DNA of 64,000 nt from NCBI RefSeq assembly GCF_000247605.1, contig NC_016894.1:930001-994000 (forward strand), read 5' to 3'. Numbering within the stretch: position 1 is the stretch's first letter; each line of letters starts with the position of its first letter. The notes beneath the pieces were generated by a model. It was not told where the DNA came from. It searched no databases and was given only the letters and a program-made list of their open reading frames with translations. The position numbers were made by a program, and so were the translations under genes. This document shows positions 1 through 64,000 of the stretch, one piece after another. Source of the DNA: Acetobacterium woodii DSM 1030. GTDB taxonomy: Bacteria; Bacillota; Clostridia; Eubacteriales; Eubacteriaceae.

Positions 1-36
1 AGAATCATGTAAAATTATAAAGCAGCAAAAAAATGT

Positions 37-112
37 GATCTCGTAGCTCAGCTGGCAGAGCACTACCTTGACATGGTAGGGGTCGATGGTTCAAGTCCAT
101 TCGGGATCACCA
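37..112 (+). tRNA. tRNA-Val (anticodon GAC)
   Basis: The sequence folds into a complete 76-nt cloverleaf. The 7-bp acceptor stem pairs 37-43 with 102-108, the T arm has the usual TTCAAGT loop, and CCA is encoded at 110-112. The anticodon loop TTGACAT reads GAC, which decodes GUC/GUU valine codons. It sits at the left edge of an accessory-looking stretch, but no integrase or duplicated tRNA 3' end was seen. Confidence 0.95.
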
Positions 113-125
113 TTTATGAGAGTAT

Positions 126-149
126 AGCGTCCTTTGGGGCGCTTTTTTT
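126..149 (+). terminator. Intrinsic terminator after tRNA-Val
   Basis: A short GC-rich hairpin (AGCGTCC / GGGGCGCT) is followed by a run of seven T. It lies 14 nt past the tRNA and would end its transcript. Confidence 0.8.
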
Positions 150-344
150 ATGTCCTTTTTAAGATTCCCCGAATGTTTTTCGCAAGCATTTTCACACGGT
201 CTGACAACTATCAAGAACTAAGAGGAAATACCGGATAGCCTAATAAGGCTAATAACAGAGTTGTGCCAAAGCTATTGTAGTTATTTAACTTTTCATATAA
301 AATGAAGTAACATGAAAATGAAAATTGATAAGGGGCATGGAAAA

Positions 345-1322
345 ATGGTTAAAATTAAAGATTTAGGTAAATGCATATTATGGAAGGAAACCATTGTTTT
401 TACACTGATATGCTTATCTTTGTTTGTATTTTCAGGTTGCAGCGGGCTTTCGGTAGAAAATAAACCGGATTTTGAAGGGTATAACCTTATTCAAGTTGAT
501 GGTGGTGATCAATCGGGACAACGCCAGCCCAATGTGGTGGTGGATATTGGTTTTGGCGATCGCGAGTATTATGGTTATACTAATGAATATGGGCAACTAA
601 TCAAAGTAACGGCAGCCAAAATTATTTTACAGGATGAGACAAAAGAACCAGTTCTTTCCATGGGAAGATATTATTCGGATGAAGCAAAAGTACCTGGGGT
701 TGAAAGTCCAACTCTGGATGAAGGGCATGTCATCGCCGATTCTCTTGGCGGTGTTTCAAATGCTTATAATATCACCCCACAGGATAGTACCCTGAACAGA
801 CATGGGGATCAAGCTTATATGGAAAAAGTCATTCGTGATGCTGGTGGTTGTAGCAATTTTACCGCGGTGATCACATATCCAAATACGACAACCCAGATTC
901 CAAACCATTATAGTTATACCTACACTTTAAAAGGAAAGGTGATTCATGATGAGTTTGATAATGTCAATCCCGATAAAGTAAATGAGAAACTGGGCATCAC
1001 TAGTCAAGATAGACAGGCCAGTTCTGGTGTCACGATTAGCGAACTGGATAAAAAAGCCGAATATATTGTGATCAAAAATTCCGGCGGAAATGCTGTTGAC
1101 TTAACTGGTTGGAAAATTGTATCGGTGTTAGGGAATCAGTCGTTTACTTTTCCGGCGTTTAGTTTAGCGGCGGGTGCCACAGTTAAGGTTGGTGATTCAG
1201 CTAATAATTCAGGAATCGATTTTCATTGGCTGGATGGTGGCGGCACCTGGAATAACAGCAAGAGTGACCCGGCTGAGTTATATGACAGCAGCGGACAATT
1301 AGTTGATACCTATAATGATTAA
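345..1322 (+). CDS. Secreted lipoprotein: DNA/RNA non-specific endonuclease with C-terminal lamin-tail domain
   Basis: Probable surface-anchored nuclease of 325 residues. The N-terminus has a charged stretch, a hydrophobic segment and the lipobox FSGC, so lipid attachment at Cys32 is predicted. The middle holds a beta-beta-alpha-metal (EndA/NucA-like) nuclease core with the motif DEGHVIADSLGG (His about residue 128), followed by NITPQ and the Asn of LNRHG, which resemble the general base and metal ligand of that family. The last 90 or so residues (ISELDKKAEYIVIKNSGG, then DLTGW) look like a lamin-tail/LTD fold, often found on secreted bacterial nucleases. I start at ATG 345 because AAGGGG lies 10 nt upstream; an in-frame ATG at 312 has no such site. 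Likely role: degrading extracellular nucleic acid for nutrition or competition. It stands alone. Confidence 0.75.
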   Translation: MVKIKDLGKCILWKETIVFTLICLSLFVFSGCSGLSVENKPDFEGYNLIQVDGGDQSGQRQPNVVVDIGFGDREYYGYTNEYGQLIKVTAAKIILQDETKEPVLSMGRYYSDEAKVPGVESPTLDEGHVIADSLGGVSNAYNITPQDSTLNRHGDQAYMEKVIRDAGGCSNFTAVITYPNTTTQIPNHYSYTYTLKGKVIHDEFDNVNPDKVNEKLGITSQDRQASSGVTISELDKKAEYIVIKNSGGNAVDLTGWKIVSVLGNQSFTFPAFSLAAGATVKVGDSANNSGIDFHWLDGGGTWNNSKSDPAELYDSSGQLVDTYND

Positions 1323-1769
1323 AGAAAAAAAGAGAACTATTAATAGAAGGAGCCTTTTGCAATGCGTTTAAACGATATTATTGTACGATCGCTTGATAGA
1401 AGAAATTATTAACGAGAAGGTGAATAAAAGGCGTGTGCGTGGCGATAAAATGGATATTTAGTCTGGCAAATAGTTGGGTTGTGGCGTATAATAAAAAGGA
1501 TAGCACCAAACAAGTGCAGTATGACGTAGATAAAGTTTTAGTTAAATGACCTTTAGAAGTCTGATCATGAGTTATGATAAAGAAAAGCATATTGATTCTC
1601 AGAAAATTAAAAAACGGAGCATTTAATTTTTTGTTATTAAATAGCAAGATTTATGAATTTGTTTTTGATATAAACACTATAGTTAAAGGGAAAAATTTAG
1701 AATGCTATGCAAAATATTAATGAGCAGTTTCTAACGCTGTTCAAAGGTTTTCTTTAAGGGGGGCTTTTT
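1323..1769. other. Gene-free stretch with short, broken coding-like fragments
   Basis: No intact gene is visible in these 447 bases. Several short reading frames look protein-like but are cut by stops and frame changes: about 1390-1460 (LYDRLIEEIINEKVNKRRV), about 1478-1548 (VVAYNKKDSTKQVQYDVDKV), and one starting with an ATG near 1570 (MIKKSILILRKLKNG). They may be the worn remains of one small gene. An AGGAGC at 1350 precedes an ATG that opens only 16 codons. Confidence 0.35.
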
Positions 1770-4700
1770 GTGAATCAACAGGACGAACGATACTTTGAGG
1801 CGTTGACAAAGTATCGAGCTAGTGGGGCCGATTTACTTGAACAACCATATATGCGTGGGGTAAAAACCAGTGTAGTGGAAAAATATTCCGATCAAGCACA
1901 TTTTATTTATGAACTGCTTCAAAATGCTGATGATGCAGGGGCTACATCCGTAAGATTTGAGTTGCACAAAGACGAGTTGATTTTCGCTCACAACGGAACG
2001 AGAAGATTTTCTATTTCTAATCCAGATACAGAAGAAGCGGATAGTGATAATGGCAAGCTAGGAGATATCAATGCGATTACCTCAATTGCAAACTCAAACA
2101 AAACAATGGCTTCAATTGGAAAATTCGGGGTTGGGTTTAAGGCTGTTTTTCAATATACTCAAACCCCCAGTGTCTATGATCCGGATTTTCAATTTCGGAT
2201 TGAGCGATTCATTGTTCCGGTGAAAATCGATAATGATTATGCCAGTAGAAAATCTGGAGAAACATTATTCGTATTTCCTTTTGACCATAATGATAGAAGT
2301 CAGGAAGAGGCTTATGAAGATATTTCGCACAAATTGAATACATTAGTGTATCCGATTTTATTCTTGACTAATCTTAATGAAATTTGCTATGAAAGTTTAG
2401 AACAATCAGGGAAATATACCCGATCAGTTTGTGAAAAAATAATCTTTGAAAATACCGAGGCATGTCTTTTTGATATGTCACAAATTTGTGAGAATGATGA
2501 GAGAAAAGTCATTGGAGACAAATTGTGGCTTTTTTCGCGAACAGATGAACAGGGTCTTAGATATTCGGTAGGATACGAATTAAATAAAGAGGGGAAGTTG
2601 ACCGCTTCTCACCATGCAGCATTTTGTTTTTTTCCAACCAAAGAAAATACTGGTCTTAACTTTATGATACAGGCACCCTTTTTACTCACGGATAGTCGTG
2701 AAGGGATTAAAGCCGGGGAAAAACACAATCAAGATATGATTGCTTTGCTTTCGATATTAGCAGCTGATAGTATCAGCTATTTGAAAGAAATTGGACAGCG
2801 ACGCGGTTTGATGCTGATTGATGACACAATCTTTAAGATCATTCCATATGATGAAAGTAAATTTAATAGTGTTAATGATAAAAATAGAATTTCGTTTCTG
2901 CCATTTTACAGTGCTATTAAAAACACCCTCAACTATGAAGAATTACTGCCAAGTTTTGATGGTTTTGCTTCAGCAGCAAATGCCTACTGGGCCACTGTTC
3001 CTCAGATAGCCGAGGTGTTTTCCAATGAGCAGTTAGCGGTTATATCTGAAAATCCGAATGCTAAATGGGTGTTCGCTTCTATTGGCAGAGATGAAACATC
3101 ACGTACGAATAAAAAGCTTGCAGAGTATATTGATTCGATTACAAATTATTGGTATGATCATGAAAGAATGATAAAATCAATTAAAATAAGTTTTATTGAA
3201 ATGCAATCCATTAACTGGTTACATAAATTTTATAAATATATTTTTGAAACAAGCGGACGGATTAAATTAATTAAATCAAAACCGATTTTTTTAAACCAAG
3301 AAAACAAAGCGGTCGCGGCATTTGACAAAGATGATCAAGCTATTTTATTTTTACCGACTGAAGAGGGAAGTGGCTACCAAACGCTTAAGAAAGAACTGCT
3401 GGAAAATTCGGAAACAGCTGGATTTGTTAAAAACCTTGGGATTTCAGAACCTTCGCTTAAAGATGAAATATATAATAAGATTCTACCTATATATCAGAGC
3501 AATAAAGGTCTGCTAGACACCAGATTACATTTCAAGAAATTCTTTAGGTATTACAAAGAATGTCCAGCAGTGGAACAGGAAAGATTTATTGAGCTTATAA
3601 AAAAATGCAACTTCATTTTGTATCGTGTGGCAGAAAATGATACGCTTTATCGTGGTAAGGGTGAGAATTTATATTTTCCCAATGAGGATTTGAAAAAATG
3701 GTTTAGTTATAAACCTGACACACGCTTTATAGCTTGGGATGAATATCAGTCACTGATAACGGATTCAAGTAATGAAAAATATCTTTTGAAATTTTTAATG
3801 GAGCTAGGAGTTAGTGATGAACCTAGGATTGTTCCATATTCGATGGGTAGCGATGACGCGCATCTATTAAATACAGATTGGCATCATTCAACGAGGGCTC
3901 GGAAATGGACCAATCAATATATTGACGGTTGTAAAGAAATAATAGAAACGCTAACTTTACTTAGTGATATTGAATTATCTGTTATCATATGGAATCAACT
4001 GCTTAAATATGTTAAAAATGGTTATGATGGCGATGTTTTTTGGGGCCGATATGACTATTTTTATCGTAGTAGTCAGCATGAATTCTTTTGTTCGGAAGAA
4101 GCTACTCGACTACTCAATGAACCTTGGTTATTTAACAATAAAAGCGAGCTGGTTTCAGCTAAAAACGTGACAGTGAAAATGCTTTCTCCTGTTTATGATT
4201 TATCCAGTTCTGAAGCGATTAAACTTTTGGGTTTATTAGAAATAAAAGAAGATAGTGACAGTGCGGAAGATAATTATTTAACAGATGAGCAACGCGCTAA
4301 AATTAAATTTGCAGATGATTTGGCTGATATCCCTTTTGATGAGTTAAATCGTTTTGTTGCGGATTATCGGTCGCAAAAGCAACCGACGCCTCTTTCACAT
4401 AAAGACGATAATGGGAAAGAACAACCGGAAGCTGAAGAGATTATGAAAAATTCTGCGGTTTCTCGGGTAGCAAAAGAGATTTCGAAACGAGCAATTTCAG
4501 GACGAAAAGAAAGCGAAACGGACACGCCTTCTGAGAATGAATCTTTGATTAATTCCGATGAAGATGATTACACAAAACCTTCAATCGACTTTAGTAAAAA
4601 AATTGAGCAGGCAAAACAACGAGGTGCCGATGAAATTGAGAGTATCGCACGCCTTGAAGCGTTAACACAGCAGGCCTTGACGGCTCGGAAATATTCCTAC

Positions 4701-6533
4701 GGGTGGTTCAAAGCGATACTTGAACTAGAAGCAATAAATTCAGGAGAGAACAATGCTAATAGTAGAGAAATCTCGATTACTTTCTCTAAAGTCGAACATG
4801 AGGAAGGATCAGAAAGAACGCTTATTCTGAAGCATCCGAGTCGTTACATACCATACTCAATGGAAGATCTTTCAGATATTCCGCTAGTATTACATTTTTT
4901 TAATCAGCCCTCGATTAAAGTTGCCGTTGAAGTTGTCAATGTAAAATCATATACGTTACGGGCAAAATTAAAGACCAATGCTCAAATCGAAGGGGTAGAT
5001 TTATCGCTTGTTGAAGAAGCTAAAATAGAAGCCCAAAATCCGGTTTTTCTTTTAGAGGAACTTCGAAAACAGTTTAATTTGCTTGGGTTCGATGATGACT
5101 ACAATTTGCAGGAAAACCTCTGTGAAAATATTGAATTCGTTTTTGGTCCCCCGGGAACAGGGAAAACAACGTATCTGGCGAGTAAAGTGATTTACCCCAT
5201 CATGCAGGAAATTGATGATTTGAAAGTTCTCGTTTTAACCCCAACGAATAAAGCCGCGGATGTTCTCGTCCGTCGACTTATGAACGAAATGGGCGCAGAT
5301 CACAGCTACAATGATTGGCTCATTCGTTTTGGAACAACCAATGATAAGGTTATTGAGCAAAGCAATGTTTTACGCGATAAGTCGTTTGATATCCGAAAAA
5401 CACCAAGAAATGTAACGGTGACGACGATTGCGCGCTTTCCATATGATTATTTTTTACCGGATAATAATACCCGACTTCACTTAAATGCACTGGAATGGGA
5501 CTATATTATCATTGATGAAGCGTCGATGATACCGCTAATTAATATTGTTTTTCCGTTATATAAGAAGACGCCTAAAAAGTTCATTATTGCCGGTGATCCT
5601 TTTCAAATCGAACCTATTACGACGGCAACTATCTGGAAGAATGAAAATATCTATACGATGGTGAAACTCGATTCATTTTCTGAACCGATAACGATTCCTT
5701 ATCAATATCCGGTTAAGCTTTTGACAACTCAATACCGGAGTATTCCAGAAATTGGTGAAATATTTAGCCATCTTGCCTACGATGGGGTGTTAAAACACCA
5801 TCGTACCACAGATAGTCAGCGACAGTTATTAATTGACGACTTTTTTGAGATGAAATCGTTGAATATCATTAAATTTCCGGTCAGCAAATACGAAAGTATC
5901 TATCATCCGAAGCGATTACAAAACAAAAGTAACTATCAAGTCTATTCAGCGCTGTTTATTTACGAATTTATAAAATATCTTTCTTCGGCGATTAAATTGG
6001 CATGTCAAAATGAGTTGTTCCAAATAGGTGTAATTGCGCCTTATCGTGCCCAGGCTGATTTGGTCGATAAATTGATGTCTTCTTTTATATTGCCAAATAA
6101 TATTGATGTTCAGGTGGGCACGATCCACGGATTTCAAGGCGATGAATGCGATATTATTATTGCTTTGTTTAATCCACCCCCTAAAATTACGTCTTCGCGG
6201 GAGATGTTTCTTAATAAGCTAAATATTATTAATGTTGCGATTAGCCGTTCACGGGATTATCTGTTTATTATTATGCCTGATGATGAAACTGCCAATGTGG
6301 AAAATCTCACGTTAATTAAAAAAGTTGAAGAATTATGTAAAAGTCAGACCAGTTGGAATGAACAGCATTCACAGGCGATTGAAGCACTGATTTTTGGGAG
6401 TGAAAATTATATTGAGGACAATTCTTTTTCAACGAGTCATCAATTGGTAAATGTGTATGGTAAACCAGAACGGCGATACGAGGTTAGAAGTGAAGATGCC
6501 GCTGTTGATGTGCAAATACATAATATTAATTAA
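1770..6533 (+). CDS. Giant sacsin-like HATPase / SF1 helicase fusion (possible defence protein)
   Basis: A 1587-residue cytoplasmic protein. The N-terminal 200 residues form a GHKL (Hsp90-like) ATPase of the sacsin/NO VEIN kind: the N box ELLQNADDA (48-56), HNG (74-76) and IGKFGVGFKAVF (116-127) are clear. A long middle with no recognised catalytic motif includes an acidic linker (about 870-960). The C-terminal 480 residues are an SF1 (Upf1/AAA_11-AAA_12) helicase: Walker A GPPGTGKTT (1126-1134), Walker B IDEAS (1248-1252), GDPFQIEP, TTQYRS, VQVGTIHGFQGDE and NVAISRSRDYLFII. No nuclease or methylase domain is seen. A strong SD (AAGGGGGG) precedes the GTG start at 1770. Similar HATPase-helicase proteins occur in bacterial defence islands, which suggests nucleic-acid surveillance, but that is inference. 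It is monocistronic beside a tRNA, consistent with acquisition. Confidence 0.8.
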   Translation: MNQQDERYFEALTKYRASGADLLEQPYMRGVKTSVVEKYSDQAHFIYELLQNADDAGATSVRFELHKDELIFAHNGTRRFSISNPDTEEADSDNGKLGDINAITSIANSNKTMASIGKFGVGFKAVFQYTQTPSVYDPDFQFRIERFIVPVKIDNDYASRKSGETLFVFPFDHNDRSQEEAYEDISHKLNTLVYPILFLTNLNEICYESLEQSGKYTRSVCEKIIFENTEACLFDMSQICENDERKVIGDKLWLFSRTDEQGLRYSVGYELNKEGKLTASHHAAFCFFPTKENTGLNFMIQAPFLLTDSREGIKAGEKHNQDMIALLSILAADSISYLKEIGQRRGLMLIDDTIFKIIPYDESKFNSVNDKNRISFLPFYSAIKNTLNYEELLPSFDGFASAANAYWATVPQIAEVFSNEQLAVISENPNAKWVFASIGRDETSRTNKKLAEYIDSITNYWYDHERMIKSIKISFIEMQSINWLHKFYKYIFETSGRIKLIKSKPIFLNQENKAVAAFDKDDQAILFLPTEEGSGYQTLKKELLENSETAGFVKNLGISEPSLKDEIYNKILPIYQSNKGLLDTRLHFKKFFRYYKECPAVEQERFIELIKKCNFILYRVAENDTLYRGKGENLYFPNEDLKKWFSYKPDTRFIAWDEYQSLITDSSNEKYLLKFLMELGVSDEPRIVPYSMGSDDAHLLNTDWHHSTRARKWTNQYIDGCKEIIETLTLLSDIELSVIIWNQLLKYVKNGYDGDVFWGRYDYFYRSSQHEFFCSEEATRLLNEPWLFNNKSELVSAKNVTVKMLSPVYDLSSSEAIKLLGLLEIKEDSDSAEDNYLTDEQRAKIKFADDLADIPFDELNRFVADYRSQKQPTPLSHKDDNGKEQPEAEEIMKNSAVSRVAKEISKRAISGRKESETDTPSENESLINSDEDDYTKPSIDFSKKIEQAKQRGADEIESIARLEALTQQALTARKYSYGWFKAILELEAINSGENNANSREISITFSKVEHEEGSERTLILKHPSRYIPYSMEDLSDIPLVLHFFNQPSIKVAVEVVNVKSYTLRAKLKTNAQIEGVDLSLVEEAKIEAQNPVFLLEELRKQFNLLGFDDDYNLQENLCENIEFVFGPPGTGKTTYLASKVIYPIMQEIDDLKVLVLTPTNKAADVLVRRLMNEMGADHSYNDWLIRFGTTNDKVIEQSNVLRDKSFDIRKTPRNVTVTTIARFPYDYFLPDNNTRLHLNALEWDYIIIDEASMIPLINIVFPLYKKTPKKFIIAGDPFQIEPITTATIWKNENIYTMVKLDSFSEPITIPYQYPVKLLTTQYRSIPEIGEIFSHLAYDGVLKHHRTTDSQRQLLIDDFFEMKSLNIIKFPVSKYESIYHPKRLQNKSNYQVYSALFIYEFIKYLSSAIKLACQNELFQIGVIAPYRAQADLVDKLMSSFILPNNIDVQVGTIHGFQGDECDIIIALFNPPPKITSSREMFLNKLNIINVAISRSRDYLFIIMPDDETANVENLTLIKKVEELCKSQTSWNEQHSQAIEALIFGSENYIEDNSFSTSHQLVNVYGKPERRYEVRSEDAAVDVQIHNIN

Positions 6534-6627
6534 AAAATGTTTGTCAAAATAGGACTTAAAAAGCAAAAATGGTAATCTTATTGAAAAATATAGGGTGATA
6601 ACAGCAAATTACGGCAATCGAGTAGTG

Positions 6628-6656
6628 TTGCATTGATATTTTTTATGGGGTATAAT
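6628..6656 (+). promoter_or_regulatory. Promoter of selD
   Basis: TTGCAT (6628-6633) and a perfect TATAAT (6651-6656) are separated by 17 nt, 59 nt before the selD start. This fits a housekeeping sigma-A promoter. Confidence 0.7.
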
Positions 6657-6714
6657 ATAAATAGTTTGATAAAATAATAACAAGTTATAAAAAAGTTTGT
6701 AGAGGTAATAACTA

Positions 6715-7758
6715 ATGAGTAGAGAAAAAGGTCGACCGTTAACGCAAATGGTAAGAAATGGTGGTTGTGCAGCAAAACTTGGCCCCGGGGTTCTGACCGA
6801 TGTGCTGGCGGGTTTAACTCCAAAAACCGATGAAAAACTGTTGATTGGAATGGAACATTCGGATGATGCCGCTGCCTATGCAATAAATGAAAATCAAATA
6901 TTGCTGCAAACCTTGGATTTTTTTACGCCGGTAGTTGATGATCCCTATATTTTTGGGCAAATTGCCGCGACCAATTCATTAAGTGATATTTATGCGATGG
7001 GTGGAAAACCATTAACGGCATTAAATATTGTTTGTTTCCCCATTTGTGAAGATCCCCAGATTCTAGGGGAAATTTTGCGCGGCGGGATGGATAAAATTAC
7101 AGAAGCGGGAGCGTTGTTGGTTGGTGGACACACCATCGATGATATGGAACCCAAATATGGGCTTTCGGTATCGGGATTAGTTGAACCGGGAAAACTCCGG
7201 GGCAATTGTCATGCAAAACCAGGCGATGTTTTGATTTTAACCAAACCGATTGGCTTGGGGATTATTAATTCAGCGGTGCGGGCCGGGATTGCATCGGAAA
7301 CATCAAGTCAACTGGCCATTGAGACCATGCGAACCTTAAATAAAACAGCGTGTGAAATTATGGGGAATTATGAGGTTCATGGTTGTACCGATATCACCGG
7401 TTTTGGTTTAGGTGGGCATACCATGGAAATGGCGAAGGCAAGCCAGGTTTCGATTCATTTAAATTATCGGGAGCTTCCAATTATTGAAGAAGCTGAAAAG
7501 TTTGCAGAGATGGGAATCGTTCCGTCGGGAACCTACCATAATCGAAATCACTGTCAGGGCGATTATGCTTCCGACTTATCAGTTATGGAAGAGGACATTG
7601 TTTTTGATCCGCAAACATCAGGGGGATTATTAATCTCGATCGCCGCCGAACGGGGAGCTGCGTTATTGCAGGAATTATCAGATAACCTTGGCATTTATGT
7701 AAAAATGATTGGCCGCGTAAAAACGAAAGACGCGTATTTTCTATATCTGGAAAAATAA
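6715..7758 (+). CDS. selD: Selenide, water dikinase (selenophosphate synthetase)
   Basis: Makes selenophosphate from selenide and ATP, the selenium donor for Sec-tRNA. The 347-residue length is normal. The N-terminal catalytic motif reads GGCAAK, giving Cys18 and Lys21 at the positions of Cys17 and Lys20 of E. coli SelD; in some organisms this Cys is Sec, here it is Cys (TGT). PurM-like ATP-binding features follow (TLDFFTPVVDD, NSLSDIYAMGG, GCTDITGFGLGGH, DPQTSGGLL). The ATG has AGAGG 9 nt upstream. selD opens a selenium/molybdenum block that continues through selB and serves the selenoprotein FdhF2. Confidence 0.97.
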   Translation: MSREKGRPLTQMVRNGGCAAKLGPGVLTDVLAGLTPKTDEKLLIGMEHSDDAAAYAINENQILLQTLDFFTPVVDDPYIFGQIAATNSLSDIYAMGGKPLTALNIVCFPICEDPQILGEILRGGMDKITEAGALLVGGHTIDDMEPKYGLSVSGLVEPGKLRGNCHAKPGDVLILTKPIGLGIINSAVRAGIASETSSQLAIETMRTLNKTACEIMGNYEVHGCTDITGFGLGGHTMEMAKASQVSIHLNYRELPIIEEAEKFAEMGIVPSGTYHNRNHCQGDYASDLSVMEEDIVFDPQTSGGLLISIAAERGAALLQELSDNLGIYVKMIGRVKTKDAYFLYLEK

Positions 7759-7775
7759 AATCAGCATGAATTTAT

Positions 7776-7804
7776 TTGACACATGCTGGTACGGTTGATA
7801 TAAT
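7776..7804 (+). promoter_or_regulatory. Consensus promoter for the moeA leader
   Basis: TTGACA (7776-7781) and TATAAT (7799-7804) are both perfect, with 17-nt spacing. Transcription would start near 7811, giving a leader of about 350 nt before moeA, which suggests control after initiation. Confidence 0.85.
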
Positions 7805-7824
7805 TTTTCAAACTAAAAACAAAT

Positions 7825-7936
7825 AAACTCCGAGCAAAAGTGTCTAAGGGATTAATTTCTATGATGCTGCGCTAAAGCATTTTAGCTTTCGGGTTAGACT
7901 GGAAACGGTATAGCCTTCCGATTTTGAAAAGGAGCA
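7825..7936 (+). promoter_or_regulatory. Probable molybdenum/tungsten-cofactor (Moco) riboswitch
   Basis: A structured leader lies between a strong promoter and moeA. ACTCC (7827-7831) can pair with GGAG (7931-7934), closing the domain and masking a Shine-Dalgarno-like site. Inside, ACTG-GAAA-CGGT forms a stem capped by a GNRA tetraloop, while CTAAG and TATG upstream resemble an 11-nt tetraloop receptor. The Moco RNA class is known to combine a GNRA loop and its receptor, and it precedes Moco synthesis genes. The class is assigned from this architecture and the context, not from a covariance search. Confidence 0.6.
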
Positions 7937-8158
7937 TTAATTACAAATGTGTGAACGTGCGTACGAAGTATTTTTTGTGGTGCCTGGCTTTCTTTTCGAT
8001 AATGAAAAAGGTGTCTTTTTTTGTGATTGGTATCAGTGGTTGAGACAATTTACTGACAGATACAGGAGAAATCATAAAAATGTAAGCCACCGTAATTTCT
8101 GGAGTTTTGGTTTTTTGTCGTTGATGAAAATAAAACATGAGAAGAAAGAGGCGGTTAG
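7937..8158 (+). other. Remaining moeA leader (expression platform, no convincing gene)
   Basis: Between the riboswitch and moeA lie 222 nt with a 77-codon frame from ATG 7947, placed 12 nt after the AAAGGAG that the riboswitch can mask. The frame overlaps the moeA start by 22 nt and its product resembles nothing I know. Further on, GTATCAGT (about 8030) can pair with ACTGACAGATAC, followed by AGGAG and an ATG-TAA start-stop pair at 8080-8085. This looks like a regulatory platform, perhaps with leader translation. Confidence 0.4.
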
Positions 8159-9367
8159 ATGTTTCAGAGAATCGAATTAGCAGAAGCAGTAAAGATTATT
8201 ATTGAAAACGTTAAACAAATAGATGAAAAAGAAACAGTGGGGATTATGGATTCGCTTAAGCGTATTTCGGCCCAGGATGTTGTTGCAACGATTGACAATC
8301 CTCCTTTTGATCGGTCCCCATTAGATGGCTATGCCCTGATTGCGGAAAATACCGTCGGCGCCAGTCGGGAAAATCCTGTGGTGTGCGAGGTTATTGGTAA
8401 GATTTTTGCCGGGGACGCCAGCGATTTAACCTTAAAACCGGGTCAAGCGGTGCGGATTATGACCGGTGCGATGATGCCAAAGGGTGCCAATTGTGTGATC
8501 AGGCAGGAAGACACTGATTATGGTGACGCGGTTGTAAAAATATATACCGCTTTAAAACCGTATCAAAACTATTGTTACCGTGGTGAAGATTATAAAAAAG
8601 GGACAAAACTGATATCGGCTGGGGAGAAACTAAACTTTGTTCATTTAGCGTTGCTGGCAAGTATGGGAACTCCCATTGTTAATGTTTTCAGTCAACCCAA
8701 AGTGGCGTTGCTTGTCACCGGTGAGGAACTTTATCCGCCGGGTTTGTCGTTAGATCAGGGAAAAATTTACAATAGTAATTTATTTTTTATCGCGGCCCGT
8801 TTAAAAGAGCTTTCAATCAATCCGGTTTATCTCCAGCAATGTGGCGATGATGTGGACATCGTGACCGAAAAAATGAAGCAAGCGTTAGCTGTTGCTGACT
8901 TGGTGATCACAACTGGCGGGGTTTCGGTCGGGGAAAAGGATATTTTTCATGATGTGTTGCCCAAGCTGGCGGTTGACCGAAAATTTTGGAAGGTTAATTT
9001 GAAACCGGGAACTCCGGCAATGTTTTCGACATTGGAAAATAAAGCAATTCTTAATTTATCAGGGAACCCTTTTGCGGCATTGACGACTTTTGAGCTTTTA
9101 GCAAGACCTGCCCTTGGCAAAATGGCCCGAGATCAGAGCATTTTGACCAAAGAAACGACGGGCGTTCTGGAAAGTGGTTTTTCCCGGAAAAGCGAAGTCA
9201 AACGTTTTGTTCGGGGCATCTACGAAGATGGCCGGGTTAAACTGCCGGCGGGTGGCCATGCGTCAGGGATGTTGGCATCGCTGAAGGATTGCAATTGCCT
9301 GATCGAAATTGAAGCTGGAAAAAATAGTGTCAAAGCAGGTGAAACCGTGAAGGTTATTTTATTGTAG
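8159..9367 (+). CDS. moeA: Molybdopterin molybdenumtransferase MoeA
   Basis: Inserts molybdate (or tungstate) into adenylylated molybdopterin, the last step of basic Moco synthesis. The 402-residue protein shows the usual domain order: an N-terminal region with DNPPFDRSPLDGYA, the domain with MTGAMMPKGANCVIRQEDT, the MoCF-biosynthesis domain with TTGGVSVGEKD and LNLSGNPFA, and a C-terminal beta-barrel. It belongs with the neighbouring MOSC gene and the formate dehydrogenases downstream, whose cofactor it would complete. The upstream riboswitch-like leader suggests feedback by the cofactor. Confidence 0.95.
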   Translation: MFQRIELAEAVKIIIENVKQIDEKETVGIMDSLKRISAQDVVATIDNPPFDRSPLDGYALIAENTVGASRENPVVCEVIGKIFAGDASDLTLKPGQAVRIMTGAMMPKGANCVIRQEDTDYGDAVVKIYTALKPYQNYCYRGEDYKKGTKLISAGEKLNFVHLALLASMGTPIVNVFSQPKVALLVTGEELYPPGLSLDQGKIYNSNLFFIAARLKELSINPVYLQQCGDDVDIVTEKMKQALAVADLVITTGGVSVGEKDIFHDVLPKLAVDRKFWKVNLKPGTPAMFSTLENKAILNLSGNPFAALTTFELLARPALGKMARDQSILTKETTGVLESGFSRKSEVKRFVRGIYEDGRVKLPAGGHASGMLASLKDCNCLIEIEAGKNSVKAGETVKVILL

Positions 9368-9437
9368 GGCCGGTTAAAATATTTAATAAAATTAGTCAGG
9401 TTGGAGAGGATGAAAGTTGAAAATGGCGGAGGAAAAA

Positions 9438-9878
9438 ATGGCGTGTAGAGGAAAAATAACCGGGATTTGCACAAGTGTCGATACGGGGACATCAAAACGA
9501 AACGTGCATCAGGCCAATGTGATTAAAAATTATGGGGTCGAAGGTGATGCGCATGCGGGTTTTCATACCGATAAGCAAGTCAGTTTATTGTCGTATGAAA
9601 AAATCCAGGCGTTTATCGGAAATGAAGCGACGGTTAAAGAAGGGGCTTTTGGCGAAAATCTGGTGGTTCAGGGACTTGATTGGTCGCTTTTCCCAATCGG
9701 GACGCAATTTCGTTCTGGGGATGTAATCCTTGAGATCACACATCGAGGGACGGATTGTGACAGTTGTGAGATGTGTCTGCCAAGGACGGAGTGTTTGATA
9801 AAAAAAGACGGACTTTTTTGCAAAGTGATCATGGGTGGCATTATTACTGAAGGAGATTACCTTCATGTCGAAAACTAG
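9438..9878 (+). CDS. MOSC domain protein
   Basis: A stand-alone MOSC (Moco sulfurase C-terminal) domain of 146 residues. Typical segments are GVEGDAHAGFHTDKQVSLL, KEGAFGENLVVQG, GTQFRSGDVILEIT and a Cys-rich stretch (CDSCEMCLPRTEC) whose Cys could carry or sense sulfur. In Firmicutes such proteins are found next to MoeA/MogA and are thought to bind or modify Moco. GGAGG lies 5 nt before ATG 9438; in-frame TTG 9417 and ATG 9423 are alternatives. No MogA/MoaB partner is visible in the window. Confidence 0.85.
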   Translation: MACRGKITGICTSVDTGTSKRNVHQANVIKNYGVEGDAHAGFHTDKQVSLLSYEKIQAFIGNEATVKEGAFGENLVVQGLDWSLFPIGTQFRSGDVILEITHRGTDCDSCEMCLPRTECLIKKDGLFCKVIMGGIITEGDYLHVEN

Positions 9879-9931
9879 AGAAACCGGTAAAATCGTCACC
9901 AAATTGGGCCGAACAAGGGGGATGCGATAAA

Positions 9932-11326
9932 ATGGTGGGGAAAATAAATAGTTTAAGAGCTATTCCCAAAATTGATGATTTGTTAAAAGATGATAAAATG
10001 ATAGCGGCCACTACCGCGCATGGGAATGCGGTAGTGGTCGATTGTGCAAGAGCTTGTGTTAACAAGCTACGCGACCAGTTGTTATCAAGGACACAAATTG
10101 AACCGTTTGATGAGGAACAATTACTGGCCGAAATTGAAACTCAAATTCGGCAGGAAACACAATTACACCTGCGGCCGGTGATTAACGGAACCGGTATTAT
10201 TTTGCATACCAACTTAGGACGGGCAGTGTTAAGTGAAGCGGCGGCGCAAGCGGCTTATGAAGTGGCGACAAATTATAGCACGCTGGAATACGATTGGATC
10301 ACTGGAGAACGAGGCAGCCGTTATAGTCATGTCGATTTTCTATTGGAAAAACTTTGCGGCTGTGAAGCGGCCATGGTCGTTAACAACAATGCGGCGGCAG
10401 TTCTGCTGGTATTGAGTACAATGGCGAAAAATAAAGAAGTCGTTATATCGCGGGGCGAGCTGGTCGAGATCGGCGGTTCTTTTCGGGTGCCGGAAGTGAT
10501 GGCACAAAGCGGAGCCATTTTGGTCGAAGTTGGGAGCACCAATAAAACCAAAAAAGCGGATTATGTCAAGGCGATTGTATCTGATAAGACGGGGGCATTA
10601 TTAAAAGTTCATACCAGCAATTATAAAATCATGGGTTTTACGGAAGCGGTTTCACTTGCGGAGCTGGCCGAAATTGGGAAAAATAATAACATCCCGGTTA
10701 TTTATGATTTAGGGAGCGGTGGCTTTTTTAAATTGGCAGAATCTCTGCTGGGGGACGAACCTAACGTTTTTGAAAGTATGAAATCCGGGGCTGATATCAT
10801 CTGTTTTAGTGGCGATAAACTTTTGGGAGGCCCTCAGGCGGGAATCATAATTGGAAATAAAAAATATATCGAAGCCATGAAAAAAAATCCTCTGACTCGG
10901 GCTTTACGCGTGGATAAGATGACGCTGGCAGCGTTGGAAGCAACATTGCGACTGTATCTGGATACGGAAAAAGCCCAAAAAGAAATCCCGCTTCTTTCAC
11001 AGCTTTCAATCACCAAAGAAATGTTGTTCGAAAAAGCTCAAAAATTTGTCGCTCTGCTTAAGCAATTTTCTTCGCTGACGACCGAAATCGTTGAGGAAAA
11101 TGGACAGGTTGGTGGTGGAGCGATGCCCAATCAAATGATTCCGAGTGTTTGTGTAATCTTAAAAGTTAACGGACTTTCAGCGAATGCACTGGATCAAAAA
11201 TTTAATCAGGCCGAAATTCCAATTATTGGAAGGATTAGAAAAGATCAATATTTACTGGATATGCGAACCATAAAAAGCAGAGAGTTTGAAATGATTAGCA
11301 AAACCATTGAAAAATTACTGGTATGA
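9932..11326 (+). CDS. selA: L-seryl-tRNA(Sec) selenium transferase
   Basis: Converts Ser-tRNA(Sec) to Sec-tRNA(Sec) using selenophosphate. The 464-residue PLP enzyme has the usual N-terminal domain (LRAIPKIDDLL), HLRPVINGTGIILHTNLGRA, and the PLP lysine in SGDKLLGGPQAG at Lys296. It works with SelD (6.7 kb) and the tRNA encoded by selC (14.3 kb). selB follows after only 14 nt, so the two are probably co-transcribed. Confidence 0.97.
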   Translation: MVGKINSLRAIPKIDDLLKDDKMIAATTAHGNAVVVDCARACVNKLRDQLLSRTQIEPFDEEQLLAEIETQIRQETQLHLRPVINGTGIILHTNLGRAVLSEAAAQAAYEVATNYSTLEYDWITGERGSRYSHVDFLLEKLCGCEAAMVVNNNAAAVLLVLSTMAKNKEVVISRGELVEIGGSFRVPEVMAQSGAILVEVGSTNKTKKADYVKAIVSDKTGALLKVHTSNYKIMGFTEAVSLAELAEIGKNNNIPVIYDLGSGGFFKLAESLLGDEPNVFESMKSGADIICFSGDKLLGGPQAGIIIGNKKYIEAMKKNPLTRALRVDKMTLAALEATLRLYLDTEKAQKEIPLLSQLSITKEMLFEKAQKFVALLKQFSSLTTEIVEENGQVGGGAMPNQMIPSVCVILKVNGLSANALDQKFNQAEIPIIGRIRKDQYLLDMRTIKSREFEMISKTIEKLLV

Positions 11327-11340
11327 TGGGAGAGATATGA

Positions 11341-13230
11341 ATGAATATCATTTTAGGTACAGCCGGACATATCGATCATGGAAAAACGAGTTTGGTCAAG
11401 GCCTTAACCGGAATTGACACCGATCGCCTAAAAGAGGAAAAAAAACGGGGAATTACAATCGAACTGGGTTTTGCCCATTTGGATCTGCCGTGTGGTAACC
11501 GGATTGGCATTGTCGATGTTCCCGGTCATGAAAAATTCATCAATAATATGTTGGCTGGTGCCGGTGGAATTGATTTGGCGATGATGGTTATTGCTGCCGA
11601 TGAAGGGATCATGCCTCAGACGATCGAGCATTTTGGAATCCTGACACTGCTGGAGATTAAACAAGGGATTATTGTTATTACCAAAAAAGACCTGGTTGAT
11701 GATGACTGGATTGAAATGATTGAAGGGGAAATTTTGGAGCAGTTTCAGGAAAGCTTTTTGGAGAATGCGCCAATTATTGCAGTATCGGCGCATACCGGGG
11801 AGGGACTGGATGAACTTAAAAATGTCCTGTTACAGATTGTCGCAAAGGTGCAGGACAAAAAACTAAATACACCGCCCAGATTGCCTATTGACCGAGTTTT
11901 TTCAGTTGATGGTTTTGGCACCGTAGTAACCGGGACATTGATCGAGGGGCGAATTAAGTTAGGGGAGAACATTAGCCTTTTTCCCAGTCTGGAAACCGCC
12001 AAGGTTCGGAGTCTTCAGGTTCATGGCAGTGCGGTAACGGTGGCGGTTGCCGGACAGCGGGTAGCGGTTAACTTATCAGGCCTCAAAAAGAGCCAGGTGG
12101 CGCGTGGAGATACCATTGCGCCGCTCGATAGCATGGAAAACACGATGATGATTGATGTCAAACTTAAAAGCTTAAAAAGTGCCAGACGAGTGATTAAAAA
12201 TGCCAGCAGAGTTCACTTTTATCATGGCACAAAAGAAATTCTGGCAAAGGTGATTTTGCTGGATCGCGATGAGCTTGAACCGGGGCAAGCAGCTTATGCG
12301 CAACTGCGGTTTGAAGAGACGTTGGCATTAAAAACAGGCGATCATTTTGTGGTGCGCTTTTATTCGCCCTTGGAAACGGTTGGTGGCGGACTCGTTCTCG
12401 ATGCAAATCCAGTCAAGCATCGGCGTAATCAGGCAGCCGTGATCGAGAGTATGGAGATTAAAGAAAACGGAACAAAAAAAGAAAAGGTGCTATTGGCAAT
12501 TCGGGAACAAAGTGAAAATCTGCGAAATAGTGATTATATTAGAGACCATATCGGAAAAGAAGCAATTAGCAATGAACTCAATAAACTGGTTGAAGAAAAG
12601 AAAATTGTGCAACTAAGAGATTCCCTTTATGTTTCAAAAGAATACTTGACCGTTTTAAAAAACCGATTACTAAAGATCTTAAGAGCGTTTCATAAAACCT
12701 ATCCCCTTAAAGAAGGGATGAACCGCGAAGAATTGAGAGGAAAATTGGTCCGGAAGGCTGCGGCTAATGACGTTGATAGCATGTTCAGTTATTTTATTGA
12801 CAAAAAAGTAATCCGTTGGGAAGGTGAATTTATTTGTTTACCGGAGTTTAAGGTTGTTTATAAAGAAGCCGATACCGAATTATTAAATGAAGTTGAAAAT
12901 TTATATCGAAGTAATGGTTTTGCACCGCCATCGCTGGACGATTTGGCTAAACATTACGGCAAAAATAAGCAATACACGGGTGCAATTGCCATGTTAAAAA
13001 AATCAGGAACGATTGTATCCTTGGATTTAAAATATTTTATTCACCGGGAGTATTATCAAAAGGCCTTGGCGATGTTAAACCAGTATTTTCAAGAAAACAC
13101 TGAAATTGCCTTGGGTGATTACCGCGATATGCTTGGTGTTTCACGGAAATATGCGGTCGCTTTGTTGGAAGAATTCGATAAAAAAAAGATCACAAAAAAA
13201 GTTGGAGATACACGAAGACCGTTTAAATAA
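11341..13230 (+). CDS. selB: Selenocysteine-specific elongation factor
   Basis: Brings Sec-tRNA(Sec) to the ribosome at UGA codons marked by a SECIS hairpin. The EF-Tu-like GTPase part (1-170) has [27 protein letters not shown] and TKKDL in place of the usual NKxD. Beta-barrel domains follow, and the C-terminal third (about 440-629) has the winged-helix repeats that bind SECIS RNA. At 629 residues it is a typical length. A target SECIS is visible at 18338-18374 in fdhF2. Confidence 0.97.
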
Positions 13231-13325
13231 TTAAGGCTGTAGAGCAGGGCAGGGAATCGATAGTTAGGCTCAAAAACGGGTTAGTAAAATATTTTGCTGG
13301 CTGCAAAAGATGACAGTGGTTATTT

Positions 13326-14207
13326 TTATTGATTCGCGTATTTATTTAGAATATAGTGATGAAATGAGTTTTCAGAGATGCTTTTATATTTTTGCGTATT
13401 ATAAATATAGAAAAATTGCCGTTCGATTTTCTTTTCATCGAGGATAATAAGTGAGTGATCATCGATAGATGGTTTAAGCGCATTTTCAAAAAAATAACCG
13501 ATACCAATTCCCGATAAAATCAGTTTTTTGACCATCTCATTACTGTCACATTCGACAAATGTTTTAATTCGATCCATATTCAAATGTTCCAGACGTTTTT
13601 TTATTTCGTGTAAGGTTCCGGAACCTTTAGCTCTCAGAATAAAGTTTTGATCCTTTATCTTTTCAGGTTGATCCAGCAGAAAATGATATTTTTGTTTGCT
13701 GCCGACTAAGACCATTGAGGCGCGGGAAATTTCCAGGGTCTCAATGTTTGGAATTTCTTTTTTGAGTCCGACAAAACCAAATGAAAACAGCCCGTTTCGC
13801 ACGTGATAATAAGTATCCTGGCTATCGGTTGTTTTGATGCTGTAGGTAATATTTTCGTATGATTGAGAACGCTCTTTGATTAAATCCGGTAAAATATAAT
13901 GCGCCGGATAATTGCTGGCAATTAGATCGATATGACCGGTAGAATCGTTAAGTTCATTTTTAAAAGATCGGAGTAACTCATTATTTTCGGTCAAAATATT
14001 CTGGGCGCAACAATAAAGCTGTTTACCTTCACGCGTTGGCAGCGTTTTATGGTCGTGGCGTAACAGCAAGGTGACACCATAATATTCTTCAATTATTTTT
14101 AATTGTTTGGTAACCGCGGGTTGACTCAAAAATAATTCATCGGCAGCTTTGGAAATGCTTTGATGTTTAATGACTTCAACAAAAGTATTTAAGTAGGTTA
14201 ATCTCAT
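13326..14207 (-). CDS. LysR-family transcriptional regulator
   Basis: A 293-residue LysR protein. The N-terminal HTH is clear (FVEVIKHQSISKAADELFLS, then QPAVTKQLKIIEE) and a periplasmic-binding-type effector domain follows (SGHIDLIASNYPAHYILPDL). It is transcribed away from selC and the formate dehydrogenase cluster, so it may control them, but no T-N11-A operator was identified with confidence. The effector is unknown. Confidence 0.9.
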   Translation of the reverse strand: MRLTYLNTFVEVIKHQSISKAADELFLSQPAVTKQLKIIEEYYGVTLLLRHDHKTLPTREGKQLYCCAQNILTENNELLRSFKNELNDSTGHIDLIASNYPAHYILPDLIKERSQSYENITYSIKTTDSQDTYYHVRNGLFSFGFVGLKKEIPNIETLEISRASMVLVGSKQKYHFLLDQPEKIKDQNFILRAKGSGTLHEIKKRLEHLNMDRIKTFVECDSNEMVKKLILSGIGIGYFFENALKPSIDDHSLIILDEKKIERQFFYIYNTQKYKSISENSFHHYILNKYANQ

Positions 14208-14301
14208 GATGATCTCCGATTTTTATTTAATTAAAAGATATCGTGTAAGTAGGAATTTGTTAAAAGTTGGACACGATTATTTGAAAATACAAAGCAAGTG
14301 C

Positions 14302-14330
14302 TTGCGCTAAAAAAATATCTATGATATTAT
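14302..14330 (+). promoter_or_regulatory. Promoter of selC
   Basis: TTGCGC (14302-14307) and TATTAT (14325-14330) are 17 nt apart, placing the transcript start a few bases before the tRNA. Confidence 0.65.
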
Positions 14331-14345
14331 TTTTCAGATAGCGAT

Positions 14346-14442
14346 GGGGATAGATGGGTGCTGGTGTGTCCTCTGGTCTTCAAAACCAGTGTGAGTAGTG
14401 AATAACTGCTTAGGTGGGTTCGATTCCCACATATTCCCGCCA
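14346..14442 (+). tRNA. selC: tRNA-Sec (selenocysteine, anticodon TCA)
   Basis: A 97-nt tRNA with a long acceptor, a long variable arm (about 14390-14413) and the anticodon loop CTTCAAA, which gives TCA at 14380-14382 to read UGA. The T arm is GTGGG-TTCGATT-CCCAC and CCA is encoded at 14440-14442. It lies between selAB and the HDCR genes, next to its only clear target here, fdhF2. Confidence 0.95.
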
Positions 14443-14456
14443 GTTTCAAATAATTT

Positions 14457-14498
14457 AAGTCTTAAAAAGTAAATGATTTTATTTTTTAAGACTTTTTT
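14457..14498 (+). terminator. Intrinsic terminator of selC
   Basis: AAGTCTTAAAAA pairs with TTTTTTAAGACTT and runs into six T. It lies 15 nt past the tRNA. Confidence 0.8.
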
Positions 14499-14950
14499 GT
14501 TGTCTGGAATAATTTTTATCAATTACGCGAATACGCGAAAAAATTTATATTCGCATTATCAATCAAAATGTTTTGGTTGAGTGATTTTTAATGATTGGAT
14601 ATTCCCTTATAAGTGTCGGTGAAGCAAATACAAATCAAAGTTTATTTTTTGTTTTGGTAATTTCAAATGAAGAATACCTTCTAAAATAAGAAAAGAAAGT
14701 TTAGTATACCTCAATTTAAGCTTCGTTCTAAGCGGTTCGTATTTAATACTAAAAGCTCTTAAATAATTATACGGAGTATGAAGCGCTTAAGTCAAGAGTA
14801 AGAAAAGGTTATGAACATAAGCAAAAGTAATTTAGCAGAAGCTTCTATAATACTTTGTTATAAGTTTAACATTCTAATTGACTTTGGGTTAGAAAAGTGA
14901 AAGAATTGCAATGTGTGAATTAAATAACGAAATTTGAAGGAGGTTATGTT
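14499..14950 (+). promoter_or_regulatory. Long upstream region of fdhF1
   Basis: About 450 A+T-rich bases with no gene. Visible are GCGAAT/ATTCGC half-sites near 14528 and 14550, an inverted TTTAGTAT ... ATACTAAA pair (about 14700-14750), and a TATAAT at about 14847-14852 with no good -35. An AAGGAGG lies directly before fdhF1. Its size suggests regulated transcription of the HDCR cluster, possibly by the LysR protein encoded nearby. Confidence 0.4.
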
Positions 14951-17125
14951 ATGAAAAAAAAGGTATTAACAACCTGCCCATATTGCGGATCGGGATGCCA
15001 ATTATATCTCAATGTTGAAGATGGTAAAATTGTCAGTGCCACTCCGGCTGATGGCAGAACGAATCAAGAAACACTGTGTCTCAAAGGTCATTACGGTTGG
15101 GATTATTTAAACGATCCACAGATACTGACAAAACGACTCACCAAACCTCAAATCAGAAAAAATGGAAAATTGGAAGATGTGGAATGGGATGAAGCGATTA
15201 GCTATACTGCCCAACGTTTATCAGAAATCAAAACTAAATACGGTTCGGATTCTATTATTGGAACAGGCTGTGCAAGGGGTTCGGGAAATGAAGCGAATTA
15301 TGTGATGCAAAAATTTATGAGGGCGGTTATCGGTACCAATAATGTGGATCATTGCGCTCGGGTGTGCCATGCACCATCAGTGTCAGGTTTAGCCTATTCT
15401 TTGGGAAGTGGCGCAATGTCTTTGAGCATTCCAGAAATCGAAGATGCCAAATTATTACTTATCTTTGGCTATAATCCAGCGGAATCGCATCCCATTGTTG
15501 CCAGAAGAATCATAAAAGCAAAACAAAAAGGGGCAAAAATAATTGTTGTTGATCCTCGGATCACCGAATCGGCTCGAATCGCAGACTTACATTTACAAAT
15601 AAAAGGCGGTTCCAACTTGGCGTTGGTGCAAGCCATGGCTAATGTTATCATTTTAGAAGGTTTGGTGGATCACCCATTTATCGAAGATCATACATCAGGG
15701 TATGAAGAATATAAAAAACAAATTGAAAAATATCCGCCGGAATATGCGCAGAGTATTTGTCATATTCCCGCTGATACCATTCGTCAAGCAGCCAGACAAT
15801 ATGCTAAAGCTGACTCAGCAGCGATTCTTTGGGGTATGGGGGTAACTCAATTTGGGCAAGCTGTTGATGTCGTTAAAGGGCTTGCCAGCCTGGCACTTTT
15901 AACCGGTAACTTTGGCGGACCAAGCATGGGGGTTGGACCGGTACGCGGACAGAATAATGTTCAGGGCGGATGTGATATGGGTGCGCTACCCAATTGCTAT
16001 CCTGGTTATCAGGATGTTACTGATGATATTATTCGGGAAAAATTTGAAAAAGCTTGGGGAGTGAGGCTTTCGAAAAAAAATGGCATACCGTTGACACAGG
16101 TACCTCAATATGTTTTGCATGAAAAAGATGAAAAGAAAAAAATCCGTGCATACTACATTTTTGGTGAAGATCCGGGTCAATCGGATCCCGATCTAAACGA
16201 TATGAGAAAAGCGCTGGATGCCTTGGAGTTCGTGGTTGTTCAGGATATCTATATGAATAAAACCGGTCTTAAAGCTGATGTGATTCTCCCGGCTACGGCC
16301 TGGGGAGAACACGAGGGGGTATGCACTTGCGCTGATCGTGGTTTCCAACGGATCAGAAAAGCAGTCGAACCTAAGGGTGATCTTAAACCAGATTGGGAGA
16401 TTATTTCTTTGGTGTCAACAGCGATGGGCTATCCTATGAGTTACAAAAATACCAAAGAAATATGGGATGAAATGAGAAGCTTGTCACCCCTTTTCTTTGG
16501 CGCAACTTACGAAAAAATTGAAAAAATGGGCGGCGTTTTATGGCCATGTAAAGATGAATCTATGGCTGATAAAGGCACGATGTATCTACATAAAGACGGT
16601 GTCTTTGCCCATTTGGATGGAAAAGGAAAGTTTTTTGCAACGGAATGGCGTGCTCCCGGTGAGATCGAAAGCAAAGAATATCCTTTTTCATTGTCAACGG
16701 TAAGGGAGGTGGGTCATTATTCGGTACGAACCATGACCGGAAACTGTCGTACGTTATCAAACTTGGAAGATGAACCAGGTTGGATTCAAATGAGTCTGTT
16801 TGATTGCGAAAAACTGAAAGTTAAAGAAGGTGACCTCATTCGGGTTTCCTCCAAACGGGGAACCACCATCACGCGGGTTAAACCGACAGAACGTGTTAAA
16901 GCAGGTGCTACTTATATGACCTATCAGTGGTGGGTTGGTGCCTGTAATGATTTGACTGTACCTTATCTTGATCCGGTGAGCAATACACCAGAGTCAAAAT
17001 ATTGTGCCATTAAACTTGAAAAAATTGATGACCAGGTTTGGGCTGAAAAATATATCAGAGAATCGTATCAGAATATTAGAAGAGATATGGGTATTGATAT
17101 TGTCGAAAAGGAGTATAGACTATGA
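14951..17125 (+). CDS. fdhF1: Formate dehydrogenase, Cys-type catalytic subunit of HDCR
   Basis: Catalytic subunit that interconverts CO2 and formate, 724 residues, molybdopterin oxidoreductase family. The N-terminus binds a [4Fe-4S] cluster (CPYCGSGC, then LCLKG), and the active-site motif CARVCHAPSVSG has Cys139 where FdhF2 has selenocysteine. The bis-MGD binding domains follow (FGYNPAESHPIVARR, GNFGGPSMGVGPVRGQNNVQG) with a C-terminal molydopterin-binding barrel. It overlaps hycB1 by 4 nt (ATGA). With HycB, HycB3 and HydA2 it forms the hydrogen-dependent CO2 reductase known in Acetobacterium. The Cys version may serve when selenium is scarce, which is inference. Confidence 0.95.
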   Translation: MKKKVLTTCPYCGSGCQLYLNVEDGKIVSATPADGRTNQETLCLKGHYGWDYLNDPQILTKRLTKPQIRKNGKLEDVEWDEAISYTAQRLSEIKTKYGSDSIIGTGCARGSGNEANYVMQKFMRAVIGTNNVDHCARVCHAPSVSGLAYSLGSGAMSLSIPEIEDAKLLLIFGYNPAESHPIVARRIIKAKQKGAKIIVVDPRITESARIADLHLQIKGGSNLALVQAMANVIILEGLVDHPFIEDHTSGYEEYKKQIEKYPPEYAQSICHIPADTIRQAARQYAKADSAAILWGMGVTQFGQAVDVVKGLASLALLTGNFGGPSMGVGPVRGQNNVQGGCDMGALPNCYPGYQDVTDDIIREKFEKAWGVRLSKKNGIPLTQVPQYVLHEKDEKKKIRAYYIFGEDPGQSDPDLNDMRKALDALEFVVVQDIYMNKTGLKADVILPATAWGEHEGVCTCADRGFQRIRKAVEPKGDLKPDWEIISLVSTAMGYPMSYKNTKEIWDEMRSLSPLFFGATYEKIEKMGGVLWPCKDESMADKGTMYLHKDGVFAHLDGKGKFFATEWRAPGEIESKEYPFSLSTVREVGHYSVRTMTGNCRTLSNLEDEPGWIQMSLFDCEKLKVKEGDLIRVSSKRGTTITRVKPTERVKAGATYMTYQWWVGACNDLTVPYLDPVSNTPESKYCAIKLEKIDDQVWAEKYIRESYQNIRRDMGIDIVEKEYRL

Positions 17126-17655
17126 ATTATTTTGTAAAAGGTAATCCAGATTTATGCATTGGTTGTCGAACCTGTATGATCAGTTGTGTGATAGCTCATG
17201 AAGGTGAAAAAATATTTCAAATGAATCCCGGTGAATATGTTTTCAATCCTAAATTGGATATTGTCAAAACGGCAACCATTACGGTGCCAGTGCAATGCAA
17301 ACATTGTGAGAATCCGGCATGTATGAATGTCTGCCCGGTAAAAGCTATTAAAATTATTGGTTGTGCAGTGGTTGTCACTCCTGATAAATGTATTGGCTGC
17401 AAAACCTGTATGATTGCTTGTCCTTATGGAGCTATTAATATGATAAAATCAAGCGATGGAAAAAAACAGATAGATAATAGTGAGCGGATGGTTGCTAACA
17501 AGTGTGATCTGTGCGTAGGACGAGAAGCTGGACCCGCTTGTATACAGGTTTGTCCTACAGCATCCTTAAAACTTGTTACGCAAGAAGATGTGGAATCTGC
17601 TATTTCCAGCAAAAGAATTGCAGCAGCAGTTTCCCTTTACCAGGTAAAAGATTGA
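17122..17655 (+). CDS. hycB1: Iron-sulfur electron-transfer subunit HycB1
   Basis: A 177-residue polyferredoxin of the HycB/HydN type. It has four Cys groups for [4Fe-4S] clusters: CIGCRTCMISC, CKHCENPACMNVCP, CIGCKTCMIACP and CDLCVGREAGPACIQVCP. It would pass electrons between the formate dehydrogenase and the other HycB/hydrogenase subunits. It is nearly identical in its first 80 residues to HycB2, so an fdhF-hycB unit was duplicated. Confidence 0.93.
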   Translation: MNYFVKGNPDLCIGCRTCMISCVIAHEGEKIFQMNPGEYVFNPKLDIVKTATITVPVQCKHCENPACMNVCPVKAIKIIGCAVVVTPDKCIGCKTCMIACPYGAINMIKSSDGKKQIDNSERMVANKCDLCVGREAGPACIQVCPTASLKLVTQEDVESAISSKRIAAAVSLYQVKD

Positions 17656-17854
17656 AAAAATCGAGTTTTACGATGATCAACGTGACCGTTAATTATCGCA
17701 ATAATTAAACGATAAAAAAGAGGCGGCTAAAAGCAGTAAAAAATTGCCAAAAATATCTTCGAAAGCAGTAAAATCACGGCTATTTTGTTAATGATTAGCG
17801 CGATTAATGAGGATTAAGAATCATGAGTAAATATTTGACATTATTGGTATTTAT

Positions 17855-17884
17855 TTGACAATCAACCTGCTAATATGACATAAT
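17855..17884 (+). promoter_or_regulatory. Promoter of fdhF2-hycB2
   Basis: TTGACA (17855-17860) is followed 18 nt later by CATAAT (17879-17884). A second TTGACA lies at 17835-17840. This suggests that the selenocysteine unit can be transcribed separately from the fdhF1 unit. Confidence 0.55.
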
Positions 17885-17920
17885 TAGAATAATCTTGATT
17901 ACTGAGAAGGAGGACGTATT

Positions 17921-20089
17921 ATGGAAAAACAGGTACTCACGACGTGTGCTTATTGTGGCGCAGGGTGTCAATTATACCTTAATGTAAACGATGGTAAAAT
18001 TGTCAACGCAACCCCGGCCCCAGGCAGAACCAATGAAGAAACCTTATGTCTTAAAGGCCGTTATGGCTGGGACTTTTTAAATGATCCCCAGATTCTGACA
18101 AAGCGACTGACTAAACCACAGATCAGAAAAAATGGTTTGTTGGAAGAGGTAGAGTGGGATGAAGCGATCAGCTACACGGCTGGTCGATTATCAGAAATAA
18201 AAGCCAAATATGGACCGGATTCAATTATGGGAACAGGTTCTGCCCGTGGACCGGGAAATGAAGCAAACTATATAATGCAGAAATTTATGCGTGCCGCTAT
18301 CGGGACGAATAATGTGGACCACTGCGCCCGGGTTTGACATGCCCCATCTGTAGCGGGTCTACAGTACTCATTAGGAAGCGGCGCCATGTCAATGGGCGTT
18401 CCAGAAATAGAAGACGCAAAATTATTATTTATCTTTGGTTATAACGGTGCGGATTCACATCCTATCGTGGCCAGAAGAATTGTTAAAGCGAAACAAAAAG
18501 GTGCCAAGATCATCGTAACCGATCCACGTATCACTGAATCGGCCCGGATTGCCGATATCCATCTGCAGTTAAAAGGCGGGTCAAATATGGCATTGGTTAA
18601 TGCCATTGGAAACGTCATTATCAATGAAGGATTGGCCGATCAGAAATTTATTGAAGATCATACTTCCGGGTATGAAGAATATAAAGAAATTGTCGCAAAA
18701 TATACGCCCGAGTATGCCGAGGTAATTTGTCATGTGCCAGCCCAGCTGATTCGTGAAGCCGCCAGAGCATATGCCAAAGCAGAAACATCGATGATTCTTT
18801 ATGGTATGGGTGTTTGTCAATTTGCGCAGGCGGTTGATGTGGTAAAAGGACTTGCCAGTCTGGCCCTTTTAACCGGAAACTTTGGTGGTCCAAGCATGGG
18901 CATCGGGCCGGTTCGTGGCCAAAATAATGTCCAGGGTGCCTGTGATATGGGCGCGTTGCCAAACTGTTATCCGGGATATCAGTCAGTTACCGATGATGCC
19001 GTCCGGGAAAAATTTGAAAAAGCCTGGGGCGTACCTCTTTCCAATAAGGTTGGGATTCCACTGACACATGTGCCTCATCGGGTGCTTGAAGAAAAAGATG
19101 AAGCCAAGAAAATCCACGCCTATTATATCTTTGGTGAAGATCCTGCGCAATCGGATCCGGATCTTGCTGAAATCAGAGAAACACTGGAAAAAGTAGATTT
19201 TGTTGTGGTTCAGGATATTTTTATGAATAAAACTGGTCTTCAGGCGGATGTCATTTTACCATCTACGTCATGGGGTGAACATGAAGGAATTTATACCGCG
19301 TGTGATCGTGGCTTCCAGCGCATCAGAAAAGCGATTGAACCAAAAGGCGATGTCAAAACGGATTGGGAAATCATTTCACTGATTTCAACAGCCATGGGTT
19401 ATCCGATGCACTATCAAAATACCAAAGAAATCTGGGACGAAATGCGTCATTTAACGCCCAGTTTTAAAGGTGCAACCTACGAAAAAATTGAAGCCTTGGG
19501 TGGTGTCCAATGGCCATGTCGGGATGAATCGATGGACGATAAGGGAACCCAATATCTCCATAAAGGCGGTAAGTTTGCGCATCCCGATGGACGTGCCAAG
19601 TTCTTTTCAGCTGAGTGGCGTCCTCCCTGCGAAGTTGAAAGTCCGGAATATCCATTCTCACTGTCAACCGTGAGAGAAGTTGGTCATTATTCGGTTCGAA
19701 CGATGACCGGAAATTGTCGGGCATTGGCAAACCTTGAAGATGAACCCGGCTGGATTCAAATGAGTCCGGCAGATTGTACGAAACTCAAGGTTAAAGAAGG
19801 CGATCTGATTCGGGTCTATTCCAAACGTGGAAGTCTCATTACTCGGGTGCTGCCAACTGAACGGGTCAAAGCAGGGGCAACCTATATGACCTATCAATGG
19901 TGGATCGGCGCATGTAATGAGCTAACAACCCCCTATCTCGATCCTGTCAGTAATACCCCAGAATCTAAATATTGCGCAATTAATCTGGAAAAAATAGACG
20001 ATCAGGACTGGGCCGAAAAATTCGTCAAAGATTCATATGAGCGTATTCGAACCAATATGGGCATCGATACTGCCAAAAAAGGAGTGTAA
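17921..20089 (+). CDS. fdhF2: Formate dehydrogenase, selenocysteine catalytic subunit of HDCR
   Basis: One selenoprotein gene of 722 residues, interrupted by an in-frame TGA at 18335-18337 that is read as Sec139. Support: both sides keep the same frame, the protein aligns end to end with FdhF1, TGA replaces the Cys of CARV(C)HAP, a SECIS hairpin follows directly, and selA, selB, selC and selD are all nearby. It binds one [4Fe-4S] cluster (CAYCGAGC) and bis-MGD, with Sec as metal ligand and catalyst for CO2/formate exchange. hycB2 starts 3 nt after the stop. Standard gene callers split it into 17921-18337 and 18386-20089; those are not separate genes. In A. woodii this is the catalytic subunit of HDCR. 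Confidence 0.96.
18335..18374 (+). promoter_or_regulatory. Bacterial SECIS element for Sec139 of FdhF2
   Basis: CTGTAG (18348-18353) pairs perfectly with CTACAG (18359-18364) around the loop CGGGT. The loop lies about 17 nt after the UGA, the spacing used by SelB in E. coli fdhF, and it keeps a GGU like the E. coli loop AGGUCU. Confidence 0.88.
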
Positions 20090-20092
20090 GAG

Positions 20093-20623
20093 ATGAATTA
20101 TTTTGTAAAAGGTAATCCAGACTTATGCATTGGCTGTCGAACCTGTATGATTGGTTGTGTCATTGCTCATGAAGGTGAAAAAATATTTCAGATGAACCCC
20201 GGAGAGTATGTTTTCAATCCGAAACTGGATATTGTCAAAACAGCGACAATAACCGTACCCGTTCAATGCAAACATTGTGAAAATCCGGCCTGTATGAATG
20301 TCTGTCCGGTGAAGGCGATTGAAATTATCGATAATGCGGTGGTGATTAATCAGGATAAATGTATTGGTTGTAAAACCTGCATGATCGCATGTCCTTATGG
20401 CGCCGTTGACATGGTCGTATCCAGTGACGGTAAAAAACAGACCGATGATAGTGATCGGATCGTTGCCAATAAATGTGATCTTTGTGCCGGAATCGAAGGT
20501 GGGCCGACCTGTATTCGGGTGTGTCCAACCGCGGCATTAAAACTTGTTACCGAAAAAGAAGTGGAAGCTTCCGTGACAAATAAGCGGAAAGCCGCAGCTG
20601 TTTCCCTGAATCAAGTGAAATAA
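20093..20623 (+). CDS. hycB2: Iron-sulfur electron-transfer subunit HycB2
   Basis: A 176-residue polyferredoxin with the same four [4Fe-4S] Cys groups as HycB1 (CIGCRTCMIGC, CKHCENPACMNVCP, CIGCKTCMIACP, CDLCAGIEGGPTCIRVCP). In the purified A. woodii HDCR this subunit links FdhF to HydA2 through the HycB chain. It follows fdhF2 by 3 nt and is followed by a long hairpin that would end the transcript or reduce read-through into fdhD. Confidence 0.93.
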   Translation: MNYFVKGNPDLCIGCRTCMIGCVIAHEGEKIFQMNPGEYVFNPKLDIVKTATITVPVQCKHCENPACMNVCPVKAIEIIDNAVVINQDKCIGCKTCMIACPYGAVDMVVSSDGKKQTDDSDRIVANKCDLCAGIEGGPTCIRVCPTAALKLVTEKEVEASVTNKRKAAAVSLNQVK

Positions 20624-20647
20624 ATAACTTTTTAAAATTGAAATGAG

Positions 20648-20716
20648 GACTGTATCGGAGCAAAGCAGCGTTATGTGACTAAGTTTACTCAGACTGCTCG
20701 GATACAGTCTCTTTTT
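20648..20716 (+). terminator. Long-stem terminator hairpin after hycB2
   Basis: GGACTGTATCGGAGCA (20647-20662) pairs with TGCTCGGATACAGTCT (20695-20710), with one mismatch, across a 32-nt loop and runs into CTTTTT. The loop is unusually large for a simple terminator. It may balance HDCR catalytic genes against fdhD and hydA2. Confidence 0.7.
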
Positions 20717-20766
20717 AAACCGAAGTTGCAATGTTGAAGGATTGAAAAAAAGGAGGAGTGATAAAC

Positions 20767-21549
20767 TTGGATACCTTTTTAAAGCTCCCGGTGGTTAAGG
20801 TTAACGGCGATCAAACGCAAATTATCGATGAAACAATTATTACCGAATATCCCTTAACACTTTATGTTAATGATAAAGTGTTTAACACGTTTTATTGTAC
20901 GCCTCAAGATTTAGAAGCGTTAGTGGTGGGTTATTTAATGAGTTGTGGCCGGTTGGGCGCGAAGCAAGACATTTTAGGATTAGAAATTATAAGAAAAAAG
21001 AATATCGCCAAAATACAGCTGGCAAAATGTGCAACGAAGCCTGAACTGAAACCCGTAGAGAAACCGATGCTGGTTAAAATAGAAAATATTTATGAAATAA
21101 TGATTAAAAACATCAAACCCACGGAACTTTTTCTCAAAACCGGTGGTTTTCATAATGTGGCAATCTATGATAACAAAAAAGAAATCATAACAATGATGGA
21201 TGTTGCGCGGCATAACGCTGTTGATAAGGTACTCGGGTATTGTGTACTGAATGAGATTGATTGTCGAGATAAAATGCTCGTCGTAAGTGGTCGGATTTCT
21301 GTTGACATGCTGATAAAAGCTGAACAGGGAAATATTCCCATGGTTTTGTCAAAATCAGCGCCGACCAGTTTAAGCGTTGCCCGAGCCGATGCGGCCGGTA
21401 TTACACTGGTTGGATTTATTCGCGGCGAACAGATGAATGTTTATACTCACCCAACCCGAATTGATCTGGGCGAGGAAGCTTTTAGAGCGATAAACAAAAA
21501 TAAAAGAATCACTAGTATGAAAAATGCATCAATATATTTAAGATCGTAA
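20767..21549 (+). CDS. fdhD: Formate dehydrogenase accessory sulfurtransferase FdhD
   Basis: Needed to load the sulfido ligand on the Mo/W of formate dehydrogenase. The family frame is clear in 260 residues: EYPLTLYVND, DLEALVVGYLMSCGRL, LKTGGFHNVAIYD, DVARHNAVDKVLGY, MLVVSGRISVDMLIKA, SKSAPTSLSVARADAAGITL and YTHPTRI. The flexible CxxC loop of E. coli FdhD (Cys121/Cys124) is not there; the matching stretch LAKCATKPELKPVEKP holds one Cys. I start at TTG 20767, 10 nt after AGGAGG; GTG 20758 would overlap the ribosome site. It sits inside the HDCR cluster. Confidence 0.93.
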   Translation: MDTFLKLPVVKVNGDQTQIIDETIITEYPLTLYVNDKVFNTFYCTPQDLEALVVGYLMSCGRLGAKQDILGLEIIRKKNIAKIQLAKCATKPELKPVEKPMLVKIENIYEIMIKNIKPTELFLKTGGFHNVAIYDNKKEIITMMDVARHNAVDKVLGYCVLNEIDCRDKMLVVSGRISVDMLIKAEQGNIPMVLSKSAPTSLSVARADAAGITLVGFIRGEQMNVYTHPTRIDLGEEAFRAINKNKRITSMKNASIYLRS

Positions 21550-21565
21550 AATAACGGAGGGTAAA

Positions 21566-22126
21566 ATGAATAATAATTTAGGTTCATTTGTTGTTGCTTG
21601 TAATGATCAATGTACAGGTTGTAAAGCCTGTGAAATTGCTTGCTTCACAGTTCACAATCAAAAGGAAAACAAAGTTGCACACACCGTTGGAACGGTAGCA
21701 ATACCGGTTACACCGAGACTGTTTCTGACGAAATTTGAAGAGCAGTGTTTACCCATTCAGTGTAAGCAATGTGAAGATGCGCCGTGTCTTAACTCATGCG
21801 CCGCAAAAGCAATCACCAAGGTTGATGGCACTATGATAGTCAATGAAATGCTTTGTATTGGTTGTAAAAATTGTATGCTGGCATGTCCGTTCGGTGCTAT
21901 TGAAATGTTGCCGATTGCTAAAAATGCGCAGCCCGTTCAACAAATTGGCAGCGATGAAGTTCGCAAATCAGCTTTTAAATGTGATCTCTGTGCAGAATTG
22001 GAAGATGGACCCGCATGCGTAAAGGCTTGTCCTCATGATGTTCTCAAACTGATGAATCTTGAAGAAGATCGAAAAGAAAAAAGTATCAGAGCAGCTATTG
22101 CACTAACCTTAACAGGGAACTTATAA
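21566..22126 (+). CDS. hycB3: Iron-sulfur electron-transfer subunit HycB3
   Basis: A 186-residue polyferredoxin with four Cys groups (CTGCKACEIAC, CKQCEDAPCLNSC, CIGCKNCMLACP, CDLCAELEDGPACVKACP). It is clearly related to but more divergent than HycB1/2. In the A. woodii enzyme HycB3 builds the filament backbone that wires hydrogenase to formate dehydrogenase. It precedes hydA2 by 17 nt, each with a strong GGAGG-type site. Confidence 0.92.
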   Translation: MNNNLGSFVVACNDQCTGCKACEIACFTVHNQKENKVAHTVGTVAIPVTPRLFLTKFEEQCLPIQCKQCEDAPCLNSCAAKAITKVDGTMIVNEMLCIGCKNCMLACPFGAIEMLPIAKNAQPVQQIGSDEVRKSAFKCDLCAELEDGPACVKACPHDVLKLMNLEEDRKEKSIRAAIALTLTGNL

Positions 22127-22143
22127 GAAAGGAGGACAAGCAA

Positions 22144-23523
22144 ATGATTATTAATATTGATAAAGAAATATGTACAGGATGTAGAGAATGTGCCGAAGTG
22201 TGTCCAGTGTCTGCCATTGAAGGTGAACCGGGTAAGGGTCAGGAAATAAATTATGATAAATGTGTAATGTGCGGCCAATGCGTACAGAAATGCAAATCCT
22301 ATGTTTCCATCGTTGATCATGGAGTCAAGGCTTATGAGCGCAAAAGACAAGAACGAAATCTGCCGGCATCGATTAAAGAACCGCTTTTCGCGGCATATAA
22401 CAATTGTAATCTGGACAAGGTTAAAGCTGCTTTAGCAGACCCCGATGTGATCACGATGGTGCAGTGTGCACCAGCTGTTCGGGTTGGAATTGCGGAAGAC
22501 TTTGGCGCCGAACTGGGAACGGTTGCGGCAGGTAAGTTGGCGGCGGCATTACATAAAATTGGTTTTGATCGAGTTTATGATACCAACTTTACCGCGGATT
22601 TGACCATTATGGAAGAAGGTACGGAACTTATCAAACGGATAACTGAAGGGGCTGGAAAATTGCCGATGTTTACTTCCTGCTGTCCGGCATGGGTGACTTT
22701 CTTAGAAAGAAATTATCCCGATCAAAAGGATCATCTTTCAACTTGTAAATCACCGCAGCAGATGGGGGCGATTTTCAAAACCTATGGGGCTAAACTCGAT
22801 AATTATGATCCCGCTAAGATTTTTACGGTATCGGTGATGCCGTGTACCTGTAAAGAATTTGAGTGTAACCGTGAAGAAATGAATAGCAGCGGATATCAGG
22901 ACATTGATGTCGCGATTACTACCAGAGAATTAGCGTATTTAATAAAAGATATGGATATCGACTTTAATGCCTTAGCAGATGAGGACTTCGATCAACCGCT
23001 AGGTGAATATACTGGTGCCGGAACCATTTTCGGGGTTACTGGCGGGGTCATGGAAGCGGCCATCAGAACGGGTTATGAACTCATTACGGGCAAACCGATT
23101 CCCGATATTGACGTGAGTGCTGTTCGCGGCAGTAACGCTTTTCGGACCGCGACCTTAAAGGTTGGCGATCTTGATTTAAAAGTGGGGATTGTAACCGGAC
23201 TGGCTAATGTCATTCCGGTTATGGAAGATCTTAAAGCCGGTAAGCTTGATCTGCATTTTATTGAAGTAATGACCTGTCCAGTCGGCTGTGTCAGTGGTGG
23301 CGGACAACCGAAACTATTGCTTGACAGTGAAAAAGAAGCGGCTTATGAATCCAGAACCAAAGGTATTTATACACATGATGCCGAACTGCCGATTCGAAAA
23401 TCCCATGAAAATCCAGCGATAACAAAAATATATGAAGAATATCTCTTGTCTCCAAATGGCAAGGAATCTCATCATATGCTGCATACTCATTATGGTACTG
23501 GTGAAAATAGTTTCCAAAAATAA
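22144..23523 (+). CDS. hydA2: [FeFe]-hydrogenase subunit of HDCR
   Basis: Oxidises H2 and feeds electrons to the HycB chain for CO2 reduction. Two N-terminal [4Fe-4S] motifs (CTGCRECAEVCP and CVMCGQCVQKC) precede the H-cluster domain. The three H-cluster signatures are L1 TSCCPAW (177-183; Cys179 is the expected proton-transfer residue), L2 MPCTCKEFE (232-240) and L3 EVMTCPVGC (374-382). L2 has Cys where the family commonly has Ala before Lys. At 459 residues it is a compact hydrogenase. It ends the HDCR cluster. Confidence 0.95.
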   Translation: MIINIDKEICTGCRECAEVCPVSAIEGEPGKGQEINYDKCVMCGQCVQKCKSYVSIVDHGVKAYERKRQERNLPASIKEPLFAAYNNCNLDKVKAALADPDVITMVQCAPAVRVGIAEDFGAELGTVAAGKLAAALHKIGFDRVYDTNFTADLTIMEEGTELIKRITEGAGKLPMFTSCCPAWVTFLERNYPDQKDHLSTCKSPQQMGAIFKTYGAKLDNYDPAKIFTVSVMPCTCKEFECNREEMNSSGYQDIDVAITTRELAYLIKDMDIDFNALADEDFDQPLGEYTGAGTIFGVTGGVMEAAIRTGYELITGKPIPDIDVSAVRGSNAFRTATLKVGDLDLKVGIVTGLANVIPVMEDLKAGKLDLHFIEVMTCPVGCVSGGGQPKLLLDSEKEAAYESRTKGIYTHDAELPIRKSHENPAITKIYEEYLLSPNGKESHHMLHTHYGTGENSFQK

Positions 23524-23664
23524 AATTGGAACTAAATTGAATAAAAGATGTCTGCAGTTTGATGGCCCTTTTCAAAGTGACATCTGGTTGATTGATAATA
23601 ATTTATTGGCGCTCAGGTAGACTCAATTTAATTTACGACCTGTTTTGATTCAACATTTATAGAA

Positions 23665-23694
23665 AAAACGGCCATTTAAATGGCCGTTTTTAGA
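23665..23694. terminator. Terminator after hydA2
   Basis: AAAACGGCCATTT and AAATGGCCGTTTT form a perfect 13-bp palindromic stem with T runs on both strands. It lies 140 nt after hydA2 and separates the HDCR cluster from the next operon. Confidence 0.85.
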
Positions 23695-23810
23695 AGTTGT
23701 GTTCGTTAAAATAATATCAAATATATCAATTTAAGAGGAACTGTCTGGCAAACCCATCAGGATATTATGCCAAGTGTGTAACAAAATGTGAAAGAAAGAG
23801 AGCATTGAAT

Positions 23811-24962
23811 ATGAAATTGCAAACAGAATTACCAGCTATTTTTGAAGAATTTGCGGAAGCCAGACGAAACGGTTTTTTGGCCGCAAAAGACATTAAAGAT
23901 CAAAAGATCCCGTTGATCGGGGTATTTTGCACCTATTTTCCGCAAGAAATGGCCCTGGCGATGGGGGCGGCAACAGTTAGTCTTTGCGCTTCATCGGATG
24001 AAACGATTCCCGAAGCAGAAAAAGACCTGCCGCGAAACCTTTGTCCGCTGATCAAATCCAGTTACGGATTTGGTAAAACCGATAAATGTCCGTATTTTTA
24101 CTTTTCAGATTTGGTAGTTGGTGAAACGACCTGCGACGGCAAGAAAAAAATGTATGAGTACCTTCGTGAGTTTAAACCTGTTCATGTCATGGAACTGCCT
24201 AATTCTCAAAGTGAAGAAGGTTTGAAACTCTGGAAAAGTGAAATCATTAAGTTGAAAAATGTTTTGGAAGAACAGTTTGGAGTAACCATAACAGAAGCAG
24301 ATATCAAAGCAGCGATTATTGTTAAAAATCAGGAACGACAAGCGATGAAGGACTTTTATGAGTTATCAAAACTTGATCCGGTGCCGATGTTAGGTCAGGA
24401 TTTGTTCAAGGTTCTGATGGGGACAACTTTTGAATTTAATCGTCAGAGCATCCCCGAAAAACTGGGAGCATTAAGAAAAAAAGTTCTGGCAGAATATGAA
24501 ATTGAAAAAAAATATTCCCGAAAACCAAGAATTTTAATCACCGGATGTCCGATTGGTGGCGCCACTGAAAAAGTGATTAAAGCGATTGAAGATAATGGCG
24601 CGGTGGTCGTTACTTTTGAAAATTGTAGTGGGGCAAAAGCGATTGAAGACATGGTGGACGAAACCAATCCCGATGTTTATGAAGCTTTGGCGGAAAAATA
24701 TCTGGCGATCGGTTGTTCCTGCATGACGCCCAACCCCAACCGGATTAAAAATTTGGACCGCATGATTGACGAATACAAAGTTGATGGTGTCGTTGATGTT
24801 ATTTTAACCGCTTGTCATACCTATAATGTTGAAACCTTGAGTATTAAACGATTCGTTAATGACCAGAAAGATAAAGCGTATATGAGTGTTGAAACCGATT
24901 TTTCACCATCGGATATTGGGCAGTTAAATACACGAATGGCAGCTTTTATCGAAATGTTATAA
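23811..24962 (+). CDS. Double-cubane-cluster-type reductase (2-hydroxyacyl-CoA dehydratase family)
   Basis: A 383-residue member of the HgdB/FldB/YjiM family. Instead of a dehydratase partner pair it stands alone with its activator, and it has the Cys pattern of double-cubane cluster proteins (Cys40, 59, 78, 93, 108 and the later IGCSC), including the segment DLVVGETTCDGKKKM. Relatives use ATP-driven electron transfer from the activator for difficult reductions; the natural substrate is not known. ATG 23811 has AGAGAG 8 nt upstream (an in-frame TTG lies at 23805). The next gene follows after 17 nt. Confidence 0.85.
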   Translation: MKLQTELPAIFEEFAEARRNGFLAAKDIKDQKIPLIGVFCTYFPQEMALAMGAATVSLCASSDETIPEAEKDLPRNLCPLIKSSYGFGKTDKCPYFYFSDLVVGETTCDGKKKMYEYLREFKPVHVMELPNSQSEEGLKLWKSEIIKLKNVLEEQFGVTITEADIKAAIIVKNQERQAMKDFYELSKLDPVPMLGQDLFKVLMGTTFEFNRQSIPEKLGALRKKVLAEYEIEKKYSRKPRILITGCPIGGATEKVIKAIEDNGAVVVTFENCSGAKAIEDMVDETNPDVYEALAEKYLAIGCSCMTPNPNRIKNLDRMIDEYKVDGVVDVILTACHTYNVETLSIKRFVNDQKDKAYMSVETDFSPSDIGQLNTRMAAFIEML

Positions 24963-24979
24963 GAAAAACAGGAGAAGCG

Positions 24980-25741
24980 ATGATCACACTGGGAATTGAT
25001 TCAGGTTCAAAAACAACAAAGGCCGTGCTTTATAATGGCGAAGAGATTATTAAGACCGCGATCGTATCGACATCAGCCAATCCCCGAAAAAGTCTATCAG
25101 AGCTCTATCAGGCATTATACAGCAAAGATGTAAAGCAGACGGTGGTAACCGGATATGGCCGGGACTTATTGCGTGAAGGAGATTTTCAGGTGACTGAAAT
25201 AACCTGTCATGCGCGGGGAAGTGTTTTTTTAAACCCGGATATCGGCGGTATTATTGATATCGGCGGTCAGGACAGTAAGGTGATTTTATTAAATTCAAAT
25301 AATCGGGTGACAGACTTTCTGATGAATGATAAATGTGCAGCCGGAACCGGCCGTTTTATTGAAAATATTTTGCGGATTCTGGAAATTGAAATGACAGAAT
25401 TAGATGATTTTGTTGATTCACAGCAGCCGGTTCAGATCTCGAGTATGTGCACTGTTTTTGCTGAAAGTGAAGTCATTGGTTTATTGGCAAAGGATGTTGC
25501 CCCAGGCGCTATTGCCATGGGCATCATTCATGCCATTGCTCAGCGGACGGCGCACTTTGCCAGCCGTCTGCCACTTGGAGAAACGGTGTTTTTCAGTGGC
25601 GGACTGGCGAATTCAAAGGTGATTGCAACGATTCTTGAAAGTTATTTAAAAAAGCCGGTCAAAACGCATCCGCTGGGTCAATATGCCGGTGCTATCGGGG
25701 CCGCTGTAATCGGATGGGAAAAAGGAAATAATCATGAATAA
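24980..25741 (+). CDS. ATP-dependent activator (archerase) of the double-cubane protein
   Basis: A 253-residue BadF/BadG/HgdC-type ASKHA ATPase: [28 protein letters not shown] and [12 protein letters not shown] are the phosphate and adenosine motifs. Cys in NDKCAAGTG and [12 protein letters not shown] would bind the [4Fe-4S] cluster shared by a homodimer. It hydrolyses ATP to push low-potential electrons into the 23.8-kb partner. It overlaps the next gene by 8 nt. Confidence 0.9.
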
Positions 25742-26909
25742 AACTAAGCGAGAAGTATATTTTGATAATGCCAGTACGTCATTTCCTAAAGCTCCGGGAG
25801 TGGGAGCGGCGATGGCAGAATATCTGGACACAAGAGGCTGTAATGTTGGCAGAGGCAACTATCAGTGGGGTTATGAGGTAGCAGAAGCGGTTTATCAAAC
25901 ACGGAGTAAGCTTTGCCGACTGTTTCACTTTAATCAGGGATCAGATCCCACCAAAAATGTTGTTTTTACGGCCAGCGTCACGGAGTCATTAAACCTGGTG
26001 ATCAAGGGCATGCTTAAAGCAGGCGATCACGTTTTGGTTAGTGGGATGGAACACAATGCGGTGATGCGTCCCTTAACTTATCTTCAAAGTCAAGGAATTT
26101 TAGTGGATATCATCCCTTGTGATGTTCAGGGAAAACTGGCAGTGGATAAAATTGCGGGCCTGATTCAAGAAAAAACAAAAATGATCATCATGACTCATGG
26201 TTCCAATGTATGCGGAACGATCCTGCCAATCGCAGCCGTGTCGGCAATTTGTCAGAAACATGGATTAAGGTTTGTGGTTGATGTTGCTCAAACGGCGGGC
26301 ATCATTCCCATCGATATGACTAAAACCTTAATCGACGCCCTGTGTTTTACCGGACATAAAGGTTTGCTGGGACCGCAGGGAATTGGGGGCTTGATTGTTA
26401 CCGATGAACTGGCAGCCAAACTGACCACGCTGATCCATGGCGGTACCGGAAGCCGTTCGGAAAGTTTTGACATGCCCGATTTTTTGCCGGACAAGCTGGA
26501 ATCCGGAACCTTGAATCTGCCTGGAATATATGGTCTTTCGGCAGCGTTGGACTATCTTGATAAAACGGGGCTGGAAACAATTCACAAAAAAGAAATGGCA
26601 TTGACTCAAAAATTATTGACGGGACTGCAGCAACTTGAGCATCTGGATTTAATTGGCATACCCGATAGCAAGCAGCGGACGGCTGTGGTTTCGTTGGTCA
26701 GCACTAAAAAAGATAATGCTCTGGTAGCCTTTGAGCTCGATCAAAATTATGGGATCATGACACGGGTGGGGCTCCATTGCGCCCCGTTGGCCCATCAGAC
26801 CTTGGGAACCTTTCCGCGAGGAACGATCCGGCTGGCATTGGGCCATTACAACACCGATGAAGAAGTCGATTATTGTTTAACGGCACTGGCTGAGATTACG
26901 GAGTCTTAG
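25734..26909 (+). CDS. Class-V aminotransferase, cysteine desulfurase / selenocysteine lyase-like
   Basis: A 391-residue PLP enzyme of the NifS/CsdA superfamily: [15 protein letters not shown] at the N-terminus, [11 protein letters not shown], and the PLP lysine in [13 protein letters not shown]. It belongs to the subgroup often encoded next to YedF and DUF3343 proteins, where it is thought to mobilise sulfur or selenium. Here those two genes lie immediately downstream on the other strand. It overlaps the activator gene by 8 nt. Confidence 0.88.
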
Positions 26910-27175
26910 TTAGGCAAAACAAAAACCGTTGGGAAAATAGTTCCGTCAGTCTCGCGAATTTCGTAAACTTGATACATTTTTTCATCCAGGCCCCGGGTTT
27001 TAAGACCAGTCAACACCTGCGGTAGTTCAGCCGGGAGAAATCGAATTGATATCCCGCAGCCGGCCGAAATTTCCCGCAGGGTGGGCATAATGGAAACCTG
27101 AGCACAGGTTTCCAAATGGGCTTGGGTGGTAATTGCTGAATGTGTATTAGCGAAGGTGATGACATAATAAATCAT
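26906..27175 (-). CDS. DUF3343 protein (putative Se/S metabolism)
   Basis: An 89-residue protein of the DUF3343 family, beginning with [20 protein letters not shown]. It has Cys at CAQVSIMPT and [10 protein letters not shown], the latter typical of the family. Such proteins are commonly found beside YedF and class-V aminotransferases in organisms that use selenium. It overlaps yedF by 4 nt and converges on the aminotransferase gene with a 4-nt overlap of ends. The biochemical role is unknown. Confidence 0.85.
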
Positions 27176-27783
27176 AACGTGACAACCTTAGCGGCAGCAT
27201 TGATTTTTTCAGTAATGACATACATATTACTGACTGATCCGACTTGAAGTTGTTCAGTTAATTTATAAAAATCAAGACAGGCACCGCAGACAAGGATTTC
27301 ACAACCGCGTTCCGAGAGCACTTTTAGGTGTTCAATCACCTGGATATTGGTGGTTGGGAGTTTGACGCCGCTGTTCATAAAAAGAATCGCTTTCGGAAGG
27401 TGGTTGCCCTGCGAAAGGGTATAAAAATACATTTTAATCAGCGAGTCACCAAGGATCGGATCACCTTCACCCAAGACATCTTTTCCCATAAATAAAGCCC
27501 AGTTTTCAGTTGAATCCGGACGTTCGGAAACACTTTCGATTACTGGGGAATCTTCAATGGCCGCTTGATTGGAGTTATTATTCGCGGCGAAAGCTACCGA
27601 ATAATCAGAACCAAGTTCGGAAACTTCAGTTTGAAAGTCTTTATTCTTAGCCAGTTTTTTCAAATTTTCTACAGCAATGGCATTATCGACTAAAATGGTA
27701 AAAACCAACACCTTTTTTTCAATTTCTTTATTGGCCAGGATAACGGGAATTGGGCAATTTTTGCCGCGGGCGTCAATGGTCAT
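27172..27783 (-). CDS. yedF: Selenium metabolism protein YedF (TusA-like + DsrE-like)
   Basis: A 203-residue two-domain protein. The N-terminal TusA-like domain has DARGKNCPIPVI with the persulfide Cys, and the C-terminal DsrE/F-like domain (from about 90: WALFMGKDVLGEGD, FMNSGVKL, GCEILVCGACLDFY) has several Cys. The family is annotated as a selenium-metabolism protein because it co-occurs with SelD. It probably carries sulfur or selenium between the aminotransferase and acceptors, which is inference. AGGAGG precedes the start. Confidence 0.88.
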   Translation of the reverse strand: MTIDARGKNCPIPVILANKEIEKKVLVFTILVDNAIAVENLKKLAKNKDFQTEVSELGSDYSVAFAANNNSNQAAIEDSPVIESVSERPDSTENWALFMGKDVLGEGDPILGDSLIKMYFYTLSQGNHLPKAILFMNSGVKLPTTNIQVIEHLKVLSERGCEILVCGACLDFYKLTEQLQVGSVSNMYVITEKINAAAKVVTL

Positions 27784-27853
27784 AACAAGCCTCCTGAGTT
27801 AAATTTTATTGATTTTATTATAACAAGCGTTGCTGGTTTGTGCAAGAAAGAAG

Positions 27854-27887
27854 AAAAATCTCCCAAAGGTTCTGAGTCCTTTGGGAG
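27854..27887 (-). terminator. Terminator of the 27989-29878 gene
   Basis: CTCCCAAAGG (27860-27869) pairs perfectly with CCTTTGGGAG (27878-27887). Read on the minus strand it ends in ATTTTTC, so it stops transcription from the oxidoreductase gene before yedF. Confidence 0.85.
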
Positions 27888-27988
27888 CATTCACAAGGGT
27901 GCTTTATTGGCCATGAAGAGAGGGAGATATTGGTGTTACGTGGTTGATTTGCAGTTAAATTAATTTGGAGGGGAGCTTTTAGCGCGGG

Positions 27989-29878
27989 TTAAATATTAAT
28001 AGCGGCATAAAAACCTTCGCGGACAGCTGACATGATATTTCCGGATTTTTGACAGTCACCGACACAATACGTCTCTAAAATTAGCCCGTTAAGGTTTTTG
28101 AGATCTTTTCGGTTGGGGGTTACGCCCAGCGACAGAACGACTGAATCACAAAGAAGAAGATCTTGGCTGCCATCTGGCTTTTCAATCATCGCACCGGTGT
28201 CAGTTATGGCAACCAGTTTAACTTGTTCGATAAAATGGACACCAGCTTGTGCGGCCATGGCACCAAGTGTTGAAGTTAACATAATGCTTGCATTGCTGGC
28301 GGCGTTGATTTCATTTTTGGTGAGAAGATCGATCAAGGTGACATCATGTCCTTGTTGAGCCAGAGTCACAGCGGTTTCAGTACCGGTTAAACCGCCGCCA
28401 ACGAGAATTACGCGGTGACCAGGTTTGGCATTGCCCAAATCGACTGCTTCTGCGAGCATACAGTTTTCACGTTCAACACCCGGTATTGACGGAATGATCG
28501 GGCTGCTTCCGGTTGCTAAAATCAGGGCATCGGGGTGGAATGACTGAATTAACTCAGGGGTTGCCGTAGTATTTAAGAGGATTTCGATATTTTTATCTTT
28601 CTTAACGGTATGAATCGACCAATCAGTATAGCGTTTGATATCACGCTTAATTGGATTGGCTGATGCTGGAATCAGGCTACCGCCGAGATGATCGCTTTTT
28701 TCCAGAATAATCGGTTGGTGACCGCGTTCAGAAAGTATGCGGGCGGCTTCAAGCCCGGCACACCCGCCGCCGACAATCACGACTTTTTTCGAAACTTCGG
28801 CTTTTTCCAACCGGGGAATCTGATCTTCACGGCCAACCATGGCGTTTACTGAACAGCGAATTGGTTTGGGACAGGCATGGGGATCAGAACCGCCAGTGCA
28901 GAGGCAACAGCGAATACAAGGGCGTATTTCATCCGCTTTTCCATCACGGGCTTTGTTGACGAGGTCGGGATCGGCAATAAAACCGCGAATCATCGCAACC
29001 ATATCCGCTTTTTCATTTTGCAGAGCATCCTCGGCCAGCTCCATATTGAAAGAGCCGACAGTCACTACCGGAATATCAAGTTCCTGTTTAAAACGTTCGG
29101 CCAGATGCAGGTTTGTTGCCATCGGGAGATAAGCCGGCTGGATCATGAACGGGATCACTTCGAGACGATAAAGCGAACCAGCTGAAACGTGAATCAGATC
29201 GATTTGATTCTGAATTGCTTTGGCATTTAAGATAGAATCTTCCAAACCAACTCCGTCCTGATACAGTTCATCACCGCTGATTCGAAACTCAATGGCCATA
29301 TCATCGCCAATCTTTTCACGAACGGCGGCAATGACATCCCGGGCCATTCGCGTTCGGTTCTCCAGCGTATCACTGCCATATTGATCGGTTCGTTTGTTCA
29401 GTGCCGGGGAAAAGAAGTTAGCAACAGTATGACCGTGACCGCCATGGATCATCACCATATCAAAATTAGCCATTTTGCAGTACTCGGCAGCTTTGGCAAA
29501 ATCATCAATAATTGCCTGGATGTCGGCCAGACTGTAATCAGCGGGCAGATGATCGTCATCCCGTAAATTTAATTCAATGGAAGCGATTGCACCGTATCGA
29601 TGGATCGCATCAGTTAAATTGAAAAGGCCGTGGACCGAATAAATATCCGACAGATTGATGACAAATTTTGAATGTTCGGCATATTCTTTCGTGACAGGGC
29701 TGTCTCCGATGGTAACAATGCCCGCACCGCCTTTGGCCATTGCAGCAGTGTAGGTAATAAAGGCATTCGTTACATAACCATCTTTGCTGGTTGTAAATGG
29801 TTCGGCCGGGGAGACTTCAATACGGTTACGAATTGTCAAGTTCCCAATTTTAATGGGTTCAAAAACTTTTGAGTACAT
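27989..29878 (-). CDS. NADH:flavin oxidoreductase, old-yellow-enzyme / 2-enoate reductase type
   Basis: A 629-residue flavo-iron-sulfur protein. The N-terminal TIM barrel (1-330) is of the OYE type (FEPIKIGNLTIRNRI, MIHGGHGHTVANFFSP, NKRTDQYG), followed by a Cys group for a [4Fe-4S] cluster (CIRCCLC, then HACPKPIRC) and a pyridine-nucleotide-disulfide-reductase part with two dinucleotide motifs (VIVGGGCAGLEAA, VILVGGGLTGTE). This is the layout of 2,4-dienoyl-CoA reductase, BaiCD/BaiH and 2-enoate reductases. The substrate is unknown; it would reduce an activated C=C bond. It is divergent from a PucR-type regulator that probably controls it. Confidence 0.9.
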   Translation of the reverse strand: MYSKVFEPIKIGNLTIRNRIEVSPAEPFTTSKDGYVTNAFITYTAAMAKGGAGIVTIGDSPVTKEYAEHSKFVINLSDIYSVHGLFNLTDAIHRYGAIASIELNLRDDDHLPADYSLADIQAIIDDFAKAAEYCKMANFDMVMIHGGHGHTVANFFSPALNKRTDQYGSDTLENRTRMARDVIAAVREKIGDDMAIEFRISGDELYQDGVGLEDSILNAKAIQNQIDLIHVSAGSLYRLEVIPFMIQPAYLPMATNLHLAERFKQELDIPVVTVGSFNMELAEDALQNEKADMVAMIRGFIADPDLVNKARDGKADEIRPCIRCCLCTGGSDPHACPKPIRCSVNAMVGREDQIPRLEKAEVSKKVVIVGGGCAGLEAARILSERGHQPIILEKSDHLGGSLIPASANPIKRDIKRYTDWSIHTVKKDKNIEILLNTTATPELIQSFHPDALILATGSSPIIPSIPGVERENCMLAEAVDLGNAKPGHRVILVGGGLTGTETAVTLAQQGHDVTLIDLLTKNEINAASNASIMLTSTLGAMAAQAGVHFIEQVKLVAITDTGAMIEKPDGSQDLLLCDSVVLSLGVTPNRKDLKNLNGLILETYCVGDCQKSGNIMSAVREGFYAAINI

Positions 29879-29913
29879 TTTCTACCTCCTAAATAGATTC
29901 TTATCAAAATTGT

Positions 29914-29929
29914 ATCAAAAATTTTTGAT
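29914..29929. promoter_or_regulatory. Palindromic operator candidate in the divergent region
   Basis: ATCAAAAATTTTTGAT is a perfect 16-bp palindrome, and ATCAAAAT occurs 11 nt before it. It lies 36 nt upstream of the oxidoreductase start and 115 nt upstream of the regulator, a sensible place for autoregulation. It is A+T-rich, so chance is possible. Confidence 0.4.
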
Positions 29930-30043
29930 CCTGCCATTGGCATCGATGGTGAATTTAAAATAGTTTTTCGTCGAATCTGCACAGTTGTTTTTTCTGTGAT
30001 AGAATACCTCAAATTACGCGGATAAATGCTAGAAAGGATGATT

Positions 30044-31579
30044 ATGAAACTGAATCTTTCGATTATATATGATGAATTGTCTTCGTGCCGCTGCGAAATG
30101 AGGGCCAAAGAAAAAATCGATATGGATCTTGATGGTTTTCAGATCCTACCGAAGGATAACGGTGAGGCATTATCCAAAAACTATCTGTATTTAAGTGATC
30201 TGGCTTCCTTTAAGCGGGTTCAGTCCGTCAGCAAAGCGGTGAATTTTCTGATCTACGGAGCAGATTCGTTAGAACTTCTCTCTGAACCGGTGACTTGCAA
30301 CTGTCTTTTTTTGAAGGACGCAAGTCTGGCAGAGGCATTGACAGAGCTTTCAGCGATTTTTGAACGGTATCAAAAGTGGGATGCCCAGCTATGTCAGGCA
30401 CTTTTGAACCAAAATTCGGTTGAAAATATTTTCCATTTATGCGCCGGATTTTTAAAAAATCCGATTGCTTATTTCGACATCCATTACGTTTTGATTTTCC
30501 TGGCCGGACAGCTTCCCCCGGATATTAAAAATACATCGTGGGAAGAAACCGTGACCAAAGGTTATGCTTCCATTGAAAATTATCAACGCGATGAAAGTAA
30601 AAAGGTGATCGATTTCTGCAAAAAATATCACCAGCCGTATGCTTTTGAGTCGAGCTTTTATGGAAATCGCGAAACCAAGGTTGTCAGTTTTCTCTTTTAT
30701 GGAGACAAAATATTGGGCAACTTAAGTTCCACGGATATCCTTACACCGTTAACCAAGGGGCAGCTTTCGCTGATCTATCACATGCAGAAGATTCTGGAAA
30801 AAGTACTGTCACGGGAATATGCAGCTTCTTTTTGGGAAGACAGCGAAAACAACTTATTCTTAAGTAAAATAATCGAAGGCTTTGAAGTTCGTCAGGATGT
30901 CCTTTATCATTTTCTGGCCCAAAAAAACTGGCAGAACCATGGTTTTTTCCGGCTCGTTCTTTTTATCGGGCAGGATGATACTGGGATCGAGCCATTTACA
31001 GTACATCATGCTACCAATAACATTGGCAGGTATTTTAAGGACGCGATGATTATGACTTATCACAATGAAATTCTCGCCATCATTCATGATGACAGCTTTC
31101 AGATACCGGAAAACCTGAAAATTTATTTGCAGAAGGTACAGTTGCAGTGCGCGGTTAGTTTTACGTTTTTTGATTTTCTGGATTTACGGATTGCTTATCG
31201 GCAATGCCGGGAAGCATTAGCGTCAGCTAAGGCAATGAACTTAGGGAACCCATTATTTTTTCAAGATCAGTATAGTAAAGTGTTATTGGATAATCTTGTG
31301 AAAAATGTAGAGCTGCGGTGTTTTTGTGATTTGCGGTTGATTGATATTTTTGAAAAAAAGAATAATGGAATTGAGTGGATTCGGTCGCTTCATTGTTATT
31401 TGATGGCCGGAAGAAATATCTCTGTAGCGGCTAAAATGCTCAGCGTTCACCGGAACACCATGAGTTACCGGATTGCTCAGGTGGGGGAAATGATCGGCTG
31501 TGATTTGGCTGAATTAGATGAAAAAAGTGCATTTATTCTGAATTTCACTTGTCTGATTCTGATGAATGGGTTTGATTAG
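30044..31579 (+). CDS. PucR/CdaR-type transcriptional regulator
   Basis: A 511-residue regulator. The C-terminal 60 residues carry the PucR-type HTH (GRNISVAAKMLSVHRNTMSY, then RIAQV); the N-terminal part has no clear enzyme motif and probably includes a GAF-like sensor (about 125-250). AGAAAGG lies 6 nt before ATG 30044; in-frame ATGs at 30026 and 30038 are weaker choices. Divergent from the OYE-type reductase, it probably senses that pathway's substrate. Confidence 0.85.
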   Translation: MKLNLSIIYDELSSCRCEMRAKEKIDMDLDGFQILPKDNGEALSKNYLYLSDLASFKRVQSVSKAVNFLIYGADSLELLSEPVTCNCLFLKDASLAEALTELSAIFERYQKWDAQLCQALLNQNSVENIFHLCAGFLKNPIAYFDIHYVLIFLAGQLPPDIKNTSWEETVTKGYASIENYQRDESKKVIDFCKKYHQPYAFESSFYGNRETKVVSFLFYGDKILGNLSSTDILTPLTKGQLSLIYHMQKILEKVLSREYAASFWEDSENNLFLSKIIEGFEVRQDVLYHFLAQKNWQNHGFFRLVLFIGQDDTGIEPFTVHHATNNIGRYFKDAMIMTYHNEILAIIHDDSFQIPENLKIYLQKVQLQCAVSFTFFDFLDLRIAYRQCREALASAKAMNLGNPLFFQDQYSKVLLDNLVKNVELRCFCDLRLIDIFEKKNNGIEWIRSLHCYLMAGRNISVAAKMLSVHRNTMSYRIAQVGEMIGCDLAELDEKSAFILNFTCLILMNGFD

Positions 31580-31778
31580 AGGACTAAAGTGTTGCAATGA
31601 AAATGCATCAGTGTAGCAAATAAATACGGAACAAGAGCAATCAATATAGTTATCGGTTGTTCGAGTTGATTTAATGAAATCTTCAATAATATTCTTGTAT
31701 AATAATAAAGATCGTGTTGAAAAAGCATTATGAAAATTTGACAGGACAAAAACTTAAGGATAGAAAAGAGAAGCGCAG

Positions 31779-32582
31779 ATGGAAATCGTTAATTTATTGA
31801 TTCAAACGGGTCTGGAAATAATCTATTTTACTGGGGTGATTATTCTGGTGGGATTAATTTTAGGGGGCCTGGAAACAATGGCGGCCAGAAATTTTCAGCG
31901 TAGTTTAGGCAGAAATGCGGTCATGGTCACCGGGGTGATTGGGACACCAATTCACGAGTGCAGTCATGCTCTTTTATGTGTAGTTTTTCGTCACCGGATC
32001 ACCGAGATCAAATTGTTTCAACGACCGGATCAGAATGGCGTGTTGGGATATGTGAATCACTCCTTTTCAAAAAGAAATATCTACCAGCGAATTGGCAACT
32101 TTTTTATCGGTATCGCACCAATATTTGGGGGTATCCTGGTCATTGTAATCTTAATGGATCTGCTGATTCCCCAGGCATTTGCAAATTATATCAATATTCT
32201 GTCTGGCAGTCTCGGGATGCAGTCGCTTAGCGATTTGAATTTAGCAGCAATTGCAAACACTTATATGGGTTTGATAAAAACGATTTTTACTTTTGAAAAT
32301 TTTCAGAATATCCGTTTTTATATATTTTTGTTTTTAACCACCTGTATCTCGTCGCACATGTCATTGAGTTTTGCGGATATCAAAGGTAGTTTTGACGGAC
32401 TGATTTTTATCTTTTTGTTGTTACTGATCTTTAATTTTTTAAACGTATCACAATATATTAGCCTGCCGTTTAATTTAGTACAATATAATTTTATGATCAG
32501 TGCCATCTTGATGATTAGTGTCATTTTTTCGACAATTACATTTTTAATCAGTTTAGGGTTGCGTTTTGTGTTCCCGCGATGA
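31779..32582 (+). CDS. Polytopic membrane protein with HExxH (M50-like metalloprotease candidate)
   Basis: A 267-residue integral membrane protein with about six hydrophobic segments. GTPIHECSHALLC within or near the second membrane segment gives the zinc motif HECSH, and ISSHMSLSFADIKGSFDG later could offer a third ligand (Asp) as in intramembrane M50 proteases. The layout suggests an intramembrane protease or a relative that lost activity. It is monocistronic, with its own TATAAT at 31698 and a terminator after it. The substrate is unknown. Confidence 0.6.
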   Translation: MEIVNLLIQTGLEIIYFTGVIILVGLILGGLETMAARNFQRSLGRNAVMVTGVIGTPIHECSHALLCVVFRHRITEIKLFQRPDQNGVLGYVNHSFSKRNIYQRIGNFFIGIAPIFGGILVIVILMDLLIPQAFANYINILSGSLGMQSLSDLNLAAIANTYMGLIKTIFTFENFQNIRFYIFLFLTTCISSHMSLSFADIKGSFDGLIFIFLLLLIFNFLNVSQYISLPFNLVQYNFMISAILMISVIFSTITFLISLGLRFVFPR

Positions 32583-32640
32583 AACTCGTAAGACAAGCAG
32601 ACATCAAAGCAAGATAACAGACTTAAAAAATCAAGGTAAA

Positions 32641-32676
32641 AAAGCCATCCAGCTAGTTGTTTGGATGGCTTTTTTA
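32641..32676. terminator. Terminator between convergent genes
   Basis: AAGCCATCC pairs with GGATGGCTT around a 12-nt loop and runs into TTTTTT. It lies between the membrane protein (+) and the acetyltransferase (-). Confidence 0.85.
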
Positions 32677-32691
32677 AAGGCAGTTATTGCT

Positions 32692-33198
32692 TTAATCGGC
32701 AAGTAAGGCATACATACAATAGTTGAAAATTTTTCTGTTTTTATGAACGCCCTTTTTCATGATCCCTTCGCAGCTAAAACCGGCTTTTTCTAAAACCCGT
32801 CGAGAACCGCTATTGTATTCAAATGGTTCGGCATAGATGCGCACGATATCATAGCGGTCAAAAACTTCTTTGCAAATCTGCTTGACCGCATTGGTCATAA
32901 TACCCAGTCCCCAGTGTGTTTCAGCCAACCAATAACCGAGTTCTCCGGTTAGATCATAAACATCATTACCCATAAAAACGCCAATGCTGCCAACAACTTT
33001 CTCATCAACGACAATCGCACGGGTATATTGGTGTTCGTCACCAGCATGGATACAACTGTTGACATAAAAGTCGGCGTCCTCATACGTATAAGGATTAGGA
33101 AATGCATTTCTGAGGTTGTTGGCAATTTTCTCATTGTTGGCAACTGCGGCAACGTCTTTAATATCGTCGCGTTGCCATTCTCTTAGAATAAAATTCAT
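32692..33198 (-). CDS. GNAT N-acetyltransferase (RimJ/RimL-like)
   Basis: A 168-residue acetyltransferase using acetyl-CoA. Recognisable stretches are LREWQRDDIKDVAAVANNEK, VGSIGVF, ELGYWLAETHWGLGIMT (the pyrophosphate-binding loop region) and NSGSRRVLEKAGFSCEGI near the C-terminus, typical of the RimJ/RimL/SpeG group. The substrate cannot be told from sequence. A GGAGG site (AGGAGGAGCG on the minus strand) precedes the start. Confidence 0.85.
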   Translation of the reverse strand: MNFILREWQRDDIKDVAAVANNEKIANNLRNAFPNPYTYEDADFYVNSCIHAGDEHQYTRAIVVDEKVVGSIGVFMGNDVYDLTGELGYWLAETHWGLGIMTNAVKQICKEVFDRYDIVRIYAEPFEYNSGSRRVLEKAGFSCEGIMKKGVHKNRKIFNYCMYALLAD

Positions 33199-33236
33199 CG
33201 CTCCTCCTGATTTATTATTTTTAAAGATAAGTTTTT

Positions 33237-33845
33237 TTAATCACCAAATAAATACCAATAAGCAATTTCAGCTAGCTGTTCTTCGTATTCGTTTTTATCA
33301 ATGTCATCGGGCAACTTTGAAATAAAAATGGAAATACCCTGAACCATAAAAAAAGTCATTTGCGACATCACCAGAGGATTGGCGGTGCGCCTTTTAACGT
33401 GGGGGCTTTGGGTACAAAAGTTGTGCAGGGCCGCCATTATTTCGTTAGTAACGGCATTTACGGTAGTGCCTAATTCGGGATAGGCAATGACCAGACTGTC
33501 ATAATCCTGAAACATGACCAAATTTTTGTAAGCGGTGTCCATGCCGTCGTGAATATAACGGATCATGCTTTCCCTGGCTTGTTCCGGTCTTTCATTTAAG
33601 GCGTTGATGAGGTCAAGCAAGCTCGCTGAATTTTCAAGCAAATGATCATTTATAATTTCCCGAAAAACTTCGAGTTTGTCAGGAAAATAGTTATAAAAAC
33701 TGCCTGTCGAAACGCCAGCCAATTTGGCTATTTCCTTGGTGTTGGTTTGATAATAACCTTTTGTATTAAATAGCTTTTTGGCGGCCGTGATGATTTTCTG
33801 ACGATTAATAATCGTTCGTTTCTGAATCGGTTTTTCTTTTTCCAT
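33237..33845 (-). CDS. TetR-family transcriptional regulator
   Basis: A 202-residue TetR protein. The N-terminal HTH is clear (RQKIITAAKKLFNTKGYYQT, then TKEIAKLAGVSTGSFYNYFP). I start at ATG 33845, 7 nt after AGGAG; a longer frame from 33908 lacks a ribosome site. It lies just upstream of the acetyltransferase on the same strand (38 nt), which may be its target. The ligand is unknown. Confidence 0.88.
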   Translation of the reverse strand: MEKEKPIQKRTIINRQKIITAAKKLFNTKGYYQTNTKEIAKLAGVSTGSFYNYFPDKLEVFREIINDHLLENSASLLDLINALNERPEQARESMIRYIHDGMDTAYKNLVMFQDYDSLVIAYPELGTTVNAVTNEIMAALHNFCTQSPHVKRRTANPLVMSQMTFFMVQGISIFISKLPDDIDKNEYEEQLAEIAYWYLFGD

Positions 33846-33948
33846 CCTTTTTCTCCTGTACATCTGGTCCGGATGTTTTAAGCAAAAATGATATTGGCAC
33901 TTTTGCAATTAGCAATCCTTATTTGATAAAGTCGGTGGCAAAATGAAA

Positions 33949-33983
33949 AGAGCTGACCTGAAAATTGCTTCGGGTCAGTTCTT
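33949..33983 (-). terminator. Terminator of the 34037-34318 gene
   Basis: AGCTGACCTGAA pairs with TTCGGGTCAGTT around a short loop. On the minus strand it ends in CTCTTTTC. Confidence 0.7.
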
Positions 33984-34036
33984 TAAGGGCATCATAAATA
34001 AGTTCTCAAAGCACGAAAATAACGGGAATGGTTCGA

Positions 34037-34318
34037 TTAAAGATCTTGTTTTGGCGCCTCTTCGGAAGTTGTTTCAGGGGCCTCTTCAAGAACCACGTCA
34101 TCGTCGTCAACTAAAATTTCGGAAAGAACTTCAAAGAAGTAGCCTTTGGCCGAAGCTAAGGATTCAATATAGGCAAACATGGCTAAACGATGATAGTCAA
34201 TAAAACCATTTTCATCAGCGTATGGTTTTAATCGCGCCAGAAAATAATCCTCATCGATTTCACCTTCAAATTTTTCTTGGACTTTGTTAAAGATTGTAAT
34301 TAATTCGCTTTTTTTCAT
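34037..34318 (-). CDS. Small conserved-looking protein of unknown function
   Basis: A 93-residue protein with an alpha-helical N-terminal half (KKSELITIFNKVQEKFEGEI) and a very acidic tail (DDDDVVLEEAPETTSEEAP). I do not recognise the family. ATG 34318 is preceded by GAAGG at 8 nt and the gene has its own terminator, which supports it being real. The acidic tail and lack of membrane segments point to a soluble protein. Confidence 0.65.
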   Translation of the reverse strand: MKKSELITIFNKVQEKFEGEIDEDYFLARLKPYADENGFIDYHRLAMFAYIESLASAKGYFFEVLSEILVDDDDVVLEEAPETTSEEAPKQDL

Positions 34319-34611
34319 AGTTATTACCTTCTTCAGCATTATTTCAACCACATGGAGGTTGATAAATTAATTATAGGAGCCTGGAATAAAATAAACAAGG
34401 TTTATTTGTAAAACCGGAAAAATTGTCGGGTGATAAACAAAAAAGGATGTGTTTTAATGATCATTTATAGTATACTGATAGTAAATTAGAATGGTTTGAA
34501 TTTGGACTGAATGAGCATGAATCTATATTGCATTGGTAAGTAAAAATGCTAAAAATCGCTTTGAAGTGGGCATTTAAATTAAGATTATTTAGATACTAAT
34601 CAGTCTGGGAC

Positions 34612-34800
34612 TAAAAAAAAGAGATGTCTCACGGAGACATCCTCAAATTGTAGTCAAAGTAGGTTATCGGATCGACAACGGTTAATCAGGTTGTTTGCAT
34701 CAGAGCGGACATGGCCTTAGCCTGTCCGATTCTGCAGCAAACAACCGATTAATCGTTGTCAGTTTGTTGCTAACCTCAGGATATCTCAATGAGACATCCT
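34612..34800 (-). repeat. Terminator-flanked structured repeat, copy A
   Basis: It lies 11 nt after the 3' end of the HdeD-like gene, on its strand. The first hairpin (34779-34799, GGATGTCTC / GAGATATCC) is followed by the conserved core at 34681-34756 and by a second hairpin of nearly the same sequence (34623-34641, GATGTCTC / GAGACATC) with a run of eight T, a real terminator. Core stems: ACAACG-ATTAATC with GATTAACCGTTGT, TTGTTTG with CAAACAA, CGGACA with TGTCCG. An outer AGGTTA/TAACCT stem encloses it. The same element occurs at 46.0, 47.9 and 51.4 kb. Confidence 0.8.
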
Positions 34801-34810
34801 TTAAAATGTT

Positions 34811-35338
34811 TTATAGCATATGGGTGGACATACATTCGGCAAAGAGTGCGATCCCGCCAAAGATAAGGTATACACCGGCAATGATGCCGAACCCCAAAAG
34901 CATAACAAAGGGGTTGAAAATAAAGAAAATTGATAAAAGTACATTAATAATGCCAGATGCAAGTAACCAGCCGGTTCCGGGAGAACCTTGTTTTTTCATA
35001 ACCGAAGCAGCTGTAATCTGATTCATACCGGTGGTTAAGGTTATAAATGCCAACATAAAAGCCAGTGTGCTGGCGCGGGATAATGGATCTGAAAAGATTA
35101 GCAGAATACCTAATAAAGTAGCCATGATGCCAGCGGTTAGACTCCAACCATTTTTGATTTCGCTGTTTGCGAAAAGAATAATATGAAATGCACCATAAAT
35201 TATAAGACCGATAATAAAAAACCACATAATCATTTGCGCAGCGAACATTGGCGCAAAAAAGATCAGAGCACCAAGGACGACCATTAGAATGGCGACAACA
35301 ATGCCAAGTGTTTTGGACATTTTTAGAAAATCATTCAT
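34811..35338 (-). CDS. HdeD-like (DUF308) membrane protein
   Basis: A 175-residue protein with six predicted membrane helices in three similar pairs (GIVVAILMVVLGALIFFAP, IIGLIIYGAFHIILF, GIMATLLGILLIF and so on), the pattern of DUF308/HdeD proteins. Some relatives are acid-resistance proteins, but the function is not established in Firmicutes. ATG 35338 follows GAAAGGA by 7 nt. It is monocistronic and followed by structured repeat copy A. Confidence 0.85.
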   Translation of the reverse strand: MNDFLKMSKTLGIVVAILMVVLGALIFFAPMFAAQMIMWFFIIGLIIYGAFHIILFANSEIKNGWSLTAGIMATLLGILLIFSDPLSRASTLAFMLAFITLTTGMNQITAASVMKKQGSPGTGWLLASGIINVLLSIFFIFNPFVMLLGFGIIAGVYLIFGGIALFAECMSTHML

Positions 35339-35562
35339 TTTTTTTCCTTTCAATACTAAATTTTGTTAAGTAATTGTGAAACTGATCACAAAGATTATGG
35401 TAGTCTCATAATTACTTACTCAATTATATTACAGCACCTTATCAAGATAATCAAGTTAAATATAAGTTATGTAGATTTAATAGAAAGTAATATAATAAAA
35501 AAGAAATAATAAATGATATAAAAACAATTATATAGCTAAATAAGTCAAAAGGAGATAAAATC

Positions 35563-36417
35563 ATGTTAATAATAGGACCTCACCTTTCCATTGCGGGTGG
35601 TTTAAAAAAAGCCGGAGAAGAAGCGCAAAAGATTGCCGCAAACACGTTTCAATTTTTTACCCGAAATCCCAGAGGCGGCAAAGCCAAAGCGATTGATGTT
35701 AATGATGTGGCGGAATTACAGCGCCTTATCGATGAAAATGAATTCGGCCCGTTACTGGCTCATGCGCCGTATACGTTGAATATGTGTTCGGCCAAGCCAG
35801 AAACAAGGGAATTTGCTAAAATGATTTTTAAGGAAGATTTATTGCGTCTGGAAGAATTACCTTGCCAGCTTTATAATTTTCATCCCGGCAGTCATACCGG
35901 TCAAGGCGTCGAAAAAGGAATTGCCTTAATTACAGAGATATTAAATGATGTAATGTGGGCAGATCAGAAAGCAACGGTGGTGTTGGAAACGATGTCCGGG
36001 AAAGGAACTGAAATTGGCAGAAGTTTCGAGGAGTTAAAAGCGATTATCGATAGGGTTGAGTTGAAGCATAAAATGGGGGTTTGTCTGGATACTTGCCATG
36101 TTTATTCGGCCGGTTATGATGTCGTTGCCAATCTGGAGGGGGTGTTAGCCAGCTTCGATCAGATTATCGGACTTGATTATTTAAAATGTATCCATTTGAA
36201 TGATAGTATGATGCCGTTTAACAGCAATAAAGATCGCCATCAAAAAATTGGATTGGGAACCCTTGGGATTGACGCGTTTAGGAAAATTGTCACCCATCCG
36301 CAACTGAAGGAGCTGCCTTTTTTTCTGGAAACACCGCAGGAAAATGTTCAGGATTATCAAAAGGAAATTGACTTATTACGGTCATTTGAAGGTGCGAGGA
36401 TAGAATACGCTGACTAA
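35563..36417 (+). CDS. nfo: Endonuclease IV
   Basis: An AP endonuclease of base-excision repair, 284 residues (usual length about 280). The metal-binding TIM barrel motifs are all present: [63 protein letters not shown] and FFLETP. Three zinc ions would be bound by these His/Asp/Glu residues. It is a single gene with AAGGAG upstream. Confidence 0.97.
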
Positions 36418-36433
36418 AATGTAATCTAAACAA

Positions 36434-36466
36434 AATAGCAAGCCGGAATAATTCCGGCTTGCTATT
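36434..36466. terminator. Perfect palindromic hairpin between convergent genes
   Basis: AATAGCAAGCCGGAAT and ATTCCGGCTTGCTATT form a 16-bp perfect stem. There is no long T run, but the position after nfo and after the minus-strand small gene suggests a bidirectional terminator. Confidence 0.65.
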
Positions 36467-36480
36467 ACTAAGCTTAAACA

Positions 36481-36633
36481 TTAAATCAGTAATGACAGGA
36501 CATAATTTAAGAGGAGATCCTCATTGATATCCCAGGGATCAGCCATAATGGTTTTATCTTCGTCAGTCAATTCAGGGTGACTGGCCGCATAGGTTTCAAA
36601 GTAGTTCAAATATTCGGATTTGATTGTTTCCAA
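36481..36633 (-). CDS. Small protein downstream of a UROD-family gene
   Basis: A possible 50-residue protein (ETIKSEYLNYFETYAASHPE, ending ADPWDINEDLLLNYVLSLLI). TTG 36633 is preceded by GAGG at 8 nt; a longer frame would begin inside the upstream gene. It is close enough to be in one operon with the UROD-like gene. No known family; acidic and soluble. It could be a small partner of that protein or a chance frame. Confidence 0.45.
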   Translation of the reverse strand: METIKSEYLNYFETYAASHPELTDEDKTIMADPWDINEDLLLNYVLSLLI

Positions 36634-36646
36634 TGATAATACCTCG

Positions 36647-37804
36647 CTAATATTTTCCGTTTTCAATCACATAACGATGCACGGCCAGGAGTTTGTTTAA
36701 ATCGAGACCTTTATTTCTGAGAATTGATTTGCCGGTGGTAAAAATATAACCGCCTCCCGGAGCAGCGCAATCAATCATTTCTTTGGCAATGTCAATACAA
36801 GCTTCAGTGGATTTTGATTTTAACGCTTCGATCGGATAATTTCCCATAATACACATATTCTTGCCGACTTTTTCTTTAATCACTTTTATATTGCCATCTT
36901 CAAAAATTCCAACAACCCGAGGGTTTAAGCTACCCAGATAATCATATAATTTTGACCAGTTCCCTTCAATAAACAAACCAACCGTGTAACCCTTTGCGGT
37001 TAAGCCATTGACGAGTCGCTCAAAGGTTGGCCAATAGAAACGTTCAAACTGTTTAGGGTTTAAAAATGAAGGCATGTGCAGCGGCATAAAAATAAACGGC
37101 AGTTTTTTTGGAGCACCCTGATAGGCGGTAACTCCCCAACGCAACATTAACGGGAGAAGAGCTTCACAGGCTTGTTCAACAAGTTCTGGACAGCGGTGTA
37201 AATCAACTGAAATACCGGTAAAACCACGGAGTTGATCTGATAAAAAATCAAAAGGGGATTCAATCATATTTTTGGTGATAATGGGAACACCAACGGAATC
37301 GGCACAATACTGGTCAATTTCCTGAAGTTGTTGAGTATAGTGCATGTAACTGAGCGCACCTTTAGCTAAATTAAGACCAGCCAGAGGACCGGGTTTGGCA
37401 AAAGCTTTATATTGTCGGGGCAGAACCTTATCCACCAGCGTTTTAAAGGGATCTTTGATGAGCTCGGGGTATTCGTTTACCAACATACCACAGACTTCAG
37501 GATGTTGCATAAAACCATCCTTATTGGGAACAAAATTTTGGGAGCCCATGGTGGTGTATAATCCCGGATACCTTAAAAAGGTGGCGGATGCCGCATCGAC
37601 TTGCATATCCCGGTAATAGATGGGGAGACATTCTTTGATAATCTCCAGATTCCAGGTTGCCGATTTGAGCTGACGGCCACAATAATCAATGGCAATTTCA
37701 GGTCCGTTTAAGGAAAAAATCGGGATGCGATCTGGTTTTTGCAGACAGATTGCTTTCTCCAGACGATTTAATCGTTCGTCAAATAATTGTTTGATGCCAC
37801 TCAT
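36647..37804 (-). CDS. Uroporphyrinogen decarboxylase (UROD) family, methyltransferase-like
   Basis: A 385-residue TIM-barrel protein of the UROD/MtaA superfamily. In acetogens such proteins usually transfer methyl groups from corrinoid proteins to tetrahydrofolate or thiols rather than make haem. The barrel start RLEKAICLQKPDRIPIFSLN and PGGGYIFTTGKSI near the C-terminus fit. I do not see the HxCx(n)C zinc motif of methylcobalamin:CoM transferases, so the substrate may differ. No corrinoid gene is adjacent (the nearest are at 42.7 and 43.9 kb). Confidence 0.75.
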   Translation of the reverse strand: MSGIKQLFDERLNRLEKAICLQKPDRIPIFSLNGPEIAIDYCGRQLKSATWNLEIIKECLPIYYRDMQVDAASATFLRYPGLYTTMGSQNFVPNKDGFMQHPEVCGMLVNEYPELIKDPFKTLVDKVLPRQYKAFAKPGPLAGLNLAKGALSYMHYTQQLQEIDQYCADSVGVPIITKNMIESPFDFLSDQLRGFTGISVDLHRCPELVEQACEALLPLMLRWGVTAYQGAPKKLPFIFMPLHMPSFLNPKQFERFYWPTFERLVNGLTAKGYTVGLFIEGNWSKLYDYLGSLNPRVVGIFEDGNIKVIKEKVGKNMCIMGNYPIEALKSKSTEACIDIAKEMIDCAAPGGGYIFTTGKSILRNKGLDLNKLLAVHRYVIENGKY

Positions 37805-37950
37805 CTTTTCACCGACCTTTATTAGTTAACAGATAATTATTTGAAAATGTTTTCATCCTTCAAAATAACACTATTTAGAATAATTGTCAATACTAAAAAA
37901 TCTTAAAAAGGGGCTTGAATCCCCCCGAAAATTGTGCTATCATCATGTTA

Positions 37951-37974
37951 ATGAGTGAGCAAGTGTTCACATAT
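37951..37974 (+). promoter_or_regulatory. ArsR/SmtB-type operator
   Basis: ATGAGTGAGCAAGTGTTCACAT is an imperfect inverted repeat of the kind bound by CadC/CzrA-type repressors (ATGA...TGTTCAYAT). It lies 12 nt before the arsR-type gene, which would allow metal-dependent autorepression of this gene and the ATPase. Confidence 0.6.
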
Positions 37975-37985
37975 TGAGGTGAAAA

Positions 37986-38297
37986 ATGGAAAAAGTTTTG
38001 AAAAACAATTATTCTGATGCAACTTTATTTGAAGTTGCAGAATTCTTTAAAGTATTGGGAGATCCCACGCGAATAAAGATTGTCAGTGCACTATTTGAAA
38101 ATGGTGAACTGTGTGTAAATGATATTGTTGATGTGGTGGATGTAAGTCGTACGGCGGTATCTCATCAATTAAGAATTTTAAAAGACAAACGGATTATTAG
38201 TTTTAGAAAAGAAGGTCAAATGAAATTTTATCATTTAGATGATGCTCATGTAGAAGTGATCGTTCTCTTGACGATCACTCATTTAAATCATCAGTAA
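37986..38297 (+). CDS. ArsR/SmtB-family metal-sensing repressor (CzrA-like)
   Basis: A 103-residue winged-helix repressor. HTH: ELCVNDIVDVVDVSRTAVSH followed by QLRILKDKRII. The last helix reads LDDAHVEVIVLLTITHLNHQ, which supplies the D-x-H ... H-x-x-H ligands of the alpha-5 zinc site used by CzrA/SmtB. It should release DNA when Zn (or Co/Cd) binds and so induce the P-type ATPase 41 nt downstream. Confidence 0.9.
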   Translation: MEKVLKNNYSDATLFEVAEFFKVLGDPTRIKIVSALFENGELCVNDIVDVVDVSRTAVSHQLRILKDKRIISFRKEGQMKFYHLDDAHVEVIVLLTITHLNHQ

Positions 38298-38338
38298 TTA
38301 TCAAGCAGATCATTGCAATTGGAAAGAGGTTGACGAAG

Positions 38339-40582
38339 ATGAAAGTATTTTTAGAAGGACTTAACTGCGCGAATTGCGCTGGAAAAATCGAAAAGTTAGT
38401 GGGAAAGATGCCAAATGTCAGTGCGGCAAGTATATCGCTGGCGACCGGATCATTGGTTATTGAAGAAGCGGATGGTTTTGCCCGGGAAGAGACCTATGAT
38501 GCGATTGTCAAGCTGGTTCATTCACTGGAACCGCATGTAGTGGTTTCGACAACCAGAAACCAGACGGCAGCAGTCACTGGTTGTGGGTGTGGTGACCATG
38601 CCCATGGACATTCTCATGAGCATGCCCATGACCATCCTAAAACGGAAGCGGTTCAAAGCCATACGCATGGGGACATGGACAAAAGACAAAAGATCGAGTT
38701 GAGCAGTGCGATTGGCCTGTTTATTTTGGGTTTTATTTTACAGGCACTGCTTCCGGCAAATTTGGAAATGGTAACCATTGGTGTTTTTTTAGGCGCTTAT
38801 TTATTAGCCGGATATCGGGTGATTTTATTGGCCTTTAGAAATATTGGACACGGCCAGATTTTTGACGAGAACTTTTTAATGGCGATTGCTACCTTTGGCG
38901 CTTTATTTTTAACTGAATGGCCAGAGGCGGCTGGGGTAATGATTTTTTTTGGAATCGGGGAATATTTTCAGGATCGGGCAGTGGACAATGCGCGACGATC
39001 AATTGCGGAAACGATTAGTTTTAATGCCATAACAGCCAATCGGGTTGACCCCGAAGGGGAGGTTGTGATTGATGCCAAAGAAGTGAAAATTGGCGATCTT
39101 CTGATTATTAAACCGGGTGAAAAAATTCCTGCCGATGGCATAATTATTGAAGGGGTTTCGCATTTGGATACATCGCCGCTTACCGGTGAATCCTATCCGC
39201 GTAAAGTTGCAAAAGGAGATGAAATCTTGAGTGGCATGATCAATGGAAATGCCGTTTTAAAAATTCGAGTTACCAAGGATTATGAAAATTCAACGGCGAT
39301 GAAAATTATGCATCTGATTGAAGAAGCCAGTGATAAAAAAGGTAAAACAGAGAAATTTATCACAAAGTTTTCCCATTATTATACACCAATTGTTGTTTTT
39401 TCGGCCATTGCGATGGCAATTATTCCGCCACTTTTTATTTCCGGAGCGTCATGGCAAACCTGGTTTTATCAAAGTTTGATATTTCTGGTGGTATCTTGTC
39501 CTTGTGCATTGGTATTATCGATTCCAATCAGCTATTTTGGCGGGATTGGCCGGGCGTCTAAAGAAGGGGTGCTGATTAAAGGCGGCAATTATCTGGATGT
39601 TTTATACCAAAGTGATGTTTTTGTTTTTGATAAAACGGGAACCCTTACTCAGGGAGAATTCAAAGTGCTTAAAGCGGAACCGGCACCGGGATTTACTGAA
39701 GCTGAACTTTTAGCGGCGGCAGCAACGGGTGAACATTATTCAAATCATCCGATTGGAAAAGCGATCACAACTTATGTAAAAATGGCTGTAGACGAAAATA
39801 ATTTAACCGATTATTTAGAAGTTCCGGGGAAAGGTACCCGTGTTGTAGTCGGCGACCAGGTTATTTTGGCGGGCAATCGAAGTCTTTTTCAGGAACATCA
39901 GATTGAATTGGCAGATAATCAAGAAACCGGAACGATTGTTTATGTAGCCGTTGATAATAAATTGGCTGGATACCTGGTCCTTGGGGATATGCTCAAAGAA
40001 AATGCTTTTTCGGCGCTGACGCTGTTGAAGAAATTAGGCATCAAAAAGACGATTATGCTCAGTGGCGATAATTCAAGTGTAGCCAACGAGATCGGAACCC
40101 AGTTAATGCTGGATGAAGTAATCGGTGATTGTTTGCCTCAAGATAAAGTTCGTGCATTTGAAAAAATAAAAGGCGGTAATACCGCCGGCAAAACAATCTT
40201 TGTTGGCGATGGGATGAACGATGCTCCGGTTCTGGCAATGGCGGATGCCGGTATTGCGATGGGCGCGTTGGGTTCCGACGCGGCAATTGAGGCAGCGGAC
40301 ATTATTTTGATGAAAGATGATCCGATGGATATTGTCAAGGCGGTCAATATTGCCAAATATACCAGACGTATTATGATTCAAAACATTGTAATGGCCTTAG
40401 GCATTAAATTAACCGTTTTGACAATGACGTTTTTTGGCATGGGAGAGATGTATTTAGCTATCTTTGCTGATGTTGGAGCGGCTATTTTAACCATTTTAAA
40501 CACCACCCGAATTTTAAGATATCGGGGATTCTGGCAAAAACAAAACAGGTCAAAGCAGCTTGTGGAAAGAATTGCTGACTAA
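38339..40582 (+). CDS. cadA: Zinc/cadmium-exporting P1B-type ATPase
   Basis: A 747-residue heavy-metal pump in the membrane. The N-terminal HMA domain has GLNCANCAGK; a His-rich stretch (about 80-115: GCGCGDHAHGHSHEHAHDHP) probably binds metal. The transmembrane metal site is CPC (387-389), the phosphorylated Asp is D431 in DKTGTLT, and GDGMNDAPVLA marks the hinge. Together with the Zn-type ArsR regulator, Zn2+/Cd2+ export is most likely. ATG 38339 is 9 nt after GGAAAGAGG. A terminator follows at 40648. Confidence 0.92.
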   Translation: MKVFLEGLNCANCAGKIEKLVGKMPNVSAASISLATGSLVIEEADGFAREETYDAIVKLVHSLEPHVVVSTTRNQTAAVTGCGCGDHAHGHSHEHAHDHPKTEAVQSHTHGDMDKRQKIELSSAIGLFILGFILQALLPANLEMVTIGVFLGAYLLAGYRVILLAFRNIGHGQIFDENFLMAIATFGALFLTEWPEAAGVMIFFGIGEYFQDRAVDNARRSIAETISFNAITANRVDPEGEVVIDAKEVKIGDLLIIKPGEKIPADGIIIEGVSHLDTSPLTGESYPRKVAKGDEILSGMINGNAVLKIRVTKDYENSTAMKIMHLIEEASDKKGKTEKFITKFSHYYTPIVVFSAIAMAIIPPLFISGASWQTWFYQSLIFLVVSCPCALVLSIPISYFGGIGRASKEGVLIKGGNYLDVLYQSDVFVFDKTGTLTQGEFKVLKAEPAPGFTEAELLAAAATGEHYSNHPIGKAITTYVKMAVDENNLTDYLEVPGKGTRVVVGDQVILAGNRSLFQEHQIELADNQETGTIVYVAVDNKLAGYLVLGDMLKENAFSALTLLKKLGIKKTIMLSGDNSSVANEIGTQLMLDEVIGDCLPQDKVRAFEKIKGGNTAGKTIFVGDGMNDAPVLAMADAGIAMGALGSDAAIEAADIILMKDDPMDIVKAVNIAKYTRRIMIQNIVMALGIKLTVLTMTFFGMGEMYLAIFADVGAAILTILNTTRILRYRGFWQKQNRSKQLVERIAD

Positions 40583-40970
40583 ATTCCGATGATGTGAACG
40601 GATCAAAAATTGTTATAAAAAAATGCCAGTCTTTATCGATCATTGTAGTACCCTGCCTTCTTTTCTTTGAAATGTTGGTGGGGTGCTTTTTTGTTATATC
40701 GATTTTGTTATTGTCGGTTAGATTAAATATGTTGACTAATAATAAAGATCGCGGTTAAATATGAATAGACTTAAATTTTGGGCAATAAGTGAGTGAAAAA
40801 TACAATGCTTATTACAAATTAATTCGCAAGCTGATTAAGAAATTTTTTAAATTGTCACCATTAAACATAACCGACATTTTTTTGCGGATGTTTGGAAAAG
40901 TGCGGTAATGGTGGTAAAATAAAGATTAAGGTTTAGTAATGGGACTGCTTTAAAAATAAATTGATCTGAG
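40583..40970. other. Gene-free region before mobB
   Basis: A terminator at 40648-40692 is the clear feature. After it, TTGACT (40732-40737) with TTAAAT 17 nt later is a weak promoter candidate for mobB. The remainder is A+T-rich with no gene seen. Confidence 0.4.
40648..40692 (+). terminator. Terminator after the metal ATPase gene
   Basis: GTACCCTGCC can pair with GGTGGGGTGC through GC and GU pairs and is followed by TTTTTT. Confidence 0.7.
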
Positions 40971-41573
40971 GTGGCAAAAATAACAACAATAATGGATATT
41001 CCAAATATGATATTAATCGGTTCGACGGCGAGAAATAGTGGAAAAACAACATTAGCTGTTTCAATCATTGAAAGATATAAAAATGAAATGCCAGTATATG
41101 CAATCAAAATAACAACAATTGCTGAAAAAAATGGAAAGTGTATTCACGGGGGAAGTGATTGCGGAGTATGTTCAAATCTGAAAGATAATTATGAAATAAC
41201 AGAAGAAAAAAAGTCGGATGGGATCAAAGATACATCGCTGCTCTTAGCCAGCGGAGCGCATCAGGTTTATTGGTTGAAGGTCGTCAAAGAGCATTTAAAG
41301 GAAGGGATTAATGCGGTGATTGCCCGGATACCTGAAAACGCCCTGATTGTTTGTGAATCAAACAGTTTAAGAAAAGTGGTGCATCCCGGTTTTTTTGTTA
41401 TTGTTAAAAATACCAAAGTGGGAGCCATCAAAAAATCAGCCAGCGAAGTTTGGGATCAGGCAGATTTTGTTTTTGACAACAATTTCACCGATGATTTTGC
41501 AGAAATTACCAGCGAGATTGACCGCCGAATCGGTCAAAAGCGAATACCTTTATTTCCCGCTAAAGTGATTTGA
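40971..41573 (+). CDS. mobB: MobB-like P-loop GTPase (Moco dinucleotide synthesis)
   Basis: A 200-residue P-loop protein; GSTARNSGKTTLA is the Walker A. Two Cys-containing segments follow (GKCIHGGSDCGVC). Family members assist MobA in attaching GMP to molybdopterin, which fits the neighbour mobA converging from the right. Sequence similarity to classic MobB is moderate. GTG 40971 has no clear ribosome site, and ATG 40992 is also possible, so the start is uncertain. Confidence 0.65.
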   Translation: MAKITTIMDIPNMILIGSTARNSGKTTLAVSIIERYKNEMPVYAIKITTIAEKNGKCIHGGSDCGVCSNLKDNYEITEEKKSDGIKDTSLLLASGAHQVYWLKVVKEHLKEGINAVIARIPENALIVCESNSLRKVVHPGFFVIVKNTKVGAIKKSASEVWDQADFVFDNNFTDDFAEITSEIDRRIGQKRIPLFPAKVI

Positions 41574-41605
41574 TCAAAAAAACGCATCGCGGGACCCGAA
41601 AAAAT

Positions 41606-42202
41606 TTATTTTTTGTTAGTGATGGACAAGAGATTTTTTTTAAGCACGTGTTGATAGTCTTCCGGGGTATTAATGTTGGCGGCAATCTGATCGTTGTTGT
41701 TAATATCAAAAATCGAATAGTCATATTGATCAATGAGACGAAATACCGAAGCAGAACCGTTTTTAATAAGGGGGTATATTTTCTGGTAACTGCTGGCGGG
41801 ATAAATACCAATCAGTGGTTCGATTCGATCATTTTGGCGTAATAAGGTGAGTTCATTTTTGTTTTCAAAATGATAATCAATTAATGAAGTGATTACTTGT
41901 TCGGTGAGTTGAGGAACATCAACACAGAGGACAAAACAATATGGGTGTTTAGCCACTTTAAAAGAGGAATATAGTCCCCCCAAAGGCCCACGATTTATAA
42001 ATTCGTCCATCACCGGTGTGATCGATGCGGTTTTGTGGGGGTAACCGGAAATAATGATATCTGTAAAACCAAGTTTTTGAGCTTTGGTGATTAGGGTTTC
42101 AAGAAAGGTTTGACCATTAAAGTCGAGCTCAGCTTTGTTTACCCCCATACGACTGCTTTTACCACCAGCCAAAATTAGAAACGAAAGTTCGAAATATTGC
42201 AT
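41606..42202 (-). CDS. mobA: Molybdenum cofactor guanylyltransferase MobA
   Basis: Transfers GMP from GTP to Mo-molybdopterin to form MGD, the cofactor of formate dehydrogenase. The 198-residue protein begins with the nucleotide-binding loop LILAGGKSSRMG, followed by Lys in NKAELDFNGQT, and has the metal Asp in LCVDVPQL. An AAAGAGG site lies just before the start. It could mature FdhF1/FdhF2 encoded 20 kb away. Confidence 0.9.
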   Translation of the reverse strand: MQYFELSFLILAGGKSSRMGVNKAELDFNGQTFLETLITKAQKLGFTDIIISGYPHKTASITPVMDEFINRGPLGGLYSSFKVAKHPYCFVLCVDVPQLTEQVITSLIDYHFENKNELTLLRQNDRIEPLIGIYPASSYQKIYPLIKNGSASVFRLIDQYDYSIFDINNNDQIAANINTPEDYQHVLKKNLLSITNKK

Positions 42203-42224
42203 ATAAATCCTCTTTCTAAAAAGT

Positions 42225-42393
42225 TTATTAGTTAATAGGTGTTTGCGAAATTAAAAAACATCGAACAACGGTTGCTTTGGGTGCAGTTTCCACAAACGAT
42301 TTCGTAACGTGTAGGCGAACAGTGTAGAAATTGTTTCGTGGAAACTGGGCCCAAAGCCCATGGCACTTTCGCAATTCCTACTTATTAGTTAAT
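42225..42393. mobile_element. MITE-like palindromic element with 12-bp direct repeats
   Basis: TTATTAGTTAAT occurs at 42225-42236 and 42382-42393 and brackets a 145-bp imperfect palindrome. Its ends, TAGGTGTTTGCGAAA and TTTCGCAATTCCTA, are inverted repeats; further in, TGCTTTGGGTGCAGTTTCCAC pairs with GTGGAAACTGGGCCCAAAGCC. The direct repeats look like a target-site duplication. There is no reading frame. It sits in the mobA upstream region. Confidence 0.6.
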
Positions 42394-42605
42394 TATGAAA
42401 GGGTTTGGTTTTGATAAAAGTGGTAGACAATTTATTATAAGGAAGATAATGCGCTGAAGTCAAGAATAAGCTGGAATAGTTATTACTATTTTTAAATGAG
42501 GTAGTGCGATTGTAATAACATCATAACAAGAAATCAGGTTTTATAAAAGGAACTGATTATTAAACAATAAAACGGCTGCCTTGAGCGAAGAATGGAAGCG
42601 TTTAC

Positions 42606-42634
42606 TTGACAAATATAAGATAAAAGTGTATCAT
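42606..42634 (+). promoter_or_regulatory. Promoter of the first corrinoid-protein gene
   Basis: TTGACA (42606-42611) and TATCAT (42629-42634) are 17 nt apart. Transcription would begin at or just before the palindrome at 42644. Confidence 0.75.
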
Positions 42635-42643
42635 ATAACAATA

Positions 42644-42661
42644 AACATGTACACACATGTT
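42644..42661. promoter_or_regulatory. Operator-like palindrome at the corrinoid promoter
   Basis: AACATGT-ACAC-ACATGTT is a perfect 7-bp inverted repeat over the expected start site. A GntR-type repressor such as the one at 44.6 kb could bind here; that link is a guess based on position. Confidence 0.5.
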
Positions 42662-42707
42662 ACACAGGTTTCGATGAGTCGATTTTTAAAAAGAAAGGGT
42701 ATTATAT

Positions 42708-43337
42708 ATGTTGGATTTAAAGGTTTTAACGCAAGCTGTTGGAGATTTAGAAGAAGATGATGTAATGGAATTATTGAATGATTTTGTAGCTGAAAATCCA
42801 TCTGAAGCTGAAGCACAAGAAGCTGTTGCCGCTTGTCAGGGCGGTATGGCAATTGTGGGGGATCTTTTTGAAAAAGGTGAATATTTTGTTGGGGACCTGA
42901 TTTTTGCAGGTGAGTTACTAACCGAAGCAATTAACCTCTTAAAACCTGTCTTAGGAAGTGAAAATACGGCTGTAACAGGTAAGATTGTAATTGGAACTGT
43001 GCATGGTGATTTACATGATATCGGAAAAAATATTTTTAAGAGTATGTCAGAAGCGGCCGGATTTGAAGTGATTGATTTGGGAATTGATGTCGCTCCGGAA
43101 ATTTTTGTTGAAAAAGCGAAAGAATGTCAACCAACGATTATTGGATTGAGTGGCGTGTTAACTTTAGCGATTGATTCTATGAAAGAAACAGTAGATGCTT
43201 TAAAAGCGGCGGGTGTTGATGCTAAAGTCATTATTGGCGGAAATCCAGTGACTAAAGAATCCTGTGCGTATGTTGGTGCTGATGAATTCACAACCAATGC
43301 CGCTGAAGGGGTTAAAATTTGTCAGGGATGGGCATAA
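42708..43337 (+). CDS. Corrinoid protein (methyltransferase subunit, MtaC/MtbC-like)
   Basis: A 209-residue two-domain cobalamin carrier. The N-terminal four-helix cap (GMAIVGDLFEKGEYFVGDLI) precedes the B12 domain with the lower-ligand motif in GDLHDIGKN (D-x-H-x-x-G), then SGVLTLAIDSM and GGNPVTKE. It would accept a methyl group from a substrate-specific methyltransferase and pass it to tetrahydrofolate. No MtaB/MttB-type partner is adjacent, so the substrate (methanol, methoxyaromatic, amine) cannot be told. AAGAAAGGG precedes the start; a terminator follows. Confidence 0.92.
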   Translation: MLDLKVLTQAVGDLEEDDVMELLNDFVAENPSEAEAQEAVAACQGGMAIVGDLFEKGEYFVGDLIFAGELLTEAINLLKPVLGSENTAVTGKIVIGTVHGDLHDIGKNIFKSMSEAAGFEVIDLGIDVAPEIFVEKAKECQPTIIGLSGVLTLAIDSMKETVDALKAAGVDAKVIIGGNPVTKESCAYVGADEFTTNAAEGVKICQGWA

Positions 43338-43888
43338 ATAAGAATTTTAACGGAAGATAATTGAATAGTTAATCAATTAAAAAGATAAAAAGTTTAAAAT
43401 AGAAAGATAAAAAGAAGAGAATTAAACTCATCTTTTTATCTTTTTTCTTTAATCAAAATGAAAGTCTATTTTAAATTAATCAAGCTGATTTCATTAATGA
43501 AATCAAAGATATGTAGAGATTTGTATATACAGGTCGATATAAGTATGGTATAATTTCGACAAACGATTTCAGGAAAATGGTGAAAATATTTGATTTGTAA
43601 TTACTTACGACAATAATTATACAAACAAAATTGATAGCAGGATACTAATTTAGTAACTTTTACACTGCCTAAATTAAAGAGTAAAGCTACTAAATTCAGA
43701 AATAAAAAAATGTAATTTTATCTCGATTAGACCATTATCAAAAAAAAAATTTTAGGTTATAATATAGTAATAATAACAAAATAACATACTAGAAATTCCG
43801 GGTGTGATCATTAATTGAGGTAATAAGGCGGGAACTAGATATGTCGCAGGTAATCAATTTACACCTTTAAGGGAGTTGAACTTAACTT
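43338..43888 (+). promoter_or_regulatory. Intergenic control region between the two corrinoid genes
   Basis: These 551 bases hold a terminator (43403-43446), an extended -10 (TGGTATAAT, 43546-43554), a 14-bp inverted repeat (AATTTAGTAACTTT 43647-43660 with AAAGCTACTAAATT 43683-43696), and a second promoter (TTATCA 43735-43740, TATAAT 43758-43763). No gene is visible. The arrangement suggests separate, regulated transcription of the second corrinoid operon. Confidence 0.55.
43403..43446 (+). terminator. Terminator after the first corrinoid gene
   Basis: AAAGATAAAAAGA (43403-43415) pairs perfectly with TCTTTTTATCTTT (43431-43443), followed by more T. Confidence 0.75.
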
Positions 43889-44548
43889 ATGAAACAAAGC
43901 ATTGTAAGATCTATTGAAGGATTATATGAAGATCGAACCCTCGAGCTTGTCCGAATTGCCATTCGGAAAGGGTTTAAACCGATTGATATTTTCAATTGGC
44001 TGCAAATCGGAATGGAGCGGGTTGGTAAATTATATGAAACCAGCGATTATTTCATTGCGGATTTGATCTTTGCCGGAATAATTTTTCAAGAAGTTATGGA
44101 ACTGGAAGAATTAAAGGAAATTTCAAAAGTAACTCCAAAAAATAAAATCGGCAGATTGCTTCTGTTTTCAGTGTGTGGTGATTGTCATGATATCGGGAAA
44201 AATATTTTCGGTTCATTTGCTAAAACAGCCGGATTTGAAATCATCGATCTGGGCACGGATGTTTCATTATTTCAGGTGATGGAAGCCATCGAAACGGTTA
44301 AACCGGATATTATTGGTTTAAGTGGGATGCAGCAAGAAACCATTTACGAAATGAGAGCGGTTGTTTGTGAGTTAGTTAACCGCGGAATTCGAGATAATTA
44401 TCGTGTTATTATCGGAGGTGCTGTTATCGATGAAAAAGCAGGGCAAATTGTCGGCGCAGATTTTGCAACTAAAGATGTGATGATGGGTGTTGAAAAATGC
44501 AAATTATGGATGATCGAAAAAGTAGGAAAAAAAAATAATGATAAGTAG
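43889..44548 (+). CDS. Second corrinoid/B12-binding protein
   Basis: A 219-residue protein with the same cap-plus-B12 layout; the cobalamin motif reads GDCHDIGKN. It differs from the 42.7-kb protein through most of its length and has a basic tail. It is 17 nt from a GntR gene and upstream of a DUF1638 gene. It may carry methyl groups or act as a B12-based sensor for the regulator; both are inferences. Confidence 0.88.
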   Translation: MKQSIVRSIEGLYEDRTLELVRIAIRKGFKPIDIFNWLQIGMERVGKLYETSDYFIADLIFAGIIFQEVMELEELKEISKVTPKNKIGRLLLFSVCGDCHDIGKNIFGSFAKTAGFEIIDLGTDVSLFQVMEAIETVKPDIIGLSGMQQETIYEMRAVVCELVNRGIRDNYRVIIGGAVIDEKAGQIVGADFATKDVMMGVEKCKLWMIEKVGKKNNDK

Positions 44549-44565
44549 ACCAAGGTGGTAGAGAA

Positions 44566-45270
44566 ATGGGATCCCCCGAATATTTAAAAATAGTAGATGC
44601 AATAAAAAATAGAATAACCAGTGAAGAAATTAAACCGGGTGATGCCATTCAATCAGAAAATCTTCTTTGCGAAGAATTCAATGTTAGTCGAATGACGGTA
44701 AGAAAAGGCTTGGCGGTACTCGTTAATGAAGGATACATTTATTCCATACCGGGAAAAGGCAACTATGTCTGCGAACCGAATTTGGATTCATATACCTTAC
44801 ATTTTGATGAAATGATGACAACCGAAAAAAAGGGCGAAGAAATCAGGCTAATTGAAGTGAATGTTGTGAAGCCGAGTTATGAAGTTGGTTTTAACCTTGA
44901 AATTTCGGAAAATAAACATGTGATTGTGGTGAAACGTGTTTTTGTGAGTGACGGAATAGTTAAAGCCTTTGATGTAAAGTATATTCCTTATTATCGCGGG
45001 ATTCCAATTGTTGAAAAAGAGATTCGCTATGCTACTTTTCCTGAAATGGTGGCAAAGAAGAACTCTATTTTTGCGATGACTAAAAAATTGAAAATCCGTG
45101 CTATGGCAGCCAAAGGTGAAGTTAGTCAGATCCTCGATATTATGGAAGGCGATCCTGTTTTGGTGGTGGAACAAAAACTTATGGATGAAAAAGATCACCC
45201 GATTGGTTGGGGACTGATGTACTTTACCAGTGATGATTCAGGGTTAGAGGCTATTGCTTCCTTCGATTAG
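44566..45270 (+). CDS. GntR-family regulator with UTRA domain
   Basis: A 234-residue HutC-type regulator. The N-terminal winged helix (EEIKPGDAIQSENLLCEEFN, then VSRMTVRKGLAVL) is followed by an UTRA ligand-binding domain (about 80-230; DVKYIPYYRGIP, GDPVLVVEQKLMDEKDHPIG). It probably controls the corrinoid genes, for instance through the AACATGT palindrome at 42644. Start ATG 44566 follows AAGGTGG. Confidence 0.88.
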   Translation: MGSPEYLKIVDAIKNRITSEEIKPGDAIQSENLLCEEFNVSRMTVRKGLAVLVNEGYIYSIPGKGNYVCEPNLDSYTLHFDEMMTTEKKGEEIRLIEVNVVKPSYEVGFNLEISENKHVIVVKRVFVSDGIVKAFDVKYIPYYRGIPIVEKEIRYATFPEMVAKKNSIFAMTKKLKIRAMAAKGEVSQILDIMEGDPVLVVEQKLMDEKDHPIGWGLMYFTSDDSGLEAIASFD

Positions 45271-45292
45271 ATTTGAATAACTGAGGTATGGG

Positions 45293-45982
45293 ATGAAAGA
45301 TAGAATCTTATTAATCGCGTGTGGAATGATTCAGGACGAGATGAGCTTGGCAATGAAGAATACCGGCATTAATTATGATACGATATGGATGAATTCAGAA
45401 CTTCATAACAACCCTGACCTTTTGAGATTGGAACTGCAAAAAGAAATAAATGACCATCAAGATTATGATATCATTCTTTTGGCTTATGGTAATTGTGGAA
45501 AAGCATTAATCGGACTTCGCAGTGAGGCGACAAAACTGGCATTGCTGCGGTCAGAAGATTGCATTCATATGTTGCTGCACAATAAAAAAAACTTGAAGTC
45601 AACGCGCGGAGAAACCTACTTTATTACTAAAGGATGGATGCGGGGAAAAAAGTCATTAAAAGAAGAATATCATTATGCCATTAATAAATATGGGCCAAAA
45701 CGGGCAGAGATGATTATGAAAATCATGTTCAAAAATTATAAGTCCCTAACGATGATTGATTCTGGCGCTTATGATTTAGATGAATGGATTCATTGTGCCA
45801 GGCATTTGAGTCAGGTCCTTAAGTTAGATTTTGTGATCACCCAGGGAGATGTGAAACTACTGGAGATGTTTCTTTCTTTGGAATGGGATCATCGCGTGGT
45901 GGTAGTAACGATGGGGCGTGAAGTTTCAATGGACGATTTTGGGGTGGAATGTGCCGTAAACGCGTACTCGAATACTTTTTAA
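45293..45982 (+). CDS. DUF1638 family protein
   Basis: A 229-residue soluble protein of the DUF1638 family (LLIACGMIQDEM at the start, AYGNCGKALIGLRS, MIDSGAYDLDEW, VITQGDVKLLEMFL). These proteins recur beside corrinoid methyltransferase genes in methylotrophic archaea and acetogens, which fits the two corrinoid genes here. The Cys and His residues suggest metal or cofactor binding, but the role is unknown. It ends a three-gene operon with the corrinoid protein and GntR genes. Confidence 0.8.
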   Translation: MKDRILLIACGMIQDEMSLAMKNTGINYDTIWMNSELHNNPDLLRLELQKEINDHQDYDIILLAYGNCGKALIGLRSEATKLALLRSEDCIHMLLHNKKNLKSTRGETYFITKGWMRGKKSLKEEYHYAINKYGPKRAEMIMKIMFKNYKSLTMIDSGAYDLDEWIHCARHLSQVLKLDFVITQGDVKLLEMFLSLEWDHRVVVVTMGREVSMDDFGVECAVNAYSNTF

Positions 45983-46007
45983 TAAATTAAATGGCCATGA
46001 TAATAGC

Positions 46008-46238
46008 GAGATACTTATAAATAAGTATCTCTGAGGTTGTCGATAAACGACCGTACCGATCAATTGTTAATCTGTTGCATGCACACAATTCGTACAGTTG
46101 CAGTCAAAGATTTAGATAAGGACAGCCTTTTCGCTGCAACTGTTCGCCTTGAGGCACACAACATGATCTAACAATTATCGGTACTACGTTCCCTTTTTTG
46201 ACAGTTTGCGAGATACTTTTAAATAAGTATCTCTTTTT
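46008..46238 (+). repeat. Terminator-flanked structured repeat, copy D (divergent)
   Basis: It begins 26 nt after the DUF1638 gene. Hairpin GAGATACTTATAAATAAGTATCTC (46008-46031) and its near copy at 46210-46233 with TTTTT bracket a folded core (46053-46184). Core stems: GTACCGATCAATTGTTA with TAACAATTATCGGTAC, and ACAGTTGCAG with CTGCAACTGT. The junction GATAAAC...CGTACCGA matches copy B, but the apical part differs, so this is a distant family member. Confidence 0.7.
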
Positions 46239-46355
46239 ATTGGCACTAATTGTTTTATTCAACCAGAATAAACACGCATAGACATAAAATTTGGAAAGCA
46301 GTATAATTAAGAAGGACGTTTGATTACCATACGATAACATAAGAAAGGATAACGT

Positions 46356-47843
46356 ATGAAATTACAAGAACTTTTACAAGCATTAAAAATAATCGAAATT
46401 AAAAACAATCGTTCAGATTGTGATATAAAAAAGATCTGTTATAATTCTAAACTAGCTGATAAAGACAGCCTTTTTGTTGCGATACCTGGTTACGTGACCG
46501 ATGGCCATCGTTATATTGAAAAGGCAATTGAGCAGGGAGCTTGTGCAATTGTCTATCAGAATGAATGTGCGAAATACCATCCGGAGGTGACTTACATTAA
46601 AGTGGCCGACTCACGTTATGCACTGGGTTTGCTGGGAAGTGCTTTTTTTGGAAATCCGTCAGGGTCGATGGTCGTAGCCGGGATTACCGGTACCAATGGG
46701 AAAACATCATTAACTTATATGCTTAAAAGTATTTTTGAACAACAAGGGAAAAAATGTGGATTGATCGGCACCATCCAGAATCTTATTGGGAGCGAAGTGA
46801 TCGATAATCGAGGACGGACAACTCCGGAATCACTTGAAGTTCAAGAGATTATCAGAGAAATGAAAGATGCCGATTGTTCCCATTTGTTTATGGAAGTTTC
46901 GTCGCATGGATTAGCGCTGGAACGGGTAAATGGCGTTGATTTTGATTATGGTATTTTCACGAATCTAACCCAAGATCATTTGGATTACCATAAGACCTTT
47001 GAAAACTATTTTAAGGCCAAAGCTAAGTTGTTTGATCAAGTGAACAAAGTAAATATTATCAATGGTGATGATCCCTGGGGGCAGAAACTCTGTAAAATAT
47101 TGGCAGCAAAAACGGAGGTTCCAGTTATTACTTATGGAACAAATCCTCAAAATGATTATTTTGCCAAAGAGATGATTTTTGAAACCCGGGGCACAACGTT
47201 TACACTTGTTACACCAACCGGTGAAGAACAACTCTTTTTAAATATTCCCGGAGAGTTTATGGTTTATAATGCCATGGCAGCAATTATTGTTGCTTTAAAC
47301 GAGGGAATTCCTTTGGCAGTCATCAAAGAAACCTTAAAAAAAATACCCGGAATTGAAGGGCGAATGGAAATATTAAAGACGGATGCACCGTTTGACATTG
47401 TTATTGACTACGCCCATTCTCCCGATTCGCTGGAAAAGTTACTGCAATCAGTGCGAAAAATATTTACCGGACGAATGGTATTGGTGTTTGGCTGTAATGG
47501 TGATCGGGACCGCGAAAAAAGACCGATTATGGGTCGGATTGCCGGAACATATGCAGATGTGGTGGTTGTGACTTCGGATAATCCCGCTAGTGAGAACCCA
47601 ATGGATATCATCGATGCGGTCGTTTCCGGGGTCCGCGAAAAAACAGATCAATATGCGACGGTTGAAGTTCGGAGTGACGGTGTTTATCATGGGGCCGCCT
47701 TGTGCCAACCCGGCGATGTACTGGTGCTGGCAGGAAAAGGTCATGAAAAACAGGAGATTATGAAAAATGAAACGCTTTATTACAACGAATGGGATACAGC
47801 CCGCGAAGCGGTCGCCCGGTTAAAGATAAAGGCTGAAAATTAG
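46356..47843 (+). CDS. murE: UDP-N-acetylmuramyl-tripeptide synthetase MurE
   Basis: Adds the third amino acid to UDP-MurNAc-L-Xaa-D-Glu in peptidoglycan synthesis. The 495-residue Mur ligase has ITGTNGKTS (ATP loop), GLIGTIQN, TTPESLEVQ, FMEVSSHGL, TNLTQDHLDYH and VIDYAHSPDSLEKLL. The amino-acid-selecting motif is DNPA (408-411) followed by SENP, not DNPR of the diaminopimelate enzymes. This fits a group-B cell wall without DAP at position 3, as reported for Acetobacterium/Eubacterium. An AGAAAGGA site precedes ATG 46356. Confidence 0.92.
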   Translation: MKLQELLQALKIIEIKNNRSDCDIKKICYNSKLADKDSLFVAIPGYVTDGHRYIEKAIEQGACAIVYQNECAKYHPEVTYIKVADSRYALGLLGSAFFGNPSGSMVVAGITGTNGKTSLTYMLKSIFEQQGKKCGLIGTIQNLIGSEVIDNRGRTTPESLEVQEIIREMKDADCSHLFMEVSSHGLALERVNGVDFDYGIFTNLTQDHLDYHKTFENYFKAKAKLFDQVNKVNIINGDDPWGQKLCKILAAKTEVPVITYGTNPQNDYFAKEMIFETRGTTFTLVTPTGEEQLFLNIPGEFMVYNAMAAIIVALNEGIPLAVIKETLKKIPGIEGRMEILKTDAPFDIVIDYAHSPDSLEKLLQSVRKIFTGRMVLVFGCNGDRDREKRPIMGRIAGTYADVVVVTSDNPASENPMDIIDAVVSGVREKTDQYATVEVRSDGVYHGAALCQPGDVLVLAGKGHEKQEIMKNETLYYNEWDTAREAVARLKIKAEN

Positions 47844-47859
47844 AATTGTAAGACCAAAA

Positions 47860-48041
47860 AAGCACCCTTGGGTGCTTTGAAGTTGGCGATAAACCCGTAC
47901 CGACACTTATTAATCGTTTGTTTGCTACAGAATCGGACAGGCTAAGGCCATGTCCGCTCTGATGCAAACAACCTGATTAATAAGTGTCAGTACTAGCAGT
48001 TTACTTTGTCGGCAGTCCGAGAGCACCCAAGGGTGCTTTTT
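47860..48041 (+). repeat. Terminator-flanked structured repeat, copy B
   Basis: It lies 16 nt after murE. AAGCACCCTTGGGTGCTT (47860-47877) and GAGCACCCAAGGGTGCTTTTT (48021-48041) flank the core 47913-47987. Stems: ACACTTATTAATC with GATTAATAAGTGT, TTTGTTTG with CAAACAA, CGGACA with TGTCCG. The outer hairpins end in T runs on both strands, so the element also terminates the convergent xth gene, whose stop codon lies at its edge. Confidence 0.85.
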
Positions 48042-48804
48042 ATGGTTTTAAAGTAAGAACAATCGGGCAATGATCCGAACCCAAGACGTCATTTAAAATA
48101 TCGGTGCAATCGACCCGGGACATAAAAGGTTCGGAAACAAAAAAGGAATCAATCCGCCATCCGGCGTTATGAGCGCGGGCGTTAAAACGGTAAGACCACC
48201 AGCTATATTTAACTTCTTCGGGGTGTTGAACCCGCCAGCTATCAACCATGCCAATACTCAAAAAATCATCAATCCAGGCACGTTCTTCGGGTAAAAAACC
48301 GGAACGTTTAGAATTTTCTTTGGGATTTTTTAAATCAATTTCTTGGTGGGCGATGTTGATATCACCACAGACAATGACATTTTTTTTGGCATCCAGCAGT
48401 TTTTGGATATCATTTTGAAGACATTGGTTAAAAGCCATTTTAAAATTAAGGCGTTCATCGTCTTTTTGACCATTGGGAAAATAAACATTATAGAGAATAA
48501 AATCGGGATATTCCATAATAATGGTTCGTCCTTCGTTATTAAAAGTTGCATCAGACAGGCCGGTTCGGATAGCAAGGGGTTCCTGCTTATAATAGACAGC
48601 GGTCCCACTGTAGCCTTTTTTTTCGCCGGAATGAAAATAGGCAAAATAACCGGGGATATCTAATAAGGATGCTTCTAACTGATGGTCATGGGCTTTTGTT
48701 TCCTGAATACACAGGAGATCGGGGGATACTTCTTCAATAAAAGTTAAAAAACCTTTTTTTTCAGCAGCACGAATGCCGTTGACGTTCCAAGAGATAATCT
48801 TCAT
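48040..48804 (-). CDS. xth: Exodeoxyribonuclease III
   Basis: An AP endonuclease and 3'-5' exonuclease of DNA repair, 254 residues. The motifs of the Exo III/APE1 fold are present: ISWNVNGIRA, LLCIQETKA, VCGDINIAHQEIDL, WRIDSFFVSE and LGSDHCPIVL (Asp-His catalytic pair). ATG 48804 follows GGAAGG by 7 nt. It converges on murE through repeat copy B. Confidence 0.96.
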   Translation of the reverse strand: MKIISWNVNGIRAAEKKGFLTFIEEVSPDLLCIQETKAHDHQLEASLLDIPGYFAYFHSGEKKGYSGTAVYYKQEPLAIRTGLSDATFNNEGRTIIMEYPDFILYNVYFPNGQKDDERLNFKMAFNQCLQNDIQKLLDAKKNVIVCGDINIAHQEIDLKNPKENSKRSGFLPEERAWIDDFLSIGMVDSWRVQHPEEVKYSWWSYRFNARAHNAGWRIDSFFVSEPFMSRVDCTDILNDVLGSDHCPIVLTLKP

Positions 48805-48907
48805 AAAATAACCTTCCAATTCTAGAATCGATTGTATTTGTGGAAATACGATGCCGTATGATCAGTCACAAAAATAATATGGATCAGCAAAAATCACGTG
48901 GTAGCGA

Positions 48908-50809
48908 CTAAAGCCCCTTTTCTAATTGCTCCAAAGTTTCAAGACGATCCATAATTTCTAACAGTTCATCTTCCAAGCTTGCTTTTTCGAGGGATAATTC
49001 CTGTAAAACGGTATAATCTTTAGTAATTTCGCTAAGCTTTTGGGTGATAAAATCTAATCGCTGATCCTTTTTAGAAAAATCGGAAAGGAGTGCTTCCTGT
49101 TCTCTTTTTTCTTTGTAGGTCAGTCCCGGTTTGCGTTTTGGGGAGGATTGAGGTTTCGGTTGTTCGGCTTTGGGAGGGGACTTAACAACATCTTCTTTGA
49201 GGCTCAAGCCGTTTAAGGGGTGCTTTTGGATATAGTCCGAGTAGTTACCGGTTTGGGTTGTAATTTGACCGTTTCCGTTAAATGAAAAAATCCGCTCGCA
49301 GGTCCGATCAAGAAAATAACGATCATGTGAAACCGTCAATACGGAGCCTTGAAACTCATCCAGATACGCTTCTAAAATGGTGAGCGTATCGATGTCAAGA
49401 TCGTTGGTGGGTTCATCAAAAAGCAGCACGTTTGGGGCCATCATCAGGATTCCTAACAAATATAGTCGCCGTCGCTCGCCACCAGAGAGTTCGGAAATAT
49501 AAACCCATTGGCTGTTGCGATCAAACAAAAAGAGTTCCATCATTTGAGCGGCAGTGACAATTTCACCACGGCAATTCTCCATCACTTCCGCTTTCTCACG
49601 AATATAATCGATGGCCCGAAGATTGGTATCCATATCTTCAGATTCCTGCGAAAAGTAACCGAGTTTAACGGTTTCTCCCAGCGTGATGGACCCGCTATCC
49701 GGCTTTAGTTTGCCGGCGATTAAGTTAAGCAGGGTCGACTTGCCATAACCGTTTTTGCCGATAATCCCGATTCGTTCGTTGGGTCCGAGAATGATGCTGA
49801 AATCATCAACTATTTTTTTCGCATTAAAAGATTTATATAAATGGTCGATTTCGATCACTTTTTTTCCGAGGCGGCTGAAGCCGACAGAAATTTCCATTTG
49901 CGTTTCAGAAAGGTCAGAGGCTTGCCCCTTTATTTCTTCAAAACGCTGGATACGGGCTTTCTGCTTGGTGGTACGGGCTCGGGCGCCGCGACGAATCCAG
50001 GCCAGTTCGCGGCGATAAAGATTTTGACGTTTTTCTTCAATGGCCGTTTGGGCCTCTTTTCGATTAGCCTTTAGTTCCAAAAAATCAGAATAATTACCAG
50101 TATACTCATAAAGGTTGCCTTTATCCAATTCAATTGTTTTAGTGACCACCCGATCAAGAAAATAACGATCATGGGTAACCATTAACAAGGCCCCTTTTCG
50201 GTTTAAGAGATAGTTTTCTAACCATGCGATGGTATCATTATCAAGATGATTTGTCGGTTCATCAAGAATCAGGAGATCACAAGGTGTAAGTAAAGCTGAG
50301 GCCATAGCTACACGTTTGCGCTGGCCGCCGGAAAGTTTGCCGATTTGTTTATGATAGTCATGAATACCCAATTGCGATAAAATTGTTTCGACTTGCGACT
50401 TCAGGTTCCATAAATTTTCATCATCAATCCGCTGGGACAAAGACAACATCCGTTTTTGCAAAGACCCGTCTTCGGGTGAGTTTTCTAAGGATGAAAGGGT
50501 GGCTTCATAATCCCGAACGAGATTCATTTCCGGCGAATCAGCCGAAAATACCTGGTTGAGGACCGTAGTTTTTGGATCCAGATCAGGGTCTTGCGAGAGT
50601 ATTTCGACGCGTTTGGTCCCGAAATATTTAACCGTTCCGGCATCGGGGCTGTCAAGATTTCCGATGATCCTTAATAATGAGGTTTTACCAGAACCGTTGA
50701 CACCAATCACACCAATTTTATCGCTGTCCGAGATACTAAAAGAAAGTTGATTAAAGAGCGTTTTAACGCCATATGTTTTTTTGATGTTTTCAATACTTGC
50801 AATATTCAT
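48908..50809 (-). CDS. ABC-F family ATPase (Uup-like)
   Basis: A 633-residue protein with two ABC domains and no membrane segments. Domain 1: GVNGSGKTSLL, LSGGQRKRVAMA, LILDEPTNHLD. Domain 2: GKNGYGKSTLL, LSGGERRRLYLL, LLFDEPTNDLD. The C-terminal 80 residues form a charged coiled coil as in Uup. ABC-F proteins act on the ribosome in translation or antibiotic protection; this length and tail suggest the housekeeping Uup type. ATG 50809 follows AAAGGACG. Confidence 0.9.
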   Translation of the reverse strand: MNIASIENIKKTYGVKTLFNQLSFSISDSDKIGVIGVNGSGKTSLLRIIGNLDSPDAGTVKYFGTKRVEILSQDPDLDPKTTVLNQVFSADSPEMNLVRDYEATLSSLENSPEDGSLQKRMLSLSQRIDDENLWNLKSQVETILSQLGIHDYHKQIGKLSGGQRKRVAMASALLTPCDLLILDEPTNHLDNDTIAWLENYLLNRKGALLMVTHDRYFLDRVVTKTIELDKGNLYEYTGNYSDFLELKANRKEAQTAIEEKRQNLYRRELAWIRRGARARTTKQKARIQRFEEIKGQASDLSETQMEISVGFSRLGKKVIEIDHLYKSFNAKKIVDDFSIILGPNERIGIIGKNGYGKSTLLNLIAGKLKPDSGSITLGETVKLGYFSQESEDMDTNLRAIDYIREKAEVMENCRGEIVTAAQMMELFLFDRNSQWVYISELSGGERRRLYLLGILMMAPNVLLFDEPTNDLDIDTLTILEAYLDEFQGSVLTVSHDRYFLDRTCERIFSFNGNGQITTQTGNYSDYIQKHPLNGLSLKEDVVKSPPKAEQPKPQSSPKRKPGLTYKEKREQEALLSDFSKKDQRLDFITQKLSEITKDYTVLQELSLEKASLEDELLEIMDRLETLEQLEKGL

Positions 50810-50935
50810 TGACTCGTCCTTTATGTTTTCATTTAACTGATATTTTATCATAAATGATCGCTGATCTTAGAAAAACTTTACAAAAAGTTATGAAAAGAGT
50901 ATCATTATCATAATAAATTAAGGCGGTGAGTAGAA

Positions 50936-51424
50936 ATGATGTTGGGCAAAACTATTTTTATCGCAAAAAGTGCGGATGTTATTGGAAAAGTAAAATTGGG
51001 GAATTTTATCAGCGTGTGGTTTCAAGCAGTCATTCGGGGTGATGTCGATACCATTACGATTGGCGATCGCACGAATATTCAAGATGGAACAGTAGTTCAT
51101 GTGGCTCCGGGTCATCCCACCGTCATTGGTGAAGGGGTGAGTATTGGTCATAATGCGATTATTCACGGCTGTAAAATTGGCAATAACGTGTTAATTGGCA
51201 TGGGGGCGATTATTTTAAATGGCGCTCAAATAGGTGATAACTGTATTGTTGGAGCGGGCTCGCTAGTTACCCAAGGAAAGGTTTTTCCACCAAATTCATT
51301 AATTATGGGCAGTCCGGCAAAAGTGGCGAGACCACTAAAACCAGAAGAGGTTCAGTCAATCCGGGATAATGCCGAAGAATACTTGAATACCATGAAAAGT
51401 TACATGACGAACAATAAAAGTTAG
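50936..51424 (+). CDS. Gamma-carbonic-anhydrase-like hexapeptide-repeat protein
   Basis: A 162-residue left-handed beta-helix protein made of hexapeptide repeats (KVKLGNF, VIRGDVDTITIGDRTNIQDG and further turns) with the metal-binding His region (VVHVAPGHPTVIG, GHNAIIHGCKIG). The family includes YrdA/PaaY-type proteins and zinc or iron carbonic anhydrases. In an acetogen it could speed CO2/bicarbonate exchange, but activity cannot be read from sequence. It is a single gene, followed by repeat copy C. Confidence 0.88.
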   Translation: MMLGKTIFIAKSADVIGKVKLGNFISVWFQAVIRGDVDTITIGDRTNIQDGTVVHVAPGHPTVIGEGVSIGHNAIIHGCKIGNNVLIGMGAIILNGAQIGDNCIVGAGSLVTQGKVFPPNSLIMGSPAKVARPLKPEEVQSIRDNAEEYLNTMKSYMTNNKS

Positions 51425-51440
51425 CGTTGGCAACTAAAAA

Positions 51441-51637
51441 AAGACCGATTCAGGTCTTTCAGACGGCAGACAAAGGGCCTGCTATATCAATCAATAATGA
51501 GTTAGGGCTCAGACTCTTATTAATCGTTTGTTTGCTGCAGAATCGGACAGGCTAAAGCCGTGTCCGCTCTGATGTAAACAACCTGATTAATAAGGGTTTG
51601 AGTCCAACCACAAAGACTGTATTCGGGTCTTTTTTTA
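51441..51637 (+). repeat. Terminator-flanked structured repeat, copy C
   Basis: It lies 16 nt after the carbonic-anhydrase-like gene. Hairpins AAGACCGATTCAGGTCTT (51441-51458) and AGACTGTATTCGGGTCT (51614-51630, with seven T) flank the core 51508-51602. The core apex is almost identical to copies A and B, including GCAGAATCGGACAGGC and TGTCCGCTCTGATG. The basal stem CTCAGACTCTTATTAATC pairs with GATTAATAAGGGTTTGAG. It separates convergent genes. Confidence 0.85.
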
Positions 51638-51640
51638 TTG

Positions 51641-52135
51641 TCAAGATTTAAGTGGGGTTAAGCGAAACCGTTCTAATGGTTTGTGCAGCACAGTGATAAT
51701 GACGATTCCAACCAGACCTTGTAAGGCATTAAAAGGAATATTGAGAAGTGGCCCGACAATGCTACCATACATAATTATTTCAAAAAGGTAATAAACAATG
51801 ACCATCGCAAAAACCGCCGGAAACAGAAAAAAGAGAATATTTTTATCAGGAAAACGCTTCATCAGATAACCGAAAATAAAAGCCATCAAGCCTTTGGCGA
51901 CGAAAGTCGGCAGCACATAGGCACCAAAACCGCCAAAATAATCGGCACTGGCGGAACCAATACCAGCAGCAATAAGTCCGCCCCAAGGGCCTAAAATATA
52001 AGCAGAAAGCAAGACGGCACCGTCACCAAGGTGAATATACCCATTTGGAATGGGAATTTTAATAAGGGATGTCATCACCAAAGTGAGTGCCATCATTAGG
52101 GCCGTATAGGTTAGTTTTTTAGTTTGATGGTTCAT
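51641..52135 (-). CDS. ECF transporter S component (vitamin uptake)
   Basis: A 164-residue membrane protein with five to six helices (LTYTALMMALTLVMTSL, DGAVLLSAYILGPWGGLIAA, GIGSASADYFGG). This is the pattern of substrate-binding S subunits of energy-coupling-factor transporters (HmpT/PdxU-like group). The substrate may be a vitamin such as a thiamine precursor or pyridoxine; no riboswitch was recognised. The AAxxxA motif region (ALMMAL) near helix 1 would contact the shared EcfT. ATG 52135 follows GAGG by 9 nt. Confidence 0.85.
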   Translation of the reverse strand: MNHQTKKLTYTALMMALTLVMTSLIKIPIPNGYIHLGDGAVLLSAYILGPWGGLIAAGIGSASADYFGGFGAYVLPTFVAKGLMAFIFGYLMKRFPDKNILFFLFPAVFAMVIVYYLFEIIMYGSIVGPLLNIPFNALQGLVGIVIITVLHKPLERFRLTPLKS

Positions 52136-52155
52136 CAGTAAGTACCTCATTTTCT

Positions 52156-52193
52156 AAAAAAATACTAAGTCAACAACAAAGGGCTGACTTAGT
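52156..52193 (-). terminator. Terminator of the 52264-52848 gene
   Basis: ACTAAGTCA (52164-52172) pairs perfectly with TGACTTAGT (52185-52193). On the minus strand it is followed by ATTTTTTT, between the two minus-strand genes. Confidence 0.85.
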
Positions 52194-52263
52194 ATAAAAT
52201 TATCTCATATTCTTTTAAAAAAGCAAGACTTTAAAGATAATGTCTAAATTCCAAAGTTGGGTT

Positions 52264-52848
52264 TTATACTTGCTCGATAAAAATACCAATGGCACTATTG
52301 CCGGCGAGATCTGTTTTTTCGGGATTGTTCGGAGAAACAGTAATGCTGATGTTGTAACCGCTGACCGTCGCTTTCAAGTTAGTTGATGATGAAATGGCTT
52401 CCTCCGTAAAGTTTTCAGAACTTGATAACAGAGAACGATAAAAGGTTAAGATATCATCGGTTGTCAAGTCCGAGACATAAGCTGTGGTCCATCCCGGATT
52501 GCCGGAATCGGTGGTAATCTGGTTTGAACTTGAAACCGTTTGGACGCCATAAAGCGGGATTAATTTGGTAGGATATGCGGTTGCCAATTGATTAGTGGAA
52601 TCAACAAATATCGTTTCGGTATTGTTGTTGATCACCGTTTGCATATCATCGGGAACCGTTATGGGCGTGGTGGCAGTAACATCCGGTTGGTTATTTTTAA
52701 TTGGTTCTGATGGTTGCGTTTCAGTAGTGCTATTGGTTCCTTCAGTTGTTTTTGTGTTTTCGTTGGTAAGCTTAGGAATAAAAAAGATGGTGGCAATAAT
52801 GAGAACGCCAACGAGCAGAACCAAAATAAGTACGTAACGTAATTTCAT
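52264..52848 (-). CDS. Membrane-anchored extracytoplasmic protein, unknown function
   Basis: A 194-residue protein with one N-terminal membrane anchor or uncleaved signal (LRYVLILVLLVGVLIIATIF), then a Thr/Ser-rich linker (about 28-65), then a globular domain (about 70-194). I do not recognise the domain; TDDILTFYRSLLSS and the mixed alpha/beta look fit small extracytoplasmic domains. The single transmembrane helix suggests it faces outside. AAGGAG precedes the start. Confidence 0.7.
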   Translation of the reverse strand: MKLRYVLILVLLVGVLIIATIFFIPKLTNENTKTTEGTNSTTETQPSEPIKNNQPDVTATTPITVPDDMQTVINNNTETIFVDSTNQLATAYPTKLIPLYGVQTVSSSNQITTDSGNPGWTTAYVSDLTTDDILTFYRSLLSSSENFTEEAISSSTNLKATVSGYNISITVSPNNPEKTDLAGNSAIGIFIEQV

Positions 52849-53019
52849 AGTGAACTCCTTTTATATTTTTCAGAGATTAAGCTGATATCTTTATTATACC
52901 CGATATTCTTAAGTTTTTGAATAAAGATTCCAAAAAACTTGATTTTATTAAGGATATTGGATAGAATATGTAACAGACCTTTTTACTTGTAAAACAGCAT
53001 AACAAAATAAGCAGATTAA

Positions 53020-53244
53020 ATGTAATGACAAGGACGCTTTGGGCTAAGCTTTAACAGAGAGATAATCGTTTGGTGAAAGATTATTAAAAGCTCCCTCAAA
53101 GAGATCACCTTTGAATAGGATTTCTGAAATGGTCACAATAGGAAATCACGGGGAATCGTTAAATTCATAAGAGTGGGCAATTTTTGCCAACTTGGGTGGT
53201 ACCGCGATTTTTCGTCCCTTGGATTTTTTCAAGGGGCTTTTTTT
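53020..53244 (+). promoter_or_regulatory. T-box leader of ileS (tRNA-Ile)
   Basis: A tRNA-sensing riboswitch. The AGAGAG/GGTGAAAG motifs of stem I are near 53060-53090, a specifier candidate ATC (Ile) lies at 53104-53106, and the T-box TTGGGTGGTACCGCG lies at 53193-53206. The terminator GTCCCTTG / CAAGGGGC plus seven T (53214-53244) follows. Uncharged tRNA-Ile would stabilise the antiterminator and turn on ileS. Confidence 0.92.
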
Positions 53245-53310
53245 GTCCACTCATGTTCATTTAACGCATTCATTTTAATAAAAACAAAGAGACTTAATGG
53301 AGGTAGAAAT

Positions 53311-56300
53311 TTGGCACAGTTTAAGACACTAAGCGAAGGGAAGATTGGCGAACGGGAAGATATAATCTCAAAACAATGGGAAGCCATGAATCTTTTGCAG
53401 AAAACAATTGATAATCGTGAAGGAAAAGAAAATTTTGTGTTTTATGAAGGTCCCCCAACGGCGAATGGCCGGCCCGGGATTCATCATGTACTGGCACGAA
53501 CTTTAAAAGATACCGTTTGTAAATACAAGGTCATGGATGGCTATCGGGTGCTTCGTAAGGGCGGCTGGGATACCCATGGGTTACCGGTAGAAATTGAAGT
53601 TGAAAAACAACTGGGATTGTCCAGTAAACCGGAAATTGAAGCGTACGGTATCGATAAGTTCAATGAAAAATGTAAAGAATCGGTTTTTAATTATGAAAGC
53701 CAATGGAAAGAGATGAGTCGCAAAATGGGATATTTCATTGATATGGAAGATCCCTATATTACACTGGATAATAATTATATTGAATCCGTCTGGTGGATTC
53801 TGGATAAATTTAACAAAGAAGGTTTTCTTTATGAAGGACACAAAATCATGCCTTACTGTCCGCGTTGCGGCACCGGATTGGCATCTCATGAGGTCGCTCA
53901 GGGCTATCAGGAAATAAAAAGCAATACCGTTGTGGTAGCGTTTAAACGTAAAGATGCCGATGAGTATTTTCTGGTTTGGACGACAACCCCCTGGACGCTG
54001 GCCGCCAATGTGGCGTTGGCAGTGCATCCGGAAGCTGATTATATTAAAGCCAGAAGCAAGGATACGGTGTATATTTGTGCCAAAGTTTTAGCCCCTAAAT
54101 TATTAGGTGACGATTACGAAATTTTGGCGGAAATGAAAGGGTCAGCACTGGAATATGTTGAATATGATCAACTGATGCCTTTTGTTAAGCCCGATAAAAA
54201 GGCCTTTTTTGTCACCTGTGCCGATTATGTTACCACCGAAGATGGAACTGGGATTGTTCATATTGCCCCAGCTTTTGGGGAAGATGATTATAAAGTTGGC
54301 CGTCAGTATAGTTTGCCGGTACTGCAACCAGTGGCTGAAGATGGAAAATACACCGATACCCCTTGGAAAGGGCAATTTGTCATGGATGCCGATCTGGACA
54401 TTATCAAATGGCTGAAAGCTGAAGGAAAGTTATTTAAAAAAGAAAAGATGCTGCATAACTATCCTCATTGCTGGCGTTGTAAAACCCCGTTGCTTTATTA
54501 TGCTAAACCAAGCTGGTATCTGGAAATGACCAAAATAAAAGACCGCCTCATTGAAAACAATAATGGGGTCGAATGGTATCCCGATTTTGTTGGTGAAAAA
54601 CGTTTTGGCAACTGGCTGGAAAATCTTAATGATTGGGCGATTTCTCGAACGCGTTATTGGGGAACACCGCTGCCAGTCTGGCGCTGCGACGAATGTGGAA
54701 AGCTGGAAACCGTTGGTTCCCGCAAAGAACTGATTGATCGGGCGGTTGAAGATATCGACGAAAGCATTGAACTGCACCGTCCTTATGTCGATGATGTTCA
54801 TTTTGTTTGCCCGGATTGCGGCAAAACAATGACTCGGGTCAAAGACGTGATTGATTGCTGGTTTGACTCCGGCTCGATGCCTTTTGCTCAATATCACTAT
54901 CCCTTTGAAAATAAAGAACGGTGGGAAGAACAATTCCCGGCTGATTTTATCTGTGAAGGAATCGATCAGACCCGCGGCTGGTTCTATTCACTGCTGGCAA
55001 TTTCTTCTTTTGTAACCGGGAAAGCGCCTTACAAAAAAGTATTGGTCAATGATCTGATTCTCGATGCCGAAGGCCAGAAGATGTCTAAAACCAAAGGGAA
55101 TACCGTTAATCCCTTTGAGTTGTTTGAAGAATATGGTGCTGACGCTTTGCGTTGGTATCTGTTATATGTTTCACCGGCATGGACACCGACGCGTTTTGAT
55201 GTCAAGGGCATTAAAGAAGTACAAAGCAAATTTTTTAACACCCTCAAAAACACCTATCATTTCTTTGCATTGTATGCCAATACCGATAACATTGATCCGC
55301 GCGAGTTTTTTATCCCTTATGCGCAACGTCCGGAAATTGATGCCTGGATTTTGTCAAAATATAATCGTTTGATTAAAGAAGTAAGAGCCGAGATGGAAGT
55401 TTTTGACTTAACCAAAGCGGTCAAGAAAATTCAAAATTTTGTTAACGAAGATTTATCCAATTGGTATATCCGTCGTAATCGCCGTCGTTTCTGGGGCACT
55501 GAACTGACCGACGACAAAAAAGCTGTTTATAACACCACTTGGGAAGTATTGGAAGGGGTTGTTCGTTTATGTGCTCCTTTTGCACCCTATATTACGGAAG
55601 AATTGTACCAAAAATTGACCGATGGCGTTTCGGTCCATCTGGCCGATTATCCGACGGCCAATGAAGAACTGATTTTGGATGCTATTGAAGCGCCGATGGA
55701 CTTAGTTAGAGAGTTAGTCAGCTTAGGTCGAGGAGCTCGAGAAGAAGCGCAGATTAAAGTGCGGCAGCCACTGTCGAAAATTATTGTTGATGGTAAATAC
55801 CGGGAAACTCTGGGTGACCTCTGTGTTCTGATTGAAGAGGAACTGAACATTAAAGCGGTCGTTTTTGAAGACAACCTCGGGGATTTTATGAACTATACCT
55901 TAAAACCGGACTTTAAGGTAGCGGGTCCGGTGCTGGGCAAAAATGTTAAGCTGTTAGGCAAAGCATTGGCATCAGTTGAGGCCAGCGAAGTCGTAGCTAA
56001 GTTAGAAGCTGACAATAGTTTTGTGATTGAACTGGATGGGGAAAGTCTGGAACTACGTAAAGATTTTATCGATATCCGGATTTCCGCTAAAGAAGGCTTT
56101 AATGTCCAGATGTTCAACAATAAGTTTATTATTCTGGATACCAGTCTTGATCAGGATTTACTGGATGAAGGGTGTGCCAGAGAATTTGTTTCCCGAATTC
56201 AGCAGTTGCGAAAATCCAATGGTTATGAAGTGATGGACCGCATTGATATTAGCTACAGTAGTGATGAAGCGATGGATCGGGCGATTGCAATTTATACCGA

Positions 56301-56409
56301 TTTCATTAAAACCGAAACGCTGGCGGATGAGATCACGATTAAAACCGGTGCAGGAGAAGTTTTTAATTTAAATGGACATGATACCGGGATTGAATTGACA
56401 AAAAAATAG
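53311..56409 (+). CDS. ileS: Isoleucyl-tRNA synthetase, type 2 (mupirocin-resistant class)
   Basis: Charges tRNA-Ile. The 1032-residue length and motifs such as WDTHGLPVEIEVEKQLG match the eukaryote-like IleRS2 class, which resists mupirocin. The HIGH-motif position reads GIHH (56-59, in NGRPGIHHVL), the swapped GxHH form, and KMSKS is present as KMSKTKG. The editing domain (WTTTPWTL) and the C-terminal anticodon domain are complete. I start at TTG 53311, 7 nt after GGAGG; a longer open frame from 53173 runs through the T-box terminator and is not translated. It is controlled by the T-box upstream. Confidence 0.95.
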   Translation: MAQFKTLSEGKIGEREDIISKQWEAMNLLQKTIDNREGKENFVFYEGPPTANGRPGIHHVLARTLKDTVCKYKVMDGYRVLRKGGWDTHGLPVEIEVEKQLGLSSKPEIEAYGIDKFNEKCKESVFNYESQWKEMSRKMGYFIDMEDPYITLDNNYIESVWWILDKFNKEGFLYEGHKIMPYCPRCGTGLASHEVAQGYQEIKSNTVVVAFKRKDADEYFLVWTTTPWTLAANVALAVHPEADYIKARSKDTVYICAKVLAPKLLGDDYEILAEMKGSALEYVEYDQLMPFVKPDKKAFFVTCADYVTTEDGTGIVHIAPAFGEDDYKVGRQYSLPVLQPVAEDGKYTDTPWKGQFVMDADLDIIKWLKAEGKLFKKEKMLHNYPHCWRCKTPLLYYAKPSWYLEMTKIKDRLIENNNGVEWYPDFVGEKRFGNWLENLNDWAISRTRYWGTPLPVWRCDECGKLETVGSRKELIDRAVEDIDESIELHRPYVDDVHFVCPDCGKTMTRVKDVIDCWFDSGSMPFAQYHYPFENKERWEEQFPADFICEGIDQTRGWFYSLLAISSFVTGKAPYKKVLVNDLILDAEGQKMSKTKGNTVNPFELFEEYGADALRWYLLYVSPAWTPTRFDVKGIKEVQSKFFNTLKNTYHFFALYANTDNIDPREFFIPYAQRPEIDAWILSKYNRLIKEVRAEMEVFDLTKAVKKIQNFVNEDLSNWYIRRNRRRFWGTELTDDKKAVYNTTWEVLEGVVRLCAPFAPYITEELYQKLTDGVSVHLADYPTANEELILDAIEAPMDLVRELVSLGRGAREEAQIKVRQPLSKIIVDGKYRETLGDLCVLIEEELNIKAVVFEDNLGDFMNYTLKPDFKVAGPVLGKNVKLLGKALASVEASEVVAKLEADNSFVIELDGESLELRKDFIDIRISAKEGFNVQMFNNKFIILDTSLDQDLLDEGCAREFVSRIQQLRKSNGYEVMDRIDISYSSDEAMDRAIAIYTDFIKTETLADEITIKTGAGEVFNLNGHDTGIELTKK

Positions 56410-56430
56410 AAAAAAATAAGAGCTGATCTT

Positions 56431-56470
56431 AAAAAAACTGATAGTGCGTTTTGTGCTATCAGTTTTTTTA
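56431..56470 (+). terminator. Terminator of ileS
   Basis: AAAAAACTGATAG pairs perfectly with CTATCAGTTTTTT, 21 nt past the ileS stop. Confidence 0.85.
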
Positions 56471-56849
56471 TTTGGGGATATGATAAAAAGCAATCTGAAA
56501 AAGCTAAGCGTTCATTGATTTTTTAGCAAATGCTAATATTTACTAAAAAAAACTAAAGACTATAGGTAATTGATCGATATATTATAAAAGACGAATTGAG
56601 AAAGTGGGTGACTAAAAGCGGATATCAAATGAATAATTACACTAAATTCAAAGAATAACGAAAAAAAGTTATCAATATAAAACGTTATTCTTTCAATTTA
56701 GAGACTGGGGAGCTGGCGGTCAGAGATTGAAAAAAGGTGAGAATCCATCAAGATATAAACATAGCGTAGAAGCAAAGAAAAATAGCGCGAAGAAATAATA
56801 TCTAAAACTAATGAACAATTAAAAAAGAGGGTACGAAAGGAGGTGAAAA
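56471..56849 (+). promoter_or_regulatory. Flagellin upstream region with long leader hairpin
   Basis: No gene is seen. It contains a sigma-D-like promoter (56554-56580), a 19-bp hairpin with one mismatch (CTAAATTCAAAGAATAACG 56642-56660 with CGTTATTCTTTCAATTTAG 56683-56701), and a G-rich segment (GGGGAGCTGGCGG near 56707). The leader of about 260 nt before the flagellin start suggests control of translation or mRNA stability. Confidence 0.5.
56554..56580 (+). promoter_or_regulatory. Sigma-D (flagellar sigma-28) type promoter
   Basis: TAAA (56554-56557), 15 nt, then ATCGATAT (56573-56580) matches TAAA-N15-GCCGATAT at 10 of 12 positions. It precedes a flagellin gene, the classic sigma-D target. 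Confidence 0.6.
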
Positions 56850-58601
56850 ATGAGAATCAACCATAATATTGCAGCTTTGAATACTTACCAAAAAATGAGT
56901 AGTAATAGCAATCAGGTCAGTAAGTCATTAGAAAAACTGTCCTCTGGTCAGTGTATCAACCGAGCCGGAGATAATGCCGCTGGTCTAGCGATTTCCGAAA
57001 AAATGCGGGGGCAGATTCGCGGTCTTGATCAGGCTGGCGCTAATGCTCAAGATGGTATCGCACTGATTCAAACAGCTGAAGGGGCTTTAAATGAGACGCA
57101 TTCTCTGATACAGCGGATTCGCGAGCTTTCGGTCCAGGCAGCCAATGATACCAATGTAGTGGCAGATCGGGAATCAATTCAAAGCGAAATCAATCAACTG
57201 ACTAAAGAGGTCGACCGGATTGGCAATGACACCGAGTTTAATACAAAAAAATTGCTCAATCAGGGAAATGCTTCAATGGATATATCGGATCAGCAAAATC
57301 TCATTTCCAGTCTTAAAAAGTGGTGGTTGAGCGATGCCGAAACGTTGGTAACAAATAGTTATGGATTAACCGCCAGTGGGATTGACATGGCAGTTGAGTT
57401 TGTCAATGATTCATCGAGTTCTTATGCGGCGATGGTGGTAGGTAGTTTTACATCAGTTCCGGGAGATACGGTTGGAAAATCAGATATTACCGGAAAGGGA
57501 TCAAATTTGACACTGAAAATTAATATGGCTTATTCTCAGCCGACTGATACTGAAGATGGGGGAACCTATCCGCAATATGTGGACCGGGTTATTGCCCATG
57601 AAATTACCCATGCGGTGATGATGACGACGATGAATTTTGGGGATTTATCAACATGGTTTACTGAAGGGGTAGCTGAATTTACCCATGGCGGTGATGAACG
57701 ACTGGAATCGGCCATCACATCACTTGGTTCGATTGAGGCAGTCCGTGATAATATTGGTACCGGTTCTGAAGCTGACTGGAATGGGAATTCTAATGATTAT
57801 GGAACGGGTTACTTAGCAGTGCGGTATCTGGATAAGCAGATCCGTCTTAATGGCGGAACCGGAATCAAAGAAGTAACTACTTATTTGGCGGCACACTCGA
57901 CCGAAAATTTGGATGATGCCTTGGTAGCGATGAAAGCAGCGCATAGCGGATTAAGCTTTAATAGTTCGGCAACGATGATTGCGCAATTTAAAGCAAATGT
58001 TAACACGGGTAATTTAACGGCAACAACGGGTATTGTATTGACGGCTGGGGCTGAAGTGGATACTGGTTCAGCAACTGGTTCAGAGGCGGCTGGAGGTGCG
58101 GCTAAAACAGCCGAAACTATTATGGCAGAAACACCTGGGGATCCTGAAGTGGATCAGCCAATGACGGGGTTTAATATTACCTGGCCGAATCTGGCTGATG
58201 CGGTAGCACAGTCTTTTTCAATCCAAGTTGGGGCCAATACCGGTCAGACCATGGCGATTCAAACCAGCGATATGCGGGTGGCAGCCTTGGGGATTGATAG
58301 TTTAAAGGTGGACAGCAACACATCGGCTAATGCTGCTATTTCATCGTGCGATTCGGCGATTAACATGGTTTCGGCCGAGCGATCACGTCTTGGTGCCTAC
58401 CAGAATCGGTTGGAACATACCATTAAGAATCTGCAAACATCTTCAGAAAACCTTGTATCGTCAGAATCTCGAATCCGTGACGTTGATATGGCCAAAGAGA
58501 TGATGAATTTTACCAAAAATAATATTTTACAGCAGGCGGCACAGTCGATGTTAGCTCAGGCCAACCAGCAACCACAAAGTGTCTTGCAGTTATTAGCTTA
58601 A
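56850..58601 (+). CDS. Flagellinolysin: flagellin with inserted zinc metalloprotease domain
   Basis: A 583-residue flagellin. The N-terminal D0/D1 region (1-143: MRINHNIAALNTYQKM, SSGQCINRAGDNAAGLAISE) and the C-terminal D1/D0 region (about 490-583: RIRDVDMAKEMMNFTKNNIL, ending QSVLQLLA) are normal, so it should export and polymerise. Between them lies a protease domain with HEITH (250-254) and WFTEGVAEF, giving Glu272 as likely third zinc ligand 18 residues on, a gluzincin pattern. Proteolytic flagellins of this kind (flagellinolysins) have been shown in Clostridia to make enzymatically active flagella. AAAGGAGGTGA gives a very strong ribosome site. No chaperone or other flagellar gene is adjacent. 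Confidence 0.92.
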   Translation: MRINHNIAALNTYQKMSSNSNQVSKSLEKLSSGQCINRAGDNAAGLAISEKMRGQIRGLDQAGANAQDGIALIQTAEGALNETHSLIQRIRELSVQAANDTNVVADRESIQSEINQLTKEVDRIGNDTEFNTKKLLNQGNASMDISDQQNLISSLKKWWLSDAETLVTNSYGLTASGIDMAVEFVNDSSSSYAAMVVGSFTSVPGDTVGKSDITGKGSNLTLKINMAYSQPTDTEDGGTYPQYVDRVIAHEITHAVMMTTMNFGDLSTWFTEGVAEFTHGGDERLESAITSLGSIEAVRDNIGTGSEADWNGNSNDYGTGYLAVRYLDKQIRLNGGTGIKEVTTYLAAHSTENLDDALVAMKAAHSGLSFNSSATMIAQFKANVNTGNLTATTGIVLTAGAEVDTGSATGSEAAGGAAKTAETIMAETPGDPEVDQPMTGFNITWPNLADAVAQSFSIQVGANTGQTMAIQTSDMRVAALGIDSLKVDSNTSANAAISSCDSAINMVSAERSRLGAYQNRLEHTIKNLQTSSENLVSSESRIRDVDMAKEMMNFTKNNILQQAAQSMLAQANQQPQSVLQLLA

Positions 58602-58621
58602 ATAAATAGGAGGCGGTAAAA

Positions 58622-58942
58622 TTGGGCAGACAATTTAAGGCGCGATGCAATCGCTGTCAAACCGAGTTTGAAGTCAGGGAAGGTGGCGGTCGGGATTTTT
58701 ACTTGCTCCATTGTGATACCTGTGGCGAAGAAAAAGCCATCCAACAGGAAGAAATCAACGAAAAAATAAAAAACCAAGATGTTACCCTTTCCTTTAATGA
58801 AAAGGTTGAAGCCATTGCCGGAACCTGTGGTGATGGGCATTATCGGATTAAGGCGAAAGCCCGCTGTCCCAATTGTCATTCTGATGATTATAGCCCGGTA
58901 GTAGATGCCAATGGTCAGGTGCAAATGGCCTTTTATGATTAA
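58622..58942 (+). CDS. Small zinc-ribbon protein of unknown function
   Basis: A 106-residue soluble protein with three Cys pairs (CNRC, CDTC, CPNC) plus a lone Cys, consistent with two zinc ribbons. AGGAGG lies 8 nt before TTG 58622. It is 20 nt after the flagellinolysin gene, so it may be co-transcribed; whether it acts with it is not known. A strong terminator follows. Confidence 0.7.
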   Translation: MGRQFKARCNRCQTEFEVREGGGRDFYLLHCDTCGEEKAIQQEEINEKIKNQDVTLSFNEKVEAIAGTCGDGHYRIKAKARCPNCHSDDYSPVVDANGQVQMAFYD

Positions 58943-58961
58943 TAAAATTATAATTAATAAA

Positions 58962-59010
58962 AACCCCCCGCTTTAACGACGACTGCTTAAGGTCAAAAAA
59001 GCGGGGGGTT
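58962..59010. terminator. Strong bidirectional terminator
   Basis: AACCCCCCGCTTT pairs perfectly with AAAGCGGGGGGTT; the loop contains a smaller GAC/GTC hairpin. It lies between the zinc-ribbon gene (+) and pheA (-). Confidence 0.85.
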
Positions 59011-59033
59011 ATCTGTCATGAGAAGATTTTAAG

Positions 59034-59933
59034 TCAAAGTGCGGTGTCGTTATTTTCAGAATATGGCGGATAGTAGCCTAAAAATTGAAAATATTCGACC
59101 TTTTCCTGAATAATGGGAATCAGGTTGGTTAGGGTATTTTGTGAAATATTACCAGTGAAGTCAATAAAAAATAAATACTCCCAGTTTTCTTTTAACAGTG
59201 GTCGGGATTCAATCTTACATAAATTCAGTGAAAAGACTGAAAAGATCCCGATGATTTCATAAAGCGCCCCGGGACGATGGGGGAGATGAAACGCAATGCT
59301 GACCTGGCCGGGATCTTGAAAAAGCTCAATGTTGCGGGAAATAATCACAAATCGGGTGACATTGGTTTGGGAAAAGTTAATGTTTTCGGCCAAAATTTCC
59401 AGATTATAGATTTCCCCGGCCTGCTTACTGGCGATAGCCGCCATTTTAGGGTTGTTTTGTTCGGCCACATAGGCCGCCGCAATGGCCGTGTTATAGTAGG
59501 GAATGCATTTCCATTGGGGGTAGTCCCGCAGAAATTCTTCGGATTGGGAAAAGCCCTGAGGGTGGGAATAAACCTCCTCAATGGAAGCAAGACTTGTTCC
59601 TTGTGGGGCTAAAAGACAATGCCTGGCATGAATTTCCTGTTCACCGACAATGAAATACTGATACTGGGAAAGAAGGTCATAAACGGCGGCAATCGAGCCC
59701 GTAGAGGAGTTTTCGATGGGCAGGACACCATAGTCAATGTTGCCTTTATTAAGGGCGATAAAGACATCCTCAAAGGTTTTAAAAGGAAACAGCTGACAAT
59801 CCTTTTTAAAATAAGATAGACTGGCTTCTTCACCATAAGAACCCCGGGTACCGGCATAAGCCACCCGAGGTTTCTGTTTAAGCGTTTGCGGATAGACTAA
59901 AAAGGCCTGGTTTAAGGCATCAAGGGTATTCAT
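59034..59933 (-). CDS. pheA: Prephenate dehydratase
   Basis: Makes phenylpyruvate in phenylalanine synthesis. The 299-residue protein has an N-terminal extension (1-23), the PDT domain (VAYAGTRGSYGEEA, GVLPIENSSTGSI, the catalytic TRF in NVTRFVII) and a C-terminal ACT domain (HRPGALYEIIGIFS, KIESRPLLKENWEYLFFID), where Phe would bind for feedback. No chorismate-mutase domain is fused. It follows the LUD gene by 1 nt, so they form one operon. Confidence 0.94.
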   Translation of the reverse strand: MNTLDALNQAFLVYPQTLKQKPRVAYAGTRGSYGEEASLSYFKKDCQLFPFKTFEDVFIALNKGNIDYGVLPIENSSTGSIAAVYDLLSQYQYFIVGEQEIHARHCLLAPQGTSLASIEEVYSHPQGFSQSEEFLRDYPQWKCIPYYNTAIAAAYVAEQNNPKMAAIASKQAGEIYNLEILAENINFSQTNVTRFVIISRNIELFQDPGQVSIAFHLPHRPGALYEIIGIFSVFSLNLCKIESRPLLKENWEYLFFIDFTGNISQNTLTNLIPIIQEKVEYFQFLGYYPPYSENNDTAL

Positions 59934-59934
59934 C

Positions 59935-60612
59935 CTAATAACCTAAGGGTTCGCCGACCAGAATAATTTTGATCCGACCGGGAATCGGGTTGTGTCGGGT
60001 GATCACGATATTTGAACACATACAATCTTCGGCCAGACAATCAGCACAATTACCGGTTTCGTAGCAAGGCGTTTTACGGTTTAAGCGAATGGCATTGATT
60101 GGTGCGGCGTTGTTTTGGGCACGATAAATGCCGGCATCGATATTGGCAACAACTTTGTTAATACCAGCAAGGACAATAACCTGTTCAGGACCAAAACACA
60201 TCAGGGCGACCCGATTGCTAAAGCCATCGACATTAACCAGTTCACCATTCATTGTAATGGCATTGGTGCCGGTAAGAAAGGTATGGGCCAATACCCCTTT
60301 GGCAACAACAGCTCTTTTTTCCTGTTGGGTTTTAGCCAGACTGCGATCAATGTAGTGGTAATTCCCATTTTTAACGGCATCGAGCAGGCCAATCTCTTTG
60401 ATTGATTCAGAACCACCATGGGTCACACTGGCTCCGTCAGGAATCAAAGACAATGCAAGATTTAACGCTTCATTGGCGGTTTTGCAAAAATAACCCTCGA
60501 AATTTCGTTTGCTCATTTTTTTAATTAAAGATTTACTAAGATTCTGATAATTATCTTCTTTATAACCCAAAATCATACCTCCAGAGAAAAGAATAACTTT
60601 ATTATAATCCAA
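59935..60612 (-). CDS. LUD-domain protein (lactate-utilisation-like)
   Basis: A 225-residue protein with a LUD (DUF162) fold: GASVTHGGSESIKEIGLLDA, FLTGTNAITMNGELVNVDG, FGPEQVIVLAGINKVV. The C-terminal Cys cluster (CYETGNCADCLAEDCMC) could bind an iron-sulfur cluster or zinc. LUD proteins include LutB/LutC and related oxidoreductase subunits. It is co-transcribed with pheA; no clear link to phenylalanine is known. Confidence 0.85.
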   Translation of the reverse strand: MDYNKVILFSGGMILGYKEDNYQNLSKSLIKKMSKRNFEGYFCKTANEALNLALSLIPDGASVTHGGSESIKEIGLLDAVKNGNYHYIDRSLAKTQQEKRAVVAKGVLAHTFLTGTNAITMNGELVNVDGFSNRVALMCFGPEQVIVLAGINKVVANIDAGIYRAQNNAAPINAIRLNRKTPCYETGNCADCLAEDCMCSNIVITRHNPIPGRIKIILVGEPLGY

Positions 60613-60649
60613 AGCGATTAAAAAAACAAAATTTTTAGCAAAAGTAGGG

Positions 60650-60655
60650 TATAAT
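60650..60655 (+). promoter_or_regulatory. -10 box of the HAD phosphatase gene
   Basis: A perfect TATAAT 36 nt before the gene, without a good -35. Confidence 0.45.
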
Positions 60656-60691
60656 AATAAAAAAACATTGATTTAGAATGAGGAGGACACG

Positions 60692-61423
60692 ATGCATAAG
60701 TACAAAGGAATTATTTTTGATCTAGACGGAACCTTGATTGATTCGCTGGAAGACTTGATTGACGCCTGTAATGGCATCATGAAGTATTACCAATTTCCAA
60801 CCTATTCTTATGAAGAGGGAAAAAAACTGATTGGAAAAGGACTACGAAATTTGACTCGAGATGCCCTTCCGGAAAAATATCGCGATGACGAGGCTTTTGT
60901 TGATAAATTGACGGAGATGGTGGGGGCGGAGTATGCTCGTAACTACCTAAAAAAGACGAAACCATATACTGGAATTGCAAAACTTTTGGATTATTTAAAG
61001 GCGAATGATCTGCCCTGGTGCGTTTGTACAAATAAGCCGGATGCGCTTGCAAAATCATTGGTAAAAGTTTTGTTTAAAGATTATGATTATGTCGATGTGA
61101 TTGGCTTCACAAAAGATGAATTAAGAAAACCCAATCCTACCGTGAGTTTGCAATTAGCAAAAAAAATGGGGCTGAAACCGGAGGAATGTCTTTATGTGGG
61201 AGATTCGACGGTTGATTATGAAACGGCAATCAGAGCTGGAATGCTGCCAGTTTTATGCACTTGGGGATTTGAATCCTTTAAAGTGATTACGAAGCTTGAG
61301 GACGCTATTTGGATTCATAAACCGATGCGGATTGTTGATGCCTTGCGTTATGGGCGGGAAATGTATTCAATTTTTAATGAAAAACCGGATCCGAATCCCA
61401 ATGCGAAAAAGAACCGAGTTTAA
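60692..61423 (+). CDS. HAD-superfamily phosphatase (phosphoglycolate-phosphatase-like)
   Basis: A 243-residue HAD hydrolase with all four motifs: FDLDGTLIDS (nucleophile Asp), CTNKPD, KPNP and YVGDSTVDYETA. The cap domain is of the helical Gph/PGP type. Physiological substrates may be phosphoglycolate or other small phosphates. AGGAGG precedes the ATG. Confidence 0.9.
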   Translation: MHKYKGIIFDLDGTLIDSLEDLIDACNGIMKYYQFPTYSYEEGKKLIGKGLRNLTRDALPEKYRDDEAFVDKLTEMVGAEYARNYLKKTKPYTGIAKLLDYLKANDLPWCVCTNKPDALAKSLVKVLFKDYDYVDVIGFTKDELRKPNPTVSLQLAKKMGLKPEECLYVGDSTVDYETAIRAGMLPVLCTWGFESFKVITKLEDAIWIHKPMRIVDALRYGREMYSIFNEKPDPNPNAKKNRV

Positions 61424-61503
61424 ATCGAAAATAAGGAATGAATCAAAGTTATCGGAATAATGTAAACGATAAACATAATGTAAACGAAAATCAAAATTAC
61501 ATA

Positions 61504-61532
61504 TTGACAAAAAATACAGCCCCTGTTATAAT
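61504..61532 (+). promoter_or_regulatory. Perfect consensus promoter of veg
   Basis: TTGACA (61504-61509) and TATAAT (61527-61532) with 17-nt spacing. The veg promoter is likewise a strong sigma-A promoter in Bacillus. The transcript would begin near 61540. Confidence 0.88.
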
Positions 61533-61600
61533 AAAAAATTTTACTTTATCTCAAATCTGTGGTATACTAATCTAGAGAAAACCACAGAGAGGTGAAGTTC

Positions 61601-61873
61601 ATGCCAAAAGCAACCATTATGGACATAAGACGCGAGGTGGAAAATTATCTGGGCAGACGAGTCAAACTAGAAGCACATAAAAGCAAGAAAAAACTCTACC
61701 AAAAAGAAGGGGTAATTGAAAGCACTTATCCCAGTATTTTTACCGTACGAGTTCAAGAGGATAAAAGAAAAGAACAGAAGTTGTCTTTTAGTTATTCCGA
61801 TCTTTTAACTCAAAGTGTAAAAATTGTATTGCTAGATGAGAATGAAACGGATGGCGCATTGTTAGTTTCATAA
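61601..61873 (+). CDS. veg: Veg family protein
   Basis: A 90-residue SH3-like small protein of the Veg family (IRREVENYLGRRVKLEAHKS, YPSIFTVRVQED, LSFSYSDLLTQSV). In Bacillus Veg stimulates biofilm genes; its mechanism is unclear. AGAGAGG lies 7 nt before ATG 61601 (the GTG at 61592 overlaps that site and is not used). It has its own promoter and terminator. Confidence 0.93.
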   Translation: MPKATIMDIRREVENYLGRRVKLEAHKSKKKLYQKEGVIESTYPSIFTVRVQEDKRKEQKLSFSYSDLLTQSVKIVLLDENETDGALLVS

Positions 61874-61901
61874 CGACAACATAAAAAGGTTTCACATAAG
61901 G

Positions 61902-61926
61902 AGAAGAACCATGTTCTTCTTTTTTT
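61902..61926 (+). terminator. Terminator of veg
   Basis: AGAAGAAC pairs with GTTCTTCT around the loop CAT and runs into TTTTTT. Confidence 0.85.
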
Positions 61927-61960
61927 GTTGTCTTTTATAATAGGCTTTTCGGGAAACCGA

Positions 61961-61969
61961 TGGTATAAT
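61961..61969 (+). promoter_or_regulatory. Extended -10 promoter of arcA
   Basis: TGGTATAAT is an extended -10, with no good -35, 32 nt before arcA. Confidence 0.55.
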
Positions 61970-62000
61970 GTTCGAGTATTGAAAAAATGGAGATGAGATA

Positions 62001-63233
62001 ATGGAAGCTAAAAATTTAAAAATAGAATCAGAAATAGGAACGTTAAAAAAAGTGCTTATTCATCGACCGGGAAAAGAACTGGAACGAATTGTTCCGGATT
62101 CGCTCAAAGAATTATTATTTGAAGATATCCCCTGGTTGAAACGGATGCAGGAAGAACATGATGATTTTGCGGACATCCTTAGAAAACGCGGATCGGAAGT
62201 TTATTACGTTGAAGAACTATTAAAAGATATCCTCAAAAAAACGTCGGTCCGCGAACAGTTGATTGCCGAAGTTGTTGATAAAAATCCCTCATCCGGCAAT
62301 TATATCGATGGTTTTTTAAATGAATATTTGATGTCTCTGGATAGCGATGCTTTAGGAGAAGCCTTGATTGCCGGGGTTTTGCAAAAAGAGTTGGGGCATA
62401 TGGAACGGCATCTGGTGCTGACCGATTATCTGAAAGGACCGGAACCTTATGCTTTTTATTTAAATCCATTGCCAAATTTATATTTTATGCGGGACCCGGC
62501 GGTGACAATTCACGATGGGATGTCGATTTCATCAATGGCGACGCGTACCAGACAACGGGAAAGTCGCTATATGGCGGCTATTTATGAACATCATCCAATG
62601 TTTGCAACGTGTCAGAATAAAACCTTTTACCAGGATACCAACTTTTTTTCGGTTGAAGGCGGTGATGTCTTAATATTAAGTCCCACGGTAGTTGCAGTTG
62701 GCTGCAGCGAACGGACGGAGGTTCAAGGCGTCGAAGAACTGGCTAAAAAGCTCTTTAACGCAGATCTCGGTATTACCAAAGTATTGGCGGTAAAAATTCC
62801 CAGCAACCGTGCCTTTATGCATTTGGATACCGTCTTTACGATGGTTGATTTTGATAAATTTATTGTTTATCCCGGTATTTTGGAACAGGTTGAAACAGTC
62901 ATTATGACCCCTGGCAAAGCAGATTACCTGCACTATGAACGAAAAGATAGTTTGCAAGAAGCACTCAAGTCGGTTTTGGATTTGGCGGCGATTAACCTCA
63001 TTGAAAGTGGTGGTGGCAATCCGGTTGCGGCGGCCAGAGAACAATGGAATGACAGCACCAATACCTTGGCGATTGCGCCGGGTGTGATTATGGCCTATTC
63101 ACGAAATGAGCGATCCAACGAAGTGCTACAGGAAAATGGTATCGAAGTGATTGGAATCGAAGCGTCTGAGCTGGTACGGGGCCGTGGCGGTCCCCGGTGT
63201 ATGACGATGCCTTTGTATCGGGAATCGTTTTAG
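62001..63233 (+). CDS. arcA: Arginine deiminase
   Basis: Hydrolyses arginine to citrulline and ammonia, first step of the ADI pathway that yields ATP. The 410-residue protein shows LIHRPGKELER, the substrate region NLYFMRDPAVTI, EGGDVLIL, HLDTVF and the catalytic Cys in RGGPRCMTMPL near the C-terminus. It is followed 203 nt later by an ornithine carbamoyltransferase, the second enzyme of the path. Confidence 0.97.
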   Translation: MEAKNLKIESEIGTLKKVLIHRPGKELERIVPDSLKELLFEDIPWLKRMQEEHDDFADILRKRGSEVYYVEELLKDILKKTSVREQLIAEVVDKNPSSGNYIDGFLNEYLMSLDSDALGEALIAGVLQKELGHMERHLVLTDYLKGPEPYAFYLNPLPNLYFMRDPAVTIHDGMSISSMATRTRQRESRYMAAIYEHHPMFATCQNKTFYQDTNFFSVEGGDVLILSPTVVAVGCSERTEVQGVEELAKKLFNADLGITKVLAVKIPSNRAFMHLDTVFTMVDFDKFIVYPGILEQVETVIMTPGKADYLHYERKDSLQEALKSVLDLAAINLIESGGGNPVAAAREQWNDSTNTLAIAPGVIMAYSRNERSNEVLQENGIEVIGIEASELVRGRGGPRCMTMPLYRESF

Positions 63234-63436
63234 GTTGATAGTTTTTTCAGGTGCTGGCACCATGAACATGCGTTTTGACATCAATTGACCGGAAATAATC
63301 GACAAAATAAAGGTCATTACAGATTTTAATTTTGCAATTACCGATGAATTTAGTATAATAATAAAATAATTACCTTGTGAAAGAGTTTGACTATCGTTAA
63401 AATAAATTTAAAGCAGAGATAAACGGAGGAAGCGTT

Positions 63437-64000
63437 ATGGATTTGAAGGGACGTCATTTATTGACATTAAAGGATTTTACAGCGGAAGAAATACAATATC
63501 TTATCGATTATGCAGCAGAATTAAAAGCCAAAAAAAGCTCAGGTGAAGTAGGGACTCTTTTAAAAGGGCAGAATATTGTGCTGATTTTTGAAAAAACATC
63601 AACGAGAACCCGATGTGCCTTTGAAGTGGCCGCTTTTGATGAAGGCGCAAACGTAACCTTTTTAACAAATAGCCAAATGGGAAAAAAAGAATCCATTGAA
63701 GATACCGCAAAGGTATTAGGACGATTTTATAATGGCATTGAATTTCGTGGATTTAAACAGGAAACTGTTCAGCTTCTGGCCGAGCATTCCGGCGTTCCGG
63801 TGTGGAATGGTTTAACCGATCAATATCATCCCACTCAGGTATTGGCTGACATGCTGACGATCCAGGAAAATTTCGGAAGCTTAAAAGGGCGTCGCTTGGC
63901 TTATGTTGGGGATGCCAGAAATAATATGGGAAATTCGTTGATGATTGGTTGTGCCAAACTGGGAATGCATTTTGTTGCCGTTGCTCCAGAATCGCTTTTT
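63437..64000 (+). CDS. arcB: Ornithine carbamoyltransferase (start only; runs off the window)
   Basis: The first 188 residues are visible and the frame is still open at base 64000. Carbamoyl-phosphate motif STRTR (in [15 protein letters not shown]), [16 protein letters not shown] and [11 protein letters not shown] are diagnostic; the second domain begins ([17 protein letters not shown]). ATG 63437 follows GGAGG. Beside arcA it is probably the catabolic enzyme that phosphorolyses citrulline; argF (anabolic) is the alternative. Confidence 0.93.

Follow-up and report, generated by a model that had tools for sequence, protein, structure and literature searches.

Four hairpin-bounded repeats lie at gene ends in a 64,000-nt stretch of the Acetobacterium woodii DSM 1030 chromosome (the window; contig NC_016894.1, positions 930,001 to 994,000 of the forward strand). 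Very probably these repeats are MITEs (non-autonomous transposons) belonging to an IS1182-type transposon with intrinsic terminators as its targets, and the paired hairpins that enclose them would be target-site duplications. The sequence features on which this picture rests are a multi-copy family, hairpins that are specific to each locus, relatives with empty sites, a tip shared with the transposon, and the same duplication around the transposon itself. A preliminary description of the window had listed a mobile palindrome targeting terminators among the possible roles of these repeats, and copy number, locus-specific repeats, empty sites and the shared tip all support that role. When two similar terminators enclose a conserved fold, the arrangement can be a scar of transposition and not an RNA design.

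A repeat family at gene ends

The four copies, A to D, have the layout given in the preliminary description: a hairpin (H1), a core that folds, and a second hairpin (H2) that nearly repeats the first and is followed by a T run (Table 1). Their folds are more stable than those of 200 dinucleotide shuffles, with z scores of -11.8 (A), -12.4 (B), -8.6 (C) and -10.3 (D), and the native folding energy was matched by 0 of 200 shuffles for each copy. The apical motifs said to be common to A, B and C are seen in the sequences. Each copy does sit shortly past a gene stop on the strand of that gene, the first hairpin starting about 10-25 nt after the stop.

Table 1. Parts of the four copies, in window positions
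Feature	Position	Strand	Basis or remark
Copy A, H1, first terminator hairpin copy	34778..34800	-	sequence
Copy A, mobile element proper, short-core, 134 bp	34644..34777	-	homology to family
Copy A, H2, second hairpin copy; T run 34613-34620	34621..34643	-	sequence
Copy D, H1, first terminator hairpin copy	46008..46031	+	sequence, flank comparison
Copy D, mobile element proper, long-core, 176 bp	46033..46208	+	genome search, comparison of long-core copies
Copy D, H2, second hairpin copy, followed by T run	46210..46233	+	sequence, terminator scan
Copy B, H1, first copy of murE terminator hairpin	47859..47878	+	no T run after it on +; terminator-like on -
Copy B, mobile element proper, short-core, 141 bp	47879..48019	+	boundaries from tip homology
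Copy B, H2, second terminator hairpin copy with T run	48020..48041	+	sequence, terminator scan
Copy C, H1, first terminator hairpin copy	51440..51459	+	sites in relatives; terminator-like on - strand
Copy C, mobile element proper, core flipped to +	51460..51611	-	tips only 71% and 65% alike
Copy C, H2, second hairpin copy with T run	51612..51633	+	sites in relatives; absent from terminator scan list

Further copies, for which the preliminary description had proposed a search, were found at many places in the A. woodii genome (4.04 Mb, one contig). A DNA search with copy B identified the short-core type at 25 distinct places, counted as clear matches with the views from both strands merged. A search with copy D, in which 40 of 71 candidates were scored, identified the long-core type at 40 or more distinct places. 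No place is on both lists, so that the whole family occupies at least 65. The short-core form, about 140 bp long, comprises copies A, B and C, and the long-core form, 176 bp long, is represented in the window by copy D. The grouping of all four copies into one family stands in that the tips and outer arms of the two forms are related, but copy D belongs to a second subfamily with a longer core and more places. The elements are short (mostly 134-176 bp), multi-copy and without a transposase gene. Among 30 long-core copies with both tips, 25 are exactly 176 bp, and pairwise identity is 82-99%; the ten places beyond these 30 were counted without being taken into the alignments, and the long-core alignment excludes two copies with deletions (L089 and L097). 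At the DNA level, 17 of the 19 Acetobacterium genomes, that of A. woodii among them, have matches to the element. Outside the genus, 2 of 82 other genomes match, each over only about 25 nt.

Some copies show internal rearrangement. In copy C the end motifs have the - orientation and the core the + orientation. For L006, L013 and copy C alike, core and end motifs run in opposite directions, as though the inner palindrome had turned round within the element. At another place (L016 and L019; G000:C1:3109039-3109287) a stretch of about 45 bp separates two short-core copies of like orientation. A 30-codon reading frame in the long-core loop, at element positions 47-136, is open in all 25 copies of 176 bp. 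A peptide encoded by this frame was considered and rejected, as the changes at the three codon positions (45, 57 and 61) carry no codon-position signal.

By a simple rule on open reading frames, 54 of the 55 A. woodii copies examined are placed between convergent or tandem genes and one between divergent genes. In the 42 copies with a called flanking repeat (see below), at least five A are found in the 8 nt before H1 in 28 and at least five T in the 8 nt after H2 in 29, while no copy has such a T run after H1. A consensus terminator scan listed H2 of copy B on the + strand only and its H1 on the - strand only; for copy C it listed H1 on the - strand and missed H2, and for copy D it listed H2. 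These terminators are presumed to function.

Flanking hairpins and empty sites

The conserved part of 30 long-core copies ends between the hairpins. The flanking hairpins vary among loci and agree within one locus. Five opposite-strand views of places already counted and two distant matches (L047 and L048) were removed beforehand, which left 83 loci; 60 with both tips at least 60% alike were kept, and 23 without recognisable tips were dropped. In local alignments of the left flank with the right flank of the 60 copies, the mean direct-repeat score is 28.6 within loci and 12.6 between loci. The score exceeds the 99th percentile of mismatched flanks in 42 copies, one of which (L002) has doubtful boundaries and may be a chance case, and falls below this threshold in 18. 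Of the 42 repeat-bearing copies, 38 have no more than 2 nt between repeat and element on the left side and 37 on the right, and the palindrome centre coincides with the repeat centre in 30. In 23 well-scoring copies the flanking repeats differ at 42 of 558 positions, or about 3.8% per branch.

The direct orientation of the flanks scores higher in 44 of the 60 copies and the inverted orientation in 14, and copies A, B and C are among these 14. In copy B the loops of the two hairpins are complementary. We tentatively read A, B and C as older copies that may have undergone flipping of the hairpin, to which palindromes are prone. Their inverted flanks are the sole feature that would also fit co-evolution by pairing.

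Comparison of the same gene ends in related species indicates that the terminator exists without the element and is doubled in filled sites. The carbonic-anhydrase gene adjoining copy C has an orthologue in all 19 genomes of the genus. Inspection by eye identified an element between two hairpins at this gene end in four genomes (A. woodii, G003, G011 and G006) and one hairpin without an element in the other 15. The hairpin at these element-free sites resembles the A. woodii terminator in nine and has another sequence in six. The murE gene next to copy B also has an orthologue in 19 of 19 genomes. By eye, its end carries an element in five, with differing subtype and orientation, a single terminator in four, and, in a further four (L100, L101, L105 and L106), two terminator copies separated by a different or degenerate insert. 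The remaining six do not fall clearly into any of these classes, owing to contig ends, different neighbours, or related cores that lack two distinct hairpins. Because MurE is about 67-79% identical between species, filled and empty sites are not comparable base for base. Three of these four inserts (L101, L105 and L106) hold a GC-rich palindromic repeat of the GGGCGAATGCGATTCGCCC type, perhaps nested in an old MITE.

Tips and target duplication shared with an IS1182-type transposon

Two loci among the IS1182-family transposase loci of the genus (L155, from genome G012, and L140) share the tips of the repeat. Both carry CAGACTGTCAAA at both ends, and both are flanked by a duplicated palindrome. 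The right end of the MITE, CTTTTTTGACAGTCTG, is the exact complement of the transposon end CAGACTGTCAAAAAAG at 16 of 16 positions; the left end is a moderate match to the transposon tip, with 11 of 15 positions identical. A 20-nt end pattern with up to three mismatches occurs at 32 places in the genome, at least one of which (L283) looks like chance, and the reversed control occurs at none. The L155 transposase scores 362.5 bits on the IS1182 model NF033551 (cut-off 270) and contains the domains DUF772 and DDE_Tnp_1_6. Its closest match in A. woodii is a fragment with 49% identity and an in-frame stop; apart from this fragment, a search with the L155 transposase found no intact matching transposase in that genome. 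The copies in A. woodii would have been moved by an L155-type transposase. Other IS1182 subgroups of the genus (L138, L141, L143 and L147 types) were rejected as partners on inspection by eye, as their tips differ. Three IS1182-family loci (L138, L154 and L139) belong to another subgroup, and two of these are in A. woodii with open frames. At the L154 copy an A run leads into one tip and the other tip leads into a T run, as if a terminator hairpin had been replaced. Relics of hairpin-replacing and of hairpin-duplicating elements may coexist in the same genome.

Whole-hairpin duplication is also found around the transposon across Clostridia. Species-representative genomes were scanned with the L155 protein, and the best 80 of 195 relatives were kept. 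Eight of these loci are cut at contig ends, which leaves 72 testable, and 12 of them do not have both terminal repeats, so that 60 were used. These 60 are not all from independent genomes, as nine lie on one chromosome at separate targets. Flanking direct repeats occur in 43 of the 60 loci, and the maximum score in a mismatched control of 3540 flank pairs is 8; an earlier, looser search for boundaries gave a repeat in 44 of 73 loci. The repeats are 19-64 nt long with a median of 29 nt. All 43 are hairpins with z below -3 against shuffles, compared with 1 of 43 for the sequence just outside, and the palindrome centre is at offset 0 from the repeat centre in 40. Both the target and its duplication are thus the same for the two kinds of element, with repeats at 42 of 60 MITE copies and 43 of 60 transposon copies. 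The remaining 17 transposon loci have no called repeat. Ten of them have flush hairpins at both ends, different from each other by eye, and six have a flush hairpin at one end; the chance of a hairpin at a random position is 0.054. Such non-matching hairpins are expected if copies recombined after insertion. In the ten loci where each end is flush with its own hairpin (L188, L191, L195, L196, L199, L202, L203, L208, L209 and L215), they likely mark recombination between copies.

Target-site duplications are normally a fixed few bases long and reveal the stagger of the transposase. Here the repeat length follows the structure of the target. A fixed stagger is hard to reconcile with these repeats because their length is that of the hairpin and their centre is the palindrome centre. 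A duplication whose length tracks the hairpin is sequence evidence that DNA secondary structure is targeted by the IS1182 family, for which the literature consulted documents hairpin removal. The target hairpin would be extruded as a cruciform, and the transposase would join the 3' ends of the element to the 5' foot of each arm. Repair would then copy both arms, so that insertion duplicates the entire hairpin and the element comes to lie flush between two host copies of the terminator. As read from the sequence, the A run is kept before H1 and the T run after H2, leaving each strand with one complete terminator, and the element becomes part of the 3' untranslated region. Its effect on the host should be mild, since the A run still precedes H1 and the T run still follows H2.

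A broader reading, on which our confidence is evenly divided, is that a whole subgroup of DDE transposases reads DNA secondary structure instead of sequence or a fixed stagger and joins the transposon to both feet of an extruded cruciform, that its duplications have no fixed length and are the hairpin itself (19-64 nt), and that a duplicated terminator is a self-restoring safe site. Terminators being common hairpins, such elements would duplicate, and so preserve, the one that is hit. If so, MITEs could spread to dozens of gene ends in one genome. Duplication of the target hairpin would also explain how many copies can lie at gene ends without loss of termination. These elements could further serve to examine by experiment whether terminators are extruded as cruciforms in the cell.

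RNA function and comparison with known systems

The preliminary description took covariation among the copies as a sign of RNA structure. The covariation itself is real. Among 36 pairs compared over 22 short-core copies (12 from A. woodii and 10 from relatives), 15 show changes in both partners, a number reached by 0 of 500 shuffles, with the structure derived from the same alignment on which it was scored. RNA structure as the function remains unproven, as G-U and A-C pairs are alike in number, and selection on the transcribed strand would give more G-U than A-C in stems. The short-core helix has 13 G-U and 16 A-C pairs, or 7 and 7 when turned to the transcribed strand, which are small numbers. 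The long-core arms have 6 and 6 in element orientation, and 5 and 4 with tandem copies turned to the transcribed strand, which are likewise few. A structured noncoding RNA, either an sRNA or a 3' UTR element, that needs two matching terminal hairpins which pair at long range and co-evolve would account for the strong folds of copies A to D, the covariation, the pairing of H1 with H2 in three of four minimum-energy folds, the higher inverted score of A, B and C, and the slower evolution of the long-core arms relative to the loop and tips. We consider it highly improbable, because direct repeats score higher in 44 of 60 copies against 14 for inverted ones, the corresponding gene ends of relatives carry a single hairpin without an element, the orientation and subtype at one site vary between species, G-U pairs are about as many as A-C pairs, and the copies match no Rfam family at gathering score.

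The slower arms also bear on a reading that overlaps with the MITE interpretation, in which the element is a MITE by origin and its core hairpin has since been co-opted by the host as a 3' end stabiliser or a source of sRNA. Change in the long-core arms runs at about half the rate of the tips and loop, a difference that is not expected from simple neutral decay of an inserted copy. Private substitutions number 25 in 100 arm columns compared with 42 in 76 columns of tips and loop (p 0.002; L085, whose right end is replaced, was left out). The divergence of the flanking repeats, about 3.8% per branch in 23 copies, and a position that would put most copies in a transcribed 3' UTR also favour adoption. 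Paired and unpaired columns of the arms, however, change alike (0.0096 and 0.0078), and the pairing has no strand bias. The same pattern could result from palindrome correction, from the choice of copies by BLAST, or from constraint on the source copies; in a near-palindrome, such correction or the demands of transposition can hold the two arms similar. Adoption by the host is therefore an unlikely, though not negligible, addition to the history of these elements.

A further reading accepts mobility at terminators and assigns it to another enzyme, such as a Y1/RAYT transposase, a group IIC intron or an IS110-type recombinase, so that the likeness to the IS1182 tip would be coincidental. Hairpin targeting is known for several types of element, and the A. 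woodii genome yielded no intact matching transposase, both of which count for it. It seems very doubtful, since one tip is identical to the IS1182-type tip at 16 of 16 positions and the unusual duplication of a whole hairpin is found around the IS1182-type transposon as well. To our knowledge, none of these three kinds of enzyme duplicates a target of 20-60 nt.

The terminal hairpins of the skipping-rope RNA are said to resemble each other, and the preliminary description was reminded of this motif. The likeness did not hold. Among the 31 genomes searched with RF02924, A. woodii has no match at E<=1 (104 of 130 candidates were scored), and 0 of 19 genomes of the genus have one over the cut-off; four weak matches (E 0.2-0.7) occur in three of them. 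Copies B, C and D have no match to RF02924 at E<=10. The model passes its cut-off in one genome of the same order (L059), where inspection by eye identified a single terminator, no duplicated hairpin and promoter-like sequence upstream. The idea that skipping-rope RNAs are themselves such scars is not supported by this match, with its one terminator and no duplication. At gathering thresholds, Rfam has no family at the copies; its matches in the window lie elsewhere and are a T-box leader (53016-53222), a molybdenum/tungsten (Moco) riboswitch (7816-7950), a selenocysteine tRNA (14346-14438) and a tRNA. Copies B, C and D searched against Rfam at E up to 10 gave nothing apart from a sub-threshold microRNA match, mir-2820 on the - strand of copy B (27.8 bits, cut-off 84, E 0.011), which we take as chance.

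For the IS1182 family, the direct repeats recorded in ISfinder vary widely in length. Given these records, and since key reviews of insertion sequences lie outside the literature compared, we claim no priority for whole-hairpin duplication. In the parts consulted of the literature on hairpin or terminator targeting and IS1182 (including PMC5678879, PMC4923244, PMC3852290 and PMC10969869), we found no report of whole-hairpin duplication by IS1182 elements beyond one hypothetical branch of a model, in which duplication of a whole stem-loop is drawn (Fig 13, pathway b, of PMC5678879). A review cited in PMC5678879 and PMC4923244 is quoted there for palindromic targets of some IS1182 members. The MITEs paired with ISMac2 (IS1182) in Methanosarcina acetivorans are 160-169 bp long, with direct repeats given as 4 and 0 in the portion consulted of PMC3852290. 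These are likewise MITEs with an IS1182-family partner and of similar size, but their repeats are not whole hairpins.

IS1272 and TnSha1, members of the IS1182 family in staphylococci, have a hairpin target that is set by structure and not by sequence, with terminators among the targets, and on insertion the hairpin is lost wholly or partly without duplication, according to the sections consulted of PMC5678879 and PMC4923244. In contrast to IS1272 and TnSha1, which remove the target hairpin, the elements described here duplicate it whole. No hairpin loss of the IS1272 kind was seen at the murE and carbonic-anhydrase gene ends, where the hairpin is present twice in filled sites and once in empty ones. 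The closest counterparts are the IS1182 transposons of the L155 subgroup in Acetobacterium wieringae and clostridial relatives, which have the same one tip, the same duplication of the whole target hairpin and the same flush insertion. The A. woodii elements differ from these transposons in their small size (mostly 134-176 bp), in having no transposase and in their long, near-palindromic core.
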